Made by a program: the position numbers and the translations under genes. DNA of 64,000 bases from Thermococcus thermotolerans (GTDB taxonomy: Archaea; Methanobacteriota_B; Thermococci; Thermococcales; Thermococcaceae). Location of the stretch: positions 1,116,001 through 1,180,000 of the forward strand of contig NZ_CP102602.1 in the NCBI RefSeq assembly GCF_024707485.1. Reading direction: 5' to 3'. Positions 1 through 64,000 of this stretch are shown here, in pieces. The notes beneath the pieces were generated by a model, which was not told the DNA's origin, ran no database searches, and saw only the letters and a list, made by a program, of their open reading frames with translations. Position 1 is the stretch's first letter; the number at the start of each line of letters is the position of its first letter.

Positions 1-2
1 TC

Positions 3-62
3 ATCGACCACCTCAAGGAGGAGTACAGCATCCCGGTGGAGAGCCTCATAAGGCTAGAGTGA
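3..62 (+). CDS. C-terminal end of an upstream gene
   Basis: This open frame enters from the left edge and stops at TGA 60-62. Only about 19 residues are visible (ending in SLIRLE), with no motif, so the product cannot be named. Its stop lies just upstream of the next start and its last bases (GAGTGAT) form the ribosome binding site of the following gene, so the two are probably cotranscribed. Confidence 0.5.
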   Translation: MDHLKEEYSIPVESLIRLE

Positions 63-67
63 TACTG

Positions 68-394
68 ATGAAGGTGCTCATCTACAACGCCGACGGCCTG
101 ACAATACCGGTGGAGGTTGAACTCGGCCTCCCCTTCAAATTCGTGTGCACCGAAGAGGAGTGCGGCAGGGAGGTAGTCATAGAGGGAGTCGTCAGGCTGG
201 CCAGCGAGGAAGAGTTTACCGAGACCCTTGAGAGCACCATAGCCGAGAACTCGGACTTCAAAAAGATACGCGAAATAGCCGCCAGAATGCTTGTATTCGA
301 GGGGAAAGTCAACGGAAAAGAAGTAAAGCTTCCGGTCGAGAGCTTTGATGACTTTGCCAAACGGTTTCTAGAGCAAGTTTTAGTCCTCCGTTAG
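68..394 (+). CDS. Hypothetical acidic protein, about 108 aa
   Basis: I do not recognise the family. The protein is small, acidic and soluble, with two cysteines in a CTEEEC pattern near residues 27-32 that could be a partial metal site or a disulfide. The ATG at 68 is preferred over the GTG at 59 because GAGTGAT lies a few bases upstream of it. The gene follows the previous stop directly and converges on the Lrp-type regulator, overlapping its end by 15 bases. The function is unknown; a redox or zinc role for the two cysteines is only a guess. Confidence 0.6.
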   Translation: MKVLIYNADGLTIPVEVELGLPFKFVCTEEECGREVVIEGVVRLASEEEFTETLESTIAENSDFKKIREIAARMLVFEGKVNGKEVKLPVESFDDFAKRFLEQVLVLR

Positions 395-832
395 CTTAAG
401 CCGCAGGTCTTCCTTAACGACCTGCATTGCCACGCTCGTGTTCGTTTTTTCCACACCCTCCAGCGAGAGAAGCCACTTGACGAAGCGGTTCATATCGGCC
501 CGGTCCCTGAACTTGGCCACCACAACTATGTCGAACTCCCCGGTGATGTCGTACACCATTACAACCCGGTCGTTGCGGGCTATTTCCCGTTCTATTTCAA
601 CTATCTTTCTGCCCTGGGCCTTAACCCCTATCACCGTGGTGAGACCAAAGCCAAGCTTCTCATAGTCAAGAATCGGTGCAAATCCCCGGATTACTCCCTC
701 CTCCTCCAACCTCTTGATGCGGTTGTACACGGTCCCCACGGCGACCTTTAGCTCACGCGCTATCTCGCGATAGGATAGCCTGGCATTCTCCTGAAGCAGA
801 GAAAGTATCTTAAGATCCAGTTCATCCACCAT
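380..832 (-). CDS. Lrp/AsnC family transcriptional regulator
   Basis: This is a one-domain-pair feast/famine regulator of about 150 residues. An N-terminal winged HTH (roughly residues 5-50, with YREIARELKVAVGTVYNRIKRLEEEGVI as separate helix segments) binds DNA. A C-terminal RAM/AsnC ligand-binding ferredoxin-like domain (about 65-140) contains the typical VYDITGEFDIVVV strand-turn-strand. ATG 832 is chosen because GGTGGTG lies upstream; a GTG at 841 would bury that site. Members form octamers and respond to amino acids. The ligand and target are not visible here. A single-gene unit convergent with the hypothetical gene to its left fits a stand-alone regulator. Confidence 0.88.
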   Translation of the reverse strand: MVDELDLKILSLLQENARLSYREIARELKVAVGTVYNRIKRLEEEGVIRGFAPILDYEKLGFGLTTVIGVKAQGRKIVEIEREIARNDRVVMVYDITGEFDIVVVAKFRDRADMNRFVKWLLSLEGVEKTNTSVAMQVVKEDLRLKLTED

Positions 833-860
833 CCGCACCACCAGTCCTGTTACACCGTAA

Positions 861-870
861 ACTTTAAATA
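861..870 (+). promoter_or_regulatory. TATA box of the tRNA-Arg gene
   Basis: The sequence ACTTTAAATA lies about 35 bases before the first base of the mature tRNA, as expected for an archaeal TATA box with a short 5' leader. It also sits upstream of the divergent Lrp gene but points towards the tRNA. Confidence 0.55.
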
Positions 871-899
871 CCCTTCCCTTGGAGGGAATAGCGGGCAGA

Positions 900-977
900 G
901 GACCGGTAGCCTAGCTAGGATAGGGCGGCGGCCTCCTAAGCCGCAGGTCCGGGGTTCAAATCCCCGCCGGTCCGCCA
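900..977 (+). tRNA. tRNA-Arg (anticodon CCT)
   Basis: The acceptor arms GGACCGG (900-906) and CCGGTCC (967-973) pair fully. The anticodon stem GCGGC/GCCGC encloses loop CTCCTAA with anticodon CCT, which reads AGG. The T arm has CGGGG TTCAAAT CCCCG, and CCA is encoded at 975-977. No intron is seen. The gene has its own TATA box and is followed by two strong palindromes. Confidence 0.97.
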
Positions 978-1222
978 TAGAAACTTTTGTCAGACAAAAG
1001 TTCCACAGACGTTGTGGCGTTCTACAACACCACCCATTTTGCAGGCATTAATTGACAGATATTTAAAGTTTCACAAGGACTACTGGATCTTTGCTGGCTG
1101 GCCCTCTCCAGCTAGGCGAGGCTTTCAGGAGAAAGAGTAAAGCGTTTTTCAAAAGAACTATTCAAAAGCTCCGGTTGAAAAACAACAAAAGAGGATATAA
1201 GAATTCACAGGAGGTGATGGAT
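978..1222. other. Intergenic tract with palindromes after tRNA-Arg
   Basis: A near-perfect inverted repeat with 10-base arms around a single A lies at 982-1002 (arm AACTTTTGTC). It is followed immediately by CCACA GACGT TGTGG at 1003-1017. They may form the tRNA trailer or terminator, or be attachment-like scars. Further on, GATATTTAAAG (about 1057-1067) looks like a TATA box, and 1100-1120 can form a short CTGG/CCAG hairpin. No convincing reading frame covers this part. Confidence 0.4.
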
Positions 1223-1309
1223 ATGGTAGAGGACGCTCTCCTGCTGTACCTAGCGAGCATGCACAGGGAGAAGAAATCCGGAAAAAAGAAGGGCATTCGC
1301 ACCATCTGA
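1223..1309 (+). CDS. Possible 28-residue basic peptide
   Basis: A strong GGAGGTGAT site at 1210-1218 precedes ATG 1223 (ATG 1217 lies inside that site). The frame encodes about 28 residues with a lysine/arginine-rich tail. An upstream extension to 1091 has no ribosome binding site. There is no recognisable family. The strong start signal and the TATA-like GGATATAAG just upstream are the only support, so this may be a real small gene or chance. Confidence 0.3.
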   Translation: MVEDALLLYLASMHREKKSGKKKGIRTI

Positions 1310-1466
1310 TGCCTTTTCCTCCCGACAGGTCAACTGGTATATTCTCCGTCCCAAAGGACGTGGCCTGGAGAAGAGAAAAGTCAGGCCCCCCGTTCTCATT
1401 CCGAAATCTTTAAATATTCCCGGCACTTTTAGTTAATTTGGGTAAGAAAAAGTAGGGGGTGGGAGG

Positions 1467-2222
1467 ATGGTGTACGTCGCGGTTCTGGCAAACGTTAACG
1501 GCAACCTCCCAGCCCTCGCAAAGGCCCTCGAAAAGATAGAGACCCTCAAAGACGAAGGTTATGATGTCGAGAAGTATTATATCATCGGGAACATCGTGGG
1601 TCTGTTCCCATACCCGAGGGAGATCCTGGATACCCTCGACGACCTCATAAGGAACAATAAGGTTAGCGTAATCCGCGGCGAGTTCGACCAGATTATAGCG
1701 GAGAGCGATCCTCACGCCGAGGGGCCCGACTACATCGACCGGGTGAACTACCCCAAGCACATCAAGCTGGCCCTGAAGTACACGTGGGAAAAGCTCGGCC
1801 ACGAGGGCAGGGAGTTCATACGCGACCTGCCCGTTTATCTGGTCGACAGGATTGGAAAGAACGACATTTTTGGCGTCTACGGAAGTCCCCTAGACCCGTT
1901 CGGAGGAAAAGTCCTCCCAGAGCAACCGACTAGCTACTACGAGACAATAATGCGTCCCATGAAAGACTACGAGATACTCTTCGTGGCATCACCGAAGTAT
2001 CCGGTCAACGCCATGACCCGCTACGGAAGGGTCATCTGTCCGGGAAGCATAGGATTCCCACCTGGAAGGGAGCACAAGGCCACGTTCGCCCTCGTGGATG
2101 TTGATACACTCCATACAAAGTTCATAGAGGTTGACTACGACAAGAAGCTCATAGAGGAGAGGATACGCAGGGAAGGCCTGCCCGAGGAGCTCGTCAGGAT
2201 TCTCTACCACGGAAAGATTTGA
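1467..2222 (+). CDS. Metallophosphoesterase-fold protein lacking catalytic residues
   Basis: Length (251 aa) and layout match the MJ0912/DUF2437-like calcineurin-type phosphoesterases, but each metal motif is altered. The usual D-x-H-x-N start reads NVNGNL near residue 10. GDIVG reads GNIVG near 42. GNHD reads GEFDQ near 72. The late GHTH region reads ASPKYPV near 173, while the structural CPGSIGFP is kept. It therefore probably binds a ligand or partner and does not hydrolyse phosphoesters. A GGTGGGAGG site precedes ATG 1467 and a TATA box (CTTTAAATATT) lies near 1409-1419. Its end overlaps the convergent flippase gene by 29 bases. Confidence 0.8.
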   Translation: MVYVAVLANVNGNLPALAKALEKIETLKDEGYDVEKYYIIGNIVGLFPYPREILDTLDDLIRNNKVSVIRGEFDQIIAESDPHAEGPDYIDRVNYPKHIKLALKYTWEKLGHEGREFIRDLPVYLVDRIGKNDIFGVYGSPLDPFGGKVLPEQPTSYYETIMRPMKDYEILFVASPKYPVNAMTRYGRVICPGSIGFPPGREHKATFALVDVDTLHTKFIEVDYDKKLIEERIRREGLPEELVRILYHGKI

Positions 2223-3516
2223 CCAGACTCATTCCCTCCACTATTTCCCTTCTATCGTAGGCAAGGAAAAGCAGAAATCCGGCAAGAAGGGCGTACTTTG
2301 ACAGGAAGACTAAGGACTGGAGGAGCAGTGCTACGGCCAGTGGGGTGTATATTCTGGGGGATATATCGAGAAGAGCCCTTGCGTAGTGAGCAACGCCCAT
2401 GAGTATGATGCCGTAGCCAAGCATCAAGCCCGCCATCACACCCATAGCTCCAAATGCAGGTATGAGGTAGAACCACGAAAGGAGAACCGCAAAGGCACCG
2501 AGGAGAGCCACAAGTGTCCCCCTCCTGACGTAGGCTGTTGAGTTCAGGGCAACTATGCTGGGGTTGTAAGCTATGTAGACCTCCATAGCCATAAGGGCCA
2601 GGTAGAAAGCGGAACCCACATCGAAGCCAAATATTGCTGAGAGAACCTCCCTGCCGAGCAACATGAGAATGAAGACTGCAACGCCGGTCACGAGTATCAA
2701 AATGGACGTGGTCTTCTCGGCGAGGAGTTTAACGTAGTCGCTCTCATTTCTCCCGTACTTGTAGGAAAAGAGGGGCATTATGGCCGACTGAAGTATCTGG
2801 GGGAGATACGTCATAAGAAAGGCCGCGGAGAGTATCGCCGACACTATCCCAGCAACCTCCGGGCCGGATAAATATTCACTCATAAAATATGGGCCCTGTA
2901 TCAGGAAGACACCCGAGAGGGTACCCAAAAACGCAAAGGCCGAATACGAGATGAGGAGACCCATCTCGCTAGTTCTGGGCTTTCCAACGAAGTCAAACCT
3001 CACCAGATAAGCGGCAGAGAAAACCGCAATCAGCCCCAGGAAGAGCAGGTACGGCGCGAAGACGTTGGGAATTAAAAAGCCCACCAGGAAGCCCGCAAAG
3101 GCCAGTGTTATTATGTACGCGTAGTGCTCCCCCCGGTGGATGCCGTAAAGAAAGTTCCTGAGGGTCAGCTGAATTCCTCTGAGCGTTGCAAGGATTCCCA
3201 GGTAGAGATTTACAGGGATGAGGAGCAGTCCAATCAGCGGGAGGAGGAACGAGGGAAGGGTTATTGAGCGTATTGAATCAGTTTTGCCGGCCCCTAAGAA
3301 TTCAGAGGCGTATTTGCCAAGGGCTATCGCAAAGAAGCTCAGAGGTATGGCGACAAAGAAGGCCTGCGAGATAAGAGAGTTCGCCATCCCCAGCTCCTCA
3401 AGGCCAAAGCGCCTGGCGACTATTGCGCTGTACAGAAACCTAGTTATTCCAGTGAGGCCCAAAGCGACCATCGATGCGAGCGAATGGCGTATAATGACCC
3501 GGCGCTCGTAGCTCAT
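2194..3516 (-). CDS. Polysaccharide flippase (Wzx/MviN-like, MOP superfamily)
   Basis: The 440-residue protein is almost entirely hydrophobic, with about 12-14 predicted membrane helices and short charged loops, the size and profile of oligosaccharide (Wzx) flippases. Such proteins move lipid-linked sugars across the cytoplasmic membrane for surface polysaccharide or N-glycan assembly. No glycosyltransferases lie beside it, so the substrate is open. A MATE-type exporter is the main alternative. The 3' end overlaps the convergent metallophosphoesterase-like gene by 29 bases. Confidence 0.75.
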   Translation of the reverse strand: MSYERRVIIRHSLASMVALGLTGITRFLYSAIVARRFGLEELGMANSLISQAFFVAIPLSFFAIALGKYASEFLGAGKTDSIRSITLPSFLLPLIGLLLIPVNLYLGILATLRGIQLTLRNFLYGIHRGEHYAYIITLAFAGFLVGFLIPNVFAPYLLFLGLIAVFSAAYLVRFDFVGKPRTSEMGLLISYSAFAFLGTLSGVFLIQGPYFMSEYLSGPEVAGIVSAILSAAFLMTYLPQILQSAIMPLFSYKYGRNESDYVKLLAEKTTSILILVTGVAVFILMLLGREVLSAIFGFDVGSAFYLALMAMEVYIAYNPSIVALNSTAYVRRGTLVALLGAFAVLLSWFYLIPAFGAMGVMAGLMLGYGIILMGVAHYARALLDISPRIYTPLAVALLLQSLVFLSKYALLAGFLLFLAYDRREIVEGMSLVKSFRGRES

Positions 3517-3540
3517 GGATGAAGAGGGAAAAGGAAAAAT

Positions 3541-3840
3541 TTAACCTTTTTGGAAGCCCAGATAGAACCCCACGACAAACGCCCCAGTTCCAGGAAGTAT
3601 CCCCAGAACTTTGTCGGACAGGCCGATTATCTCACTTGTCCATCCACTGGCAAGGTTGAACAGCCTGTCCTGGTTCACTGTTATGACACCCTTCTGCTGG
3701 AGCCAGAACAGACTCAGGACATAAGCCCCTATAAGGGCCAGTGCGAGCTTCATTAGTTTTTTCAGGGCATATCCTGTGACAAAACCCACAACGCCCCCAA
3801 CCCCAATGTCACCCACCATTGCATTTACGTTGAACTCCAT
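3541..3840 (-). CDS. FUN14 domain membrane protein
   Basis: This small protein (about 99 aa) has a glycine-rich first segment (GDIGVGGVVGFVTGYALKK), a middle helix (ALALIGAYVLSLFWLQ) and a C-terminal GFYLGFQKG, the pattern of archaeal FUN14 proteins with two to three membrane helices. The function in archaea is unknown; eukaryotic FUN14 proteins act in mitochondrial membranes. ATG 3840 is chosen because GGTGAC lies seven to ten bases upstream. A TATA-like region sits near 3895 in the divergent space shared with the PadR gene. Confidence 0.78.
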   Translation of the reverse strand: MEFNVNAMVGDIGVGGVVGFVTGYALKKLMKLALALIGAYVLSLFWLQQKGVITVNQDRLFNLASGWTSEIIGLSDKVLGILPGTGAFVVGFYLGFQKG

Positions 3841-3950
3841 TTCAGTCACCTAATATCAGTCGTGCACTGGAGAATAAAACGTTTTTGCCAAAATGTTTAA
3901 ATTACACGATTCCAAAATATTTCTAAAGCATAAAAGTAGGTGTGAAAGCC

Positions 3951-4277
3951 ATGACGACCCCGATGGAGAGGCTCAAAAACAAGATAACAAAGGAAGTCCT
4001 GTGGCTCTACATCCTCCGGCTCCTAAAGGAGAGGCCAATGTACGCTTACGAGCTCAAGGAGAGGATAAAGGAAGCCTTCAACTTCGAGCCCGCAACAGTC
4101 AGTTCGTACGTCGTTCTCTACAAGCTGGAGAAGGAAGGATACGTTACCGCAGAATGGCAGGAGAGTGAGACGGGAAAACCGTCCAGGAAGTACTACAGAC
4201 TCACCCCTGAGGGGGAGAAGCTCCTGGAGGAAGGCATAGCTTTTCTTGAGAATATGCTCTCAAAGCTCAGGGAGTGA
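3951..4277 (+). CDS. PadR family transcriptional regulator
   Basis: About 108 residues forming a PadR winged helix: helix LYILRLLKERPMYAYEL, recognition helix ATVSSYVVLYKLEKEG, wing with ESETGKPSRKYYRLTPEG, then a C-terminal dimerisation helix. PadR proteins are usually ligand-responsive repressors of nearby stress or transport genes. Here the divergent FUN14 gene shares the promoter space and is a possible target. AGGTG upstream supports ATG 3951 over GTG 3942. A TATA box (GTTTAAATTAC) is at about 3894-3904. Confidence 0.88.
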   Translation: MTTPMERLKNKITKEVLWLYILRLLKERPMYAYELKERIKEAFNFEPATVSSYVVLYKLEKEGYVTAEWQESETGKPSRKYYRLTPEGEKLLEEGIAFLENMLSKLRE

Positions 4278-4287
4278 ATTTTCATAA

Positions 4288-4309
4288 GTTTTTCCAGAAG
4301 TTTTTTCAG
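4288..4309 (+). terminator. T-rich terminator after the PadR gene
   Basis: Two T-runs (TTTTTCC and GTTTTTTC) lie 10-30 bases after the PadR stop codon on the coding strand, typical of intrinsic archaeal termination. The next gene converges from the other side. Confidence 0.4.
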
Positions 4310-4367
4310 TTCGACAACACAAGCACCTAGAAAAGTGCAAAAGGGAAACCTTTGAGGGCTAAAGCCC

Positions 4368-4526
4368 TCAGCGTCCCATTCCACCACGCGGCTCTCTCGC
4401 CTTCGGGCGGAGACCCTTGTAGCCGCACTTCCTGCACTTCTTGGCCTTCCACGGGTTGGTAGCGCCGCAGCGCATGCAGATGTACTTCCTAAAGATTCTG
4501 GCCTCAGCCTCTGGGAATCTCGCCAT
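4368..4526 (-). CDS. rpl40e: Large ribosomal subunit protein L40e
   Basis: This 52-residue gene is read on the reverse strand. The protein has a four-cysteine zinc ribbon (YICMRCGA ... [10 protein letters not shown]) and a basic tail ending RGGMGR. It matches archaeal L40e without the ubiquitin fusion found in eukaryotes. GAGGTGATCACG directly precedes ATG 4526. The gene lies downstream of tRNA-Leu and the S2 operon but is separated from them by a TATA-like CTTTTAAAG at about 4572-4580. Confidence 0.95.
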
Positions 4527-4583
4527 CGTGATCACCTCATGATCTTAATCCAACACACCTATCCCCACGGACTTTTAAAGCTT

Positions 4584-4671
4584 TGGTGCGGGGGACGGGA
4601 TTCGAACCCGCGCAGCCCTGCGGCAGCGGATCTTAAGTCCGCCCCCTTTGGCCAGGCTCGGGCACCCCCGC
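4584..4671 (-). tRNA. tRNA-Leu (anticodon TAA)
   Basis: On the minus strand the acceptor arms GCGGGGG and CCCCCGC pair. The anticodon stem GCGGA/TCCGC encloses CTTAAGA with anticodon TAA. A long variable arm (TGCCGCAGGGCTGCG region) marks a class II tRNA, and CCA is encoded at 4584-4586. It lies between L40e and S2. Confidence 0.96.
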
Positions 4672-4711
4672 GCGAGGGTGAGTAAAGCGAGGGGAATTAA
4701 AAGCTTTCCCC

Positions 4712-5317
4712 TCAGGTTCTGATGATCCTCATCTCAAAGTCTTCAACAGGAACCTTGAAGTCCTCCCTGCTCTCTATCTCCTTTCTGTTGTAGAGCATTT
4801 CCCTAGCGAGTATCCAGTAGATGAGCGCGAGGGCCTTCCTCCCCTTGTTGTTGGTAGGTATGGCGACATCGACGTAGCTGAGGAAGTTTTCGGTATCAAC
4901 GAGGGCAACTATCGGAATTCCTATCTCGATGGCCTCCTTCATGGCCTGGTGGTCGGCCCTCGGGTCGGTGACTATGAGGACGTCGGGCTCCATAAAGTTC
5001 TTGACCTGCGGGTTGGTCATAGTTCCGGGCAGGAAGCGTCCCGGAATGGCCCTGGCACCGGTAACGTCACCGAACTTCTTGACCGGCTTCTGACCGTAGA
5101 GCCTGACGCTGACGGCGAGTATGTTGGCCGGATCAAACTTGGCAAGGAACTTACCGGCTATCCTGAGCCTCTCGTCGGTCTTCCTGACGTCGAGGACGTA
5201 AAGACCATCCTGCCTAACGCGGTATATGAACTTCTTCATGTCCTGGGTCTTCTGCTGGGTGCCTATATGGACACCGGCGGCAAGGTACTGGTCGAGTGGA
5301 ACAAGGTATTCCTCCAT
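4712..5317 (-). CDS. rps2: Small ribosomal subunit protein S2
   Basis: The 201-residue protein has archaeal S2 features: [11 protein letters not shown] near the start, the [15 protein letters not shown] segment, and a [29 protein letters not shown] block that forms the Rossmann-like core. It is the last gene of the RpoK/enolase-like/S2 block, with GGAGGTGTGAAGG before its ATG. In many other archaea S2 follows a true enolase gene at this position. Confidence 0.97.
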
Positions 5318-5330
5318 CCTTCACACCTCC

Positions 5331-6356
5331 TCATCCTTCAAAGGTTATTATCCTACCCCTTTCACCCAAATCTTCGGCTATTCTTATCAGCTCGTTCAGC
5401 TTGGCGATGGAATCCGAACGGAGCACCATCGCCGGGCAGCGCAGACCCACCGCAAGGTGGGCCAGTGCCTCATCGGAGGACTCGTAGCGAGCCTCCGCGA
5501 GGATGGGGGTTATCCTCTCCGACTTCGCGTCGTTCACGAGGTTGTATAAGTCGGTGAGCGTGCCTAGGTTTATCGGCTTTATTGACAGGGCATTGTAGTA
5601 GCGCCTGTCCAGTATGTCCTTCTCGCGGAAGAGGTGCTCGCCGTCAACGAACACCTCGTGGGTGCCGGCTATCAGCTCAAGGAACAGCTCCTCGTCGCCG
5701 AGGGGCTTTATATAGGCCACGTTGTTGTCCTCAACTATAGAGAGCACTTCCTCGGTCTCCATCGGGATCTTCTGCACCAGTCCGAGAGCGACTTCGAGGC
5801 CGAGCTCGTCAGTGGACTTTTCGGTCGCCTTTGAAAAGGCCTCCACAGTGCTGGCTTCGGCATGCTCAAGGACTTTGTTGGCGGCGTCAACGACGTCGGT
5901 TATCTCCATGAGGTCACGGACCATTACGTAGTAGTCAAAGGCCTCACCACTCGCTATCTCAAAGATCGGCACCGGTAGCTCGGTCGTGAAGGTGCCCCCG
6001 ATGTAGCTGTAGAGGGGCATCCTCTTGACGCTCGCCGCGGCTTTGGCGACCGCTATCGACACCGCCAGTGCTGTGTTGGCACCGATGTGGCTGAAGTCCT
6101 CGGTGCCGTCTATCTCCCAGAGGTAGCTGTCTATGAGCTCCTGCTCGCTGGCATCGAAGCCTATGAGCTCGGGCCCTATTATCTCGTCAACTTCACTCAC
6201 AGCGCGGTGGGCCTCGGCTATGTACAGGCTAGGGTTCTCGTCTATGGGGGATGCAAAGCGACCGAAGCCCGAGCTCGTTATGACATCTACCTCAACTGAA
6301 TACCTACCACCCTTGAGCACTGCGACCCTGCCGATTACGTTCTCTATCACGGTCAT
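5331..6356 (-). CDS. Enolase-like protein, probably catalytically inactive
   Basis: The 341-residue protein aligns with enolase (about 430 aa), including IGANTALAVSIAVAKAAA, PLYSYIGG, LPVPIFEIASGEA and IKPINLGTLTD. The serine-rich lid loop (PSGASTG) and the His159 loop are missing. The metal-ligand positions read ALGLV, YIKPL and DGEHLF where enolase has Asp, Glu and Asp. The SHRSGET catalytic histidine region reads AEARYESS, although the lysine of IKPINLGT remains. It sits exactly where other archaea keep eno in the RpoN-RpoK-eno-S2 operon, so a true enolase is expected elsewhere. A structural or ribosome-linked role is conceivable but unproven. Confidence 0.85.
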   Translation of the reverse strand: MTVIENVIGRVAVLKGGRYSVEVDVITSSGFGRFASPIDENPSLYIAEAHRAVSEVDEIIGPELIGFDASEQELIDSYLWEIDGTEDFSHIGANTALAVSIAVAKAAASVKRMPLYSYIGGTFTTELPVPIFEIASGEAFDYYVMVRDLMEITDVVDAANKVLEHAEASTVEAFSKATEKSTDELGLEVALGLVQKIPMETEEVLSIVEDNNVAYIKPLGDEELFLELIAGTHEVFVDGEHLFREKDILDRRYYNALSIKPINLGTLTDLYNLVNDAKSERITPILAEARYESSDEALAHLAVGLRCPAMVLRSDSIAKLNELIRIAEDLGERGRIITFEG

Positions 6357-6362
6357 CTTTCA

Positions 6363-6536
6363 TCAGCTCGGCCTGATTACGGTGAGGGGGATTATTCCCT
6401 TCTCAAACTCAAGCAGCGCGGCGTCGAGCGGCGTGATTCCTTCCGGGACGTCGATGAGGATAGGCGCACCCATCGCTATCTGGAGGGCCCTCGCTCCAAT
6501 TATACGGGCCTTTTCAAATCTCGTGTACCTGAACAT
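6363..6536 (-). CDS. rpoK: RNA polymerase subunit K (Rpo6)
   Basis: A 57-residue subunit related to bacterial omega and eukaryotic RPB6. It contains the conserved [21 protein letters not shown] motif region (given here as a segment around residues 4-24) and the [20 protein letters not shown] tail. It clamps the largest subunit of RNA polymerase. GGGTGGT upstream fixes ATG 6536; a longer reading frame would run into the adjacent tRNA-Pro gene. Confidence 0.95.
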
Positions 6537-6557
6537 TCCAACCACCCGTGCAAATTT

Positions 6558-6635
6558 TGGTGGGGCCGCCGGGATTTGAACCCGGGTCTCCGGCACCCCA
6601 AGCCGGGAGGATAGACCAAGCTACCCCACGGCCCC
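6558..6635 (-). tRNA. tRNA-Pro (anticodon GGG)
   Basis: On the minus strand GGGGCCG and CGGCCCC pair as the acceptor. The anticodon stem CCGGC/GCCGG encloses TTGGGGT with anticodon GGG. The T arm CCGGG TTCAAAT CCCGG is intact and CCA is encoded at 6558-6560. It is embedded between rpoN and rpoK, so it is probably excised from the operon transcript. Confidence 0.96.
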
Positions 6636-6651
6636 CCAGAAATGTGGTTTT

Positions 6652-6849
6652 TCAGTATACCCTGTATACCATTACCTGATCTATGAGCTCGACGTGGCTC
6701 AGCAGGGTTCTCCTGCAGCAGTACCTCTCGATCCCGAGGTCGTCGAGGACCTTCTCGGGATCCTCGCCCTTCTCAATCCGGGCCTTGAATTCGTAGTATT
6801 TGTCTCCTATGACCTTTCCACACGTGAAGCACCTGACGGGAACTATCAC
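6652..6849 (-). CDS. rpoN: RNA polymerase subunit N (Rpo10)
   Basis: A 65-residue zinc-bundle subunit with the signature [15 protein letters not shown] and [11 protein letters not shown], giving the C-x2-C and CC zinc ligands. It anchors the Rpo3/Rpo11 platform. GTG 6849 (giving MIVPVRCF) is preferred because AAGGTGAT lies just upstream and the family normally starts with this sequence. It lies between S9 and tRNA-Pro. Confidence 0.95.
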
Positions 6850-6883
6850 CCGTATCACCTTCTTGAATATTAAAGGAAAGCGG

Positions 6884-7291
6884 TCAGCGGTAGGACTTCT
6901 GCCTCTTCGCCCTGGGACCCTTGGTTGAGCGGTTGGGCTTGTGCGGTTCGGTGCGCCTGCTGTCCCCGACGAGCATGGTTCTGTCGTACTTCATAAACTT
7001 TTCCTTGAGGTTCATGTCGTTGGTCCACTCGACTAGGGCCCTGGCTATGGCAACGCGCGCGGCCTCTGCCTGTCCCATGAAGCCCCCGCCCTCGACCTTG
7101 ACATCGATGTCAACCTTGCTAACTATCTCCTCCCCGGCGAGGACAAGCGGTTCCATGATGGTGAAACGGGCTATCTCGGGTTCGATGATCTCAACTGGCT
7201 TGTGGTTGATCCTGACGCGACCCTTTCCTTCCCGGATGGTGGCCCTCGCGATGGCCGTCTTCCTCTTACCAGCAGTCTGGATGACCTTCAT
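6884..7291 (-). CDS. rps9: Small ribosomal subunit protein S9
   Basis: 135 residues. It begins with [13 protein letters not shown] and ends with the basic [11 protein letters not shown] tail whose last residues reach the P-site tRNA. It contains the [19 protein letters not shown] segment typical of S9. It follows L13 with an 11-base gap in the L18e-L13-S9-RpoN order shared by most archaea. Confidence 0.97.
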
Positions 7292-7302
7292 TTTCTCTCA
7301 CC

Positions 7303-7731
7303 TCAGAACTTTCCACCGAGGAACTTGGCAACCTCGCCAACGGTAACGTACTTCGGAGTTGCAAGCCTCGACATGTGGGCCTCTATTATGGTCTCAAGCT
7401 CCCTGCCCTCGAACTCCTTCGGAACACCAACGTAGACCTTGAGCCTCTTGAAGGCCTTCCTTCCGCGGTCTGTCTTCCATGGAAGCATTCCCCTGACGGT
7501 TCTCCTGACGATCTCGTCGCTCCTCTTCGGGTAGAACGGACCCCTCCTCGGGTTGGTTCTGGTCCTCAGCTCGGTTCTCTGCTTGTACTTGGCAAAGATG
7601 TCCTCGCGGTTTCCGGTGATGATGGCCTTGTCGGCGTTGACTATGATGACTTCCTCACCCTCAAGGAGCATCTTGGCGACCTTCGAGGCGAGCCTTCCGA
7701 GTATGAGTCCTTCAGCGTTAATTATCCTCAT
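7303..7731 (-). CDS. rpl13: Large ribosomal subunit protein L13
   Basis: 142 residues with [21 protein letters not shown] at the start and the [21 protein letters not shown] block characteristic of L13. It is separated by only 6 bases from L18e and 11 from S9, so translational coupling is likely. Confidence 0.97.
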
Positions 7732-7737
7732 GGCCCA

Positions 7738-8103
7738 TCACTCCATTATGATTACTCCACTACCCTTCGGGTTCCTCTCGATGAGCTCCTCAATCGTGAG
7801 GACCTCTCCACCAGCCTCGATTATTTTCTTCTTAGCAGTCTCGCTGAACTTCCATGCAGCAACGGTCACCTTGTGCTCAAGCTTTCCAGCGCCGAGGACG
7901 CTTCCCGGGACTATGATTGTGTCGCCCTCCTTGGTGTAGCGGTTGATCCTGCTGACGTTCACTTCAGCCCTCTGTCTCCTGGGCCTCTCAAGGCGCCAGG
8001 CTACGTCCTTCCATATCTTAACTCCTTCCTCGTTCGACTTTTTTCTGAGGTAGCGGATGAGCCTCCTCAGATTGATGTCAGTGGGTCCGGTTCTCTTAAC
8101 CAT
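7738..8103 (-). CDS. rpl18e: Large ribosomal subunit protein L18e
   Basis: About 121 residues with the [21 protein letters not shown] segment and the [11 protein letters not shown] block seen in L18e (related to bacterial L15). GGAGGT six bases upstream supports ATG 8103; an ATG at 8109 directly abuts that site. Its leader contains tRNA-Leu, 70 bases upstream. Confidence 0.95.
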
Positions 8104-8171
8104 GAACATACCTCCTTAACGCTCTCTCGCAGGTGGGAAACCGACAGGTCCAACGGGGTGAGCGTAAATAC

Positions 8172-8259
8172 TGGTGCGGGGGCGGGGATTTGAACCCCGG
8201 AACCCCTACGGGACGGGACCCTGAATCCCGCGCCTTTGGCCAGGCTCGGCAACCCCCGC
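8172..8259 (-). tRNA. tRNA-Leu (anticodon CAG)
   Basis: On the minus strand GCGGGGG/CCCCCGC form the acceptor. The stem CGGGA/TCCCG encloses TTCAGGG with anticodon CAG. A long variable arm (around GTCCCGTAGGGGTTC) gives class II shape, and CCA is encoded at 8172-8174. It begins two bases after the rpoD stop codon, so rpoD mRNA and tRNA ends must be separated by 5' processing. Confidence 0.96.
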
Positions 8260-8260
8260 G

Positions 8261-9046
8261 TCAGTCGGACGCTAATTTATGGAGTTCGCTTATAAATCTA
8301 TCGCTCTTCCTCATGAGGATTTTTAGGGCTATGGCCACGATTTCCTCAACGGGGAGTTCTCCGTTGGTCTCGACGGTAAACACAAACGTTCCCGGAACTA
8401 CCTCCTCCCTTATCGTATCACCCTGATAGGCCTCAAACTTCCTCGGGAGGTAGAAGGCTTTTGTGGTAGTGATGATGAGCTCCTCCTCAGTCTCATTAAC
8501 CGGAAGACCGCGCCTCTCGGCAAGCTTTTTGAGCTCTTCCCAATCCGGGACTTCTTTGCTCACGTGTATCTTTGTCAGGTACTTATAGTAGACGAAGCCG
8601 GGCTGCCACTTGGCGTGATCCTTTCCACGCCCAAGCCTCGCGTAGGCGTTGAGGGTGAGCCTCTGTCCCTCCGCCAGTTTGACTATCGGGATGTCCGGGT
8701 TAGCGGGTTTTATCCCTTCGTCATCGCTCTTGAGGTCACCCGAGTAAACCATACCCGGCCCCTCAGCCTCAAGGGAGAGCGTGACTGTGTAGTCGTCGAG
8801 CTCAAGGGCATCCAGCGAGAACCTCTCAACGGGGGTGGTAAGCGGAATCATCGCCAGCCTGTGGGCAATTATCTCGTCAAAAAGTGCCGAATCGTTCTCA
8901 AAGAACTCGACCTCGTCAACGGCAAAGGTGGGAACCTCAGCCAGGATAGTTCTCCTCAGGGCATTGGCAAAGGGAACGTCGACTCCCTCGATGATGAACC
9001 TAATCGAGTCCTCCCTTTTCTCAAGAATCTGAAACTTTGGCTCCAT
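8261..9046 (-). CDS. rpoD: RNA polymerase subunit D (Rpo3)
   Basis: About 261 residues homologous to RPB3 and the bacterial alpha N-terminal domain. It carries [25 protein letters not shown] (dimer interface, around residues 18-45) and AHRLAMIPL. No cysteines occur, so the iron-sulfur cluster found in some archaeal D subunits is absent. GGTGATGCCA upstream supports ATG 9046. The gene follows S11 by 29 bases. Confidence 0.95.
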
Positions 9047-9075
9047 TGGCATCACCAAAAAAGAAGTTGTTGGGG

Positions 9076-9498
9076 TCAGACGCGCCTGCCCCTTCTTCCG
9101 CCTTTCGGCCTGGTGCCGTCGTGCGGAATCGGGGTGACGTCCTCAACCCTCCCTATCCTGAGGCCGGCCCTGGCGAGGGCACGGATGGCGGCCTGTGCAC
9201 CCGGCCCGGGGCTCTTGCTCTTGCTTCCTCCAGGAGCGCGGACCTTGATGTGAACGCCGACAAAGCCCTTCTCCATGGCCTCTTCGGCGGCCCTCCTGGC
9301 GGCAATCATGGCCGCGTATGGTGATGGCTCGTCCCTGTCGGCCTTGACGACCATACCACCGCTCCACCTGCTGACGGTCTCGGCCCCGGTGAGGTCGGTG
9401 ATGTGGATAATGGTGTTGTTGTAGGAGGAGTATATGTGGGCAACTCCCCACTTCTCCTTCTTCTTAAGGTTAACCTGCTGGGTCTGTTCCTCGCTCAT
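9076..9498 (-). CDS. rps11: Small ribosomal subunit protein S11
   Basis: 140 residues with [21 protein letters not shown], the [18 protein letters not shown] core and a C-terminal [23 protein letters not shown] region (described here as position 115-140). The platform protein binds 16S rRNA near the E site. The start codon overlaps the end of S4 by four bases. Confidence 0.97.
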
Positions 9499-10037
9499 GC
9501 CTCACCACCCTGCTTGGCCTGTTCAATAACCATCCTCTCGGGGTGGCTCTCCTTGGCGAAAGGAGAGGTCTTCGAGTAGGTTATGGCGTCTTCCTCCTCC
9601 CTGAGAACGAGGTATCCCGGGGAGCGGATAATCTGTCCGTTAACCTCGATGTGGCCGTGGACAATGAGCTGCCTGGCCTGCCTGATGGTCCTGGCGAGTC
9701 CCTTCTTGTAGACTATCGTCTGAAGACGCCTGTCAAGGACGTCTTCAACGGTGAGTGAGAGAACATCATCTAGGACGGCATCGGCCGGAAGGAGGCCCAG
9801 CCTGTTGAGCCTCTGGAGGAGCTGAACCCTCTCGACCTCGGCCTGCTTACCCCTCGCCGCAAGGAGGCGCCTGGCCCTACGCCTGAACTCCTTGAGCTGG
9901 GTCTCGTGGCGCCAGAGCTCCTTCTTGTTCTTGAGGGCGTACTTCTTCATGAGGACTCTCTCGCGGTCGAGCCTCTCCTTAATCCAGGGGTGAGAGGGAG
10001 TTTCGTACTTCTTCCTCTGCCTCTTAGGGTCTCCCAT
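9495..10037 (-). CDS. rps4: Small ribosomal subunit protein S4
   Basis: 180 residues. It has the archaeal S4 start [17 protein letters not shown] and an S4 RNA-binding domain around residues 105-165 with [20 protein letters not shown] and [14 protein letters not shown]. It is an early 16S-binding assembly protein. It lies between S13 (10 bases) and S11 (4-base overlap). Confidence 0.97.
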
Positions 10038-10047
10038 CTAAACCACC

Positions 10048-10497
10048 TCACTTCTTCTTTCTTCTCACGCCAACGGTGGTACCGTGCCTGAAGTTCGACC
10101 TGGTCCTCTGTCCCCTGAGCGGCAGTCCGAGCTCGTGCCTTATGCCACGGTAAGCCCTGATGCGCCTGAGCCTGTTGACGTCCTCACGCCAGGCCATGAC
10201 GAGCTTGGCGGTGATAAGGTGCATGTCCTTGCCGGTCTCGTAGTCCTTCGGCCTGTTGACCGCCCAAGCTGGTATGCCGTGGGCTATCGGGTCTTCGAGC
10301 ACTTTCTCAATCTTCTTGACCTGCTCGTCGGTCAGGTAACCGGTCTTCATGTATGGATCGATCCCTGCAACCCTGAGCATCATGGTCGCGAAGTTTATAC
10401 CTATGCCTCTAATGCCCGTGAGGGCCCATCTAAGTTGCTTATTTCCGTCCAGATCAACTCCCGCTACACGGACGATGTGTCTGAAGTTGTCCGTCAT
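10048..10497 (-). CDS. rps13: Small ribosomal subunit protein S13
   Basis: 149 residues with [27 protein letters not shown] (helix-hairpin-helix-like) and the [16 protein letters not shown] block near the C terminus. It contacts the P-site tRNA and 5S-side bridges. It is the first protein gene of the S13-S4-S11-RpoD-L18e-L13-S9-RpoN operon and follows tRNA-Ser. Confidence 0.97.
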
Positions 10498-10536
10498 TAC
10501 GAATACACCTCCATCTCAATCCTTCATAGAGGATTT

Positions 10537-10623
10537 TGGCGCCGGGACGGGGATTTGAACCCCGGTGTCCATACGGACACGGGCTCTCAAGGCCCGCGCC
10601 ATCCCAGGCTAGGCGATCCCGGC
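10537..10623 (-). tRNA. tRNA-Ser (anticodon TGA), overlapping an upstream CDS
   Basis: On the minus strand GCCGGGA/TCCCGGC form the acceptor. The stem CGGGC/GCCCG encloses CTTGAGA with anticodon TGA. The long variable arm GTGTCCGTATGGACAC confirms a class II serine tRNA, and CCA is encoded at 10537-10539. Its first 15 bases also encode the last codons and the TAG stop of the upstream methyltransferase gene. Confidence 0.96.
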
Positions 10624-11196
10624 ATACACGCGGTAGCCGCTCCCCTTCGCCAGCTCTCTCACTTCGGTGAAGTGGTCATCCATTAAAGCCTTAATATACT
10701 TTGCCCCCTGCTTCGTCTTAATCACCAGTTGCAGGAGGCCTCCATCGTTGAGATGCCGGGGAGCGTTTATAACTATTTCCCTCAGCACTTCCTTCCCCGC
10801 GTGCACCGGGGGGTTAGTGATGATTGCGTCGAACTTCTCGCCCCTAACGGGTTCGTAGAGGCTTCCCCATCTCACCTCGGCGTTTCTAACGCCGTTGATT
10901 TTTAAATTTTTCCTCGCTATGCTGACAGCCCTTCTGTTCACGTCGGTCATGACAACGTAGTCCACGAAGCGCGAGGCGACGATTCCTATAGCACCGTAGC
11001 CGCAGCCCAAATCCAAGACGCGCCAGCCATCATCAAGTACCATGCTCTCTATCAACAGTTCAGTTCCTCTGTCGAGCTTCCCGAAGGAGAAGACACCGCT
11101 GGCGGTGATGAACTTGAAACACTGACCTCTAACGCAGACCTCTATGGTCTTCGTCTTCAGCGGGACGTTCGGCTCCTCGGAGTAGTAGTGGCTCAT
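10609..11196 (-). CDS. Class I SAM-dependent RNA methyltransferase, RsmC/TrmR-like
   Basis: 195 residues with a small N-terminal lead (FKFITASGVFSFGKLD), then motif I VLDLGCGYGAIGIVA (about 66-80), the acidic TDVNRRA ribose loop, and the catalytic NPPVHAGKE. NPP[VFY] is typical of N-methyltransferases on guanine (RsmC family, m2G) or small-molecule homologues. ATG 11196 is chosen because a TATA box lies about 28 bases upstream, so the mRNA is probably leaderless. The stop codon TAG lies within the D arm of tRNA-Ser. Confidence 0.88.
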   Translation of the reverse strand: MSHYYSEEPNVPLKTKTIEVCVRGQCFKFITASGVFSFGKLDRGTELLIESMVLDDGWRVLDLGCGYGAIGIVASRFVDYVVMTDVNRRAVSIARKNLKINGVRNAEVRWGSLYEPVRGEKFDAIITNPPVHAGKEVLREIVINAPRHLNDGGLLQLVIKTKQGAKYIKALMDDHFTEVRELAKGSGYRVYAGIA

Positions 11197-11216
11197 GGTC
11201 GGGGGTAAGAAAAGGG

Positions 11217-11232
11217 GTTTATAAATATAAGT
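11217..11232 (-). promoter_or_regulatory. TATA box of the methyltransferase gene
   Basis: On the minus strand CTTATATTTATAAACC lies about 25-30 bases before ATG 11196. With no ribosome binding site between them, this predicts a leaderless transcript that continues through tRNA-Ser. Confidence 0.55.
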
Positions 11233-11254
11233 CATGCCCGGGAGTTTCAGAGAG

Positions 11255-11533
11255 TTATGCCTTTGAACTTCGCCTAAACCCCACAAAAACCGTCACTATA
11301 ACCACCACAAGCCATACCCATCCAGCCGCACCCAAATAAGCTGACGGAATGCTTCCGTTGCGGGTTCTCCAGACGAGGAAGCCCACGAGCACCATGAAGA
11401 TTGCCATCTCCAGCTGGATTACCCACGAAACCCTGCCACGACCCGCGAATGAGTCCCTAAAGGCAAAAAGTAGGAAGAGGTAAATAAGCCCACCAATTAT
11501 CGCCGTGTATGCACCGTACTCCAGCCAAACCAT
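11255..11533 (-). CDS. Small three-helix membrane protein, possible immunity partner
   Basis: About 92 residues with three hydrophobic segments: AYTAIIGGLIYLFLLFAF, WVIQLEMAIFMVLVGFLVW and AAGWVWLVVVIVTVFVGF, plus a short basic tail. No family is recognised. Its start (ATG 11533 or 11539, behind GGTGAGG) lies only 5-11 bases after the stop of the cysteine-rich polypeptide gene, so translation is probably coupled. In bacteriocin operons the gene next to the peptide is often a small membrane immunity protein; that role here is inference. Its base composition is poorer in G+C than that of the ribosomal genes. Confidence 0.65.
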   Translation of the reverse strand: MVWLEYGAYTAIIGGLIYLFLLFAFRDSFAGRGRVSWVIQLEMAIFMVLVGFLVWRTRNGSIPSAYLGAAGWVWLVVVIVTVFVGFRRSSKA

Positions 11534-11543
11534 GTTCATTCCC

Positions 11544-11921
11544 TCACCATAATGTTCCACATTTAACCTTGATAAACCCTAGCGTATAGATGCATACTTG
11601 CATTGATGGACAATATCCATAGCATCCTGCAAGTGCCCCCCATGACCCAAATGCTCCAGCCGCAATACAGGCCAAGCACCCAGTTCCTGTTAAACAAGCT
11701 GCGGTGCACCCAATGACTATTCCATATAATACGCCACAGCAGGCTCCAACTATAACCCATGACGGAGCTTCTGGTTGGGTACATATGAACTTTATAGAGA
11801 TGAGAGGATTCAAAGGGAATTCACACGCAGTCAATGAGTCCATACTAACGGTTACCTCAATCGTCCGGTATTGGTTATATTCTGCTGGAAGTTTTAGCTT
11901 TAGTCTCTTGCACACTTCCAA
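11544..11921 (-). CDS. Cysteine-rich halocin-C8-like polypeptide, apparent frameshift at 5' end
   Basis: The open frame encodes 125 residues from TTG 11921, but its true start is probably GTG 11985 in another frame, reached through a one-base shift (see the next entry). Residues 10-50 form a beta-rich, Cys-poor propeptide-like part. Residues 55-125 are small, glycine-rich and hold ten cysteines (61, 62, 72, 76, 82, 85, 100, 104, 110, 121), including GCTAACLTGTGCLACIAAG. Halocin C8 is also a roughly 76-residue, ten-cysteine C-terminal peptide cut from a secreted precursor; the resemblance is in composition and architecture, not a proven alignment. The three-helix protein lies directly downstream. 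Confidence 0.6.
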   Translation of the reverse strand: MEVCKRLKLKLPAEYNQYRTIEVTVSMDSLTACEFPLNPLISIKFICTQPEAPSWVIVGACCGVLYGIVIGCTAACLTGTGCLACIAAGAFGSWGALAGCYGYCPSMQVCIYTLGFIKVKCGTLW

Positions 11922-11985
11922 ACTGAAGACTCAACAGCATGGCGAGCAACAACACGGCGCCAGCCTTCTTGATCCAACCCTTCAC
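11875..11985 (-). pseudogene. Signal-peptide segment of the cysteine-rich gene in a shifted frame
   Basis: From GTG 11985, six bases behind GGGGTG, the frame reads MKGWIKKAGAVLLLAMLL and then SLQFGSVQETKAKTSS before TAA at 11877-11875. That is a textbook Sec signal: lysine-rich n-region, leucine core, polar c-region. The downstream cysteine-rich frame is open from 11930, so the two overlap by about 50 bases and one extra base (a +1 shift, perhaps in the AAAA near 11893-11896) would separate them. Either the gene is decayed, the shift is programmed, or there is a sequencing error. A TATA-like CTTTTAAGG lies at about 12031-12039. Confidence 0.5.
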
Positions 11986-12193
11986 AGGGAACACCCCACA
12001 AGGTTATCACAATATGTAACGTTAAACTCCTTAAAAGCTTTTCCAATTACAAGTTTAAATTAGTTCCGTTTTTTTTTTCGTAGGATTTTCAATTTCCAAC
12101 CATATCAAAACGACGAGAATGAAACGAAAGAAGCCAGAGTAAAAGAATGAACAAAAGAATACAAATGATGTTACTTGCACGCCAAAGTCTTGA

Positions 12194-12280
12194 GGGTGTT
12201 GGGGCGTTAGCCCCCCAGAGGTTTAGAGAAAAAGCGGGTTGTGGGGCGAAGTCCCACGCCGGGGGTTTGAGAGTACAGAG
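12194..12280 (+). repeat. Dispersed 87-base structured repeat, copy 1
   Basis: This copy carries a GGGGC GTTA GCCCC hairpin, a purine-rich linker (TTTAGAGAAAAAGCGGG), a second hairpin at 12241-12257 (GTGGGGCGAAGTCCCAC) and the conserved end GGGGGTTTGAGAGTACAGAG. An inverted copy of the same length lies at 31218-31304. Differences in the second hairpin preserve pairing. Confidence 0.75.
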
Positions 12281-12775
12281 CAAGCTTTAGGAAAGCTTGA
12301 CCAAAAGATAGTGATTCCTTTTTTAAGGTCCAATTTGGAGAACGTTTGCACCCTCACCCACAAGCTCTTTAAACGAGAATTCACCCCCATAACTTCCGAA
12401 CAATGGTTTAACCCAAAAGCGCTCCGAAGGAGTGCGGAGAAAAGTAAACCCCGCAAATATCCCCCACTTAAGTAGAATTCTAAATCCGAGAAACAAATCT
12501 CAAAAGGCAAACACACACACAGAGGAGAAACCAATGAGAGAGTCACAAACTTTGATGAAACTTCGCGTACAGCCTTTAGAAAAGGCTGGCGAAAAAACAC
12601 CTTCCCATTCCAAGAAGCAGAAAATCAGTTGTGCACTGATTGAATAATCCTAGGTAGGGGTTTAACGTCAATGGAAACCTTAAAGCGGTTCCAACTCATT
12701 ATTGACGTCCTTCGGACGCAGTTTTAAAAGTGGAACATTCGCCAAAAAGTAAAGTTGAAAACAAACCCACTAAAA

Positions 12776-12798
12776 ACTGAAAATCAAAAAAGCACCCA
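12776..12798 (-). terminator. Likely terminator of cbf5
   Basis: On the minus strand, about 35-55 bases after the cbf5 stop, the sequence reads GCTTTTTTGATTTTCAGTTTTT, with three T-runs typical of archaeal intrinsic termination. Confidence 0.4.
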
Positions 12799-12830
12799 AC
12801 TTCCGCCGGGACTTGCGTCAGCAAGGGCCG

Positions 12831-13835
12831 CTACCAGAGTTTGGGATACCAGTCCCTCGGCATGAAGACCTTGTCCACGTCTACCGCTATTCCCTTGCTC
12901 CTCTGGAGCATCTCACCGCTCGTCATGGTGGCCTTACCGAGTGCCACCAGCTCGTCCTTGAGGGTCATGACGGCAACGAGATCACCTTTTTTGATGCCTT
13001 TATGGAGCTTGACTATCCCCGGAACTGCCAAATCTGCGCCGTGAGTTACCGCCGCAACGGCTGAATCTCTAATCCACACCTTCGGCAGGTGTTCAACGGC
13101 CTTCTCCATCGGCTGTATCGCCTTCCTGAAGTACTCCTCGATACCGTCCTCCTTCCAGAAGTGGTAGTAGTCCACCAAGTCGTGGAGCGTCACGAGGGTT
13201 TCGTCCTCCTTGAACGGCCCACTCCTCGTTCTCCTCAGCTCGGCCATATGGGCACCGACTCCAAGGGCCAGGCCGATGTGGTGGATGAGCGACCTGATAT
13301 AGGTTCCGGCCTCAACCCCAACGCGGAAGAGCACGTTCTTGCCGTCTATCTCCAGAATCTCGATGTAGTAGACCTTTCTCGTCCTCAGCCTTCTCTTGAC
13401 CGCGCTTCTGAGTGGAGGCCTCTGGATTATCTCACCCTCAAATTCCTTCATAACCGCGCGGATTTTGTCCTCTGGAACGTCGCCGTGGAGATGCATTAAA
13501 GCAACGTACTCCTTTCCGGCTGGTAGGAGAGCCTGAACGACCCTCGTTGCCCTCTCAAGGGCAACCGGCAAAACGCCGCTGACCTTGGGGTCGAGGGTTC
13601 CGCCGTGGCCGGCCTTGTTGAGGTCGAAGAGCCTCTTGATCCAGGCAACGACCTCATGACTCGTAGGGCCAGGGGGCTTGTCGAGGTTTATTATCCCGAA
13701 CTGCATGTGCATCTCCATCGGTCTCTTCCCCGGTGGAAAGCCCCACTTTGGATTCGTCTCGGCCTTCTCGTCCTTAACCAGGACATCTCGCTTTATGTCA
13801 GCCGGAAGGATTCTCCTCACTTCGTCCCTCGCCAT
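12831..13835 (-). CDS. cbf5: tRNA/rRNA pseudouridine synthase Cbf5 (TruB family)
   Basis: About 334 residues. The TruB catalytic motif AGHGGTLDPKVSGVLPVAL has the catalytic aspartate (residue near 82). Later come the KEYVALMHLHG strand and AGTYIRSLIHHIG motif, and a C-terminal PUA domain (about 245-325, HGADLAVPGIVKL). Cbf5 is the catalytic subunit of the H/ACA RNP with Nop10, Gar1 and L7Ae and can also form tRNA pseudouridine 55. GGTGATGCTC upstream fixes ATG 13835. In related archaea cbf5 directly follows L14e; here an SDR gene is between them. Confidence 0.95.
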   Translation of the reverse strand: MARDEVRRILPADIKRDVLVKDEKAETNPKWGFPPGKRPMEMHMQFGIINLDKPPGPTSHEVVAWIKRLFDLNKAGHGGTLDPKVSGVLPVALERATRVVQALLPAGKEYVALMHLHGDVPEDKIRAVMKEFEGEIIQRPPLRSAVKRRLRTRKVYYIEILEIDGKNVLFRVGVEAGTYIRSLIHHIGLALGVGAHMAELRRTRSGPFKEDETLVTLHDLVDYYHFWKEDGIEEYFRKAIQPMEKAVEHLPKVWIRDSAVAAVTHGADLAVPGIVKLHKGIKKGDLVAVMTLKDELVALGKATMTSGEMLQRSKGIAVDVDKVFMPRDWYPKLW

Positions 13836-13895
13836 GAGCATCACCCGATGAGCGTTATCGCCCTAAGTTCGGGATAGCGCCTTATAAACCTGAGC

Positions 13896-14606
13896 TTAGT
13901 ATTTAAACCGATAGGTAAAGACCGGCCAGTTGGGGAGATATTTGACGAGTTTCAGGTAGCCCGGCACAAAGACCTCTCTCTTGCCCTTTTCGAGCCCCTT
14001 GAACACCGCCCGTGCAACCTCTTCCGGCTCTATCGAGCCCTTCGGAACCTTTCCGTTCCAGAATCCGGTCTTGACCTGCTTGGGATACACCCTCATAACA
14101 CGGATCCCCCTGTCCAGGAGCTCCTTTTCGAGGTTCACTGCCAAGTAGTGGAGTGCACCCTTAGAGGCACAGTAGGAGGGAATCTCCGGTACGTTGATAA
14201 AAGCAACGCCACTGATTATGAACACCACAGTCGAACCCTTCTGAAGCATCGGGAGAACCGCATTTGTAAGTTCCACCGGGGCGAGTGCGTTCACCCGGAA
14301 CAGGTTCTCCAGCTCCTCGCCCGAGTGCTCAAGGAGAGGCTTTCTCACCGCAAGGCCGGCATTGTTTATGAGAAGGTCAATCTTTTGCACACCGAGACTC
14401 TCAAGCCCCCTCAGAATTGTGCCTGGGAATTCTTCTTTACTCAAATCGGCGATTATGTATTCAAAGGCAGAGAGTCTCTCCTGAAGTTCACGGAGTTTTT
14501 CCTCGTTCCTGGCCACTCCAATAACACGATAGTCCCTCTCAATGAGGCCCTCAACGAGAAGCCTCCCGATGCCCCCGGTCGCACCCGTCACCAGCGCGGT
14601 TCTCAT
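13896..14606 (-). CDS. Short-chain dehydrogenase/reductase
   Basis: About 236 residues with the classical SDR motifs: VTGATGGIGRLLVEGL cofactor loop at residue 6, NNAG near 85, and the catalytic tyrosine-lysine pair in SYCASKGAL near 150. The loop after beta 2 (VARNEEKLREL) with Arg suggests NADP(H). The substrate is not predictable. ATG 14606 follows GGTGGAT. The gene sits between L14e and cbf5 on the same strand, an insertion into an otherwise conserved pair. Confidence 0.88.
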   Translation of the reverse strand: MRTALVTGATGGIGRLLVEGLIERDYRVIGVARNEEKLRELQERLSAFEYIIADLSKEEFPGTILRGLESLGVQKIDLLINNAGLAVRKPLLEHSGEELENLFRVNALAPVELTNAVLPMLQKGSTVVFIISGVAFINVPEIPSYCASKGALHYLAVNLEKELLDRGIRVMRVYPKQVKTGFWNGKVPKGSIEPEEVARAVFKGLEKGKREVFVPGYLKLVKYLPNWPVFTYRFKY

Positions 14607-14682
14607 GAAATCCACCAGAAGAATTTTGGGAACCAGAACTTAAAAGCGTTGAGAAGTGAAGGGAGGCCAAAAGGCCTCGGTC

Positions 14683-14934
14683 TCACTCAAGGCTGATTCC
14701 AGCCTGCTCAAGGGCGGCCTTGACGGCCTCGTCGTCGGCGCCGCGCTCGATGTTGACCCTCTCCGGAAGGGGCTCAAGGTGCTTGACGTTCATCCTCCTG
14801 CGCTTTACCTTGTTGAGGCCAGCGCCTGTAACGAGGACGAAGTTCCTGTCGATGATGTCAACGACGACGACCTTCTGGCCGGCCCTCCTTCCGGCTATTA
14901 TAACGGCAAGCCTTCCGACCTCAATAGCTGGCAT
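14683..14934 (-). CDS. rpl14e: Large ribosomal subunit protein L14e
   Basis: 83 residues beginning [20 protein letters not shown], a KOW-like SH3 barrel, with [21 protein letters not shown] in the middle as in archaeal L14e. GGAGGTGGGATGA precedes the ATG. It follows cytidylate kinase by 13 bases in the L34e-cmk-L14e order. Confidence 0.95.
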
Positions 14935-14947
14935 TCATCCCACCTCC

Positions 14948-15529
14948 TCATTTTTTGTTGCCCGGGTTTGCACCCGACCCCGCGTCACCGTCGGGGTATA
15001 GGTGGTCGATGGCGGCCTTCACAATCGCGAAGACGCCATCGGGATCCCAATGGGCAGTGTTTATGATTAGATCATAAATCGACTTGTCGTCGATGTCAAT
15101 CCCGTAGAGGTTTAAATACCTTTTCCTGTTCCCCTTCTCACGCTCGGCAATCTGTACGAAGGCCTCCTCAACGGAGATGCCCTCCCTGCGGGCAACCCGC
15201 CTGGCACGCTCCATTATCGGAGCGTCGAGCCATATCTTCAGGTCAGCGTCCTTAACCATCCATCCAGCGAGGCGGCCCTCTATAACGACGTTGCACTCCT
15301 TGGCTGCCTCGACCTGCCTCCTGTCGACTTCGCGGTCGATTTCAGGGTGAAGCTCGGCGTACTCCTGAAACTCCTGGAGGCTCATCCCCATTTCCTCAGC
15401 CATCTGCCGGAAGATGAGCCCGGCGTAGATGTGCTTGAAGCCGTAGTGTCTGGCAAGGTTCCTGCAAAGTGTGGTGGTTCCTGAACCCGCTAAACCACTG
15501 ACTGTTATTACGAGGCAGCCCTTGGGCAT
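14948..15529 (-). CDS. cmk: Cytidylate kinase (archaeal type)
   Basis: 193 residues with an N-terminal P-loop written VSGLAGSGTTTLCRNLA (glycine-rich GxxGSGTT form of this subfamily), the YAGLIFRQMAEEMGMS substrate segment, EGRLAGWM and the arginine-rich lid RARRVARREGIS. It transfers phosphate from ATP to CMP/dCMP. It is a frequent resident of the archaeal ribosomal cluster. GAGGTGCTATC precedes ATG 15529. Confidence 0.92.
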   Translation of the reverse strand: MPKGCLVITVSGLAGSGTTTLCRNLARHYGFKHIYAGLIFRQMAEEMGMSLQEFQEYAELHPEIDREVDRRQVEAAKECNVVIEGRLAGWMVKDADLKIWLDAPIMERARRVARREGISVEEAFVQIAEREKGNRKRYLNLYGIDIDDKSIYDLIINTAHWDPDGVFAIVKAAIDHLYPDGDAGSGANPGNKK

Positions 15530-15538
15530 GATAGCACC

Positions 15539-15808
15539 TCAGACAAAGGTGGCCCTGACCTGAGCCTTTATGACCTTCCTCATGCAGCTAGGGCAGAGAT
15601 TCGGGTAGGGCCTCTCCGGCCTCTTCTTGGTCTTGGGGAGCTTTCTGAGCTCGCTCGGCCTTCCGCGTGGAACGCCGTTGAGGGGCCTTCCGCACATAGC
15701 GCAGTGGGCGACTTTGGGCTTCTTTCTTTCGAAGTGTATGACCGTCCTTCCGCCAGGAGTCCTAACGTACTTCCTCCTCCATGACCTTGACCTGTACATC
15801 GGCTTCAT
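15539..15808 (-). CDS. rpl34e: Large ribosomal subunit protein L34e
   Basis: About 89 residues, very basic, with a zinc-ribbon of two CxxC pairs: [11 protein letters not shown] and [11 protein letters not shown]. The start [21 protein letters not shown] is typical. GAGGTGAGAGAA supports ATG 15808. A TATA-like TTAAATTTAAAAAG at about 15840-15853 suggests a promoter inside the cluster. Confidence 0.95.
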
Positions 15809-15850
15809 TTCTCTCACCTCGCAACCCCTAATTTCAGAGTCTTTTTAAAT

Positions 15851-16378
15851 TTAACCCATGTCGAGGAGCTTCCTGAGGATGTATCCGGTTATCATGGACG
15901 TCATTATGTACCAGCCGACATAACCCAGCTCGTTAGCGGGCAGTCCGGAGCGGTAGAGACTGTGGAACCAGTCGAATATGAAGAAGTTGAACGGGGACTT
16001 CACTATGCCCACTTCAACGTACCATCTCCTCAACCATCCAAAGAATATCCAGAATATGGGAAGGGTAAAGAGCGTAACCTTAAGCATCTGATCCTTCATG
16101 ACTTCACTCTGGAGCTTCATCAGCTCCATCTGCTCCTGCTGAAGCTTTTTGAGCTTCTTCTCATCCTTGGCGGCCTGTGCCTCCTTGTACTTCTTCTGGA
16201 ACTCTTTGCTCTTCTTCTGGAGCCTCTTCATCTTTTCCTGGTCGACCAGGAGGTAGTTCAGCAGGGTGAAAAAGGCACCCAGTATTATCCCTGATACCGT
16301 AACCACCACTATTGGATGGTATGCCTGTATCATGGGTCCAAACAGATCATCAAGGAATGTGTATATCCCCTCAAGCAT
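15851..16378 (-). CDS. DUF106 / archaeal Oxa1-YidC-EMC3-like membrane insertase
   Basis: 175 residues. There is an N-terminal membrane helix ([22 protein letters not shown]), a long charged coiled coil (about 45-95, rich in [12 protein letters not shown]), then hydrophobic helices ([16 protein letters not shown] and [16 protein letters not shown]). This three-helix plus coiled-coil plan is that of archaeal DUF106 proteins, members of the Oxa1/YidC/EMC3 superfamily that insert membrane proteins. Its place between SecY/Adk and ribosomal genes fits cotranslational insertion. The start overlaps the adk stop by eight bases. Confidence 0.88.
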
Positions 16379-16961
16379 ATTCTCCCACCGCCAGATTCAG
16401 TACTTCAACAAGCTCATGAACGGCCTCCTCAAGGCCTTTATCTTCATGGTTCTCGATTATCTTTATGAGTGCGTTAGAGTGCATGGCATAGCTCACGGCA
16501 GCGGCACGGTTCAGATCCTGATGCCTCTGTATCTGCTCCTCGGTCTCAACGTCCCTATCGCGCTTCAGGTCGCGGAGGCGCCTTCCGAGTATTTCGCTCG
16601 GTGTGGCTTCAATTATGACTATGAAGTTGGGGTTTATCACCTCTATGACCTCCTTGGGGAAACCGAGAAGGTATCCCACAGGGGTCCTGATGGTCGCGTG
16701 AGTGTCAAGGAGTATCGGCTCCTTCTCAGCCATTTCAACGATCCTTCTGGCAGCCTTCATTTGGAGATCCTTCTGAACGTTGGGGTTGAGCCGTCTCATC
16801 TCGTCCCTGTGTTTGACCAGCCCAGCTTTAACGGCTTCCTCGAACATCAGGTCTCCAAAGTTGACGAGTCTAAACTTGACCTTCGTCTTTCGGAGGGCCA
16901 TCCTGGTTATGGTACTCTTACCCACCCCTGGAATCCCTGTGATCATGACCACAAACGGCAT
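16371..16961 (-). CDS. adkA: Adenylate kinase, archaeal AdkA type
   Basis: About 196 residues with the P-loop [30 protein letters not shown] (AMP site), [17 protein letters not shown] and a lid around [14 protein letters not shown]. The archaeal family is trimeric and distinct from bacterial Adk. GGTGAGCGGG supports ATG 16961. The secY-adk-DUF106 order is common in archaea. Confidence 0.95.
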
Positions 16962-17036
16962 CCCGCTCACCCAAGGAGGCTTCTGGAAGAAGTAATTGAA
17001 CCGGGTTTAAAAGGTTTTGTGAAAGAAAAGAAAGAC

Positions 17037-18482
17037 TCACTTGGTGAAGAACCTCCTTAAGGCGGGGAACATCTCGGTGGCCTGTTCTCTGGCTATTTCC
17101 TCGTAGAACCTGTAGAGGATACCCACAGTAAGGAGGATTCCCGTTCCTGTACCCAGTGCACCAAGGAAGTCCGCCAGTACCGCGACCACTGCCAGGGTGA
17201 ACGAACCCCAGAAGGTGACGTAGGGTATGTACCTGTTGAGCACCCTCTCCAGTATCCTGGGGTCACGCCTGAATCCCGGGATCTGCAGTCCAGCGCTCTG
17301 GAGCTGTCTGGCAATGCTCTTGGCGTCAAGGCCTGTGAGCTCGACCCAGAGGAATCCAAAGAGTATAGACCAGAATATTGTCATCAGCGCGTAAACTAAA
17401 GCCCTTCCCGGATCCGCTATGACGTGGTAGATGTCCCTTGGAGGGTAGAGGTAAGTGACGAATCCAGTTAGAGGGTTGCCATTTTGGTCAAAGGTACCGA
17501 GGAACGTATATCCATAGTTGTTGAGGAGTCTAGCCCAGAGCTGGATGTTGGAATAGAGGGCAAAGGTCAGGATGATCGGAATGTTGCTGACGTACATGAA
17601 CCTTATCGGGTACCTTCCGCGAACGGTAACCCTTCCATAGCTAAGCGGTATCTCAACGCGCATGCTCTCAAGATAAACCACCACGAGGAACACAACTATT
17701 GTAGCGAGGACGTCCATCATGTCCGGCAGCACACCTCTGTAAAGCGCACCCGTGAGGTCACCGTAGAACAGATGCTGTATGAACGCAGGAATTGCACCCA
17801 CTATAGCGGGCCCTCCGGTAACAGGGTCGATGTAGTCAGGTGTCGTTGCTGGGTTCAGGGCCTTCGTGATAACGGTCTGGGAAACACCCGCTGCTATGAA
17901 GAGGCTGATACCGCTCCCAATGCCCCACTTGCTCACGAGTTCATCCAAGAGTATGAGCATGACTGAGGCGAATCCGAGCTGAAGTATGATGAGTATCGCC
18001 AGGCCGAGTCCTATGTAAGCCTCACCGGCGGGTGTAGTCACAGTCTGGAAGGCGCCGAGGCCGGTGTCAACCCTACCGAAGGCACCGGCGAAGACGTAGA
18101 TGGCTGCCTCGAAGAAGCTCATGAAGACTGCAAACAGCTTCTGAGTGGCCTGATAAAACCTCCTGTCCTCGTGATTGGAGAGATCAAGATGAACTATCTC
18201 GGAACCAACGAGAAGCTGCATAATAATGCTCGCGGTGACGATTGGACCTATACCCAGGGTCAGGAGAGAACCACTCCTTCCTGCAAGGACGAACCTGAGC
18301 GTGGCAAAGTAGTCCTGGATCTGTGCCGGAATTCCATAGAGAGGAATCTCAGCAAGGACAAAGTACAGCAGCAGAACGATTCCCGTCCACATGAACTTCT
18401 CCTTGAGTGGCACATGCCTCTTGGGCCGCTCCACCTCGGGGAAGTACCTCTCAATCGCGAACACTACGTTTCTGAACCCCAT
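17037..18482 (-). CDS. secY: Preprotein translocase subunit SecY
   Basis: About 481 residues with ten membrane helices. It shows the N-terminal [20 protein letters not shown], the plug region after helix 1, helix 2 with [16 protein letters not shown], and the cytosolic loop [13 protein letters not shown] that meets the ribosome. It is the channel of the SecYEG(beta) translocon. GGGTGTTAATC supports ATG 18482. Lying after L15 as in nearly all archaea and bacteria, it ties secretion to ribosome synthesis. Confidence 0.97.
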
Positions 18483-18517
18483 GATTAACACCCGCCAAAA
18501 GTTAAATTAAAGGGGAA

Positions 18518-18964
18518 TCAGGCGAGGAGAACCTCGCCGCCAGCAGCCTTTATCTTCTCCTCTGCCTTCGGAGTGACGTAGTAGGCCTTGATGGTAATTG
18601 GCCTGGTGAGCTTGCCGGTTCCGAGAACCTTGTCGACACCGAGCTGAGTGACGTCAACGACTATCTTCCCCGCCTCCTCGTAGGCGACGCCCATGTCGAG
18701 GAAGAGCTGGAGGTTCTCATCGATGTCGCTGAGGTTTATGGTCTTGGGGGTGTACTGAACGGCTTTAGGCCTGTGGAAGCCACGCTTTCCAAGGTGGTCC
18801 AGGGCGTACTTGATCGTCCAGGTCCACTTGGTGTTCTTCCTCTTTCCGGTTCCAGCCATTCCCTTACCGCCCTTGCTACCGCCGCCGCGGTGCTTCTTCT
18901 TGCAGCCCCATCCGTGAGTGTGACTTCCGCGGAGCTTCCTAACCTTCTTCTTTCTCCTTATCAT
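18518..18964 (-). CDS. rpl15: Large ribosomal subunit protein L15
   Basis: 148 residues starting [20 protein letters not shown] with a long glycine/lysine-rich extension ([16 protein letters not shown]) and a globular C-terminal domain ([21 protein letters not shown]). It lies between L30 and secY with short gaps. Confidence 0.97.
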
Positions 18965-18975
18965 CTCTCGCCACC

Positions 18976-19443
18976 TCAGAGCATTCTCTCAATGAGGTCG
19001 TTTATCTTCTCGCCACGGTAGCCGAGGGCACCGCCTTCCTTAAAGCTGCGCTTTTTGCTGCCCTTAAGGCCGCCCCTCGGAGGGTGGAGCCTGAAGACCG
19101 GCTTGATGTTCGGCAGGTCAGTGAGCTTCATCTCGCCGTCAACGACCTTCTTGGCGAACTCGTCGATGGTAATTCCGAGCTTCTCCTTGACGTACTCGTC
19201 GGTTATCGGTCTGTTGCCGATGAGCCTGCCCCTCTTCCTGATGAGCTTGGCAAGGGTCTCGGCGTTTATCTCTCCCCAAGTGATGTAGTCCTTGACCTTC
19301 TGCACCATTCCCTTGTAGCTCGGGTTGTCGTCAACAAGGACGAGGTGATTGATCCTGTGGAGGCGGAGCATGGCGAGGGTGTCCCTAACCTCACCCCTCG
19401 CCCGTATCCCGCTCCTAAGTCTGATGAGTGCGAGCTTTGCCAT
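18976..19443 (-). CDS. rpl30: Large ribosomal subunit protein L30
   Basis: About 155 residues, the long archaeal/eukaryotic L30 (L7) form. It starts [20 protein letters not shown], then [20 protein letters not shown], and ends in the [20 protein letters not shown] extension. Two ATG codons are adjacent (19446, 19443); the second is spaced better from GGTGAG. Confidence 0.96.
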
Positions 19444-19454
19444 CATCTCTCACC

Positions 19455-20162
19455 TCACTCCAGCTCAAAGTTGGCCCTCATCTCCCTTCCAACGATGATA
19501 CCGTACTTCTCCTCCATGCCAGGCTGGACTGCAACACGGTTGGTGTTGTAGAGAGCGTTGAAGACTGCCTTGGCGAAGTTGACGGTGGTCCTCGTCTCAC
19601 CCAGGCTCTGTGACCAGACGTCCTGGACACCAGCAAGGCTGAGTATCTTCTTGCCGACGTCACCTATGACCAGTCCAAGACCGCGCGGTCCCGGCATGAG
19701 CTTGACGCGGACGCTTCCCTCTTTGCCCTCTACGGCGAACGGAATTGAGTGGGGCCTCCTGCACCTGCACTCCCAGCTTCCACAGCCGCGCTTGATCTCG
19801 ATGATGTTCATCTTGGCGTAGTTGATGGCCTTCCTGATAGCTATTCCAACCTCCTTTCCGTGGCCGATTCCGAGGCCGACGTAGCCGTCCCTGTTGCCCA
19901 CAGCGGCGAGAACACGGAACCTGATCCTCCTGCCACTGTCAGTCATCCTGACCGTGAGGGCTATGTCAAGCACTTCCTGGTTCTCCCTCAGGTTGACCTC
20001 CGGAAGGAGCACATCGACTATCTCCGGCTCCTTGATCTGGTATCCCTTGCGGAATATCTCGTGAATGTCAGTTATCTGGCCCTCTTTGACGAGCTGGCCG
20101 AGCTTGGTCCTCGGCTCCCACTCCTCCAAAACCCTCTGGGCGATCTCCCTTGGGTCGCTCAT
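19455..20162 (-). CDS. rps5: Small ribosomal subunit protein S5
   Basis: 235 residues. It has the double-stranded RNA-binding-like N domain ([21 protein letters not shown]), the [16 protein letters not shown] core, and a small Cys cluster [13 protein letters not shown]. Its ATG overlaps the L18 stop by four bases. S5 contributes to decoding fidelity. Confidence 0.97.
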
Positions 20163-20764
20163 TCTCTCGCCTCCTCAAACTTCTCGATTATCCTCGCCTT
20201 GACCTCCTCAAAGTGCTCGGGGAGCTTCTCCGGCTCAAGACCCTTGACGAGGTATCCCGAGAACTGTTTCCTATAGCGCTCCTCGTCCTCCTCCTTGAGA
20301 GCCTTGGCGTAGTTGGCTATGTGCTCGCCGTTTATCCTGTAGTCCTCCGGGTAAATCTCCTCGCTGTGCGGGACGTTGAGTCCAGCGTCAACGGCACCCT
20401 TGAGGACTGCGAATATGCTCGAACCCCTGGTCGGCGGGTGGAGGCCTATGTCAAGGATGGCCTCCTCGATGCCGGCCTTCTTGGCCTTGTAGCCTATGAG
20501 GAGACCGAGCAGGTAGGCTGAAGGCGTGTTGCCTCCGTGTCCCTTCCAGCCAAAGTCCCTCATGAGCTCCCTGGTGTGGGCAGAGACCACAGTTCTGTCA
20601 CCCTTCGGGTCATAAAGGACTATCTGGGCTATGTGGTGGTTGAGGGTCTTCCTCACAACAAGCCTAGGCTTTCCAGACTTGAGGAGGGCGAGCCTCTTGT
20701 GATAGTTAGTCTTACCCTCTCTCCTCCTCCTGAACGGAACCCTATACCTTGGTCCGTGTGCCAT
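20159..20764 (-). CDS. rpl18: Large ribosomal subunit protein L18
   Basis: About 201 residues with [21 protein letters not shown] at the start, then [20 protein letters not shown] and [19 protein letters not shown]; it binds 5S rRNA. GAGGTGAGAGAG precedes ATG 20764. Confidence 0.97.
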
Positions 20765-20774
20765 CTCTCTCACC

Positions 20775-21221
20775 TCACTCCTTCAAGATACCGTGCTCCT
20801 GCATGAACATGTAGAGCTGCCTCTTGTTCTTGAACTGGCCACCTTTGGCTCTGATGTAGAGCCTCCTGTAGGTGTGTTCGTCTATCTTTCCTTCGGCCTT
20901 GAGCTTCCTGAGCTCCTTCCTGAGGGCCCTTATGGTCATCATCCAGCGCTCCTTCTTGCCCATCCTGGCGGTCTTCTTACCCTTCCTGCTTCCTGGCCCG
21001 CGGTGACGTCCCTTCTTCCTGGCCTCCTGGTAAGCCCTGGCGCGGGCCCTGCTCTGGCCCTTGACGGACTTCTTTTTGATGACTCCGTCGTTGATGAGCC
21101 TCCTGATGTCCTCCCTGGTGATGGCGGTTGCAACATCATCAATCCTCTCCGGGTCGATCCAGACCCTGTTCTCACCGCACTTCAACAAATCAGCGGCAAT
21201 CCTTCTCTGCATCTTGAGCAT
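20775..21221 (-). CDS. rpl19e: Large ribosomal subunit protein L19e
   Basis: About 148 residues with [20 protein letters not shown], the [21 protein letters not shown] linker and a basic helical C terminus ([10 protein letters not shown] end). GGTGAGACTC supports ATG 21221. It lies between L32e and L18. Confidence 0.96.
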
Positions 21222-21226
21222 GAGTC

Positions 21227-21610
21227 TCACCTCGCGTTAAGAACCTTCACACCGAGTTCCTTCGCCCTGGCAAGTATAAGCTCCCTCTTCCTTGCACCGA
21301 CGGTCCTGGCTATCCTGGCGGCCTGCCTGGTCGGGTCTATCGCTTCGAGCTCCTTGACGTTGTGAACGAGGACTTCCTCGTAGCCGCTCGGGTGAAGCCC
21401 ACGGACGAGCCTCGGTGAGCTCCAGCCTATGCTCGGTGACCTGGCCTTACCCTTCTTCTTGAGCCTCATTTTGCTGTCAATTCCCTTCGGCCTGCGCCAC
21501 TTGGGGTCGTTCTTGAACTTCGGATAGCGCCACCACTCCTGCCTAAGGAAGCGGGGTTTCTTCCTCTTGATCCTGGCCCTTATCCTAAGGAGTCTCGCCT
21601 TCTCGTTCAT
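21227..21610 (-). CDS. rpl32e: Large ribosomal subunit protein L32e
   Basis: 127 residues with [20 protein letters not shown], the [22 protein letters not shown] block and [18 protein letters not shown], characteristic of L32e. It is six bases from L19e and 11 from L6. Confidence 0.96.
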
Positions 21611-21620
21611 TTCTCACACC

Positions 21621-22175
21621 TCAGAACTTTATCGGCTTGCCAGCCTTCTCAACGATGTAAATCCCATCCTGGAAGACGCGCCTGTCCCACTTGGTTATCC
21701 TTGTGGCCTGCTCGATGTTGGCAGCGGTCTGGCCAACGGCCTCTTTGTCTATGCCCTCGACGATGACCTCCGAGCCCATGACCTTAACGGTGACTCCAGG
21801 AAGTATCTTGGCCCTCCTCGGGTTTTTCTCACCGAGGAAGTTCTCAATGACGACCTCGTCACCCTGAACTTTGACGGTCATGGGGAAGTGGCTGTAGACA
21901 ACCTTGAGCTTGTAGGTGAAGCCCTCGGTAACTCCCCTGATCATATTAGCTATGTGGGCCTTAAAGGTCCTGGCTATGGCTATGTCGCGCTTTCTCGGAA
22001 ACTCCTTGAAGACGACGACCTTACCGTCCTCGGTGAATATCTGAACGCCCGGATACCTGAGCTCCCTCTTAACCTCTCCCTTTGGGCCCTTGACCTTGAC
22101 GACGTTGTTCTCAACGGTAACCTCGACTCCCTCCGGGATTTCAACCTCTTCCCTTACCCACGCGTCTATCGGCAT
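21621..22175 (-). CDS. rpl6: Large ribosomal subunit protein L6
   Basis: About 184 residues forming two similar alpha-beta halves: [22 protein letters not shown] near the start and the second around [21 protein letters not shown] basic C-terminal segment binds 23S rRNA near the sarcin-ricin loop. GGTGAGAGAG supports ATG 22175. Confidence 0.97.
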
Positions 22176-22185
22176 CTCTCTCACC

Positions 22186-22578
22186 TCAGTAGACGTAGGC
22201 TATCAGCCTTCCGCCGATTCCCTTCTCGATGGCCTCTTTGTGGGTCATGACGCCCTGGGAGGTCGAGACTATGAGGATACCGAACTCGAAGGCCGGAAGG
22301 AACCTCTTCTCCCAGGCCTCGTACTCCCTGGCCTTAACGGGGAACCTCGGCTTTATCGCCCCAGCCTTGTTGATCTTTCCTATGAGCTGCACCCTGTAGA
22401 TGCCGGCCCTTCCATCGTCGATGAACTCAAACTCACCTATGTAGCCGTTCTCCTGCATAACTCTGAGAACCTCTCCAATGAGCTTGGAGGCCGGCTTGAG
22501 GTAGACCTCCTTCTTTCCGACCCTCTCGCTGTTGGTTATATGCGAAAGCGCGTTTGCCAGCGGGTCAAGCAAAGTCAT
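22186..22578 (-). CDS. rps8: Small ribosomal subunit protein S8
   Basis: 130 residues with [20 protein letters not shown] at the start and the C-terminal [21 protein letters not shown] motif (ends GGRLIAYVY). It binds the central domain of 16S rRNA. It lies between S14 and L6 as in the archaeal spc-type order. Confidence 0.97.
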
Positions 22579-22589
22579 CTCCTCTCACC

Positions 22590-22760
22590 TCACTCGTACT
22601 TCTTAAAGCCCAGCTTTGGGGCTATCTCTCTAAAGCAGTGCCTGCAGAGCATCAGACCGTGTATCCTGATTATCGGGCCGTACTGTCCGCAGCGGACGCA
22701 TCTCCTTGCACCCTTCCCAAACTTTCTGGGCTTCCTCTTGTTGTAGTCAGCCTTCGCCAT
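22590..22760 (-). CDS. rps14: Small ribosomal subunit protein S14 (zinc-binding)
   Basis: 56 residues read on the reverse strand: basic start [19 protein letters not shown], then a zinc ribbon CVRCGQYG ... [18 protein letters not shown]. The four cysteines are intact. It starts two bases before the L5 stop and ends 12 bases before the S8 start. Confidence 0.96.
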
Positions 22761-22761
22761 C

Positions 22762-23313
22762 TCACAACCCCTCCACGGTAACCTTAAACTCCTCCATAGC
22801 GAAGACGATACCTTCCTCCTTGGTCAGCTTGTGCCTGTTCGGTATCTTCTTCCTCTGCCTTTTCCTCTTGGCGACCCTGAAGCCGGGCCTCTCAAGGGTA
22901 ACGCAGACGTCCATACCGAAGATGCCTATCTCAGGGTCGTACTCGACGCCAGGTATGTTGATGTGCTCGTCTATTCCAAAGCAGAAGTTGCCGTGCTCGT
23001 CGAAGTTACTCGCCTTGAGCTTGTTGTCAACCGCAGCAAGGAGCCTCCTGAGCATCTCCTCAGCTTTCTTGCCCCTCAGGGTGACCTTCACAGCGATAGG
23101 CTCTCCGCGCCTGATTCCAAAGTCCTTGTTGGTCTGCTTCGCGCGCCTCCTTATCGGCTTCTGGCCCACAAGCTGCTCAAGCATCTTCTCGGCCTTGGTA
23201 AGCCTCTCACCGCTCTCGCCAACTCCAATGTTTATGGTGACCTTGGCAATCCTGGGCTTCCTCATCGGGTGAGCTTCCCAGTCTGCAAGGATAGCCTCTC
23301 TGTTGATCTGCAT
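22762..23313 (-). CDS. rpl5: Large ribosomal subunit protein L5
   Basis: 183 residues with [39 protein letters not shown] and [19 protein letters not shown], typical of L5, which binds 5S rRNA and contacts the P-site tRNA. It lies between S4e and S14. Confidence 0.97.
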
Positions 23314-23324
23314 CTCATCTCACC

Positions 23325-24056
23325 TCACGGAAGGGAAATCTCCGGCTTGTCCTTACCAACGACGAAGGCGTACTCCTTCAGCGTGTCGAAGAGCTCGCCG
23401 TTCTCGTCCTCGATGGTGACGACGTCCGGCCAGCCCATCGGGAACTGCCTGACCTCGACGACCCTACCCTTCCTCGCGACGTTCTTACCCTGGGTAACGA
23501 AGACGTAGGCACCGACCTCGAACGGGATGACCTCGATGACCTCCCTGTCGGGTACCTTCATGAGGACGGTGTAGGCAGTCCTGTACTTGTCCTTCTCGTC
23601 CATGGTGACGAGGTGGTTGCTTCCGTCGTGGAGGTTGAGCTGAACCTTCGCGCCCTTAACCATGCGCTTGTTGCTTATCCTGAGCGGCTTTACCTTGGCT
23701 TCCTTCTCGCTTATCGGGTGGAGTATGAGTTTGCCGATCCTGTTCGGAAGAACCCTGTAGTGCTCGCCGGTCTCGGGGATGGAAACGACGTCCATTATAC
23801 CGACCGGGAACTTGTAGTCCTTCCTAACCCTACCATCAACGAGTATCTTGCCCTCGTTGAGTATCTTCCTGGCCTCACGAGCTGTCTTGGCGTAGCCGAG
23901 GTAGTCCCTTACTATGTAGAGGAGCGGTATGGAAGTCCTCATGCTGTGCGGACCCGGTCTCGGCCTAACCGCCCACGTATAGGTCTTTCTTGAGATGTAC
24001 CACTGATTTGGAGCGGCAAGCCTCTTAAGGTGCCTCTTGGCTCCTTTCCTCGCCAT
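23325..24056 (-). CDS. rps4e: Small ribosomal subunit protein S4e
   Basis: About 243 residues with [20 protein letters not shown], an S4-like RNA-binding motif ([20 protein letters not shown]) and a C-terminal KOW domain ([19 protein letters not shown]). Its ATG shares one base with the L24 stop (TGATG), so the genes are translationally coupled. Confidence 0.97.
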
Positions 24057-24421
24057 CAACCAGCCCTCCTATTAATTATCTTTTCCCTCTTCTCGTCCTC
24101 AAGGTTGAGGTCTATTATCATAACGTTCGAGGGATGGATTGGGTAGAAGACCTCGGTTCCGTCGACCTTCTTCTGGGTAACCCCCTCGATGTGTATCCTG
24201 TACCTCTTGAGGTCAACCTCAAGGACCTTGCCTTCCTTGCCCTTGAAGTCGCCGCGCATAACGCGAACCTTGTCGCCCTCCCTGATCGGAAGGCTCCTCA
24301 CGCCGTACTTGTTCCTGAGCTCTGGGCTCAGTGTGGCGGCCATTATCTTGCTCCTAAGGTGAAGGGGAGCGTTATAGAGGAACTTCCTCTGCTTCTTGGG
24401 CTGTCTCGTATCCAGCTTCAT
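24056..24421 (-). CDS. rpl24: Large ribosomal subunit protein L24
   Basis: About 121 residues with [20 protein letters not shown] and a KOW motif ([21 protein letters not shown] as residues 50-70). It is an assembly initiator near the exit tunnel. GAGGTGAGAAAG supports ATG 24421. Confidence 0.97.
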
Positions 24422-24431
24422 CTTTCTCACC

Positions 24432-24857
24432 TCACAACACGATGCTCGCTATACTTCCGAGCCTGACCCAGCGCTCGGCGGCCTCCCTAGCTATAGCACC
24501 CCTGATCTCGGTACCCCTCGGGACACCCTCAGGGGTAACTATCGCTGCCGCGTTGTCCTCGAACTTGACGCGCATGCCGTCAAGGCGCCTGTACTCCTTC
24601 CTTTGCCTGACGACAACGGCCCTAACCACCTGGTGCCTTATGTCGGGCCTTCCCTTCTTGACGGCGGCGATGACCATGTCGCCGACGCCTGCCGAGGCGA
24701 GCCTCCTCCTGGTGCCCTTGTAGCCAACGACGCCTATGATCTGGATAACCTTCGCACCGCTGTTGTCAGCGACCTTGAGGTAGGCACCTATCGGAAGAGC
24801 ACGAGTCGGTCTCACGGGACTGATACCTCTCGTAGCACCTGCACCCTTCTTCGCCAT
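24432..24857 (-). CDS. rpl14: Large ribosomal subunit protein L14
   Basis: 141 residues with the signature [19 protein letters not shown] and [15 protein letters not shown], ending GSIASIVL. It forms intersubunit bridges. It lies between S17 and L24. Confidence 0.97.
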
Positions 24858-24862
24858 CTATA

Positions 24863-25198
24863 TCACCTCTCGCCAGCCCTCTTGGTGACTGCAACAACAA
24901 CCCAGCTCTTGGTCTTGCTTATCGGCCGGGTCTCGGCGATGAGAACCCTGTCACCGACCTTCGCGCTGATGCACTCCGGGTTGTGAGCGTGAACCTTGCT
25001 CCTCCTGAGCTCATACCTCTCGTACTTCTTGAGGTAATGGTAGTGCTGCCTCTCGACGACGACGGTCTTCTTGCCCTTATCGCTGACGACTATTCCCTCG
25101 AAGTATCTGCCGTGTATCTTGAGGTGCCCGTGCCAGGGGCAGTGCGGGTCGTCGCACTTCTCAGCGGGAGGCTGAACCTTCAATCCAATCTCTCTCAT
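24863..25198 (-). CDS. rps17: Small ribosomal subunit protein S17
   Basis: About 111 residues with [21 protein letters not shown], the OB-fold core ([21 protein letters not shown]) and [21 protein letters not shown]. The CxxxxC/H cluster near the start is typical of archaeal S17. GAGGTGGCGAAA supports ATG 25198. The RNase P protein gene ends 4 bases inside its start region. Confidence 0.96.
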
Positions 25199-25572
25199 TT
25201 TCGCCACCTCTTCTTCAATCTCATCTCGGGTCTTCCAATCAGCTCTTTTCCATTGATCCGGATTCTTTTATCGCCAACTTCAAACTCAAGGCAAACCACG
25301 TCCTTCGGGATAACCCAGACCCTCTCACCGCCGATGGTGAGGGTGTTCCTCGTCTCGTCAAGGACGTAGCCCTCGATGCCAACCAGCTCTGGATGAGATG
25401 CCCTTATAATTTTTGCTTTCAGCCCTATGAGCTCGCTCCAGATGATGTTCTTTGCCGTTACTCGATTTCTATTAAGTCCTCTGAAAATCCAAGGTCTCCC
25501 AGCAATTTCTTGACCCTTTCTCTGTGGTCTCCCTGGAGCTCTATCCTTCCTTTCTTGACCGTTCCGCCGCAT
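25195..25572 (-). CDS. rnp1: RNase P protein component 1 (Rpp29/Pop4)
   Basis: 125 residues. The Sm-like core spans about residues 45-110 ([48 protein letters not shown]). The basic, disordered N terminus (about 35 residues) is encoded inside the upstream SUI1 gene in another frame: the overlap is 115 bases, and no ATG or GTG start exists downstream before the core. Archaeal Rpp29 proteins of about 127 aa also have such an N-terminal tail. It acts with Rpp21 on the RNase P specificity domain. Confidence 0.88.
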
Positions 25573-25754
25573 GCCAGCTTCGCCTTCAGCTTTTTGGCTA
25601 TATCTTCAAGGTCGAACTCCTTCTCGTCTATGCCCTCAATTATGGTTTTAAGCTTTCCGTAACGGGCCTTCTCTATGTAGACTCTAATTCTCTGCTGCTC
25701 CTTCAGGACCTCCTTAAAGAGCATCTCATCCAGAGGGTTAACAATCCTAGGCAC
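25458..25754 (-). CDS. Translation initiation factor aIF1 (SUI1 family)
   Basis: 98 residues with [20 protein letters not shown], a [12 protein letters not shown] strand pair, [21 protein letters not shown] (the hallmark SUI1 block) and the [16 protein letters not shown] helix. It controls start-codon selection on the small subunit. Its 3' third is overlapped by the Rpp29 gene. Confidence 0.95.
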
Positions 25755-25760
25755 TAACCA

Positions 25761-25961
25761 TCACCTTTTCTCCCTAAGCTTCTCCTTCTTTATGGTCAAC
25801 AGGCGCGCGATATCGCGCCTGAGGTTCCGGATGACCATGGGGTTCTCAAGCGAGGCCCCCATGGTGAGCACACCCCTCTCCTTGGCAAGCTCTAACCTCA
25901 GCTCCCTGATCTTCTTGTCGATCTCCTCGATGCTCATCTCCCTAATCTCACTCGGCTTCAT
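25761..25961 (-). CDS. rpl29: Large ribosomal subunit protein L29
   Basis: 66 residues with [20 protein letters not shown] and [22 protein letters not shown], a two-helix coiled coil near the tunnel exit where SRP docks. Its start overlaps the S3 end by 14 bases. Confidence 0.96.
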
Positions 25962-26577
25962 TGGCGCTCACCTCTTCCTGAACCTTCTCTATAACCTCGA
26001 TCTCATCCGGGAGCTTGGCGTCGGGCGGCATGATGGAGACCTTGACACCTATAACTCCAAGCTTGAGCTTGGCCTGGGCGTAGCCCTTGCTGACGAGGGT
26101 CTCAGCCGGGTTTCCAACCTTGGCGAGGTAGCCCTGATAAAAGCGGACGCTCTTTGCCCTCTCACCGGTGAGCTTTCCGCTCAGACGAATCTCAACGCCC
26201 CTGGCGCCGTTCCTCATGATGGCGCGGATTGCTGAGTAGGCAGCCCTCCTGAAGTGGATGCCCCTCTCAAGGGCCTGGGCAAGCCTTACCGCCTGAACCT
26301 TGGCGTTGAGGTAGGGGTTCTTGATCTCCTCGACCTCAATCTGCGGGTTCTCAAGGTTGAACTGCCTCTCAAGGGTCCTGGTGAGCTCCCTGATGCGCCT
26401 TCCACCCCTTCCAATGACGTAGCCGGGGTTGGCGGCGAAGATGATGACCTTGGTTCCGAGGGGGGTCTTCTTGATGTCTATTCCGCCGTAACCTGCTCTG
26501 CGGAGCTCCTTCTCAAGGTACTCGTCGATGAGCATCTCCTTAACGCCTTCCTTGATGAAGTATCTCTCGATCGCCAA
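25948..26577 (-). CDS. rps3: Small ribosomal subunit protein S3
   Basis: About 209 residues with a KH domain ([22 protein letters not shown], near 45-66) and a C-terminal S3 domain ([19 protein letters not shown]). TTG 26577 is the likely start: GAGGTGA lies at the right distance, the protein then begins [15 protein letters not shown] as family members do, and no closer ATG or GTG exists. The preceding L22 stop is within the leader. Confidence 0.94.
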
Positions 26578-26582
26578 AAGTC

Positions 26583-27053
26583 TCACCTCCTAACTTCCTC
26601 AACGACTATCTCTATGTGAGTGGTCTGCTCGTTGAACGGTGTGGCCCTTCCAAAGGCCCTCGGTATGTATCCGCGAAGTACCGGCCCGCGCTGGGCAGCC
26701 GCATGGATTATCCTGAGCCTGTCTGGATCGAGACCCTTCTGCTCGGCGTTGTTCTTGGCGTTGAGGAGGACCTTCTTGACGGCCTTGGCGACCTTAACCG
26801 GGTATCTTCCGGGACCGAATCCCTTGCCCGGCTTGTGACCCTGGCTGTCGTTGAAACGCTTCATCGGAACCGGTCTCTTCAGGGCGATAACATCGTCGAG
26901 GTACTTGATGGCATCTTTAAGCATCATGCCTTTTATCTCCCTGAGGAGCTCGATGCTGTGCTTGGGGGATATCCTGAGGTCCCTTCCGCTGGCGCGAGCC
27001 ATCCTGTCCGGGTCAAAATTTTGGAATGAGTGGGAAAACCTGCCCCTGCTCAT
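26583..27053 (-). CDS. rpl22: Large ribosomal subunit protein L22
   Basis: 156 residues with [20 protein letters not shown], a [19 protein letters not shown] segment and the tunnel-lining C-terminal hairpin, ending [17 protein letters not shown]. It lies between S19 and S3. Confidence 0.97.
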
Positions 27054-27063
27054 CTATACCACC

Positions 27064-27465
27064 TCACTTGATGGCCACGAACATTGACGACCTGGTCGCA
27101 CCGACACCAGGCGAGCCGTGCTGGACGATCTTCCTCGTGAGGGCGAACTCACCGAGGTAGTGGCCTATCATTTCCTCCTTGATCTCTATTGGAACGAACT
27201 CCTTTCCGTTGTAGACGTGGATGGTCATACCGACCATCTCGGGAAGGATGACCATGTCCCTGCTGTGAGTCCTGATCGGCTTCTTATACTTGCCCTTCTT
27301 GGCGAGCCGTATCTTCCGGAGGAGCTTCTTCTGCTCCGGAGAAAGACCGCGCTTGAGGCTCCTCCTCTGCCTGGCCGGGAGGAGCTTTGCAAAGTCTTCG
27401 AGTGACATGTTGAGCAGTTCCTCAAAGGTATAGCCCCTATACTTAAACTCCTTCCTTCTCGCCAT
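27064..27465 (-). CDS. rps19: Small ribosomal subunit protein S19
   Basis: About 133 residues with [39 protein letters not shown], and the S19 signature [33 protein letters not shown] precedes ATG 27465. Confidence 0.96.
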
Positions 27466-27470
27466 TTTCA

Positions 27471-28190
27471 TCACTTCCTCCTACCAGTTCTTCTCGCGGC
27501 TATGTGACCGACCTTCCTTCCGGGCGGAGCGCGCCTTGACACGGTCGAGGGCCTTCCTATGTGGTGCTCCTTACCACCGTGCGGGTGGTTGACGGCGTTC
27601 ATCTTGACACCCCTCGGCTTCGGCCAGAACCTGTTCCTTGCCTTGGCGATGTAGTAGGCCTTACCAGCCTTAACGATGGGCTTCTCAAGCCTTCCACCAC
27701 CGGCAACGACACCTATGGTGGCTCTGCACATCGGGTTGAACTGCTTGAGCTCACCGCTCGGAAGCTGGACTATGACCTTGTCCTTCTCCCTGCTGACGAC
27801 GAGGGCGTAGGCACCGCCGGCGCGAACGTACTTGCCACCGTCGCCAGGAACTCCCTCTATGTCGTAGACATAGCTTCCTTCCGGTATCATGGCAAGCGGG
27901 AGGGTGTTGCCGATCTTGATCGGGGCGTTCGGCCCGATGGCTATCTCCTCACCGACGAGGACTCCTTCGGGAGCTATTATGAGCTTCTCCATGCCGTTCT
28001 CGAACTTGACCCTTGCCACTGGAGCGGTCCTTCCCGGGTCGTGGAGTATCTCGACGACCTTGCCGACGAGGGTCTTCTCCTTGGTAAGGTTGAGCGGAAC
28101 GTACCTGACGGCGCCCCTGTACCTGTGGGAGGGGGCCCTAAAGGTCGTGGTTCCCTTACCTCTCCTCTGCTGAATCAAACTCTTTCCCAT
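27471..28190 (-). CDS. rpl2: Large ribosomal subunit protein L2
   Basis: About 239 residues with [20 protein letters not shown], the OB-fold/SH3 core, and the catalytic-centre block [20 protein letters not shown]. It is needed for subunit joining. GGGGTGAGTGAG supports ATG 28190. Confidence 0.97.
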
Positions 28191-28203
28191 CTCACTCACC
28201 CCG

Positions 28204-28464
28204 TCAGAACAATCCTATCCTGGCAGCAACCTCACTTGCGCTGTACTCAGGCTTGAGCTTCACGTAGGCCTTCTTCTCTCCCCTCATGGTGATGAGGGTG
28301 TTGACCTTCTCGACCTTGACCTCGAACATCGCTTCCACGGCCCTCTTGATGTCGGCCTTGGTTGCCCTTCTGTCGACTATGAAGGTGAGCTTGTTCTCGT
28401 TCTCTATCATCGCCACGGCCTTTTCCGTGACGACCGGCTTTATGATGACCTTGTACGGATCCAT
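28204..28464 (-). CDS. rpl23: Large ribosomal subunit protein L23
   Basis: 86 residues with [40 protein letters not shown] and [17 protein letters not shown]; it lies at the tunnel exit and docks SRP and chaperones. It is between L4 and L2. Confidence 0.97.
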
Positions 28465-28470
28465 CTCTCA

Positions 28471-29238
28471 TCACCCGTAAATCTCCCTAAGCCTCTCTAT
28501 AGCTCCCTTCGTCCAGACGGTAAGCCTACCGGGGTGGGTACCTGGGGCAAGTAGTTCTGCACTGAGGTTCTCGACGGTAACGACGTCAACACCCGGGTGG
28601 TTCCTAGCTCCCTGGACGATTCCCTCGTTCTTGGCAACGACGATGAGCGGCCCCTTGGCCTTCTTGTAGCGCCTTCCGCGCATCTTACCCTTGCCTGCCC
28701 TTATCTTGGTGTTCTTCTTGGCCCTCTCGATGTCGTCCCAGACGCCGAGCTTCTTGAATATCTCCCTGGTCTGAGCGGTCTTGAAGACCTTCTCAAGGTC
28801 ATCAACGACAACGAGGGGAACCTGTGGGACGTTGTCAACGATGTGGCCCCTGGCCCTGACGAGGTCGTAGTTAGCTGTTGCCGCTATGGCGCTCATTATA
28901 GCAAGCCTGCGCTCCTTCTTGTTGATGTCCTCCCAGATTATCTTCTCGACCTTGGGCGGGTGGGTTCTCCTTCCGCCGCGGGCGAAGGGAACGAACGCTG
29001 CAAACCTCGGAGAGGTCTTTATCCTCTCAACCCTCGCCATACCGTGGCCCTTTCCGATGTTCTCGGTAACGCGCCTCTTACCGGCCATCGGGTCTCTGCC
29101 CTGCGGCTGTATCCTGTGGGTCCATGAGGCGATGACAGCCCTCCTGATGAGGTCGGGCCTGAATGGAGTGGCAAAGACCTTCGGAAGCTCTATCTCCTCC
29201 ACAGGCTCGCCTTCGAGATTGAAAACCTTAACCTTCAT
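28471..29238 (-). CDS. rpl4: Large ribosomal subunit protein L4
   Basis: 255 residues with the extended internal loop ([37 protein letters not shown]), then the alpha-beta core ([37 protein letters not shown]). The loop lines the exit tunnel. It is between L3 and L23. Confidence 0.97.
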
Positions 29239-29248
29239 CTATCTCACC

Positions 29249-30292
29249 TCACTGCTTGGATTCCCTACTGACGTAGGTTATCTGCGGCCTCTCAACCGGC
29301 GGCTTCTTCTTCGGCGGCCTGATAGCCGGCCTGACTCTGACGATCCTCTTGAAGGAACCCGGCACGGTTCCCTGTATCATGAGGAAGTCGCTCCTTATGA
29401 TGCCGTAGTGCGGGAAGCCACCCTTCGGGGTGATGTCTATCTCGTTCTTCTCGTCGAGCTTGAGCTTGCCGTTCTCACCTATGGCGATGAGCCTCTTGTT
29501 GAACTCGGTCCTGTGGTGGAAGCCCATCTGACCCGCCTGCGGAACGGTCCACATGACCCTTGTCGGGTGCCACGGACCGAGGTTACCGACGTGCCTGGCC
29601 TTTCCAGCCCTCTGGGCCTTGTGGAACTGGATCTTTATTCCCCAGCGCTTGACCGGGCCCTGGGTCCCCTTACCCTTGGTGACGGCTATGACGTCGAGGA
29701 GCTCGCCCTCGTGGAGAACCTCGCTCGCGCGGAGCTCCTTGCCTATCTTCTCCTTGGCATACTCGAACTTGGCCTTGACGTCGTCGCCACCGATGGCGTA
29801 CTCCATGACCTCGGGCTTCTTCTTGAGCTTGATGAGCCACGGCTGGGTGTGGACGAGAAGCCTGACGTCGACTATCTCGCCGTCGTTGACGAGATCCTCA
29901 AGCTGACCGAGCTTCTCCTTGAAGGCATCCTCGCCGTACTCCTTGGGCAGGGCCTTTATCCTCCTCTTAACGTAGTCGTTGAGCTCGTGGAACCAGACCT
30001 CGGTGGCGGTTTCAAGTCCGAGGTAGCCCTGCCTGTAGGCCCTGATGCCATAGACGAAGAGCGGCGGGACTTCCACGATAGTAACCGGCATGAAGATTTC
30101 CTTGCCCTTGGTGAGCCCTGGCCTGTCGTCTATCATGAGGATGTGGGTCATGCCAGCCTTGTAGCCGGCGAAACCGAGCATCCTGACTTCGCTGTCCTGC
30201 GGCCACTTTCTGATTCTCGGGACTATGCTCTTGGCCCTCTTTCTAGGGGAGTAAGCCAGTGAACCTCTCCTTGGCCTGTGTATTTTTCCCAT
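29249..30292 (-). CDS. rpl3: Large ribosomal subunit protein L3
   Basis: 347 residues starting [20 protein letters not shown], with [20 protein letters not shown] and the tip region [40 protein letters not shown]. It shapes the peptidyl transferase centre. One base separates it from the SPOUT methyltransferase gene upstream, so both share a promoter. Confidence 0.97.
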
Positions 30293-30293
30293 C

Positions 30294-31064
30294 TCAATCC
30301 CTCCTTATGAGATTAAACACCGCGAGTGTGGCCAAGACGGCCTCCTCGGTGCGGACGGTTTTCGTCCGCTGATTCGGAATGGTGTTGAGGATTAGATCAA
30401 AGTCATATTCCTCCTCGCCGAGGAGCTCCATCACGCCCTTCCTCGGTGAGCCGAAGATGAATCCGACCTCCCCCTCGAGTGGGGGAAGCTTCACCTCTCG
30501 AATGTCACGCCCCTTCCTGGAGGTGGCAATCGCCAAATCCAGCCTGGCCTTTTTAAGTGTTTTTGCCAGTGACTTCCTAGTTAGATGCACCCTGTAGCCC
30601 CAGTATTCCTCTGGCTTCGCTGGTATTACCCTGAGCGGCCTTACTGAGACGATTCTGAACGTGGCTCTGCCCTCAACGTCCCCCTCCACCAGAGCGAGGT
30701 CGTCAAGGCCAATATCCGTGTAGGTCCTCCTTCCCTTCCTAAAGGCGAAGCCCTCGCGGATTTCGCCGACCTTTGGTTTTCCCTTGAGCTTGTGGTGGGG
30801 GGTTCTCAGCGGCGGAATGACGCCGACGTACCTGAGTTCCGGCATGAGGGGGAACAGCCGTTTTCTGAGGTACTGGGGCGTTTCCGCGTATTCGAGGATG
30901 GTTTTGATGAACCTGCCGTCCCTGCCGCCAGCTTTGTAGATCCATATATGCTCAACGCCGAATATCGCGCAGGCCCTGGCTACCTGCCCAACTTTGTACG
31001 TCCTGATTTTCGGGTCGTCGGTTTCTTCGAGGAGCGAATCCGGAATGAAGACGTGCCAGGCCAT
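30294..31064 (-). CDS. SPOUT-class RNA methyltransferase (COG2106 family)
   Basis: 256 residues. The N-terminal half ([38 protein letters not shown]) and the C-terminal knot segment [19 protein letters not shown] with [20 protein letters not shown] match archaeal COG2106/DUF171 putative RNA methyltransferases, relatives of eukaryotic SPOUT1. An inserted OB-like region lies around 90-160. It is the first gene of the L3-L4-L23-L2 operon, and a 23S or tRNA uridine N3 target is plausible but unproven. The promoter lies directly upstream. Confidence 0.88.
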
Positions 31065-31114
31065 TTTTCCGTCATCCTTCGCTGTGCTAACTTCAACGCT
31101 GAAGTGGGGTCTAT

Positions 31115-31132
31115 GGAGAGTATTTAAAAGGC
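31115..31132 (-). promoter_or_regulatory. Promoter of the S10/spc ribosomal operon
   Basis: On the minus strand GCCTTTTAAATACTCTCC provides a TATA box with AT-rich centre about 55-60 bases before the SPOUT methyltransferase ATG (31064). It is the only strong TATA element before the long SPOUT-L3-L4 gene run. Confidence 0.55.
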
Positions 31133-31640
31133 TTTCGAAGGCTGCAACCCTTTTTTGCGTTTAGAGGTGTACAAATTTTTTGCAAACGAAAGACAAGGGG
31201 GCTCCGCCCCCTTATCTCTCTGTACTCTCAAACCCCCGTAGTGGGGTTCCACCCCACAACCCCGTTTTTCTCTTAAAGTCCGGGGGGCTAACGCCCCCAC
31301 ACCCCCAAACAGCCCTTTGCTTCGCATGTTGAGACTTTCGTCTCAATACGTCGGGAAGCTTTGCTTCCCACGAAGCGCTGGCGGAAAATTTGTGTGCGAT
31401 TTTGAGAATGCTGATTTTTGGTAGGGTTACTCTTCATACAGCAGTTTTATAATGTTTCACTCCCCCAAGGCGTCCTTTGGACGCCAAAAATAAGGTCGAA
31501 ACTGTTAAAGAGCTTTATCAAAGAGCCAAACCACAGGTAGAGCTGCAATTAAAGAGTGCACGAAGTCCTTCTGCGCTTTTCAGCAGTAAAAACCCTTTGA
31601 TGAAACTTTTCGCCAGAAAAGTTTCGGGGAAAGCCTTTTA
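31133..31640. other. Gene-free hairpin-rich island 2
   Basis: About 510 bases without a convincing gene. It holds the inverted copy of the 87-base repeat and a series of perfect small hairpins: AGGGGGC TCC GCCCCCT (about 31195-31211), TTGAGAC TTTC GTCTCAA (31329-31346), GGGAAGC TTT GCTTCCC (31354-31370), GGCGTCC TTT GGACGCC (about 31469-31485) and GAAACTTTT/AAAAGTTTC (about 31602-31625). The phrase CTTTGATGAAACTT occurs here (about 31596-31609) and in island 1 (about 12550-12563), so the islands share more than one element. Confidence 0.5.
31218..31304 (-). repeat. Dispersed 87-base structured repeat, copy 2 (inverted)
   Basis: On the minus strand this copy has the same length and order as copy 1: GGGGGC GTTA GCCCCC hairpin, TTTAAGAGAAAAACGGGG linker, a second hairpin (31241-31257), and the same 20-base end GGGGGTTTGAGAGTACAGAG. 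In the second hairpin one pair changes from C-G to T-A and another from G-T to G-C, preserving the stem. Confidence 0.75.
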
Positions 31641-31678
31641 ACTTGCAGGGGTGCAAGTAACTTGTGGGGGTGCAAGTT
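31641..31678. repeat. Left inverted repeat / double palindromic operator of the ATPase gene
   Basis: Two adjacent palindromes: ACTTGCA GGGG TGCAAGT (31641-31658) and AACTTG TGGGGGTG CAAGTT (31659-31678). The second ends two bases before ATG 31680 and its GGGGGTG is the only candidate ribosome binding site, so folding or protein binding would block initiation. Bases 31654-31680 recur as a perfect inverted copy after the gene. Confidence 0.8.
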
Positions 31679-31679
31679 A

Positions 31680-32762
31680 ATGCTGTTTTCACCTTACCCA
31701 AAGACGAAGCGGGAGGAACTCTTTGACAGGGGGAGGGAACTTGGGGAGCTTGAGGAAGCCGCGGAGAGAGGGGAAAGGTTGATCCTACTCCTCGGTCTCA
31801 GGAGGCTTGGAAAGAGCTCACTCCTCAACGTTGCACTCAACGAACTTCCCTACCCTTCGATAAAAGTCGACGTGAGGAAAACCTACTCCGAGTTCTCATC
31901 CGTCAACAGGTACGTAATCGGAAAGATGCTCCTCTCGGGAATGAGCGGAAGAAAAAAGCTGGTCGAGGAGGCAAAACTTTTCCTTGAGCGGGTTAGGGGA
32001 GTGAGCGTTTCCGGGCTAAGGCTGGAGATAACCTCAAAGGACTTCTCGATAACCGAGCTATTGGAGGCGCTCGATGAATACGGCGAGAAAGCCGGAAGGG
32101 TCGTCATAGCCTTTGATGAGGCCCAGTACCTGCGCTTCGGTGGGGCAACTAGATATGATGGCATTTTAGCATACGCCATTGACAACCTCGAAAACCTGAC
32201 CTTCATACTGACCGGCTCCGAGGTTGGCCTTCTCTTCGACTTCTTGAAGTTCCATGACCCGGAGGCGCCACTCTTCGGCAGATACCACCACGACATAGCC
32301 CTTGAGCGCTTTAATCCGGGGCTGAGTGAAGAATTCCTGAAAAAGGGCTTCGAGGAGGCCAAATTTAAAGTCACGGACAGAGAAATCGAGGAGGCCGTTG
32401 AGGAGCTCGATGGAATTCCCGGCTGGCTCTCCCTCTATGGGTACGTCCGCGTTACGAGGAAGCTTGGACATCGAGAGGCTATTGAGGAAGTCCTCAGGGA
32501 AGCGAAGGCCCTCGCTGGAAACGAGCTCTCAAAGCTCTTCAGCTACAGCCCGAGATACCGCTTCATCCTGAAGGCAATAGCGCTGAACTATTCGCGGTGG
32601 AAGGACATAAAGGATTACCTCACCCTGAAGCTCGGCCCCATCAACGACTCAAACTTTTCATCCCTGCTTGAGAACCTCGTCAAAGCAGGCTATGTGGAAA
32701 AGAGAGAAAGCAGATACCTTATCCCAGACCCCGTGTTAGCGAAGGTCTTCAGGGAGCTTTAA
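31680..32762 (+). CDS. Archaeal AAA-type ATPase (ATPase_2 / SSO1545-like family)
   Basis: About 360 residues. FDRGRELGELEEA precedes the Walker A GLRRLGKSSLLNVAL (near 38-52). Walker B is VVIAFDEAQYL (near 143-153), followed by sensor LTFILTGSEVGLL, and a C-terminal winged helix (about 290-360, SRWKDIKDYL ... YVEKRESRYLIPDPVLAKVF). These STAND-like ATPases are abundant, mobile-looking genes in Thermococcales with unknown roles. ATG 31680 is chosen over TTG 31662, which lies inside the palindrome. The stop TAA at 32760-32762 is already part of the right inverted repeat. No transposase is adjacent. Confidence 0.88.
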   Translation: MLFSPYPKTKREELFDRGRELGELEEAAERGERLILLLGLRRLGKSSLLNVALNELPYPSIKVDVRKTYSEFSSVNRYVIGKMLLSGMSGRKKLVEEAKLFLERVRGVSVSGLRLEITSKDFSITELLEALDEYGEKAGRVVIAFDEAQYLRFGGATRYDGILAYAIDNLENLTFILTGSEVGLLFDFLKFHDPEAPLFGRYHHDIALERFNPGLSEEFLKKGFEEAKFKVTDREIEEAVEELDGIPGWLSLYGYVRVTRKLGHREAIEEVLREAKALAGNELSKLFSYSPRYRFILKAIALNYSRWKDIKDYLTLKLGPINDSNFSSLLENLVKAGYVEKRESRYLIPDPVLAKVFREL

Positions 32763-32798
32763 CTTGCACCCCCACAAGTTACTTGTAGGGGTGCAAGT
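32759..32798. repeat. Right inverted repeat of the ATPase gene
   Basis: Bases 32759-32785 are the exact reverse complement of 31654-31680 (27 of 27). They are followed by ACTTGTA GGGG TGCAAGT (32781-32798), which matches the outer left palindrome with one changed base. The gene is thus enclosed by a mirror pair of double palindromes, with the stop codon inside. Confidence 0.8.
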
Positions 32799-32831
32799 CA
32801 TTCCACCTCAAATTATTAGGCACGGCCAATC

Positions 32832-33974
32832 TCAGTCCACGAAAGCCCTGCCGTTCCACAGCTCTCTTATCTCCCGCGTCGCATCGGGATAGACCCTCTT
32901 GAATGTTATCCTCCAGTAGCCGTTGCCCAGGTCCTCTATGTCCTCGATGTGGATTTTCACGCCGAGCCTCTCGAAGTGGGTCACCATTTTATGGGCGGTG
33001 CTTATGCTCTTCACCCTAACCGTGAAGACTTCCTCGACCTCGCCGCCGTTGGTGACCTCATGGATGCTCTCAACGAAGGGCCGGAGGATGGCCTTTCCAA
33101 GGGCTTTCGCGTACTCGTCGAATTCCTCGCCTTTAACGTGCTTTTCGGCCAGGTAGAAGGCGAGGCGCTTAATCCGCCCCATGAAGTAGCCGTGGGGCAG
33201 GTCGAAGAATATGTGCGAGCCTATCCTGACGTCGTTGATGTTGGCGTAAGGTGTGACGTATTTGGCAACTTTTTTCATGTCGGGCGTTTTCATCACTACT
33301 CCCTCGCGCTTCTCCCTGCTGAGCCTTTCGATGAGGTCATAGAGCTCATCTATACGAGAGCGGTCGAAGAGACCGAATCTCTCCACCTGTTGGATCCCGT
33401 ACTCCTCGGCAAGTTTATACCTCTCCTCAACAGGAAGACTTCGTCCGCTCCCCTTCTCCTGGATATCAAACAGGAAGAACTCGATGTCCTCCTTCACGTA
33501 GGACGGCCCCTCGACGATGTACGGGCTTTCGGGCCCGGCCATCTCGCCGGCCAGGACAAGGTTGGGGTAATCTTTGAAGAACTCATCGTTTACAAAGTCC
33601 AGTATCCTTTCCGTCGTGAAGGGACAGATAAAGCCGCCCCTCGTTAGAGCGAGAACCCTGTCCTTCACCTTCACGACGCGGACGTTGTAGCCGTCCACCT
33701 TCTCCTCAACGTAGAAGGGTCTGTTCTTGAAGACCCTCTTTATCCCCCTCTCCAGCTGGACGACGCGCTTTATGTGGGGGAAGCCAAGGACGACATCGCC
33801 GTTCTCAAAGACGACCGTTCCGCGCCGGAAGCCCCTCGCCGAGTCGCGGAAGCGGACGTATCTTATGCCTTCGAATTCTCCCTCCACAACTCCACCTTTA
33901 CCCTCAAGAACCGCCAGCCTGTCCTCGGGAACGCCGAGCTTGAGAAGCATGGCCTTGAAACCTGAGCTTACCAT
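32832..33974 (-). CDS. ATP-dependent RNA ligase, Rnl3 family
   Basis: 380 residues. Nucleotidyltransferase motif I is EEKVDGYNVR near residues 89-98 with the adenylated lysine. Later motifs include VLAGEMAGPES, EFFLFDIQEKG, REGVVMKTPD and KYVTPYANIND. The C-terminal part (about 265-380) is the dimerisation and unique domain of the Pab1020/MthRnl group, which circularises single-stranded RNA through an enzyme-AMP intermediate. GGTGGGACG precedes ATG 33974. The next gene on this strand side is L10e, a different transcription unit. Confidence 0.9.
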   Translation of the reverse strand: MVSSGFKAMLLKLGVPEDRLAVLEGKGGVVEGEFEGIRYVRFRDSARGFRRGTVVFENGDVVLGFPHIKRVVQLERGIKRVFKNRPFYVEEKVDGYNVRVVKVKDRVLALTRGGFICPFTTERILDFVNDEFFKDYPNLVLAGEMAGPESPYIVEGPSYVKEDIEFFLFDIQEKGSGRSLPVEERYKLAEEYGIQQVERFGLFDRSRIDELYDLIERLSREKREGVVMKTPDMKKVAKYVTPYANINDVRIGSHIFFDLPHGYFMGRIKRLAFYLAEKHVKGEEFDEYAKALGKAILRPFVESIHEVTNGGEVEEVFTVRVKSISTAHKMVTHFERLGVKIHIEDIEDLGNGYWRITFKRVYPDATREIRELWNGRAFVD

Positions 33975-34097
33975 CGTCCCACCAGTCTAAGTTGGGTGGC
34001 ATCGTTAATAATCATTATGAATATATGACAAAAACCATCGGTCAGGAGCGTAAACGCAAGGGGTTATGAAAATGTAGAAGAGGACAAGCGCTGCGCT

Positions 34098-34646
34098 TCA
34101 GCGTTTCATGGTCGAGAGAACCTTGCTGGTGATGTCGTTGCCTTCCTTGTCGTAGATCCTGTAGTAGGCGCTGTAGGGCAGCTTCATCTTGGCCCTGTGC
34201 ATGGCACCAAGGGCGAACTTGAGGTGGTTCTCGTTCACCCAGACGGTGAGTATCTTCTGGTCCTTCTTGACGCGGGCGGCAAGTCCAATCGGCTTTCCGA
34301 AGGGCCTCCTCATACCGTTTCCGTAACGGTCGGCCTTCCTTCCGGTAGCCATCGGGTTCTCACGGAGAACCTGGAACGGGTAAACCCTTATCTTGAAGTG
34401 GTAGTTGCTCCTTCCGACGTTCTTCTGGAGGTACCTGTTCACCTGGATACGGATGGCCTCAAGGGCGTTCTGCCTTATCTGCATGGCCTGCTCGGCGTGA
34501 AGGCTTACCTCATACTGGAATTCAGCCGAAAGGTTGCCCATGTCGAAGATCGTTATCTTCGGACCGGGGGCACCGCGTATGTATTCCCTCCTGGTGTAAG
34601 CGGGCTTGTCAACGTCCCTATCAATCTTGGCTGGTCTCAGTCCCAT
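34098..34646 (-). CDS. rpl10e: Large ribosomal subunit protein L10e (L16 family)
   Basis: 182 residues with [40 protein letters not shown] and the conserved [20 protein letters not shown] loop. It sits beside the A and P site and is the homologue of bacterial L16. GAGGTGAGAGT precedes the ATG. It is preceded by a long GC-rich leader with its own TATA box. Confidence 0.96.
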
Positions 34647-34808
34647 ACTCTCACCTCCAAATGAGCCTGACCTCCGAGTGAATCGGTTTACGGGCTTTTC
34701 CTACTCCCGTTGCCGGTTTCGGACATCGGCCCGAGGGCTCGGTCTTGAGCCCGTTACCCCTCCCAGGGGTTATTGGCATTTCGCAGTAATCTCAATGAGA
34801 GCTAAGCC
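34647..34808 (-). ncRNA. Structured leader of L10e mRNA or independent ncRNA candidate
   Basis: About 160 bases between the predicted start site and the L10e ATG can fold into several stems on the minus strand: AGCTAAG/CTTAGCT right at the 5' end, TCTCA/TGAGA, CCCCT/AGGGG, GGGCTC/GAGCCC, GCCG/CGGC with a GA-rich loop, CCGA/TCGG, and a longer-range ACGGGCT/AGCCCGT. Ordinary archaeal leaders are short, so this could be an autoregulatory leader, or an sRNA (for example H/ACA-like, but no clear ACA end is seen). No protein frame is convincing. Confidence 0.4.
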
Positions 34809-34826
34809 TAAACTTAGCTTGCCGTC

Positions 34827-34840
34827 GCTTTTATAAAAGT
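34827..34840 (-). promoter_or_regulatory. TATA box of the L10e transcript
   Basis: The palindromic CTTTTATAAAAG at about 34829-34840 lies between the MFS stop and the L10e leader. A start about 25 bases downstream would give a leader of roughly 160 bases. Confidence 0.6.
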
Positions 34841-34866
34841 TTTGGAGTGCTCGCCGACACCAGCTG

Positions 34867-36033
34867 TTACTTCCCACCACCTTTAAGCTTAACGCTCTGC
34901 CAGAGCAGGGCTATCGAAACAGGCGTGAATGCCAGTAGGGCAAGGTTGAGCGTTACGATGCCGTGGAACTCTCCAAGCGAATACGCAAAGCCGAACAGCA
35001 TTCCGCCGAGGAAAGTGGACAGGTTCTGGACGCCGTTGACGCCTCCGATGGCAAGGGAGGAGCGGTGGTAGGAAGCCAAAACCTTCCGTGAAATCGGGCG
35101 AAAGCTCTGAAACGCGAAGAGAGCTAGGAATATCCCCAGGAAAACCGTCGGGGCGGTCTTTATAGCGGCGAGAAGTGGCGAGAGTGCAGCTATCAGGGAA
35201 GTCAGCAGAACCATCCGCCTCTCGCTCCTCACGTCGGCGAGCCAGGAAGCGAAGTAGCTGAGCATCGCGGCGAGGAAACCGGCCCAGCCGATGAGCGTTG
35301 CGGTCGTTGCCTTCTCCATTCCCAAAGCCTCGGAGACGTAGACGTAGGTTATCTCGCCGGACGTGAACGCCACTATCACCGCCATCAGCGAGGCAATGAT
35401 TAGAACCCTCTTGGGTTCGAGGCTCGGCTTTTCACCGTCGGGGGTTTTCTTCCTCTTGGGCGTTATCCTCTCGTAGAGGAGAACGTAGCTGGCCACCATT
35501 ATCAGACCTGTCAGGACAAAGAACGCGGAAGAAATCCACATCTGGCCGCCCAGTCCGAGGTCTATCGTGTAGGCGTAGACGTAGTTTCCAAGGAGGGAAG
35601 CGATGCTACCGAAGAAGAAGTATATCGCCGTAACCCTTGCCCGTATCTCCTTCGGCGTTGCGACCGCTATCACAAACTGCGCCATCGGCCAGCTGAGACC
35701 GTTAAGAAAACCGTTGAGGAGCTTTATTCCCGCAACCTGAACCCATGTTGAGGTCATGGGGTAGAGCTGGACAGCCAGGGCGTTCCCCATCATCGCTATG
35801 GCACCGATATAGACGAGCCTTTTACCCCTCTCAAGGATAAGCCCCCCGAAAACCGAGGAAAATGCCCTCGCGAGAACGAACGACATTGAGACGATTGAAA
35901 CGGAGAGCATCGAGGCTTGGAGTATATCACGGGTATAGAAAGCTATGGCGGGGGTGGCGAGGCGGAAGGCTATCGTGCCGGTGAAGGCTGACAGTATGAG
36001 CAGGAGTATTCCGGCGAGACGTCTGGATTCCAT
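34867..36033 (-). CDS. Major facilitator superfamily transporter
   Basis: 388 residues with about 12 membrane helices in two six-helix halves, separated by a charged loop (ITPKRKKTPDGEKPSLEPKR near 190-210). The MFS loop 2-3 motif is seen as GGLILERGKRLVY, and the second-half copy as SWLADVRSERRMV. The substrate cannot be told. Drug or small-solute export is typical for such stand-alone genes. GGTGGTCGT precedes ATG 36033. It is divergent from the aminotransferase gene across a 160-base spacer. Confidence 0.85.
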   Translation of the reverse strand: MESRRLAGILLLILSAFTGTIAFRLATPAIAFYTRDILQASMLSVSIVSMSFVLARAFSSVFGGLILERGKRLVYIGAIAMMGNALAVQLYPMTSTWVQVAGIKLLNGFLNGLSWPMAQFVIAVATPKEIRARVTAIYFFFGSIASLLGNYVYAYTIDLGLGGQMWISSAFFVLTGLIMVASYVLLYERITPKRKKTPDGEKPSLEPKRVLIIASLMAVIVAFTSGEITYVYVSEALGMEKATTATLIGWAGFLAAMLSYFASWLADVRSERRMVLLTSLIAALSPLLAAIKTAPTVFLGIFLALFAFQSFRPISRKVLASYHRSSLAIGGVNGVQNLSTFLGGMLFGFAYSLGEFHGIVTLNLALLAFTPVSIALLWQSVKLKGGGK

Positions 36034-36159
36034 ACGACCACCTTCTGAACGTTAGGGTGAAGCTTTTAAAAGTCTTGGCTGTGCCGAAGATTTTTCAGCA
36101 ACTGGTTAGGTAAAGGAACGGAGCTTCAGAGGAGAACCCGCACCGCCAACGAACCCTTT

Positions 36160-36172
36160 TTATATCTCCCCT
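36160..36172 (+). promoter_or_regulatory. TATA box of the aminotransferase gene
   Basis: CCTTTTTATATCT lies about 30 bases upstream of ATG 36198, a spacing that leaves a short leader with GAGGTGATG. Confidence 0.5.
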
Positions 36173-36197
36173 CCAAACTCCCGCCGAGGTGATGCTG

Positions 36198-37352
36198 ATG
36201 GAGCTTAGGTTCAACATGGAGTATGAGGAGGCCTACAGGGAGGTTTATGAGCTCGTCAAGCCGAAGTACAAGCTATTTACCGCCGGACCAGTCGCATGTT
36301 TTCCCGAGGTTCTTGCAATAATGAGCGTTCAGATGTTCAGCCACCGCTCGGCCGAAGCGAAGGAAGTTCACGTTGATACCCTCAACAGACTTAAGGCTTT
36401 TCTTGAGGCTGACAATGGGGAAATAATCCTCTTCCCGAGCTCCGGAACGGGCTTTATGGAAGCGGCCGTGAGAAACACCGTCCCGAGGGGAGGAAAAGTT
36501 CTGGTCACCACGATAGGGGCATTCGGGAACAGGTTCAAAGATGTCGTTGAGACCAACGGCAGAGAGGCTGTCGTCCTTGAAAAGGAGCCCGGGAAAGCCA
36601 TCAAGCCCGAGGAGCTCGACGAGGCCCTGAGAAAGAACCCCGACGTCGTTGCGGTTACGATAACCTACAACGAGACCTCAACCGGCGTGCTGAACCCGCT
36701 TCCGGAGCTGGCGAAGGTCGTCCACGAGCATGACAAGCTCCTCTTCGTTGACGCTGTCTCGGCGATGGGCGGCGCCGACATCAAATTTGACAAGTGGGGC
36801 CTCGACATGATATTCGCCAGCTCTCAGAAGGCCTTTGGCGTCCCGCCGGGGCTTGCAGTTGCAGCGGTCAGCGAGAGGATATTTGAAATAGCCGAGAAGA
36901 TGCCCGAGCGCGGCTGGTACTTTGACTTACCGCTCTACAAGAAGTTCAACGAGAAAAAGAAGGGAACGCCCTCAACGCCCCCGCTCCCGCAGGTGTTCGG
37001 CCTCAACGTCGTTCTGAGAATTGTCGAAAAGATGGGTGGAAAGGAGAAGTGGCTCGACATGTATACAAAGCGGAGCGAGATGATAAGGGAAGGCGTCAAG
37101 GAGATGGGCCTTGGAATTCTGGCTGAAGAAGGCTACGAGAGCCCGACCATCACAGCAGTCGTCGTCCCCGAGGGGATGAAAGGAGTGGACGTTTACAACG
37201 CAATGCGCGAGAAGGGCTTTGAGCTGGCCAAGGGCTACGGAAGCGTGGCAGAGAAGACCTTCAGGATTGGAAACATGGGGTACATGACCTTCGAGGACAT
37301 CGAGGACATGCTCGCCAACCTCCGCGAGGTCATAGAAAAACTTAAGGCCTGA
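36198..37352 (+). CDS. Class V aminotransferase (alanine-glyoxylate / serine-pyruvate type)
   Basis: About 384 residues of PLP fold type I. FTAGPVACFPEV near the start, PSSGTGFMEAAVRN (cofactor phosphate), TYNETSTGVLNP, FVDAVSAMGGADI with the PLP aspartate, and the Schiff-base lysine in ASSQKAFGVPPG near residue 212. The family moves amino groups between small 2-oxo acids, often alanine to glyoxylate or serine to pyruvate; the archaeal substrate is uncertain. GAGGTGATGCTG supports ATG 36198 over the GTG and ATG just upstream. Confidence 0.9.
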   Translation: MELRFNMEYEEAYREVYELVKPKYKLFTAGPVACFPEVLAIMSVQMFSHRSAEAKEVHVDTLNRLKAFLEADNGEIILFPSSGTGFMEAAVRNTVPRGGKVLVTTIGAFGNRFKDVVETNGREAVVLEKEPGKAIKPEELDEALRKNPDVVAVTITYNETSTGVLNPLPELAKVVHEHDKLLFVDAVSAMGGADIKFDKWGLDMIFASSQKAFGVPPGLAVAAVSERIFEIAEKMPERGWYFDLPLYKKFNEKKKGTPSTPPLPQVFGLNVVLRIVEKMGGKEKWLDMYTKRSEMIREGVKEMGLGILAEEGYESPTITAVVVPEGMKGVDVYNAMREKGFELAKGYGSVAEKTFRIGNMGYMTFEDIEDMLANLREVIEKLKA

Positions 37353-37379
37353 ATTCTTCCCCTTTATCCCGTGGATGTT

Positions 37380-38162
37380 ATGGTATCAAAGAAGTGGCTC
37401 GCCGTATGGCTCCTTCTCAACTTTTTCATATTCTGGCTCGTCGGTCTCACCTCAAGTGGGTACTCCCTTGAGGGATACATGCCCGGAGAGAGCGGGAAGA
37501 TCGACCAGTACGCACCTGTTGTTTACACAGCTCCGAACGACAGACCCGTTGGAATCCTCTACATGGTGGACTACGACGGCGTTCTCTACTACTACATCGT
37601 CTGGGAGGATGAATACTTCAGCAACTCGCTGATAGACAAGCTCTACCGCTTCTTCCGGGGCCTCGTTTATGGAGGAGCCACGCAGGACATAGAGGTCGTG
37701 AAGGTAAGCCCGGACAACGGCACCTTCTACTTCCAGACCTACGACCACACCAACGTCCATGGAAGGCTCCTCGGTGATGGAAGCTGCCTCTGGATAGAGG
37801 AGGACAAAATCATCAAGGATTGTGCGGTCAACGGAACGCACATCAACGTTTATACCGTAACCTGGAACCACATGCTCTCACTGCTCCCACAGAACGGGAC
37901 GGAGAGAGCGGTTCTACTTATGAGGCACATGACCCCCAACGACTACGTTGCCCTCGGAATGTTCAGGAGGACGCAGAAAACGATAGCTGGTGTCGCCGTC
38001 AACTCCCTGCTCCTGGCAGTGGTGGCCACACTCACCTTCAACGGCGTCATGTACTTTGCGTGGAGAAAGGGCTATCTCACGGGGCAAGGACAGAGAAAGG
38101 TCAAGGACGGGATAATGGACGGATGGAGAAAACTGAAGGAAAAGGTGAGAAGGTCTAAATGA
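37380..38162 (+). CDS. Hypothetical membrane-anchored extracytoplasmic protein
   Basis: About 260 residues, family unknown. An N-terminal hydrophobic helix (WLAVWLLLNFFIFWLVGL), a roughly 180-residue extracellular-like domain rich in Tyr, Asp and Asn with several NGT/NHT-type sites, a second helix (TIAGVAVNSLLLAVVATLTF) and a basic cytosolic tail (WRKLKEKVRRSK). Two cysteines (CLWIEEDKIIKDC) could form a disulfide. The gene follows the aminotransferase by 27 bases and converges on the secretion-type ATPase with an eight-base overlap. Confidence 0.65.
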   Translation: MVSKKWLAVWLLLNFFIFWLVGLTSSGYSLEGYMPGESGKIDQYAPVVYTAPNDRPVGILYMVDYDGVLYYYIVWEDEYFSNSLIDKLYRFFRGLVYGGATQDIEVVKVSPDNGTFYFQTYDHTNVHGRLLGDGSCLWIEEDKIIKDCAVNGTHINVYTVTWNHMLSLLPQNGTERAVLLMRHMTPNDYVALGMFRRTQKTIAGVAVNSLLLAVVATLTFNGVMYFAWRKGYLTGQGQRKVKDGIMDGWRKLKEKVRRSK

Positions 38163-38736
38163 CGGCCCTCAGTTCTCCATCCTTTACCTCATAAATGCGG
38201 TTTATCTTCTTCATTCCCGTCCTCCAGTCCCTCCTGAGCTCCACGACGATGTCAAACTTGTCGAAGGTTTCACCGCTTATCCTGAGCCAGTGCTTTACTT
38301 CATCCTTTATGTCGTTGGTCAAAGCCAGGGAGGTCACTATGAACGCGTAGTCGTCTATGAGCTCACGGAAGATCCTTGAAACATCAACCGTGTGGATGGT
38401 GTCGATAACGACGTAGTCAGGGTTCAGCGCTTTTATTTTCGATATAACATCCGACGTGCGTCCCTCAAGGGACTGTCTGTCAAACTGAGTGTCTATAACA
38501 ACGATGTTCGGTTTGAAGGGCTTAAACTCGCCGTAGGCGGTAATGACCGCCACCTTCCAGTCATCGGGTATGAAGTGCATCAGAGCCTCCACCAGCTTGG
38601 TCTTTCCGGAGCGGCTCGATCCGACCACGAGTATGTCCTTCCTGGAGAGAACCGCATTTTTCAAGACCTCGAACTGCTCCTCGGTTGCCGAGCCGTATCG
38701 TATAAGGTCCTCAGGCGTGAATATGTACGCTCCCAT
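38155..38736 (-). CDS. Small secretion-type (VirB11/GspE-like) P-loop ATPase
   Basis: 193 residues, about half the length of usual type II/IV secretion ATPases. FTPEDLIRYGSATEEQFEVL resembles the pre-P-loop helix. Walker A is VVGSSRSGKTKLVEAL (near 36-52), a Walker B-like segment is DYVVIDTIHTVD, and a FIVTSLALTND sensor strand follows, ending IYEVKDGELRAVI. The N-terminal domain of true secretion ATPases is missing. It may work with the adjacent membrane protein or stand alone; no pilin genes are visible. Confidence 0.7.
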   Translation of the reverse strand: MGAYIFTPEDLIRYGSATEEQFEVLKNAVLSRKDILVVGSSRSGKTKLVEALMHFIPDDWKVAVITAYGEFKPFKPNIVVIDTQFDRQSLEGRTSDVISKIKALNPDYVVIDTIHTVDVSRIFRELIDDYAFIVTSLALTNDIKDEVKHWLRISGETFDKFDIVVELRRDWRTGMKKINRIYEVKDGELRAVI

Positions 38737-38935
38737 GCTTTACCACCATAGGAGGTTCTCGCCGGGCATTATAACGCTATCGCCGGGGGGCTTTAATAAA
38801 CGTCAATTAAGGGCCAAAATATTATCAATTATTCAAAAATGTCTGTAATTTAATGTCATATTTTGCCCAAAATCCAAAAGTTTTTGCATAAAAGCCATAA
38901 AGGAGAAAATCAGTGACAAAAACTAGGTGATATAT

Positions 38936-39838
38936 ATGAACGCTCTCCAAATTGTGACCAGAAAAATTGAACCAGTTATGGAAGTGCAGACGAGAGTCAT
39001 TGACTATATGACAAGATACATGGTGGGGAAGGGCTTCAAGTGGATGCTACCGGTCATGCTCAGCTCCATCACAGATCCGCTCTGGCCGGATCCAGCGGCG
39101 GAAGAAGCCCTAAAGCCCCCGGAGGTCGAGGTCTACGGCTCAAGGCTGAGGCTGACCCACAGCATGATACTCCACAAGCAGATGGCGGTGGCAATGGGAA
39201 TAGACAGACTGTTCATCCTCTCGCCGAACATAAGGCTCGAAGGACGCTCGGCCGACGACGGAAGGCACGCCTATGAATTTACGCAGCTCGACTTCGAGAT
39301 AGCCCACGCGAGCATGGACGACGTGATGGGCCTCATCGAGGGGCTCATCAGCGGTCTCTTCAAGGAGGCGAGGGGCTGGGAGCTTGATAGGGAGGTGCCC
39401 AAGGTCAAGCCGCCCTTCAAGCGCTTCACGCTGGAGGAGATCAAGGCGGAGTTCGGAAGCGAGGACGAGGCCAGCAAAGTCATGGACGAGCCCTTCTGGG
39501 TGACGGACATCGAGAGGGAGTTCTACGACAGGGAAGACCCTGAGAGGCCAGGTCACTTCAGAAACTACGACCTGTATCTTCCAGAGGGCTATGGAGAGGT
39601 TTCCAGCGGCGGCGAGAGGGAGTGGGAGTACGAGGTCATAGTGAGGAAGATGAAGAGGGCAGGGATAAGCCTTGACGCGTTCAGGCCCTATCTGGAGGTG
39701 GCCAAGGCCGGCCTCCTGAGGCCAAGCGCAGGAGCAGGAATCGGCGTGGAAAGGCTTGTCCGCTACATGGTGGGGGCGAAGCACATCGCTGAGGTCCAGC
39801 CGTTCCCGAGGATTCCGGGCGTTCCGGCGGTTATATGA
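38936..39838 (+). CDS. Archaeal asparagine synthetase (AsnRS-derived, class II synthetase fold)
   Basis: About 300 residues covering only the catalytic core of asparaginyl-tRNA synthetase. It has motif 2-like FILSPNIRLEGRSADDGRHAYEF (as separate segments), YEFTQLDFEIA, and motif 3 GAGIGVERLVRYMVG, but no N-terminal anticodon-binding domain. In Pyrococcus abyssi such a protein makes asparagine from aspartate. AGGTGAT five bases before ATG 38936 sets the start. A TATA-like GCATAAAAGC lies at about 38886-38895. Confidence 0.9.
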   Translation: MNALQIVTRKIEPVMEVQTRVIDYMTRYMVGKGFKWMLPVMLSSITDPLWPDPAAEEALKPPEVEVYGSRLRLTHSMILHKQMAVAMGIDRLFILSPNIRLEGRSADDGRHAYEFTQLDFEIAHASMDDVMGLIEGLISGLFKEARGWELDREVPKVKPPFKRFTLEEIKAEFGSEDEASKVMDEPFWVTDIEREFYDREDPERPGHFRNYDLYLPEGYGEVSSGGEREWEYEVIVRKMKRAGISLDAFRPYLEVAKAGLLRPSAGAGIGVERLVRYMVGAKHIAEVQPFPRIPGVPAVI

Positions 39839-39891
39839 GATTTTACTCGTTATTTCCACTTCTAACCTCCCTAAGGAAGATAAAAGAAAAA

Positions 39892-42747
39892 TCACGAGAA
39901 AAGCTCCACCGGCGAGTAGCCTTTCCTCGCCCTCTCCATCTTCAGCTCCATTCCGAAGGCGTTGGTGACGGTTCCGCTCTTCTCGGCCCAGATTCCTGCC
40001 GGAATCACGAGGACGTCTCCGGGCAGTTCCTTGGTGGGCCGACCAACGACGACGTAGGCCTCGCTCTCCGGGATTCCCGCTATTTCTGCCTTCAGAAGTC
40101 CGGCTGAGTTGACACCTTCGTGGAGGATGAGGGTTGGAACGTCGAGCGGCTCAGCCAGGCCCTCCAGAACGGCAACGTCGTAGCCCTCCTCGACGAGCTC
40201 CTTGCCCTTCAGGAGTATCTTAAGGAGCGGGAACTTTTCTGGATCAGCCCTTAGGAGAACCTTCCTGGCGTTTCTGACCTCCTCCAGCGTGGCCGTTGAA
40301 ATCCCTCCACTCACGGTCGAGCCTATTGGAATCCCCCTCTTCTCCGCAAACTCCTTCAGCGAGACAATTTCCTCGTTCGTCAGCTCCGGAGTTAAAATCA
40401 GGGCGTAGTCCCTCTCGGCCATGAAGCGCTTCGCCTCCTCCCAGCTCACGGGCTCGCCGTTGAGGAGCGGCTGGGCCAAGTCTTCTGCCCAGGGCCTGTT
40501 AAAGCGACAGACGTCGCAGAGGTGGCCGTTCCAAGAGTTTTCTACCCTCGATGCCCTCACGAGCATGCCGTCGTAGACCTCCACGTTCATCTCACATGCG
40601 AAGGAGCAGCCGTTGCAAACGGTTTTGACGGGCTTTGTCTTCCAGGGCCCGGGCTTGACGAAGGGAAGCTTCTCGGTTATTGCCCCAACCGGACAGAGGT
40701 CTACCATCTCCCCGATGAACCTGCTCTCCACATCGCCGAGGCTCTCCCCGAGCGGCGGCGAGATCCTCGTCTTGAATCCGCGGAAGAGATAGTCTAGCAC
40801 TCCCTCCCCAGCAACCTCGTGGGTGAAATTGACGCACTGGCCGCAGAGGACGCACTTGTTGTTGTCGAGGGTAACGAACGTGTGGCTCTCGTCTATCTCA
40901 AACCTGTTCTGCTCACCCTCGAAGGCGTACTGCTCGGCACCGTAGAGCGTCGCATATTCCCTAAGCTTGCAGCGGAAGACCTCCATACAGCCGCAGCTCA
41001 TACAGCGCTTCGCTTCCTCAAGAACCTGCTCCTCTGTTAGGGCCGGCTCGACCTCCTCAAAGGTCTTCTTCCTCTTTTCCGGATCGAGGAGCTTCACCTT
41101 CGCCCTCGGCTTTCTCTCTATGTGCTCATAGTCCTTCTCGGTGACCCTCTTCCAGTGGTTATAGGGCCTGAGGTCGAAGAGGACTCTATATAAGTCGTCG
41201 TCGCTTAAGACTTCCTCGATGTGCTTCTCGGGCTCGGTGAGCACGGCTTTGGCCTTCTCCAGCTTGCCTTTAAGATACAAGTCTATCATTATCGCGGCCC
41301 TTCTCCCGGTGGCTATGCTCTCGATGACCGTTGAAGGCCCGAGAACGAGGTCACCGCCGGCGAAGACACCGGGAACGCTCGTCTGGAGCGTCACCTCATC
41401 AACGAGGGCCTTTCCGCGCTTCGCCTCGATGCCAATGCTCTTCAGGAACTCCTCGTCGCAGTACTGGCCTATGGCGAGGATAACGTTGTCGGCCTTGACG
41501 CGGAACTCCGAACCCTCAATCGGTATCGGCCTCCGCCTGCCGCTGGCGTCTGGCTCGCCGAGGCGCATCTTGATGAGCTCTACCTCCTCGACCTTTCCGT
41601 CGCCGAGGATTTTCACCGGGTTCGTCAGGAAGAGGAACTCAACGCCCTCTTCGATCGCCTCTTCAACTTCGCGCTCGTTGGCCGGCATTTCAGCCCTGGA
41701 GCGCCTGTAGACGACGGTAACCTTTGCACCGAGCCTTAAAGCAGTTCTTGCAACGTCCATGGCAGTGTTTCCACCGCCGACGACTATAACGCGCTCCCCG
41801 AGTTCGACTTTTTCGCCGGTGTTGACCTTCCTGAGGAACTCTATGCCGTGCATGACTCCCTCAAGCTCCTCGCCAGGAATCCCCATTTTCCTGCTTCTCC
41901 AGGCGCCGACGCCGAGGAAGACGGCATCGTACTTCTCGCGGAGCTCGTCGAGAGTTACATCCCTTCCAAGGGCGGTGTTGGTCTTCACTTCTATCCCCGT
42001 GTTTATGACCGTCGCTATGTCCTTGTCAAGAACATCCCTCGGCAGCCTGTAAGGCGGGATTCCGTAGCGCATCATTCCGCCGAGTTCCGGCATCGCCTCG
42101 ATTATCGTGACCTCGTGACCCATCGTCCTGAGGTAGTAGGCGCACGCTAATCCAGCGGGCCCGCCTCCGACGACGGCTATCCTTTTTCCGGTTGAGGGCG
42201 GAATCTCGGGCATCCACGGGCCGTGCTCAAGGTCGTAATCTGCCGCGTATCTCTTCAGCTGCCTTATCGCAAGGGGCTCCTCCACGAGGTTCCTCCGGCA
42301 GGCATCCTCACAGAAGGCCGGACAGACCCTTCCAAGGACAGCCGGCAGGATGTACTTCTCCTTCATCAGCTTAACCGCTTCGTGGTACTTGCCCATCGCT
42401 ATGAGCGCTAAATAGCCCTGAACATCGCTGTGGGCCGGACAGCCCTCCTGACAGGGGCCGATACAGTCGCCGTAGTGGTCTGAAAGGATTAGTTCAAGTG
42501 CCGTCTTTCTCATTGAGATGACTTCGTCGCTGAGGGTCTCTAACTCAAGCCCCTCCATCGGCTTGAGGGTGCATGAGGTGGTGGCTCCCCTCTTGGTGGA
42601 GACGAGACACAAGCGGCACGAGCCGTAGGGGTCGAGCTCGTTCGTGTAGCAGAAGCCGGGGATATGGGTTATTTCACGGAGGAAGTCTATGAGCGGCTTC
42701 CCCTCCGGGGCATCGATTTCCTTTCCGTTGACTATGATTTTGACCAT
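39892..42747 (-). CDS. NuoG/GltD-fused iron-sulfur flavoprotein, StnA-like
   Basis: About 951 residues with several modules. An N-terminal [2Fe-2S] domain (CYTNELDPYGSCRLCLVSTKRG, residues 30-65). A GltD-type [4Fe-4S] linker (GDCIGPCQEGCPAHSD, RVCPAFCEDACRR). An FAD/NADPH oxidoreductase (VVGGGPAGLACAYY near 190 and VVGGGNTAMDVARTA near 325). Then CMSCGCMEVFRC, NuoG-like CVLCGQCVNF and DLCPVGAITEK, and a CNGCSFACEM/HLCDVCRF cluster before a short degenerate molybdopterin-like tail. With the NuoF and NuoE partners this matches Sporomusa-type Nfn (StnABC). GGGTGAGTGAG supports ATG 42747. Confidence 0.85.
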   Translation of the reverse strand: MVKIIVNGKEIDAPEGKPLIDFLREITHIPGFCYTNELDPYGSCRLCLVSTKRGATTSCTLKPMEGLELETLSDEVISMRKTALELILSDHYGDCIGPCQEGCPAHSDVQGYLALIAMGKYHEAVKLMKEKYILPAVLGRVCPAFCEDACRRNLVEEPLAIRQLKRYAADYDLEHGPWMPEIPPSTGKRIAVVGGGPAGLACAYYLRTMGHEVTIIEAMPELGGMMRYGIPPYRLPRDVLDKDIATVINTGIEVKTNTALGRDVTLDELREKYDAVFLGVGAWRSRKMGIPGEELEGVMHGIEFLRKVNTGEKVELGERVIVVGGGNTAMDVARTALRLGAKVTVVYRRSRAEMPANEREVEEAIEEGVEFLFLTNPVKILGDGKVEEVELIKMRLGEPDASGRRRPIPIEGSEFRVKADNVILAIGQYCDEEFLKSIGIEAKRGKALVDEVTLQTSVPGVFAGGDLVLGPSTVIESIATGRRAAIMIDLYLKGKLEKAKAVLTEPEKHIEEVLSDDDLYRVLFDLRPYNHWKRVTEKDYEHIERKPRAKVKLLDPEKRKKTFEEVEPALTEEQVLEEAKRCMSCGCMEVFRCKLREYATLYGAEQYAFEGEQNRFEIDESHTFVTLDNNKCVLCGQCVNFTHEVAGEGVLDYLFRGFKTRISPPLGESLGDVESRFIGEMVDLCPVGAITEKLPFVKPGPWKTKPVKTVCNGCSFACEMNVEVYDGMLVRASRVENSWNGHLCDVCRFNRPWAEDLAQPLLNGEPVSWEEAKRFMAERDYALILTPELTNEEIVSLKEFAEKRGIPIGSTVSGGISTATLEEVRNARKVLLRADPEKFPLLKILLKGKELVEEGYDVAVLEGLAEPLDVPTLILHEGVNSAGLLKAEIAGIPESEAYVVVGRPTKELPGDVLVIPAGIWAEKSGTVTNAFGMELKMERARKGYSPVELFS

Positions 42748-42748
42748 C

Positions 42749-44551
42749 TCACTCACCCCCCGCATCGACTATCTCTATGGCGTTGAACCGGCACACCTCG
42801 TAGCAGGTTCCGCACTTGATGCACTCCTCCTGGTTGATGACGTGGGGCTTCAGTTTCTCGCCGCTGATGGCCTTGACAGGGCAGAATATGGCGCAGGCGG
42901 TGCAACCGGTACACTTCTCGGTTATTATGACGTACCTGATGAGCGGCTTGCAGACCTTGGCGGGGCATTTTCCTTGGATATGGGCAAGGTATTCGTCCCT
43001 GAAGTAGCGGAGCGTCGTCAGAACGGGGTTAGGTGCAGTCTGCCCGAGGCCGCAGAGCGACCCGGCTTTGACCTGGTAGGCGAGCCTTTCAAGCTTTTCG
43101 AGGTCCGCCTCGGTGGCCTTTCCCTGAGTGAACTTGTCCAGTATCTCCCACATCCTCTTGGTGCCCAGGCGACAGAAGGTGCACTTTCCGCAGGATTCCT
43201 TGACGGTGAAATCGAGGAAGAACTTCGCCACGTCAACCATACATGTATCCTCGTCCATGACGACCATTCCGCCGCTCCCCATTATGGCCCCAGTAGCGTT
43301 CACGCTCTCGTAGTCAACCGGCGTGTCGAAGAGGTACTCGGGGATACAGCCTCCGGAGGGACCGCCGAGCTGAACTGCCTTAATCCTCTTGCCGGTCTTG
43401 GTTCCCCCGCCTATCTCGTAGAGTATCTCCCTCAGCGTCATGCCCATCGGAACCTCGACGTTTCCGCCGTGCTTTATCTTGCCCGACAGGGCGAAGACTT
43501 TGGTGCCCTTGCTCTTCTCGGTTCCTATCGAGGCGTAGGCTTCCCATCCGTGTTTGATTATCCAGGGCACGTTCGCCCACGTTTCCACGTTGTTGATGTT
43601 TGTCGGCTTGCCCCAGAGGCCCTTCTGGGCCGGATACGGTGGCCTCGGCCTCGGCATTCCGCGCTTGCCCTCAATGGAGGCTATCAAAGCGGTTTCCTCA
43701 CCGCAGACGAATGCTCCGGCACCTTCCTTGATGACGATGTCGAAGGAAAAGCCCGAGCCGAGGATGTTCTCGCCGAGGAAGCCCCTTTCGCGGGCCTGCT
43801 TCAGCGCTATCTTCAGCCTCCTTATGGCCAGCGGGTACTCGGCGCGGACGTATATGAACCCTTTGGTTGCCCCAATCGCGTAGGCACCGATTATCATGCC
43901 TTCAATAACGCGGTGCGGGTCGCCCTCAAGGACGTTCCTGTCCATGAATGCCCCGGGGTCGCCCTCGTCGGCGTTGCAGACGATGTACTTGACGTCGCCC
44001 TTGGCCTCCCTCGCGAACTTCCATTTCAGGCCGGTCGGAAAGCCTGCACCGCCCCTTCCCCTCAGCCCGGACTTCATGATGACGTCTATTATCTCCTCGG
44101 GCTCCATTTTGAGGGCCTTTTTGAGCGCTTCGTAGCCTCCAGCAGCGATGTACTCGTCTATGTTCTCCGGGTCTATGTAGCCGGAGTTTTCTAGCACTAT
44201 CTTCCTCTGCTTGGCGAAGTAGCCGTCAACGTCCCACGTCTTCCTCTCGCCGTCCTCCCACCAGTCGCGCTTGACTATCCACTCCTCGACCGGCTTCCCG
44301 TTGACCACGTGCTCCTCGATGATTCTCGGAACCTTCTTGGGGTCAACGTGACCGTAGGTGATTATCTCATCATCGGTGATGATGTCCACGAGGGGCTCGC
44401 GGTAGCACATGCCAACACAGCCGACTATCTTGAGCTTCACGTCGAGGTTTCTTCTCTCAAGCTCGGCCTTTATGGCCTCGTAGGTTTCCCTCGCGCCGGC
44501 AGCTATTCCACAGGAGTTCATGCCGACAGCGATGGCCCTGATTTCAGACAT
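42749..44551 (-). CDS. NuoF/HydB-like NADH-binding flavoprotein, StnB-like
   Basis: 600 residues. The order is an N-terminal thioredoxin-like [2Fe-2S] domain (CGIAAGARETYEA, VGCVGMCYREP), the NAD(H)/FMN domain (GLRGRGGAGFPTGLKW, CNADEGDPGAFMDR, GAGAFVCGEETAL), a [4Fe-4S] site (ESCGKCTFCRLGTKRM), and a C-terminal pair of [4Fe-4S] ferredoxin motifs (CTGCTACAIFCPVKA, CIKCGTCYEVCRF). This is the bifurcating-type BfuB architecture. Its start overlaps the NuoE-like stop by eight bases. Confidence 0.92.
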   Translation of the reverse strand: MSEIRAIAVGMNSCGIAAGARETYEAIKAELERRNLDVKLKIVGCVGMCYREPLVDIITDDEIITYGHVDPKKVPRIIEEHVVNGKPVEEWIVKRDWWEDGERKTWDVDGYFAKQRKIVLENSGYIDPENIDEYIAAGGYEALKKALKMEPEEIIDVIMKSGLRGRGGAGFPTGLKWKFAREAKGDVKYIVCNADEGDPGAFMDRNVLEGDPHRVIEGMIIGAYAIGATKGFIYVRAEYPLAIRRLKIALKQARERGFLGENILGSGFSFDIVIKEGAGAFVCGEETALIASIEGKRGMPRPRPPYPAQKGLWGKPTNINNVETWANVPWIIKHGWEAYASIGTEKSKGTKVFALSGKIKHGGNVEVPMGMTLREILYEIGGGTKTGKRIKAVQLGGPSGGCIPEYLFDTPVDYESVNATGAIMGSGGMVVMDEDTCMVDVAKFFLDFTVKESCGKCTFCRLGTKRMWEILDKFTQGKATEADLEKLERLAYQVKAGSLCGLGQTAPNPVLTTLRYFRDEYLAHIQGKCPAKVCKPLIRYVIITEKCTGCTACAIFCPVKAISGEKLKPHVINQEECIKCGTCYEVCRFNAIEIVDAGGE

Positions 44552-45008
44552 CGAGCTTCCCCTCCCTGAGCTTTCTCATCAGCTTCCTGACCTTGTCGGG
44601 CGTGAGCTTGCCGAAGACCTTGTCGTTTATCATTATGACCGGGGCCAAGCTGCAGCATCCGAGACAGGCAACGCGCTCAAGCGTTACGAGGCCGTCCTCG
44701 GTAGTCTGCCCCTCTTCAATCCCAAGCTCCTCAGTTATCGCCTGGGATATATTCACGGCACCGTTGACGTGGCACGCGGTTCCGTGGCAGATTTTGACGA
44801 CGTACTTCCCGAGGGGTTCAAACCTGAACTGGGCGTAGAAGGTCGCCACGCCGTAGACCCTGCTGAGAGGGACACCGAGGTAGTTCGCTATCTCCTCAAG
44901 GGCCTCCCTGGGAAGGTAGCCAAACTTTTCCTGAGTTCGCTGGAGGAGTGGAATCAGCGAGCTCGGTTCCGGCGGATAAGAGCGGATATAACCAAGGGAG
45001 GATTCCAT
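44544..45008 (-). CDS. NuoE-like [2Fe-2S] subunit, StnC-like
   Basis: 154 residues with the helical YLPREALEEIANYLGVPLSRVYGVATFY region and the four cluster cysteines: C-x4-C in CHGTACHVNG and C-x3-C in ACLGCCSLAPV. It forms the small electron-transfer subunit with the NuoF-like protein. GGTGATGCAAA precedes the ATG. Its promoter faces that of the hydrogenase operon. Confidence 0.93.
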   Translation of the reverse strand: MESSLGYIRSYPPEPSSLIPLLQRTQEKFGYLPREALEEIANYLGVPLSRVYGVATFYAQFRFEPLGKYVVKICHGTACHVNGAVNISQAITEELGIEEGQTTEDGLVTLERVACLGCCSLAPVIMINDKVFGKLTPDKVRKLMRKLREGKLDV

Positions 45009-45048
45009 TTTGCATCACCGCAAGGGTTTTTCGGAAAAACTTCGACTT

Positions 45049-45060
45049 TAATGTTTATAA
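45049..45060 (-). promoter_or_regulatory. TATA box of the NuoE/F/G-like operon
   Basis: On the minus strand GCTTATAAACATT lies about 45 bases before ATG 45008. The SurR-type operator lies directly upstream of it. Confidence 0.55.
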
Positions 45061-45078
45061 GCGTGCACTAAAGTACAA

Positions 45079-45109
45079 GTTAGTAACATTTGGTTGGTAA
45101 CCGTTTGTT
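45079..45109. promoter_or_regulatory. Extended SurR-type operator
   Basis: The sequence holds GTTAGTAAC (45079-45087), five bases, GTTGGTAAC (45093-45101), five bases, then GTT (45107-45109). SurR, the redox-sensitive sulfur regulator of Pyrococcus furiosus, binds GTTn3AAC with an added n5GTT; this site matches two full units and one half. It lies upstream of both TATA boxes in the divergent spacer, the location where reduced SurR activates hydrogenase operons when sulfur is absent. Confidence 0.75.
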
Positions 45110-45112
45110 TGA

Positions 45113-45127
45113 AAAATTCTTAAATCA
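45113..45127 (+). promoter_or_regulatory. Likely TATA box of the hydrogenase operon
   Basis: AAATTCTTAAATCAA lies about 50-60 bases before the start of the beta subunit and just downstream of the SurR-type operator, so SurR bound there would be next to TBP/TFB. Confidence 0.4.
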
Positions 45128-45175
45128 ATCCTTTACAAACTTAAAATCGTAAGCCCGTTAGAGGCGGTGATGCCC

Positions 45176-46180
45176 TTGAGATACATAAAATTGCCTTCCG
45201 AAAACTTTGAGAAGTTCTTCAAGTCACTTGAAGCCTGGGGCACTGTCTATGCTCCAGTAAAGAAGGGGAGCATATATTCTTTCCAAGAGGTGCACAGCCC
45301 GTCGGAGATAGCACTGGACTACAACAGAACCATGCTCCCACCAAAGAAGTTCTTCTTCAGGCCCAAAGAGGCCATTCTCAGGCTGAAAAACGGCCGCTGG
45401 GAAGAGGAGGTAGAAGCGGAGCCGATGGTCCTCTTTGGACTCCATTCCTGCGATATCCATGGTCTTAAGATACTCGACAAGGTGTACCTCGATGAGCCCG
45501 CCGATCCGTACTACAAGAGCAGGCGCGAGAAGACCCTGATAATAGGGATAAGCTGCATGCCCGACGAGTACTGCTTCTGCAAGAGCCTCGGTACGCACTT
45601 CGCCATGGACGGCTTCGACCTGTTCCTTCACGAGCTGCCGGACGGATGGCTTGTAAGGATTGGCAGCGTCCGCGGCCACGAGATAGCCTGGGAGAACGGT
45701 GAGCTGTTCGAGGAGGTGACCGACGAGGACCTCGCCAACTTCAAGGAGTTCGAGGAGAAGCGCTCCAAAGCCTTCCAGAAGGAGCTCCCGCAGGAGGGCC
45801 TCGCCGACATGCTTGATCTGGCATACAACAGCCCCGTGTGGAAGAAGTACGCTGAGATATGCCTCGCCTGCGGCAACTGCAACATGGTCTGTCCGACGTG
45901 TCGCTGCTACGAGGTCTGCGACCGCTGGGTGGACGCGTACAAAGCCGTCCGCGAGAGGCGCTACGACTCCTGCTTCATGGAGAACCACGGACTGGTTGCC
46001 GGCGGCCATAACTTCAGGCCCACACGCTTGGACCGCTTCAGGCACCGCTACTACTGCAAGAGCTACTTTGACCCGTCGGCCGGCTACAACTGTGTCGGAT
46101 GTGGAAGATGCGACGAGTTCTGCCCGGCGAAGATAGAGCACGTTAAGGTTCTTGAGGAGGTTAGGGGGTCTCTGAAATGA
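45176..46180 (+). CDS. hydB: NADP-reducing [NiFe] hydrogenase, beta (iron-sulfur) subunit
   Basis: About 334 residues of the sulfhydrogenase beta family. It starts RYIKLPSENFEKFF, has GLHSCDIHGLKILD and GISCMPDEYCFC, and ends with two [4Fe-4S] motifs (CLACGNCNMVCPTCRC near 225, CVGCGRCDEFCPAKIEH near 305). TTG 45176 is favoured because GGTGAT sits four bases upstream and family members begin MRY; ATG 45170 lies directly on that site. It passes electrons between the NiFe side and the flavin subunit. The next start overlaps its stop by four bases. Confidence 0.9.
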   Translation: MRYIKLPSENFEKFFKSLEAWGTVYAPVKKGSIYSFQEVHSPSEIALDYNRTMLPPKKFFFRPKEAILRLKNGRWEEEVEAEPMVLFGLHSCDIHGLKILDKVYLDEPADPYYKSRREKTLIIGISCMPDEYCFCKSLGTHFAMDGFDLFLHELPDGWLVRIGSVRGHEIAWENGELFEEVTDEDLANFKEFEEKRSKAFQKELPQEGLADMLDLAYNSPVWKKYAEICLACGNCNMVCPTCRCYEVCDRWVDAYKAVRERRYDSCFMENHGLVAGGHNFRPTRLDRFRHRYYCKSYFDPSAGYNCVGCGRCDEFCPAKIEHVKVLEEVRGSLK

Positions 46181-47052
46181 GCGAGAACCCGTACCAGACG
46201 TACGACGCAAGGATTCTCGAAGTGAAGGACCTGACATCGAGGGAGAAGCTCTTCACACTGCGCTTCCTCGACCCCGAGGTTGGGGAGAAGTTCGAGTTCA
46301 GGCCCGGGCAGTTCGTCATCGTTGACATACGCGGTTTCGGAGAGTTCCCGATAAGCATATGCTCGTCCCCAACGAGGAGGGGCTACCTCCAGCTCTGCAT
46401 CAGAAAAGCCGGCAGAATGACAAAGTTCATACACAAGATGAAGGAGGGCGACATAATAGGGATCCGCGGGCCCTATGGAAACGGCTTCCCCATGGAGGAG
46501 ATGGAGGGCTCGAACCTTATCCTCGTCGCAGGCGGTCTCGGAATGGCGCCGTTGAGATCCGTCCTCTGGTACGCGATTGATTCAGGAAAATATGAACACA
46601 TCTGGCTCCTCTACGGCACGAAGGCCTATGAGGACATACTCTTCCGCGACGAGATAATACACCTCCTGAAGCACGGCGAGGCCATGAACTGCTCTGTAAA
46701 GCTGGCATACGAGGTCGAAAGCCCGTCGTGCATCTATCTGGAGAGGGGCTTCTCCGACAGGGTGTGCAGGGGCGTAGTCACGGATCTCTTCAGGGGAGAG
46801 GAGTTTGACGTGAACAAGGCATACGCCCTCATCTGCGGCCCGCCGGTCATGTATAAGTTCGTGATAAGGGAGCTCCTCGACAGAAAGCTCTCACCGGGCA
46901 GGATATACATGACGCTCGAAAGGCGCATGCGCTGTGGGATAGGCAAGTGCGGCCACTGCATCGTCGGGACGAGCACGTCCATCAAGTATGTCTGCAAGGA
47001 CGGACCGGTCTTCACCTACTGGGACGCTCTCTCCACGAGGGGGTTGATATGA
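46177..47052 (+). CDS. hydG: NADP-reducing [NiFe] hydrogenase, gamma (flavin) subunit
   Basis: 291 residues of the ferredoxin-NADP reductase fold. FAD site FRPGQFVIVDI and FPISICSSP, pyridine nucleotide site VAGGLGMAPLRSV, CGPPVMYKFV, and a C-terminal [2Fe-2S] cluster with MRCGIGKCGHCIVG and YVCKDGPVF. It reduces NADP+ with electrons from H2 or the reverse, in the cytoplasm. ATGA coupling occurs on both sides. Confidence 0.95.
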   Translation: MSENPYQTYDARILEVKDLTSREKLFTLRFLDPEVGEKFEFRPGQFVIVDIRGFGEFPISICSSPTRRGYLQLCIRKAGRMTKFIHKMKEGDIIGIRGPYGNGFPMEEMEGSNLILVAGGLGMAPLRSVLWYAIDSGKYEHIWLLYGTKAYEDILFRDEIIHLLKHGEAMNCSVKLAYEVESPSCIYLERGFSDRVCRGVVTDLFRGEEFDVNKAYALICGPPVMYKFVIRELLDRKLSPGRIYMTLERRMRCGIGKCGHCIVGTSTSIKYVCKDGPVFTYWDALSTRGLI

Positions 47053-47789
47053 TGGACAAGCTCAAGCTGGGGGTTTTCGAACTTACCGACTGCGGCGGCT
47101 GTGCACTAAACATTCTCTTCCTCTACGAGAAGCTCTTCGACCTCCTTGAATTCTACGAGATAACCGAGTTTCACATGGCGACCAGCCTGAGCGAGGGGAA
47201 CCACTACGATGTGGCACTCGTAACCGGAACCGTCTCGACCCAGCGCGACCTGAACCTGCTCAAGGAGGCGAGGAACCACTCGGAGTACCTCATAGCCCTG
47301 GGGACATGTGCGACCCACGGCTCTGTTCAGGGGAGCGTTGAGCTACCCATCAGGGAGAAGCTGAAGGCAGTCTACGGAGACGGTGGGAACCCGATGCGCG
47401 CCCTCGACTCCAAACCGGTTGTGGAGTACGTTGCCGTTGATTTTGCCCTCCCGGGATGCCCGTACGACAAGGAGGAAGTCTACCAGGTGCTCATGGACAT
47501 CGCCAAGGGCATCGAGCCCGTTAGAAAGGACTACCCGGTCTGCCTTGAGTGCAAGCTCAACGAGTACGAGTGCGTGCTGGTGAAGAAGGGCCTTCCATGC
47601 CTCGGCCCGATAACCTACGGAGGCTGCAAAGCTGTCTGCGTGCGCTCCGGCCTTGGGTGCATAGGGTGCAGAGGCCCGCTACCCGGAGAGGTGAATCCGG
47701 CCAGCGAGTACGAGATACTCAAGGGGCTCGGCTACGATGACGAGTACATCGTGAGGAAGTTCAAGACCTTTGCGAGGTGGGAGCCATGA
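47052..47789 (+). CDS. hydD: NADP-reducing [NiFe] hydrogenase, delta (small) subunit
   Basis: About 245 residues. It has the proximal cluster ligands in ELTDCGGCALNILF near the start, ALGTCATHG, and later cysteines (CPYDKEEVYQ, CLECKLNEYECVL, CLGPITYGGCKAVC, CIGCRGPLPGE) for three [4Fe-4S] clusters, as in group 3b enzymes. Two adjacent ATG codons (47049, 47052) are possible starts. It bridges the NiFe site and the beta subunit. Confidence 0.94.
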   Translation: MDKLKLGVFELTDCGGCALNILFLYEKLFDLLEFYEITEFHMATSLSEGNHYDVALVTGTVSTQRDLNLLKEARNHSEYLIALGTCATHGSVQGSVELPIREKLKAVYGDGGNPMRALDSKPVVEYVAVDFALPGCPYDKEEVYQVLMDIAKGIEPVRKDYPVCLECKLNEYECVLVKKGLPCLGPITYGGCKAVCVRSGLGCIGCRGPLPGEVNPASEYEILKGLGYDDEYIVRKFKTFARWEP

Positions 47790-49033
47790 TAATTGAGATG
47801 CGGGAATTCACGCGCGTTGAGGGCAACGGCAAAGCCGAGATAGTCATCGAGGACGGCGAGGTAAAGGACGTCAGGCTTCAGATCATTGAAGGGCCGCGCT
47901 TCTTCGAGCTACTCACCCTGGGAAGGCACTACTACGATGTCCCGGACATTGAAGCGAGGATATGCGCCATCTGCTATTTATCGCACAGCGTTGCCTCGGT
48001 CATTGGAATCGAGCGGGCCTTTGGCGTTGAGGTTCCGGAGGAGATAACGCTCCTCAGGGAGCTCGGTCTGATAGGGGAGTTCCTTGAGAGCCACTCCCTC
48101 CACCTATACCTCCTCGTTGCACCTGACGTCTTCGGCTACCCCGACGCAATAAGGATGGCCACGAAGCACGGCGAACTCGTGAAGGAGGGACTCGCTTTAA
48201 AGGCATTTGGTAACAGGCTCAGGGTAATTGTGGGCGGCAGGGAGATACACGGCATAAACGTCAAACCGGGAGGATTTGGAAGGTACCCCACCGTTGAGGA
48301 GCTGGAGGAAATAGAGAGGGAAAGCGAAGCCCTCCTCCGGCTGGCAAGACGTGCCGTGAGGCTCTTTGCCCAGTTAGGCCCCTACGGGGCAAAAGCGAAA
48401 CACTTCGTCGCCACCGACGGCTACCTCTGGGGTGAAAAGCTGATATCCGACGAACCCGGAGAGTTCCACTACACGGAGAGGATAGAGGAGCGCTCCCTCG
48501 TCTACAGCTTCGCCAAGCAGAGCCTATATAAGGGTGAGGCCTTCTTTGTCGGAGCACTGCCGAGGCTTCTCCTGAAGTCGGAGATGCTCACGCCCACCGC
48601 CAAGAGACTCTTTGAGGAGCACAGGGAGAAGCTCTCCACAGGTTACGTCAGTTACAACAACCTGGCCCAGGCGATAGAGCTTGTGTATTCCCTCGAAAAG
48701 GCCAATGAAATAGCGAAGACCCTGCTCGATAGGGGCATCGAAGGGGAAAACGTCCCCGTTGAGCCAAGGGAAGGGGAGGGAATCGGCTACGTCGAGGCCC
48801 CGAGGGGGTTGCTCATCCACCACTACAGGACAGACGCCAGCGGCAATATCTCTTACTCCAACATCATAACCCCAACCGCGCTGAACCACGCGATGATAGA
48901 GGCCAGCCTCCTGAAGGAGGCCAGAGAACTCTACGGCGAAGTCGATGAGGGCAGGATGATAGGGCGCCTTGAGGAGACGGTGAGGGCCTTCGACCCGTGC
49001 ATCTCGTGTTCAGTACATCTTGTCAAACTATAA
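47786..49033 (+). CDS. hydA: NADP-reducing [NiFe] hydrogenase, alpha (catalytic large) subunit
   Basis: About 415 residues. The NiFe ligands are present in ARICAICYLSHS (R-x-C-x2-C, near 58) and the C-terminal DPCISCSVH. Four residues (LVKL) follow the last histidine, the peptide removed by a maturation protease after nickel insertion. It matches group 3b sulfhydrogenase alpha subunits. Its ATG overlaps the delta stop by four bases. No maturation genes are in this window. Confidence 0.96.
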   Translation: MIIEMREFTRVEGNGKAEIVIEDGEVKDVRLQIIEGPRFFELLTLGRHYYDVPDIEARICAICYLSHSVASVIGIERAFGVEVPEEITLLRELGLIGEFLESHSLHLYLLVAPDVFGYPDAIRMATKHGELVKEGLALKAFGNRLRVIVGGREIHGINVKPGGFGRYPTVEELEEIERESEALLRLARRAVRLFAQLGPYGAKAKHFVATDGYLWGEKLISDEPGEFHYTERIEERSLVYSFAKQSLYKGEAFFVGALPRLLLKSEMLTPTAKRLFEEHREKLSTGYVSYNNLAQAIELVYSLEKANEIAKTLLDRGIEGENVPVEPREGEGIGYVEAPRGLLIHHYRTDASGNISYSNIITPTALNHAMIEASLLKEARELYGEVDEGRMIGRLEETVRAFDPCISCSVHLVKL

Positions 49034-49097
49034 GTGATTTCTTTTTATTATTCTAATATATCCAGCACCCTCCAGAAAGTTCTTCAGGGACATAAAC

Positions 49098-49112
49098 AAA
49101 AGGCATATATTA
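49098..49112 (+). promoter_or_regulatory. TATA box of the DUF257 array
   Basis: AAAAGGCATATATTA lies about 40-50 bases before ATG 49149 and 65 bases after the hydrogenase stop, so the DUF257 genes can be transcribed separately from the hydrogenase. Confidence 0.45.
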
Positions 49113-49148
49113 CTGCATTCATAACCACATTATATGGGGGGATGGACT

Positions 49149-49841
49149 ATGGGCAGCATCGAAGACCTGCTGGATGCAATAGACGCCGTAAAGCCCGGGG
49201 AAACCGTCCTGGTCGAGTACTACCCATCGTACGTTCCGGAGTTCGCGACGCTGGCTCTCTTGATGTACTCACGGAGAAAGGGAGTGCCCGTTGTGATAGA
49301 CGACAACTTTGACGCGCTCCACGTCATACAGAAGCACCTCGCCCTGTGAGGAATCCACGAGGATTTCAGCGACGTTTTTGTCATCAAGTCCGACGGACAC
49401 GTGGATGTTGGCAACGTCGTTGCCAGGATAAAGTTCAGCGACTCACCCGATATCTATGTCAGGAAGTACGAGGACATAGGAAGAAAGCTGCTCTCCAGCA
49501 TAGGGCCATCCTTAAACATAGTCCTGGGCTTCGAGAAAATATTCGCCTTCATCCACAGCGTCAGGGAGTTCTACCTCGTCATGACACGCATCCAGAAGTT
49601 CATCGGAAACCCGAGAAAGGCATTTTACCTCGTCAACAAGAAAACCGCGGAAGGGCTGGAGTTCAACCCCCTTCCAGAGATGGAGCGCATAGCCAGCACG
49701 GTGGTTGAGATAGTCCCTGCCCCTACCTCCGGCAGGATCATATTCAAAAAAAGCCCCATTTTCGAGCTGATAGGGAGGGAGCTTGAGGTTTCAATAGGGG
49801 TGATAATAAATGCAGCCGGTGGCAAAGGAGACCGCGTTTAA
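49149..49841 (+). pseudogene. DUF257 paralogue 1, interrupted by an in-frame TGA
   Basis: The frame reads about 66 residues (SIEDLLDAID, GETVLVEYYPSYVPEFATL, VVIDDNFDALHVI), meets TGA at 49347-49349, and continues without a shift as GIHEDFSDVFVIKSDG, VDVGNVVARIKF and the rest to 49841. Intact paralogues have leucine, valine or a similar residue there. Together the pieces equal a full DUF257 protein (about 230 aa), a Thermococcales family of unknown function with a RecA/KaiC-like but P-loop-less look. GGGGGGAT precedes ATG 49149. Its end overlaps the next start by 32 bases. Confidence 0.75.
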
Positions 49842-50484
49842 GTTCATAGAGGCCACCCCCTTCGGGGACGTAATACTGATGGAGGACGAGTCCCCCTATG
49901 GCGCCGCACTGGCCACTTATGTCTTTGTAAAATACGCCAGAGAGAGGGGCCTACCTGTCTACATTGACGATGTGCTGGACTCCCTCGCGCTGGTAAAGAA
50001 ACACCTGGGGTTCCTCGGCATTGACTGGGACTTCTCCGACGTCGATGTCATAAAGACGGGGGGCATGGAGCCCGTAGGAAATATCGTGAGCAAAATACAC
50101 CTGGATGCCGAGCCAGTTCTCTACATCACCCGGCACAGGGAAGCGACCAGAAAAATACTCCAATCCGGAAAGCACCTGAACATAGTCCTCGGCATGGAGA
50201 GACTGTTTGCGTTTCTTGAGACCCGCAGGGAGTTCTACATGTTCATAGCATACCTCAAAGAGTTCCTCGGGAACCCCAACAGGAAATCCTTCTACATCGT
50301 CAGCAAGCCCGTGCTGTCAACGCTGAGGTTCAACCTGCTCCCGGAACTTGAGGAGATCGCCAGCACCGTCGTTGAGATAAAGATAAAAAACGGAACTCAC
50401 GTTACCATACTCAAGAAGAGCCTATTCACCGACATCATCGGGAAGGAGTTCCCAGGTGTTCCTGAAGAGATAGCCCGGTGGTAA
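49810..50484 (+). CDS. DUF257 family protein, paralogue 2
   Basis: 224 residues. The family blocks are visible in order: GDVILMEDESPYGAALATYVF, LPVYIDDVLDSLALV, VDVIKTGGMEPVGNIVSKIHL, LNIVLGMERLFAFL and EEIASTVVEIKIKNG. Charged and hydrophobic strands alternate as in a Rossmann/RecA-type sheet, but no Walker A is present. The function is unknown. AGGGGTGATAATAA precedes ATG 49810, inside the end of paralogue 1, so the two are coupled. Confidence 0.85.
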   Translation: MQPVAKETAFKFIEATPFGDVILMEDESPYGAALATYVFVKYARERGLPVYIDDVLDSLALVKKHLGFLGIDWDFSDVDVIKTGGMEPVGNIVSKIHLDAEPVLYITRHREATRKILQSGKHLNIVLGMERLFAFLETRREFYMFIAYLKEFLGNPNRKSFYIVSKPVLSTLRFNLLPELEEIASTVVEIKIKNGTHVTILKKSLFTDIIGKEFPGVPEEIARW

Positions 50485-50615
50485 CTCCCGTTTTTCTTAT
50501 ATCCTTATGTGAAACAGCGGTACTGCTATCAACGGCTTCACAGCCATAAGGAAGGCCGGAAAGACCCCGCAAAATGTTTATATCCTCTTAAAACAAACTT
50601 TAAAAGGTGAGAACC

Positions 50616-51281
50616 ATGAAATGGGAAAAAGCTACCGAGATCGCCGATTCCATCCTTCCCGGTGAAACGGTTCTCGTAAAATACACCACCTCGTACATCC
50701 CCGAGTTCCTTCTGAGGTTCTTCGTAGAGTACTCCGAGAAGAGTGGAATTCCCATCCTCATAGATGACAACTTTGATACGCTTCACTCAATCTTGATCCG
50801 TGCGAAGATGATGAACCTATCCCTGAACCTGAACAAAGTATACGTCATAAAAACCGGCGGAAAACTGGACGTCGGAAACGTTGTGGCAAAGGTTCAGTTC
50901 CACCCAGACCCTAGGGTCTACCTCAAAAACTATGAGGAGGCAATACAGAAAGCACTGCAGGAGATTCCCACCCCCCTCATAAACCTTGTAGTCGGAGTAG
51001 AGAACCTTTTTCTCATAATAAGAACGCCCCTCGACGCGTACCGGCTGATACTGGCAATGCAGAGATTCATGGGCAACAGAAACAGGAAGGCCTTTTATAT
51101 AGTCAACGAGACCGTGATGGAGAGCCTTCCTATAAGAATCCTCCCGGAGTTCGAGAGGATATCAACTACTGTGATAAGGCTCACCCCGTACCATACCGGC
51201 GCGACCCTGAAGGTCACCAAAAGCATTAATCCGAATCTCATAGGTCGCGAAGAGAAGATAGACATTGAGGGGTGGATATGA
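50616..51281 (+). CDS. DUF257 family protein, paralogue 3
   Basis: About 221 residues with GETVLVKYTTSYIPEFLLRF, IPILIDDNFDTLHSI, VYVIKTGGKLDVGNVVAKV, and a C-terminal VTKSINPNLIGRE, closest in sequence to paralogue 1. GGTGAGAACC supports ATG 50616. A separate TATA box (ATGTTTATATCC at about 50574-50585) shows an own promoter. Its stop overlaps the next gene's start. Confidence 0.85.
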   Translation: MKWEKATEIADSILPGETVLVKYTTSYIPEFLLRFFVEYSEKSGIPILIDDNFDTLHSILIRAKMMNLSLNLNKVYVIKTGGKLDVGNVVAKVQFHPDPRVYLKNYEEAIQKALQEIPTPLINLVVGVENLFLIIRTPLDAYRLILAMQRFMGNRNRKAFYIVNETVMESLPIRILPEFERISTTVIRLTPYHTGATLKVTKSINPNLIGREEKIDIEGWI

Positions 51282-51982
51282 TGGAGGCGTTTAAAAAACC
51301 CGTCCTAGTTACCAAGGAGGATTTATACACCATGGTGGAGCAGATCTGGCCGGGAGGTACGACGATAATTGAAAACCGCGGTGCCCTGGGCGCCGAGTTT
51401 GTTCTCCATGCGTTCATCCAGTACTCAAAAAGAAAGGGTATACCCCTCATAGTGGAGGACATCTTCGATACGCTCCCCATCTACATGCGGCACCTCAGGC
51501 TGATGGGAGTCAGCATAAACGATAGAGACATCATGGTAATCAAGGTTGGAGGAACGCAGGAAGCGGGGAACGTTATTGCCAGGATCAGGTTCGAGAACGA
51601 CCCCCACGTGTACCAGCGGAAGATCGATAAGGAGCTCCAGAAAGTTGTGGGCAACGGGGTCTACATACACCTTGTGCTCGGACTGGAGAGACTGCTGTTC
51701 CTCCAGGGCGACGTCCGCAGCACATACACCTTACTGGGGCTTATAAAGCAAAAACTGGGGGATAGACGCAGGGTAAACGTCTACCTGATAGAGGCCCCTA
51801 TTATGGAAACCCTGGACTTTAACCCCCTGCCGATGCTGGAGGACATAGCGACTTCCGCGGTGGAGGTAACCAATGAAGGGGAACTCATAAGGATGAAGTT
51901 CAGGAAGTCGGTATTCACAATGCTCATGCACAGGGAATACGTCCTTGTATCCCCCAGGGAGACACTGCGGTGGTGGAGTTGA
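51278..51982 (+). CDS. DUF257 family protein, paralogue 4
   Basis: About 234 residues with GGTTIIENRGALGAEFVLHAF, IPLIVEDIFDTLPIYM, IMVIKVGGTQEAGNVIARI, IHLVLGLERLLFLQ and EDIATSAVEVTNEG. Starts at 51278 or 51281 (adjacent ATGs) behind GGGGTGGAT. It is the most divergent of the four and the last before the EF-Tu-domain-like gene, whose start overlaps its stop. Confidence 0.85.
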   Translation: MMEAFKKPVLVTKEDLYTMVEQIWPGGTTIIENRGALGAEFVLHAFIQYSKRKGIPLIVEDIFDTLPIYMRHLRLMGVSINDRDIMVIKVGGTQEAGNVIARIRFENDPHVYQRKIDKELQKVVGNGVYIHLVLGLERLLFLQGDVRSTYTLLGLIKQKLGDRRRVNVYLIEAPIMETLDFNPLPMLEDIATSAVEVTNEGELIRMKFRKSVFTMLMHREYVLVSPRETLRWWS

Positions 51983-52293
51983 GCCTTTTCAGAAGGATAT
52001 TCCGGAAAAAAGAGAAATCGGACGTTGAAATAGTCTCAAAGCATCCCGTTGGCAGGTTCAGGGTTGAAAAATCCCTCAAGGTGTTCTCCCGACAGGTTCT
52101 GATCGGGGAAGTAATCGAAGGGCTTATCTACCCTGGCTACAAGGTAAAGGGAAAATCCGTCAGCCCAATCATGAAGATAGAGCGAGACCATCGGAGGGTT
52201 GACTTCGCCGTTGCGGGCGATAGGGTCGCCCTGATGCTTGAGTACGAAGTCCCATGCGAGGAAGGCGAAGAGCTGGAAATCTACCAGTCGTGA
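51979..52293 (+). CDS. EF-Tu domain II-like small RNA-binding protein (Pbp11-like)
   Basis: About 104 residues. After a basic start (SLFRRIFRKKEK) comes a beta-barrel with VFSRQVLIGEVIEGLIYPGY, KIERDHRRVDFAVAGDRVAL and EYEVPCEEGEELEIYQ, like domain II of EF-Tu/EF1A. Thermococcales encode similar stand-alone proteins described as tRNA-binding (Pbp11); I infer relation from pattern only. GGTGGT four bases before TTG 51979 suggests a TTG start; GTG 51970 is the alternative. It overlaps the DUF257 stop. Confidence 0.7.
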   Translation: MSLFRRIFRKKEKSDVEIVSKHPVGRFRVEKSLKVFSRQVLIGEVIEGLIYPGYKVKGKSVSPIMKIERDHRRVDFAVAGDRVALMLEYEVPCEEGEELEIYQS

Positions 52294-52302
52294 GGTGATG
52301 GC

Positions 52303-53148
52303 ATGATAATCTGGGACGACCACTTCCACGTTGACCCCTACAAGGGACTCTTCCTTGAGGCGGTCAAGCAGTTCCACCACGCTGGAGGGACGCATCTCGT
52401 CGTGGTATATAAGACCGCCCACGACTACGATTTTAGCGGAGCGAAGGCGGAGGACTTCATGAAGGCGATGGACTTCCACATCGAGCTCGTCGAGAAGATA
52501 AACAGGGAAACTCCGGTCAAAGCCTATGCCGTCGTTGGAGTTCACCCTGCGGAGTTCGTTTATCTTGCGGAGCAGAGAGGGTTGAACTACGCGAAAAACG
52601 AGGTCATGAAGGCCCTCGAATACGCACAAAAGCTCTGCCTTGATGGGAAGGCCATAGCCATAGGTGAGATAGGCAGGCCGCACTATCCCGTTCCAGAGGA
52701 AATCTGGGAGGCGAGCATCGAGCTGATGAAATATGGAATGGCCTTGGCAAAGGAAGCCGACTGCGCCGTTCAGCTCCACACGGAGAGCTTCGACGAAGCT
52801 AAATTCAGGGAGCTGGGCGAGATTGTTAAGGAAGTCGGAATAAAGCCCTACAGGGTCGTCAAGCACTTCTCTCCTCCTCTCGTCAAGATTGCCGAGGAGG
52901 TTGGAGTATTTCCGAGCATCATAGCGAGCAGAAAGAACATCAAGGCGGCGATAGAGCAGGGAAACAGGTTCATGATGGAGACGGATTACATAGACGACAA
53001 AAGAAGGCCGGGAGCGGTTCTCGGGCCGAAGACCGTGCCGAGGCGCACCAAAGCCTTCCTCCAGAACGGCCTATTCACGGAGGAGGACGTTTACAAAATC
53101 CACGTGGAGAACCCGAAGAAGGTCTACGGGGTAGAGGTTGAGGAGTAG
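52303..53148 (+). CDS. TatD-like metal-dependent hydrolase (TIM barrel)
   Basis: 281 residues. The metal-binding H-x-H appears as WDDHFHVDPY at the start, GVHPAEFVYL and GEIGRPHYPV follow, then AVQLHTESFDEAKF, VVKHFSPPLV, and MMETDYIDD near the end, the order of metal ligands in the amidohydrolase/TatD barrel. Archaeal COG1099 members have no assigned substrate; nuclease or esterase activity is possible. GAGGTGATGGC precedes ATG 52303. Confidence 0.88.
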   Translation: MIIWDDHFHVDPYKGLFLEAVKQFHHAGGTHLVVVYKTAHDYDFSGAKAEDFMKAMDFHIELVEKINRETPVKAYAVVGVHPAEFVYLAEQRGLNYAKNEVMKALEYAQKLCLDGKAIAIGEIGRPHYPVPEEIWEASIELMKYGMALAKEADCAVQLHTESFDEAKFRELGEIVKEVGIKPYRVVKHFSPPLVKIAEEVGVFPSIIASRKNIKAAIEQGNRFMMETDYIDDKRRPGAVLGPKTVPRRTKAFLQNGLFTEEDVYKIHVENPKKVYGVEVEE

Positions 53149-53176
53149 AGCACCTTTCCCTCGCCCAGAACTGTCT

Positions 53177-53689
53177 TTATGAGGCTGTCTCTCCTTTTTC
53201 TGAACTCTTTTCCCCTGCCGCTTCCAGTATCTCCCTGAGAACGCTCTCGGAGATTCTAAAGCCGTGCTTTCTGAGTTCCTTGATGTAAGGACGGACCTCT
53301 TTAATCAGCCTCCGCCTTTTGGCGAGGAGAAGCAACCCGAGGGTTCCCGTTACCCTCAACCCAAAGCCTCTCGCAACTTTTCTCGCGTCCTTGTCGTCAA
53401 GAACGACCAAATCAATCTCATTTTCGAGGGCAAACGCTATCGTCTCGGCCTCCCCGTGGTCAATCATCTCAAGCAGGAACTTGACGACCCTCTGGTTTCT
53501 AACTGAAGCCCTCTTCAGAAAATCCACGTTTTCGATGTCAATTGCCTCCTCATGTCCAGCGCCCTCAACGACGGTCTCGTGATAGACGGCGTCAGTGATG
53601 TAGACCTCATCGAAAAGTTCGTTCAAGATATTGAGCAACTTCAGCTTGGCGAGGAAGATGAGAGGGGACGAGTTCACCGCAACCCTCAC
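53177..53689 (-). CDS. PIN domain protein, putative toxin (DUF3368 type)
   Basis: 170 residues. Acidic residues expected for a PIN nuclease are present or replaced as in this subfamily: VAVNSSPLIFLAKL at the start (N-x-S in place of D), VYITDAVYHETV, HGEAETIAFAL and LVVLDDKDARKVA. These cleave RNA when freed from antitoxin. A C-terminal helical and charged tail is added. Its start overlaps the UPF0175 gene by four bases, the usual toxin-antitoxin layout. Confidence 0.88.
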   Translation of the reverse strand: MRVAVNSSPLIFLAKLKLLNILNELFDEVYITDAVYHETVVEGAGHEEAIDIENVDFLKRASVRNQRVVKFLLEMIDHGEAETIAFALENEIDLVVLDDKDARKVARGFGLRVTGTLGLLLLAKRRRLIKEVRPYIKELRKHGFRISESVLREILEAAGEKSSEKGETAS

Positions 53690-53937
53690 GAGAGTCCCTC
53701 CAGAACCCTGAGGTCGTTCTCAAGCTCTTCCTCGTCGTAGGGAATTCCCTCACCTTCTTTTGCGAGGAGTTCAATGAACTCCCACTTGCTTAGACCTGCC
53801 AACCTTCTCGCCTGACCGAAGGAGAGTATACCCTTCTCGTACAGCCTGAGCGCAAGCTCGACCTTAACCCTCCTCTCGATTTCCTCGTCGGGTATTTTCA
53901 TCATTCCCGGGAGCTCGACGACTATTTTCTTTCCCAT
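53686..53937 (-). CDS. UPF0175 family antitoxin
   Basis: 83 residues. A DNA-binding-like segment (LALRLYEKGILSFGQARRLAGLSKWEFIELL, described as residues 28-58) with the UPF0175 signature, and an acidic C terminus (IPYDEEELENDLRVLEGL) likely to wrap the toxin. It precedes and overlaps the PIN gene. TATA-like GGGTTAAATACTG lies at about 53966-53978. Confidence 0.88.
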   Translation of the reverse strand: MGKKIVVELPGMMKIPDEEIERRVKVELALRLYEKGILSFGQARRLAGLSKWEFIELLAKEGEGIPYDEEELENDLRVLEGLS

Positions 53938-54001
53938 TCTCCCACCGATTTAACATTGGAGGGGACAGTATTTAACCCCTTCGCCCAGTATTATACCCTC
54001 C

Positions 54002-54042
54002 GGGAGGAGGGAAATCTATAAATACCCGGAGGGAGGAGGGAA

Positions 54043-54044
<2 letters not shown>
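54002..54044. promoter_or_regulatory. Direct repeats around the TATA box of the next gene
   Basis: GGGAGGAGGGAAAT occurs at 54002-54015 and 54031-54044, with TCTATAAATA between at 54015-54024. The second copy contains the ribosome binding site and runs into ATG 54043. Repeats flanking TATA and the start look like an operator or a duplication. Confidence 0.4.
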
Positions 54045-55505
<1,461 letters not shown>

Positions 55506-55539
55506 TTACCCCCCTCGCCTTATTTGGCCCGGTGGGAGC

Positions 55540-56130
55540 ATGGACGAGCTTGAGTTCTGTGTAAAAAGCATAAGCTATCCCCTCGGAATGATCTTAGAGA
55601 GGCTTGAGAGAAGGGAAGGCGAGAAAGTCGAGGTGAGAGAGGGCTTCATAACCCTCCCCAGAGCCCCCTTCGCGGCCCTCTGCTATCTCACGGGAATAGC
55701 CCTCTTCGATGCCCTTGATATAGTGGACAAAAAGCGCCTTGGGGACGACTACGGTGCCATTGAGGGGTTCCGTAAGAAGCTCCTGAGCTCCACGCTCGGC
55801 GCAAGGCTGAGGCCGTACCTTGAAAGCCCAGGCAGATACGTCTCTCCCGGAGAGGGACTATCAATCGACTGGCTGGAGTTCGAGAAGAGGGAAGAGAAAA
55901 TACGCCCACACCTGAAAAGAATCATGGAGCTCAGAAAACGCATCTCCGACCGCTCTGAGTTTCTGGCCAAGACGGACTTTTTGGCCGGGCTGAGCGTTGA
56001 CGAGGCACTGCTCTTAAGCTACCTCGCCGGCGAGGCCGGGCTAAGGGAGCTCATCAACGCCGCCCTCGGCAAGCACAACCCCGAATTTAGAGAGGCAGTA
56101 AAGGCGTACTTCAAGGCCCTAAGGGACTAG
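55540..56130 (+). CDS. Hypothetical helical protein, 196 aa
   Basis: I do not recognise it. It is alpha-helical and strongly charged, with no signal or membrane segment. A conserved-looking tail holds LSVDEALLLSYLAGEAGLRELINAAL. GGTGGGAGC precedes ATG 55540. Its stop region overlaps the end of the convergent next gene by four bases. Position near gins23/mcm gives no strong hint. Confidence 0.6.
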   Translation: MDELEFCVKSISYPLGMILERLERREGEKVEVREGFITLPRAPFAALCYLTGIALFDALDIVDKKRLGDDYGAIEGFRKKLLSSTLGARLRPYLESPGRYVSPGEGLSIDWLEFEKREEKIRPHLKRIMELRKRISDRSEFLAKTDFLAGLSVDEALLLSYLAGEAGLRELINAALGKHNPEFREAVKAYFKALRD

Positions 56131-56984
56131 TCCTCAAGCCTGAAGTCCGATGGAACGAACCCAAGGTTCACAAATATGGCAGTCTCCAGGGCTTTCTCCT
56201 TATCAACACCCCTCTTCAAGAGCTCCTCAAAGATTTGGACTATGCTCTCAATGCTCCGGTAGTTCAAAAGCTCTGCAGGATAGTCGGCCAGCATGTTCTC
56301 ATCAACCTGAACCCCTATCCTGTCCTCAAGCTCCCTTGCGAACTCTTCCCTTGAGAGGGGCGGAATTTTAATGCGCACTCCGAAGGGAACCGCAAAGTAC
56401 TTCTCGGGGAAGACCGTCTCAACTACAACCTGGGGGCTGGTTTTCATGGCCTCAATGACCTCCGCCGGGGAGGGCTCCCTCAGGAGGGTCGCATCTTCAG
56501 GGAGCAGGGGCTCAACGTTTATCCCCCTCCAGTTGACTACCAGGGTGTGGAGGCCGAGGCTCAGAGCGCTCGATATGGACAGGGAAAAACCCCTCTTTTT
56601 GGCTCCCTGCGACTCCCTCATCCGCCTGAGCTTTGCGTAGAGCTTCTCACTCACTAGGGTAAGCTGGTAGACCCTTTCAACGCCCTCAAGGTAGAGAACC
56701 CCGTTGGAGAGGAGCCTGAGGCCGAGCCTGGCGAGGGATGAGCTTAGCTTTTCCTCGCTCTTCGTTGTTATCGCCTTCCTATCTCCAACCTCTTCGCTCC
56801 CCCTGCCAACGAGCCGATAGTCAGCCGGAAAGAGGCCCTTAGCGTTGAGGAACGCCTCAAGCGTTTCCTCTGCCTTCTCCTCGCTGACCGCGTAGACCTT
56901 GATGAACTCCACGTTTTCACCGCGGTCAACCCCTATCAGCACGACAGCGTCGCGCCTTTCCTTCGGAATCAGTATATCCTCCAT
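56127..56984 (-). CDS. Hypothetical protein, about 285 aa
   Basis: Family not recognised. The N-terminal 60 residues (RRDAVVLIGVDRGENVEFIKV) look like an alpha-beta unit. The middle has a long basic helix (LYAKLRRMRESQGAKKRGFS), and the C-terminal 70 residues (IPPLSREEFARELEDRIGVQ, then ALETAIFVNLGFVPSDFRLED) resemble a helical bundle. No catalytic motif is evident. GGCGATGGGT supports ATG 56984; ATG 56990 is possible. A TATA-like TTTAAATAATGG lies at about 57005-57016. Confidence 0.6.
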   Translation of the reverse strand: MEDILIPKERRDAVVLIGVDRGENVEFIKVYAVSEEKAEETLEAFLNAKGLFPADYRLVGRGSEEVGDRKAITTKSEEKLSSSLARLGLRLLSNGVLYLEGVERVYQLTLVSEKLYAKLRRMRESQGAKKRGFSLSISSALSLGLHTLVVNWRGINVEPLLPEDATLLREPSPAEVIEAMKTSPQVVVETVFPEKYFAVPFGVRIKIPPLSREEFARELEDRIGVQVDENMLADYPAELLNYRSIESIVQIFEELLKRGVDKEKALETAIFVNLGFVPSDFRLED

Positions 56985-57087
56985 ACCCATCGCCGGTTCT
57001 TTTCCATTATTTAAACGGCAAAAATCGAGAGCGCAGAGAGGCAGACCTTCAGAGGTGCCCGGTAGAGACGCTCGTTAGAGGCGCTCG

Positions 57088-57600
57088 TTAGAGGCTCATT
57101 GCCCCCAGAAGCTCACCGGTGTCGAGGTTGACTATCTGAACCTCCCTCTTCCGGGTGTCCAGAAGGGCAACGCTCCTCACGCCGCTGACGTAGCCGCAGA
57201 CCTCGCCAGGGTTGACGAGTATGGTTCTTCCCTCCTCGCGTATCTCGTAGCGGTGGGTGTGACCGACTATGACCACATCGTAGAGCCTGCTCCTGGCCAG
57301 CGCCTTAACAAGAACCTCGTCGGTGCCGTGAGTCACGGCTATCTTCATGCCGTCAGCTTCGATTTCCAGTATCTCATCGTAAATTCCCAGCGCTTCGTAG
57401 AGGCCCTTCCTTTCGCCGTCGTTGTTGCCGAAAACACCCTTGAGCGGTGCCCTGAGCTTCTTGAGTTCCCTGGCAACGAACGGTGCAACGTAGTCCCCCG
57501 CGTGGATTACAAGCTCAACGTTCCTCCCGTTGAACAGCTCAACAGCTTTGGCGATGGCCGGAAGGTTGTCATGGGTATCGCTCATTATACCTATCAACAT
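57088..57600 (-). CDS. YfcE/MJ0936-type metallophosphoesterase
   Basis: 170 residues with intact motifs: SDTHDN (near 8), HAGDYV (near 37), FGNNDGE (near 61), THG (near 92) and VGHTHRYE (near 115), then NPGEVCG. These bind two metals and cleave phosphodiesters or monoesters in the MJ0936 family. It contrasts with the motif-less paralogue at 1467-2222. AGGTGAATGGTG upstream favours ATG 57600. The stop codon lies in a 12-base tandem duplication. Confidence 0.92.
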   Translation of the reverse strand: MLIGIMSDTHDNLPAIAKAVELFNGRNVELVIHAGDYVAPFVARELKKLRAPLKGVFGNNDGERKGLYEALGIYDEILEIEADGMKIAVTHGTDEVLVKALARSRLYDVVIVGHTHRYEIREEGRTILVNPGEVCGYVSGVRSVALLDTRKREVQIVNLDTGELLGAMSL

Positions 57601-57732
57601 CACCATTCACCTAAAACGGACTTCCCGTTCAAGTTTATAGGGTTATCGTGTGTTCGAAAGGACACATGAGCACATTCGAATGGAAACGGAACTGGCATAG
57701 CTAAGTGCAACGGCGTCCCAAGCTGTTCCGAC

Positions 57733-57746
57733 AAGGTTTATTAGCC
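57733..57746 (+). promoter_or_regulatory. Promoter of the gins23-mcm operon
   Basis: ACAAGGTTTATTAG lies about 35-40 bases before ATG 57776, with a GGTGGTGAT ribosome binding site in between. Confidence 0.45.
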
Positions 57747-57775
57747 CTAAGGCATAGTGGGTTAAAGGTGGTGAT

Positions 57776-58270
57776 ATGTTCACCGGCAGAGCCGTCATAG
57801 CGATCAAAGTGCTACGGCCCTTCGGCGACTGGAAGACAGGGGATATAGTGCTCGTGGAGGACTGGAAGGCCAAGGAGCTCTGGGAAGCAAAGGTGGTCGA
57901 AATTGTGGATGAAGTCGACAAGGTTCTTGAAGAATTGGACAAGGCAATCTCTGCAGAAATGGATAACGAGCCGTTAATGCCCCTGCCCACAGGCCTCTAT
58001 GAAAGGGCCGAGTTCTACATTTATTACCTTGAAAATTATGCCCGAATGAACGCAAGTGAGAGTGTGGAAACAATAAATGTAAAACTATCAAAGCTAGCCA
58101 ACCTAAAGATAAAACTAAACCATCTGAAAACAATTCGCTTTGATAAAATCATAGAAACCGTTAGATTAAGGCCAGCCAGTCTCGAAATTACTACCCGACT
58201 TTCCCCAGAAGAACGAAAGATATACCTACAGATGTCAAAGCTAAGAAATGAATGGCTCGGTGAGGAGTAA
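57776..58270 (+). CDS. gins23: DNA replication complex GINS subunit Gins23
   Basis: 164 residues. A small beta domain comes first (GRAVIAIKVLRPFGDWKTGDIVLVED, residues 4-29) and the helical domain second (about 60-164), the Psf2/Psf3 order that defines Gins23; Gins15 has the reverse order. With Gins15 it forms the tetramer that activates MCM. Its stop codon TAA ends on the first base of the mcm ATG, so the two are translationally coupled, matching the gins23-mcm order in Pyrococcus. Confidence 0.92.
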   Translation: MFTGRAVIAIKVLRPFGDWKTGDIVLVEDWKAKELWEAKVVEIVDEVDKVLEELDKAISAEMDNEPLMPLPTGLYERAEFYIYYLENYARMNASESVETINVKLSKLANLKIKLNHLKTIRFDKIIETVRLRPASLEITTRLSPEERKIYLQMSKLRNEWLGEE

Positions 58271-61200
58271 TGGATAGGGAGGAAATGATAGAACGTTTTG
58301 CCAGGTTTTTCAGGGAATACGTGGATGACCATGGAAAGCAGGTGTACATAAACAAACTTATAGAACTCTTGACAGTCACCCCTAAACGATCCCTAACAAT
58401 AGACTGGGCTCATCTAAATTCCATAGATCCGGAATTAGCATTAGAACTGAGAACCAATCCTGAAGAGGCTATACTAGCTGCTGAAGATGCAATTCAGATC
58501 GTTCTTCGAGAACCGCCGATTCTCAGAAAAAAAGAGCTCAAAATACACGCCAGGTTTTACAATCTCCCCCACACGCTCCTCGTCAAGGAACTCGGGAGCG
58601 AGCATATAAACAGGCTGATTCAGGTGGAGGGCATAATCACGCGCGTGAGCGAGGTGAAGCCCTTCGTCGAGAAAGCTGTATTCGTCTGCAAGGACTGCGG
58701 CAACGAGATGGTTCGCCTCCAGAGGCCCTATGAGAACATAGTCAAGCCGAGCAAGTGCGACGCCTGCGGTTCCAGAAACGTTGACCTCGACGTCGAGAAG
58801 AGCCGCTTTATCAACTTTCAGAGCTTTAGGTTACAGGACAGGCCCGAGAGCCTCAAGGGAGGCCAGATGCCGCGCTTCGTTGATGCGATACTCCTTGACG
58901 ACCTGGTGGATACGGCTTTACCTGGCGACAGGGTTCTCGCCACCGGAATCCTGCGCGTCATCCTTGAGCAGAGGGACAAGAGGCCCATTTTCAAGAAGGT
59001 TCTTGAGGTGAACCACATAGAGCAGCTCAGCAAGGAGATTGAGGAGCTGGAGATCTCACCGGAGGACGAGCAGAAGATACGCGAGCTGGCCAGAAGAAAA
59101 GACATCGTTGATGCCATCGTTGACTCCATAGCCCCGGCGATATGGGGCCACAAGACCGTTAAGAAGGGCATAGCTTTAGCTCTCTTCGGCGGTGTTCAGA
59201 GGGTTCTTCCGGATGGGACGAAGCTGAGGGGAGAAAGCCACGTTCTGCTCGTTGGAGATCCCGGTGTTGCAAAGTGCGTTGACTATCACACAAAGGTCAT
59301 CTTAGCTGATGGAAGCCTGAGGGAGATAGGTGAGATAGTTGATGAGGCCGTTGAGAGGGCCAAATCCGAAGGGGAGCTCGGAGAAGTTGATGATGGTTTC
59401 TACGCCCCGATTGACCTTGAACTCTACGCCCTCGATGCCAGAAACCTAAAGGTCAGAAAAGTCAAGGCCAACATTGCCTGGAAGAGAACCGCTCCAGAGA
59501 GGATGTTCAGGATAAAAACCGCGAGCGGAAGGGAGATTAAGGTTACTCCGACTCACCCATTCTTTACCTTTGAGGGCGGCCAGTTCAAGACAAGAAAAGC
59601 GGAAGAGTTGAAGATTGGGGATTTCATCGCAGTACCTCGGGTTATTCCAGTTGACGGAAAAGCTATTAAGCTTTCAGATGCCCCAATTGAGAGGCCAAAA
59701 ACCGCTAAACCTAGACTGAAACTCCCTGATGTTGCAGACGAGAAATTCTGGTATTTAGTTGGACTGCTGACTGGTGAAGGGTACTCCCAGAACAGGAACG
59801 GCAGTGCTACAGTCTATTTCACCAACAACAATGAGGAGCTGATAAGATTTGCTCACGACTACCTTAGTACTCTTGGTCTCACTCCAACCATTCGAGAAGG
59901 TCATAAAGGCAAAAGCGCCAAGGAGGTCTATGCGAGCAGTGTAGAACTATACCGCTTACTGGAATGGCTTGGGATAGCCAAAAAATCCCGCGAGAAAAAG
60001 GTTCCACCTCAATTGTTCAGTGCGAGACTGAAGGACATAAAGGAATTCCTCCGAGGATACTTCGACGCTGAGGCTACAGTAGACAAGAGACGGCCAAAGA
60101 TTACGATTGTCTCTGCCTCAAAGGAACTGCTTCAGGGCATCCAACAGTTACTACTGCGCTTCGGTGTGAAATCCCAGCTCCACGAGACGAGAGCACGTGC
60201 AACTAACGGAAAAATGAAAACCAAAGAAACGTACTATCGGCTGTTCATAACTGGAGAAGACGCTCTCAAGTTCAGAGAAAAAATTGGGTTTGGGTTATCC
60301 TCAAAGATAAGGCTCTTGGAAAAAGTCACTTCAAACCTACAGCCAAACACCAACGTTGATGTCGTTCCAGGAGTTGGAAGCCTGCTAAGGAACCTTCGCA
60401 CTAAGGCGGGACTCACTCAGGCACAAATGGGTATAAACCGCTCAACTTATCTCCACTACGAACGGGGAGATAGACTACCAAGCAGGGAGAAACTCAAAGT
60501 GATTGCAGAAACACTAAGTAGACATCTACAAAAATCCTCCGAGGTTAGTCTCCTTCGGCTTCTTGCTGAATCAGACATCTTCTGGGACAGAGTCGTTGAG
60601 ATTAAGGAATACAAACCGGAACATCCCTGGGTCTATGACCTGCAGGTTCTGGAGCACCACAACTTCATAGCCAACGACATCTTCGTCCATAACAGCCAAA
60701 TTCTCCGTTACGTTGCCAATTTGGCGCCAAGGGCAATCTATACGAGCGGTAAGAGCAGTTCGGCGGCAGGACTCTGCGTTGCCCCAGACTCACTTGTGGT
60801 TTCCAATGGTGGAGTCCACGAAATCGGTACGTTTACTGAGAATTGGGTAAAAGAAATTGGTTCAATTCCGTACTCCCAGGGCATTGAATATTCGCCCTAT
60901 CTCGGTGAGAGCCTATCTGCTGAGGACGGAAAGCTAAAGAAAGCGCCTATGAGCAGGGTTTGGAGGCTCAAAGCCCCCAAAGAGCTTGTAAAGGTCAGAA
61001 CAATAACGGGCAAGGAGCTAACGTTGACTCCTGAAACGAAGCTCTTGACGATTCAGAATGGAGAACCGATATGGAAAGAGGCCAAGAGCTTTAGCGAGGG
61101 GGACTATGTTGCAACCCTCAGAAAACTAACCGTTGAGGAAAGGATAGTTCCAGTTCTGGAACTTCTCAAGGACCTCGATGACCTCATTGTATATGGAATC

Positions 61201-64000
61201 AAAGATCAAGTCGAGGGGCTCATCGAAGAGGCACTCAAAGAGCTTCACATTAGCAAGAGGGAACTCGCAAAGAGACTCAGAGTTAGCGAGGGCATGCTCT
61301 ACTACAACTGGACAAATCCAAAAGCGAGGGGCAACATAAGGATGAAGCATCTCCGCATGCTCCTTGAACTGGCTGGTTGGGAATGGGACAAGATAAACGC
61401 TGAAGCTGTCTCCCTCCAAGCGGGAACGAAGTTGAAACTTCCGAAATACCTCGATGAACAACTGGCCTACTTTGCTGGGCTGGTTGCAGGTGACGGTAGC
61501 GTCTCCAAAGCTGGCTGGGGCGTAGCTATAAGGTTCACCAACAAGAACCCAGAGATGAGGCGCAGGTTTGCGGGGCTTGCAAAGGAACTCTTTGGAGTGG
61601 AAGTTACCGAGCAGGTAAAAGATGGGGTTCCATCACTTCGCTTCCATTCTAAGGTCGTTGCCCACCTATTGGAGAAACTTGGGGTTCCACCATCCCCCAA
61701 GTCCAATAAGCTCGACCTTGCAAACGAACTCTTCACCTCCCCCAAGAGCGTGCTTGCTTCATACATAAGGGGACTGTTTGACTGCGATGGTACTGTTGTT
61801 ATACGTGAGAAAGGCTCCTCCTACGTTGAGTTTGACACGACCAGCGAAAAGCTCGCCAGAAAGCTCCAGCTCGCCCTTCTTAGATTCGGAATAGTTTCGC
61901 ACCTTAGAAGGCGGAAGAGGGCGGGTCATACTTCGAAGTTTGGAGACAAGATGATAACGTCGAGGCACGACCGGTGGGAGCTCAAAATCTACGGCGAGAA
62001 CGTGCTCAAGTTCGCAACGGAGATTGGCTTTGGACACCCAGAGAAGGCGAGAAAGCTCGACGCCCTTGTGGAGAAGATGAAGGGTCAGAAGTACGACACC
62101 AACGTTGACGTGATACCGGGCATTGGAAAGCTGATAAAGGAAGTCAGAACTTTCTACGGCCTGAGTGTTGAGCAGGTTTACAAGTCGAACTTTGGGGCAC
62201 TCGTGGAGAAGGGGAAACCAATATCAAGGAAGGCTCTCCTCAGTGTTGTGGAAAACCTTTCAAAGGCCAAGCTGCAAGAGTCGCCCGTTGAAATTCCCGA
62301 AGACATAAGGGTAGCAATAGGGAAGGCGTTGGAGCCCGGGGAACTGGGAATGAGGTATGAAGAATTCTACGAGCTGTTCCTCAGAAAAAGACCGCGCAAG
62401 CTCAAGTTTGGGCTTCTCATTGAGGTGGCAAGAGTTCTTGAAAGCAGGGACAAGTCCCTGTACTCCAAACTTGCTTGGCTTCTTAGCGAACACTATGCCA
62501 GAGAAGATGACATTAAGGCAAAGCTTGAGACACTGAGAGCCATTGCCACCTCTGACCTCCTGTGGGAGAGAGTTAAGAAAGTTAAGAGAATCAGCCCCCC
62601 CTACGACCACGTCTACGACCTAACGGTGGAAGGCTCCCACAGCTTTATCGCCAACGGCTTCGTCGTCCACAACACCGCCGCAGCCGTGCGCGACGAGTTC
62701 ACCGGCTCGTGGGTCTTAGAAGCTGGAGTCCTGGTTCTGGCCGATGGCGGGTTCGCACTAATTGATGAGTTCGACAAGATGAGTGACAGGGACAGGAGCG
62801 CCATACACGAAGCGCTTGAGCAACAGAGCTACCACCATGACTTTGAGCTCCTCTTGGTCGACGGCAGGAAGGTAAAGATAGGCGAACTTGTCGATTCACT
62901 AATCGAGGCCAACCGCGATAAAGTAATCCTCGGTAAAGACACTGAGATTCTGCCAGTTAACAACCTCTATCTTTTGGCCTATGATCTTGATAGGAAAGAG
63001 ATAGTCAAGGTTAAGGCCGACCGCGTGAGCAGACACAAAGCGCCAGAGAAGTTCATAAGGATACGGTTCTCCAACGGCAGGGAGATAGTCGTTACGCCGG
63101 AGCACCCCATAATGGTGTGGGAGGACGGAGAGATCAGAGAGAAGCCAGCCGAGAAGGTCGAAAAGGGAGACATAGCCCTCGGTATCGCCTACTATCCAAT
63201 TGAGATTCAGCCTGTCGAAGGTCAAGAATTCAAGGAGCCAAATGAAGCAGAGGCGAAGGCAGATTACATCTACTCTTTGGGAAAAGTAGCGCGGATTAAA
63301 AGGGTCTACGGGAAGTACATAGTCACTGAAGATGAGAGGAGGTTCCCCAGGGAAGTCGTTGTCCACCTGAAAAAAGCCGCAAAACTCCTCGGTGTGAGGC
63401 AGAGACCCGAGGAGAGGCAGAGGCTCGCGATGCTCCTCGTGAAAGAGAGCGCTTTGCAACCCTTCCTAGAGAGGGTTCTTAAGAGGGTAGAAACCATAAA
63501 AAAGGCCTTCAATGAGAATCCCGCCAGAGCTATCGAACTGTTGCCCTCTTCGAGGGCCCTCAATACTATTGGAATAACCGCCAGTTCCCTCGCGAGAAGG
63601 GCCAGGCGGGGCGATGAATGGGCCATTAAGAAAATACGCGGGCTTGTTGAGGAGATACTTCATAAGGCCGAAGAAGAGATAAACGTTTTCCTCCACCACT
63701 GGAACGGTAACGTGAACTTTCTCAGGGTCACAAAGGTTGAGAAGCTCCTCAATGACCGCTGGGAGTGGGTCTACGACGTTACCGTCGAGCCGTACCACCT
63801 CTTCGTTTCGCACGGTCTCGTTCTCCACAACACCATCAGCATCTCCAAGGCAGGCATAACCGCCACCCTCAACGCAAGGACAACGGTCATAGCGGCCGCG
63901 AACCCGAAATACGGACGCTTCAACCGCCACAAGTCCCTCCCGGAGCAGCTCGACCTGCCGCCGACCCTGCTCAGCCGTTTCGACCTCATCTTCCTACTCC
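58270..64000 (+). CDS. mcm: MCM replicative helicase with three inteins, incomplete at the window edge
   Basis: The start is ATG 58270. Extein 1 has 335 residues: N-terminal domain with a zinc site (FVCKDCGNEM ... CDACGS), an OB fold, and the AAA+ core up to Walker A GDPGVAK. Extein 2 (27 residues, SQILRYVANLAPRAIYTSGK...AAGL) follows intein 1. Extein 3 (51 residues) has the Walker B segment FALIDEFDKMSDRDRSAIHEALEQQ. Extein 4 starts TISISKAGITATLNARTTV, contains NPKYGRFNRHKS and the arginine finger LLSRFDLIF, and runs off the window. Without the inteins it reads as a normal helicase, so splicing is needed for activity. Confidence 0.95.
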   Translation, partial: MDREEMIERFARFFREYVDDHGKQVYINKLIELLTVTPKRSLTIDWAHLNSIDPELALELRTNPEEAILAAEDAIQIVLREPPILRKKELKIHARFYNLPHTLLVKELGSEHINRLIQVEGIITRVSEVKPFVEKAVFVCKDCGNEMVRLQRPYENIVKPSKCDACGSRNVDLDVEKSRFINFQSFRLQDRPESLKGGQMPRFVDAILLDDLVDTALPGDRVLATGILRVILEQRDKRPIFKKVLEVNHIEQLSKEIEELEISPEDEQKIRELARRKDIVDAIVDSIAPAIWGHKTVKKGIALALFGGVQRVLPDGTKLRGESHVLLVGDPGVAKCVDYHTKVILADGSLREIGEIVDEAVERAKSEGELGEVDDGFYAPIDLELYALDARNLKVRKVKANIAWKRTAPERMFRIKTASGREIKVTPTHPFFTFEGGQFKTRKAEELKIGDFIAVPRVIPVDGKAIKLSDAPIERPKTAKPRLKLPDVADEKFWYLVGLLTGEGYSQNRNGSATVYFTNNNEELIRFAHDYLSTLGLTPTIREGHKGKSAKEVYASSVELYRLLEWLGIAKKSREKKVPPQLFSARLKDIKEFLRGYFDAEATVDKRRPKITIVSASKELLQGIQQLLLRFGVKSQLHETRARATNGKMKTKETYYRLFITGEDALKFREKIGFGLSSKIRLLEKVTSNLQPNTNVDVVPGVGSLLRNLRTKAGLTQAQMGINRSTYLHYERGDRLPSREKLKVIAETLSRHLQKSSEVSLLRLLAESDIFWDRVVEIKEYKPEHPWVYDLQVLEHHNFIANDIFVHNSQILRYVANLAPRAIYTSGKSSSAAGLCVAPDSLVVSNGGVHEIGTFTENWVKEIGSIPYSQGIEYSPYLGESLSAEDGKLKKAPMSRVWRLKAPKELVKVRTITGKELTLTPETKLLTIQNGEPIWKEAKSFSEGDYVATLRKLTVEERIVPVLELLKDLDDLIVYGIKDQVEGLIEEALKELHISKRELAKRLRVSEGMLYYNWTNPKARGNIRMKHLRMLLELAGWEWDKINAEAVSLQAGTKLKLPKYLDEQLAYFAGLVAGDGSVSKAGWGVAIRFTNKNPEMRRRFAGLAKELFGVEVTEQVKDGVPSLRFHSKVVAHLLEKLGVPPSPKSNKLDLANELFTSPKSVLASYIRGLFDCDGTVVIREKGSSYVEFDTTSEKLARKLQLALLRFGIVSHLRRRKRAGHTSKFGDKMITSRHDRWELKIYGENVLKFATEIGFGHPEKARKLDALVEKMKGQKYDTNVDVIPGIGKLIKEVRTFYGLSVEQVYKSNFGALVEKGKPISRKALLSVVENLSKAKLQESPVEIPEDIRVAIGKALEPGELGMRYEEFYELFLRKRPRKLKFGLLIEVARVLESRDKSLYSKLAWLLSEHYAREDDIKAKLETLRAIATSDLLWERVKKVKRISPPYDHVYDLTVEGSHSFIANGFVVHNTAAAVRDEFTGSWVLEAGVLVLADGGFALIDEFDKMSDRDRSAIHEALEQQSYHHDFELLLVDGRKVKIGELVDSLIEANRDKVILGKDTEILPVNNLYLLAYDLDRKEIVKVKADRVSRHKAPEKFIRIRFSNGREIVVTPEHPIMVWEDGEIREKPAEKVEKGDIALGIAYYPIEIQPVEGQEFKEPNEAEAKADYIYSLGKVARIKRVYGKYIVTEDERRFPREVVVHLKKAAKLLGVRQRPEERQRLAMLLVKESALQPFLERVLKRVETIKKAFNENPARAIELLPSSRALNTIGITASSLARRARRGDEWAIKKIRGLVEEILHKAEEEINVFLHHWNGNVNFLRVTKVEKLLNDRWEWVYDVTVEPYHLFVSHGLVLHNTISISKAGITATLNARTTVIAAANPKYGRFNRHKSLPEQLDLPPTLLSRFDLIFLL
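59275..60693 (+). mobile_element. MCM intein 1 (473 aa, LAGLIDADG type)
   Basis: It is inserted between Lys and Ser of the Walker A loop. Cys1 in CVDYHTKVILADG, block B VTPTHPF, LAGLIDADG motifs LVGLLTGEGYS (near 160-170) and LRGYFDAEATV (near 257-267), and end block WVYDLQVLEHHNFIANDIFVHN followed by Ser. Residues about 365-405 (LRTKAGLTQAQMGINRSTYLHYERG as consecutive parts) form an XRE-like HTH inside the intein. Confidence 0.93.
60775..62673 (+). mobile_element. MCM intein 2 (633 aa, LAGLIDADG type)
   Basis: It is inserted after SSSAAGL and before Thr. Cys1 in CVAPDSLVVSNGG, block B LTPETK (Glu replaces the usual His), LAGLIDADG motifs FAGLVAGDGSV (near 233) and IRGLFDCDGTV (near 330), and terminal HVYDLTVEGSHSFIANGFVVHN. 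A helical HTH-like region (ELHISKRELAKRLRVSEGML) sits early. It is the largest of the three. Confidence 0.92.
62827..63831 (+). mobile_element. MCM intein 3 (335 aa, Ser1, no visible homing endonuclease)
   Basis: It is inserted after EALEQQ and before Thr, just past Walker B. The first residue is Ser (SYHHDFELLLVDGRKVKIG), block B is VTPEHPIMVW, and the end is WVYDVTVEPYHLFVSHGLVLHN. Between them about 190 residues are helical and lysine/arginine-rich with no LAGLIDADG, HNH or other endonuclease motif that I can see. The host residue after the intein is Thr. Confidence 0.9.

Follow-up and report, generated by a model that had tools for sequence, protein, structure and literature searches.

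A locus in the 64,000-nucleotide stretch of the Thermococcus thermotolerans genome that was analysed here (contig NZ_CP102602.1; this whole stretch is referred to as the window) is probably a degraded member of a polymorphic, cassette-swapping family of bacteriocin and immunity genes of the Thermococcaceae; at this locus, the toxin is dead and the immunity gene has been kept. The first-pass annotation had proposed an archaeocin and its immunity protein at this place. This proposal is supported for the family, in which secreted precursors are accompanied by a type-specific membrane neighbour, but the window copy is broken (Table 1).

Table 1. Features of the locus and of its flanks (positions in the window).
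Feature	Position	Strand	Remarks
Presumed Cbf5/TruB-like pseudouridine synthase	12831..13844	-	Borders the exchange site upstream
Conserved non-coding control region	12031..12165	-	Ends at BRE/TATA box GGAAAAGCTTTTAAGG, 12044-12029
5' precursor remnant	11875..11985	-	36 codons covering the signal peptide and the residues just after it; stop TAA 11877-11875
Deletion junction	~11880-11895	-	Net 578 nt of pro-domain absent relative to L046, frame lost
Cys-rich C-terminal region, type T3	11544..11840	-	97 residues, 12 Cys, stop TGA 11546-11544
Three-helix membrane protein, predicted T3 immunity	11255..11533	-	Intact, 92 residues
Presumed methyltransferase-like protein MSHYYSEEPNVPLKTKTIEVC	10609..11196	-	Borders the exchange site downstream

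A precursor gene split by a deletion

The signal-peptide start and the Cys-rich part, which the first-pass annotation had joined into one product, are both real but are read in different frames, with the TAA codon of the first frame intervening. The signal peptide starting at GTG 11985 reads VKGWIKKAGAVLLLAMLLSLQFG, and the complete frame, VKGWIKKAGAVLLLAMLLSLQFGSVQETKAKTSSRI, contains almost no propeptide. The signal, VKGWIKKAGAVLLL, is devoid of RR (judged by motif only). The Cys-rich frame is open and Gly/Ala-rich. The ten cysteines initially counted are present in the last ~65 residues, but the final 97 residues harbor 12, all of which are kept in the six T3 copies (6/6). The Cys-rich part has matches displaying 72-93% identity in five other genomes, where the open frames span 215-362 codons. 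Orthologues of the membrane protein were clearly recognised (E < 1e-12) at 15 places other than the window locus. The existence of these relatives indicates that the Cys-rich part and the membrane ORF are more than chance. Searches of Pfam and NCBIfam with either ORF returned no match.

The nearest intact relative, L046, encodes a precursor of 342 amino acids in a single frame and was used as the reference for defining the deletion. Window position 11896 and upstream aligned with the signal-peptide part of L046 (79% identity between the remnant and the precursor start), and position 11879 and downstream aligned with the C-terminus (98% identity). Where L046 has 594 nt, the window has 16; the resulting net loss of 578 nt is out of frame and makes the window copy a dead producer. 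A base-calling slip was ruled out as the cause of the frame break since the loss is far too large. What looked like a 35-nt insertion 5' of the window start codon is explained by a deletion in L046, as other relatives share the spacing of the window. In the intact loci L046, L047, and L065, one gene encodes a secreted precursor with its C-terminal peptide. The split window copy, in contrast, cannot yield a secreted precursor.

A +1 translational frameshift could in principle fuse the signal peptide to the C-terminal peptide, leaving out the pro-domain. The two frames overlap by ~50 nt (11930-11881), the promoter and the signal peptide are retained, and the C-terminal frame is intact and nearly identical to that of L046. 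We nevertheless regard a functional frameshifted product as highly improbable, because intact relatives are read in one frame and require no frameshift, because the frame break coincides with a large deletion, and because other broken copies are frequent in the family.

As initially reported, a three-helix membrane protein follows closely: its ORF begins 4 or 10 nt past the stop of the Cys-rich frame, and alternative starts at ATG 11539 or GTG 11560 would extend it. Comparison of this gene with its counterpart in L046 gave a dN of 0.20, a dS of 0.79, and a dN/dS ratio of about 0.25, which indicates purifying selection. The dS of the adjoining T3 C-terminus, measured against the same locus, was 0.14. 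This difference suggests a mosaic history, with a recombination breakpoint between the T3 C-terminus and the immunity gene. Unequal divergence of the C-terminus and the immunity gene from the same relatives was also seen when window positions 11255-11840 were compared with both L046 and L047. At least 7 of the 15 places harboring an orthologue of the membrane protein have no adjoining T3 peptide (contig-end cases excluded). The window immunity gene probably still works, which would make the strain a resistant non-producer for T3. The window genome contains four other copies with the same pro-domain and retains intact precursors of types T2 and T6 and of a second scaffold described below, so that the strain may still produce other peptides.

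Interchangeable C-termini and type-specific membrane proteins

Intact relatives are single-frame precursors of 337-355 residues consisting of a signal peptide, a sequon-rich pro-domain of ~230 residues, and a Cys-rich C-terminus. Homologues keeping both the signal peptide and the cysteine pattern, on whose existence the first-pass annotation had staked its reading, were therefore found. Searching with the pro-domain only retrieved many more copies than the Cys-rich query. A pro-domain profile built from 45 members was run against 115 genomes of the phylum and matched 29, which belong to three genera and are all Thermococcaceae. Scanning of the GTDB contig collection gave Thermococcus or Thermococcaceae records only, and no relative was found in the viral contigs searched. 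The pro-domain had no match above cutoff in Pfam, NCBIfam, or PHROGs and nothing convincing among PDB sequences; an AlphaFold2 prediction from few sequences reached a pLDDT of 37. The pro-domain contains 5.7 N-glycosylation sequons per 100 residues, compared with 1.3 after shuffling and 0.07 in the C-terminus, a contrast indicating that pro-domain and C-terminus are distinct modules. An Asp residue located just N-terminal to the C-terminal domain is invariant and likely marks the processing region. Most intact relatives start with MNWRKTAF or MEGWAKKVG, and a few (L075, L077) have RR, as assessed by motif. No dedicated protease or exporter gene was apparent beside the peptide/membrane-gene pairs.

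Alignment at the pro-domain boundary distributed the C-termini into 11 clusters (T1 to T11) between which BLAST gave no link at the threshold applied. The C-termini contain 6, 8, 10, 12, 16, or 20 cysteines, with one containing 7. The count is even in 45 of 46, as expected if all cysteines pair; related sequences are not independent in this tally, although the pattern spans types. Median identity between types was about 0.7 for the pro-domain and 0.27 for the C-termini, and some pairs combined a 94% identical pro-domain with a C-terminus of 28% identity. Displaced cassettes were detected behind other toxin/immunity genes in L055 (T9) and in L086 and L087 (T3), and all three begin close to one motif inside the pro-domain, MNIAP. 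In L061 and L081, a T6 C-terminus follows a pro-domain whose 3' half has diverged.

The displaced cassettes raise the possibility that the window remnant is itself a silent C-terminus/immunity cassette acting as a recombination donor, as do orphan modules of CDI/Rhs systems. The four other pro-domain copies of the window genome could serve as partners, and the unequal divergence of the C-terminus and the immunity gene is that of a mosaic. This role is rather doubtful, since the almost complete absence of pro-domain homology 5' of the window C-terminus would make the remnant a poor donor, and recent decay explains it equally well.

All 46 C-termini are followed by a same-strand ORF with predicted membrane helices, called by a simple hydropathy threshold, that starts within 300 nt. 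These downstream ORFs were homologous in 91 of 127 within-type pairs (T1 alone accounting for 66 of the 127) and in none of 908 between-type pairs, and none of 2000 permutations was as good. The within-type misses are partly simple: T2 comprises subtypes that differ in immunity family, and two small ORFs are present in T4. The downstream proteins belong to many unrelated families and range from 62 to 327 residues. The combination of a pro-domain ~70% identical across types with type-specific membrane genes argues that immunity probably sits on a separate gene. In two genomes (L185, L191), an immunity gene of known type is located directly behind the shared promoter region without a peptide gene. 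An array in genome G080 (L090 and L188, G080:C1:236400-243000) gathers immunity genes of types T6, T9, and T3 together with remnants, and contains no intact peptide gene of its immunity types.

Covariation with a secreted peptide would also be compatible with the membrane partner being a receptor, in which case the family would form a variable recognition or signalling system (kin discrimination, adhesion, mating). A secreted peptide and a cognate membrane protein would also suit a pheromone and its receptor. Hypervariable VARTIG modules, proposed for self/non-self recognition, do exist in Thermococcales (PMC8416519). They belong to the same archaeal order as the present loci and likewise pair a hypervariable secreted protein with a membrane partner and undergo shuffling by recombination, but they are built on Ig domains in large proteins (PMC8416519). 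A Pfam scan of 45 members of the present family revealed no Ig domain above cutoff, with a weak Big_4 match in two members (best E of 0.1). The recognition reading is unlikely, as the same scaffold also carries halocin C8 domains, orphan membrane genes are frequent and gathered in arrays, as immunity would predict, and downstream proteins so diverse in origin and length are unlike a receptor family.

A shared control region at few chromosomal sites

The control region is common to nearly all loci of the family at all sites. It was aligned in 48 places, with 71-92% nucleotide identity, and is mostly located 150-190 nt 5' of the start codon of the family member. When searched for across the order, it was matched about 70 times, with 39 of 94 genomes represented. 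The strongly conserved ~130-nt non-coding block 5' of the TATA box also precedes other secreted-protein modules, as well as immunity genes standing alone. Its role may lie in common regulation of these loci, or it may provide homology for exchange.

Family loci recur at few fixed chromosomal places across genomes. The Cbf5/methyltransferase site, occupied by T3 in the window, harbors T2, T3, T4, T5, T6, T7, T9, T10, or T11 in different genomes. Further recurrent sites adjoin genes that we take to encode Taw3-like, isoleucyl-tRNA synthetase, and MTA-phosphorylase-like proteins. Most sites harbor several types and most types occupy more than one site. A simple vertical history for each site was rejected, since pro-domain similarity tracks neither the chromosomal site nor the C-terminal type. 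A tRNA gene is present near the exchange site of the window (10540-10623, minus strand), between the methyltransferase gene and a ribosomal protein gene.

The same control region also precedes other modules. In L092, L093, L190, and L192, a two-gene module encodes a secreted Cys-containing protein of ~290-350 residues and a partner of ~225 residues; in the first three of these loci, the module occupies the Cbf5/methyltransferase site. L186 and L187 encode secreted proteins with a DGCSPIAASMVVAYY motif, presumably reminiscent of C39-type peptidases, followed by a Cys-containing partner.

Relation to halocin C8 and proposed mode of action

The locus had first been described as halocin-C8-like. 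This likeness extends to the T2 siblings carrying the same pro-domain, which match TIGR04449 (halocin_C8_dom, cutoff of 24 bits) at 33-45 bits and include an intact 326-residue paralogue in the window genome (G000:C1:1424749-1425720). It does not extend to T3: neither the window sequence nor its intact relatives matched TIGR04449, and T3 precursors did not match NF040679. Profile-profile comparison of T3 with the C8-type profile gave a probability of 0.9%, the T3 profile being shallow (effective number of 1.2), and T1 C-termini gave nothing against the same C8-type profile. By the TIGR04449 and C8-type profile tests, T3 displays no detectable similarity to any characterised bacteriocin. An expansion of the halocin C8 family has reportedly been published by Makarova et al. 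(2019, mBio), and some T2 members may be included in it.

Like halocin C8, the intact precursors are secreted, measure ~280-340 residues, and end in a Cys-rich peptide, with predicted immunity at the same locus, and the T2 siblings bear the C8 domain itself. The differences are that the pro-domain is another one, that T3 has 12 conserved cysteines in 97 residues instead of ten, that the window copy has no twin-arginine signal (by motif only), and that C8 is here one of at least 11 interchangeable C-termini. Immunity to halocin C8 is provided by HalI, the propeptide of the same gene (PMC11509114). In contrast, predicted immunity is here borne by a separate type-specific membrane gene, an arrangement different from that of halocin C8. 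That T3 could be a diverged C8 domain is suggested by the common pro-domain, the Cys-rich Gly/Ala-rich composition, the similar size, and the presence of C8 in sibling precursors. Lack of a TIGR04449 match and of profile-profile similarity to C8-type C-termini makes this origin very unlikely. The window T3 peptide is, from these comparisons, organised like a halocin-class peptide but appears to lie outside the C8 domain family.

A second precursor scaffold of 255-274 residues was observed in L129 (G000:C1:1620715-1621497), L127, L128, and L145-L153. It often adjoins the MTA-phosphorylase-like gene and carries halocin C8 or other Cys-rich C-termini; the copy in the window genome scores at the TIGR04449 cutoff. 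By eye, the downstream protein of this scaffold resembles the one encoded behind the T2 paralogue, a likeness suggesting that the cassette is common to both precursor scaffolds.

The organisation also recalls CDI/Rhs polymorphic toxins, in which a constant N-terminal part is combined with a variable C-terminal effector part, a cognate immunity gene is located directly downstream (here deduced from type-specific pairing, protection being predicted), and displaced orphan cassettes and orphan immunity genes occur. CDI/Rhs toxins are, however, large contact-dependent proteins with enzymatic activities, whereas the present precursors are small, signal-peptide-exported, and end in Cys-rich hydrophobic peptides. 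No trafficking or contact-dependent delivery domain was detected above cutoff in the pro-domain with Pfam, NCBIfam, or PHROGs. The haloarchaeal precursors HalH4 and HmHapP are secreted in a latent form and activated by extracellular proteolysis, HalH4 and HalC8 releasing a C-terminal active fragment (PMC12893001). Proteolytic activation of a latent secreted precursor is likewise predicted here, the likeness residing in the mode of activation.

In intact members, the shared promoter region would drive synthesis of a precursor of ~340 residues exported by its signal peptide. The conserved pro-domain, probably N-glycosylated, would carry and mask the Cys-rich hydrophobic C-terminal peptide until cleavage near the conserved Asp frees it. 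Held by disulfides, the peptide is predicted to attack the membrane of related archaea, and the type-specific integral membrane protein encoded by the adjoining downstream gene would protect the producer. The C-terminus and the immunity gene would form a cassette recombining onto the conserved pro-domain at few fixed chromosomal sites. In the window, the out-of-frame deletion removed the pro-domain and abolished precursor synthesis, leaving the immunity gene intact and the locus as a putative intermediate between the producer and the orphan-immunity loci of relatives. Taken together, we consider it rather probable that Thermococcales possess a polymorphic bacteriocin system in which a glycosylated carrier pro-domain, one control region, and at least 11 peptide/immunity cassettes swapped at few fixed sites confer strain-specific killing and resistance; halocin C8 would be one of these cassettes, also present on a second carrier, and the window would have captured a producer turning into a resistant non-producer.

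Apart from halocins and sulfolobicins, almost no peptide weapons of archaea have been described (PMC10105419). No paper describing the present precursor family was found in the literature searched, a search to which the C8-type listings of Makarova et al. (2019) do not belong. The family suggests that cassette exchange of the CDI/Rhs kind may act on small secreted peptides. It also provides a concrete, testable set of candidate pairs of archaeocin and immunity gene from hyperthermophiles, for which stabilisation by many disulfides is predicted. Genetically tractable laboratory strains exist in this group. The question of how Thermococcales compete could be approached by pairwise killing and protection assays.
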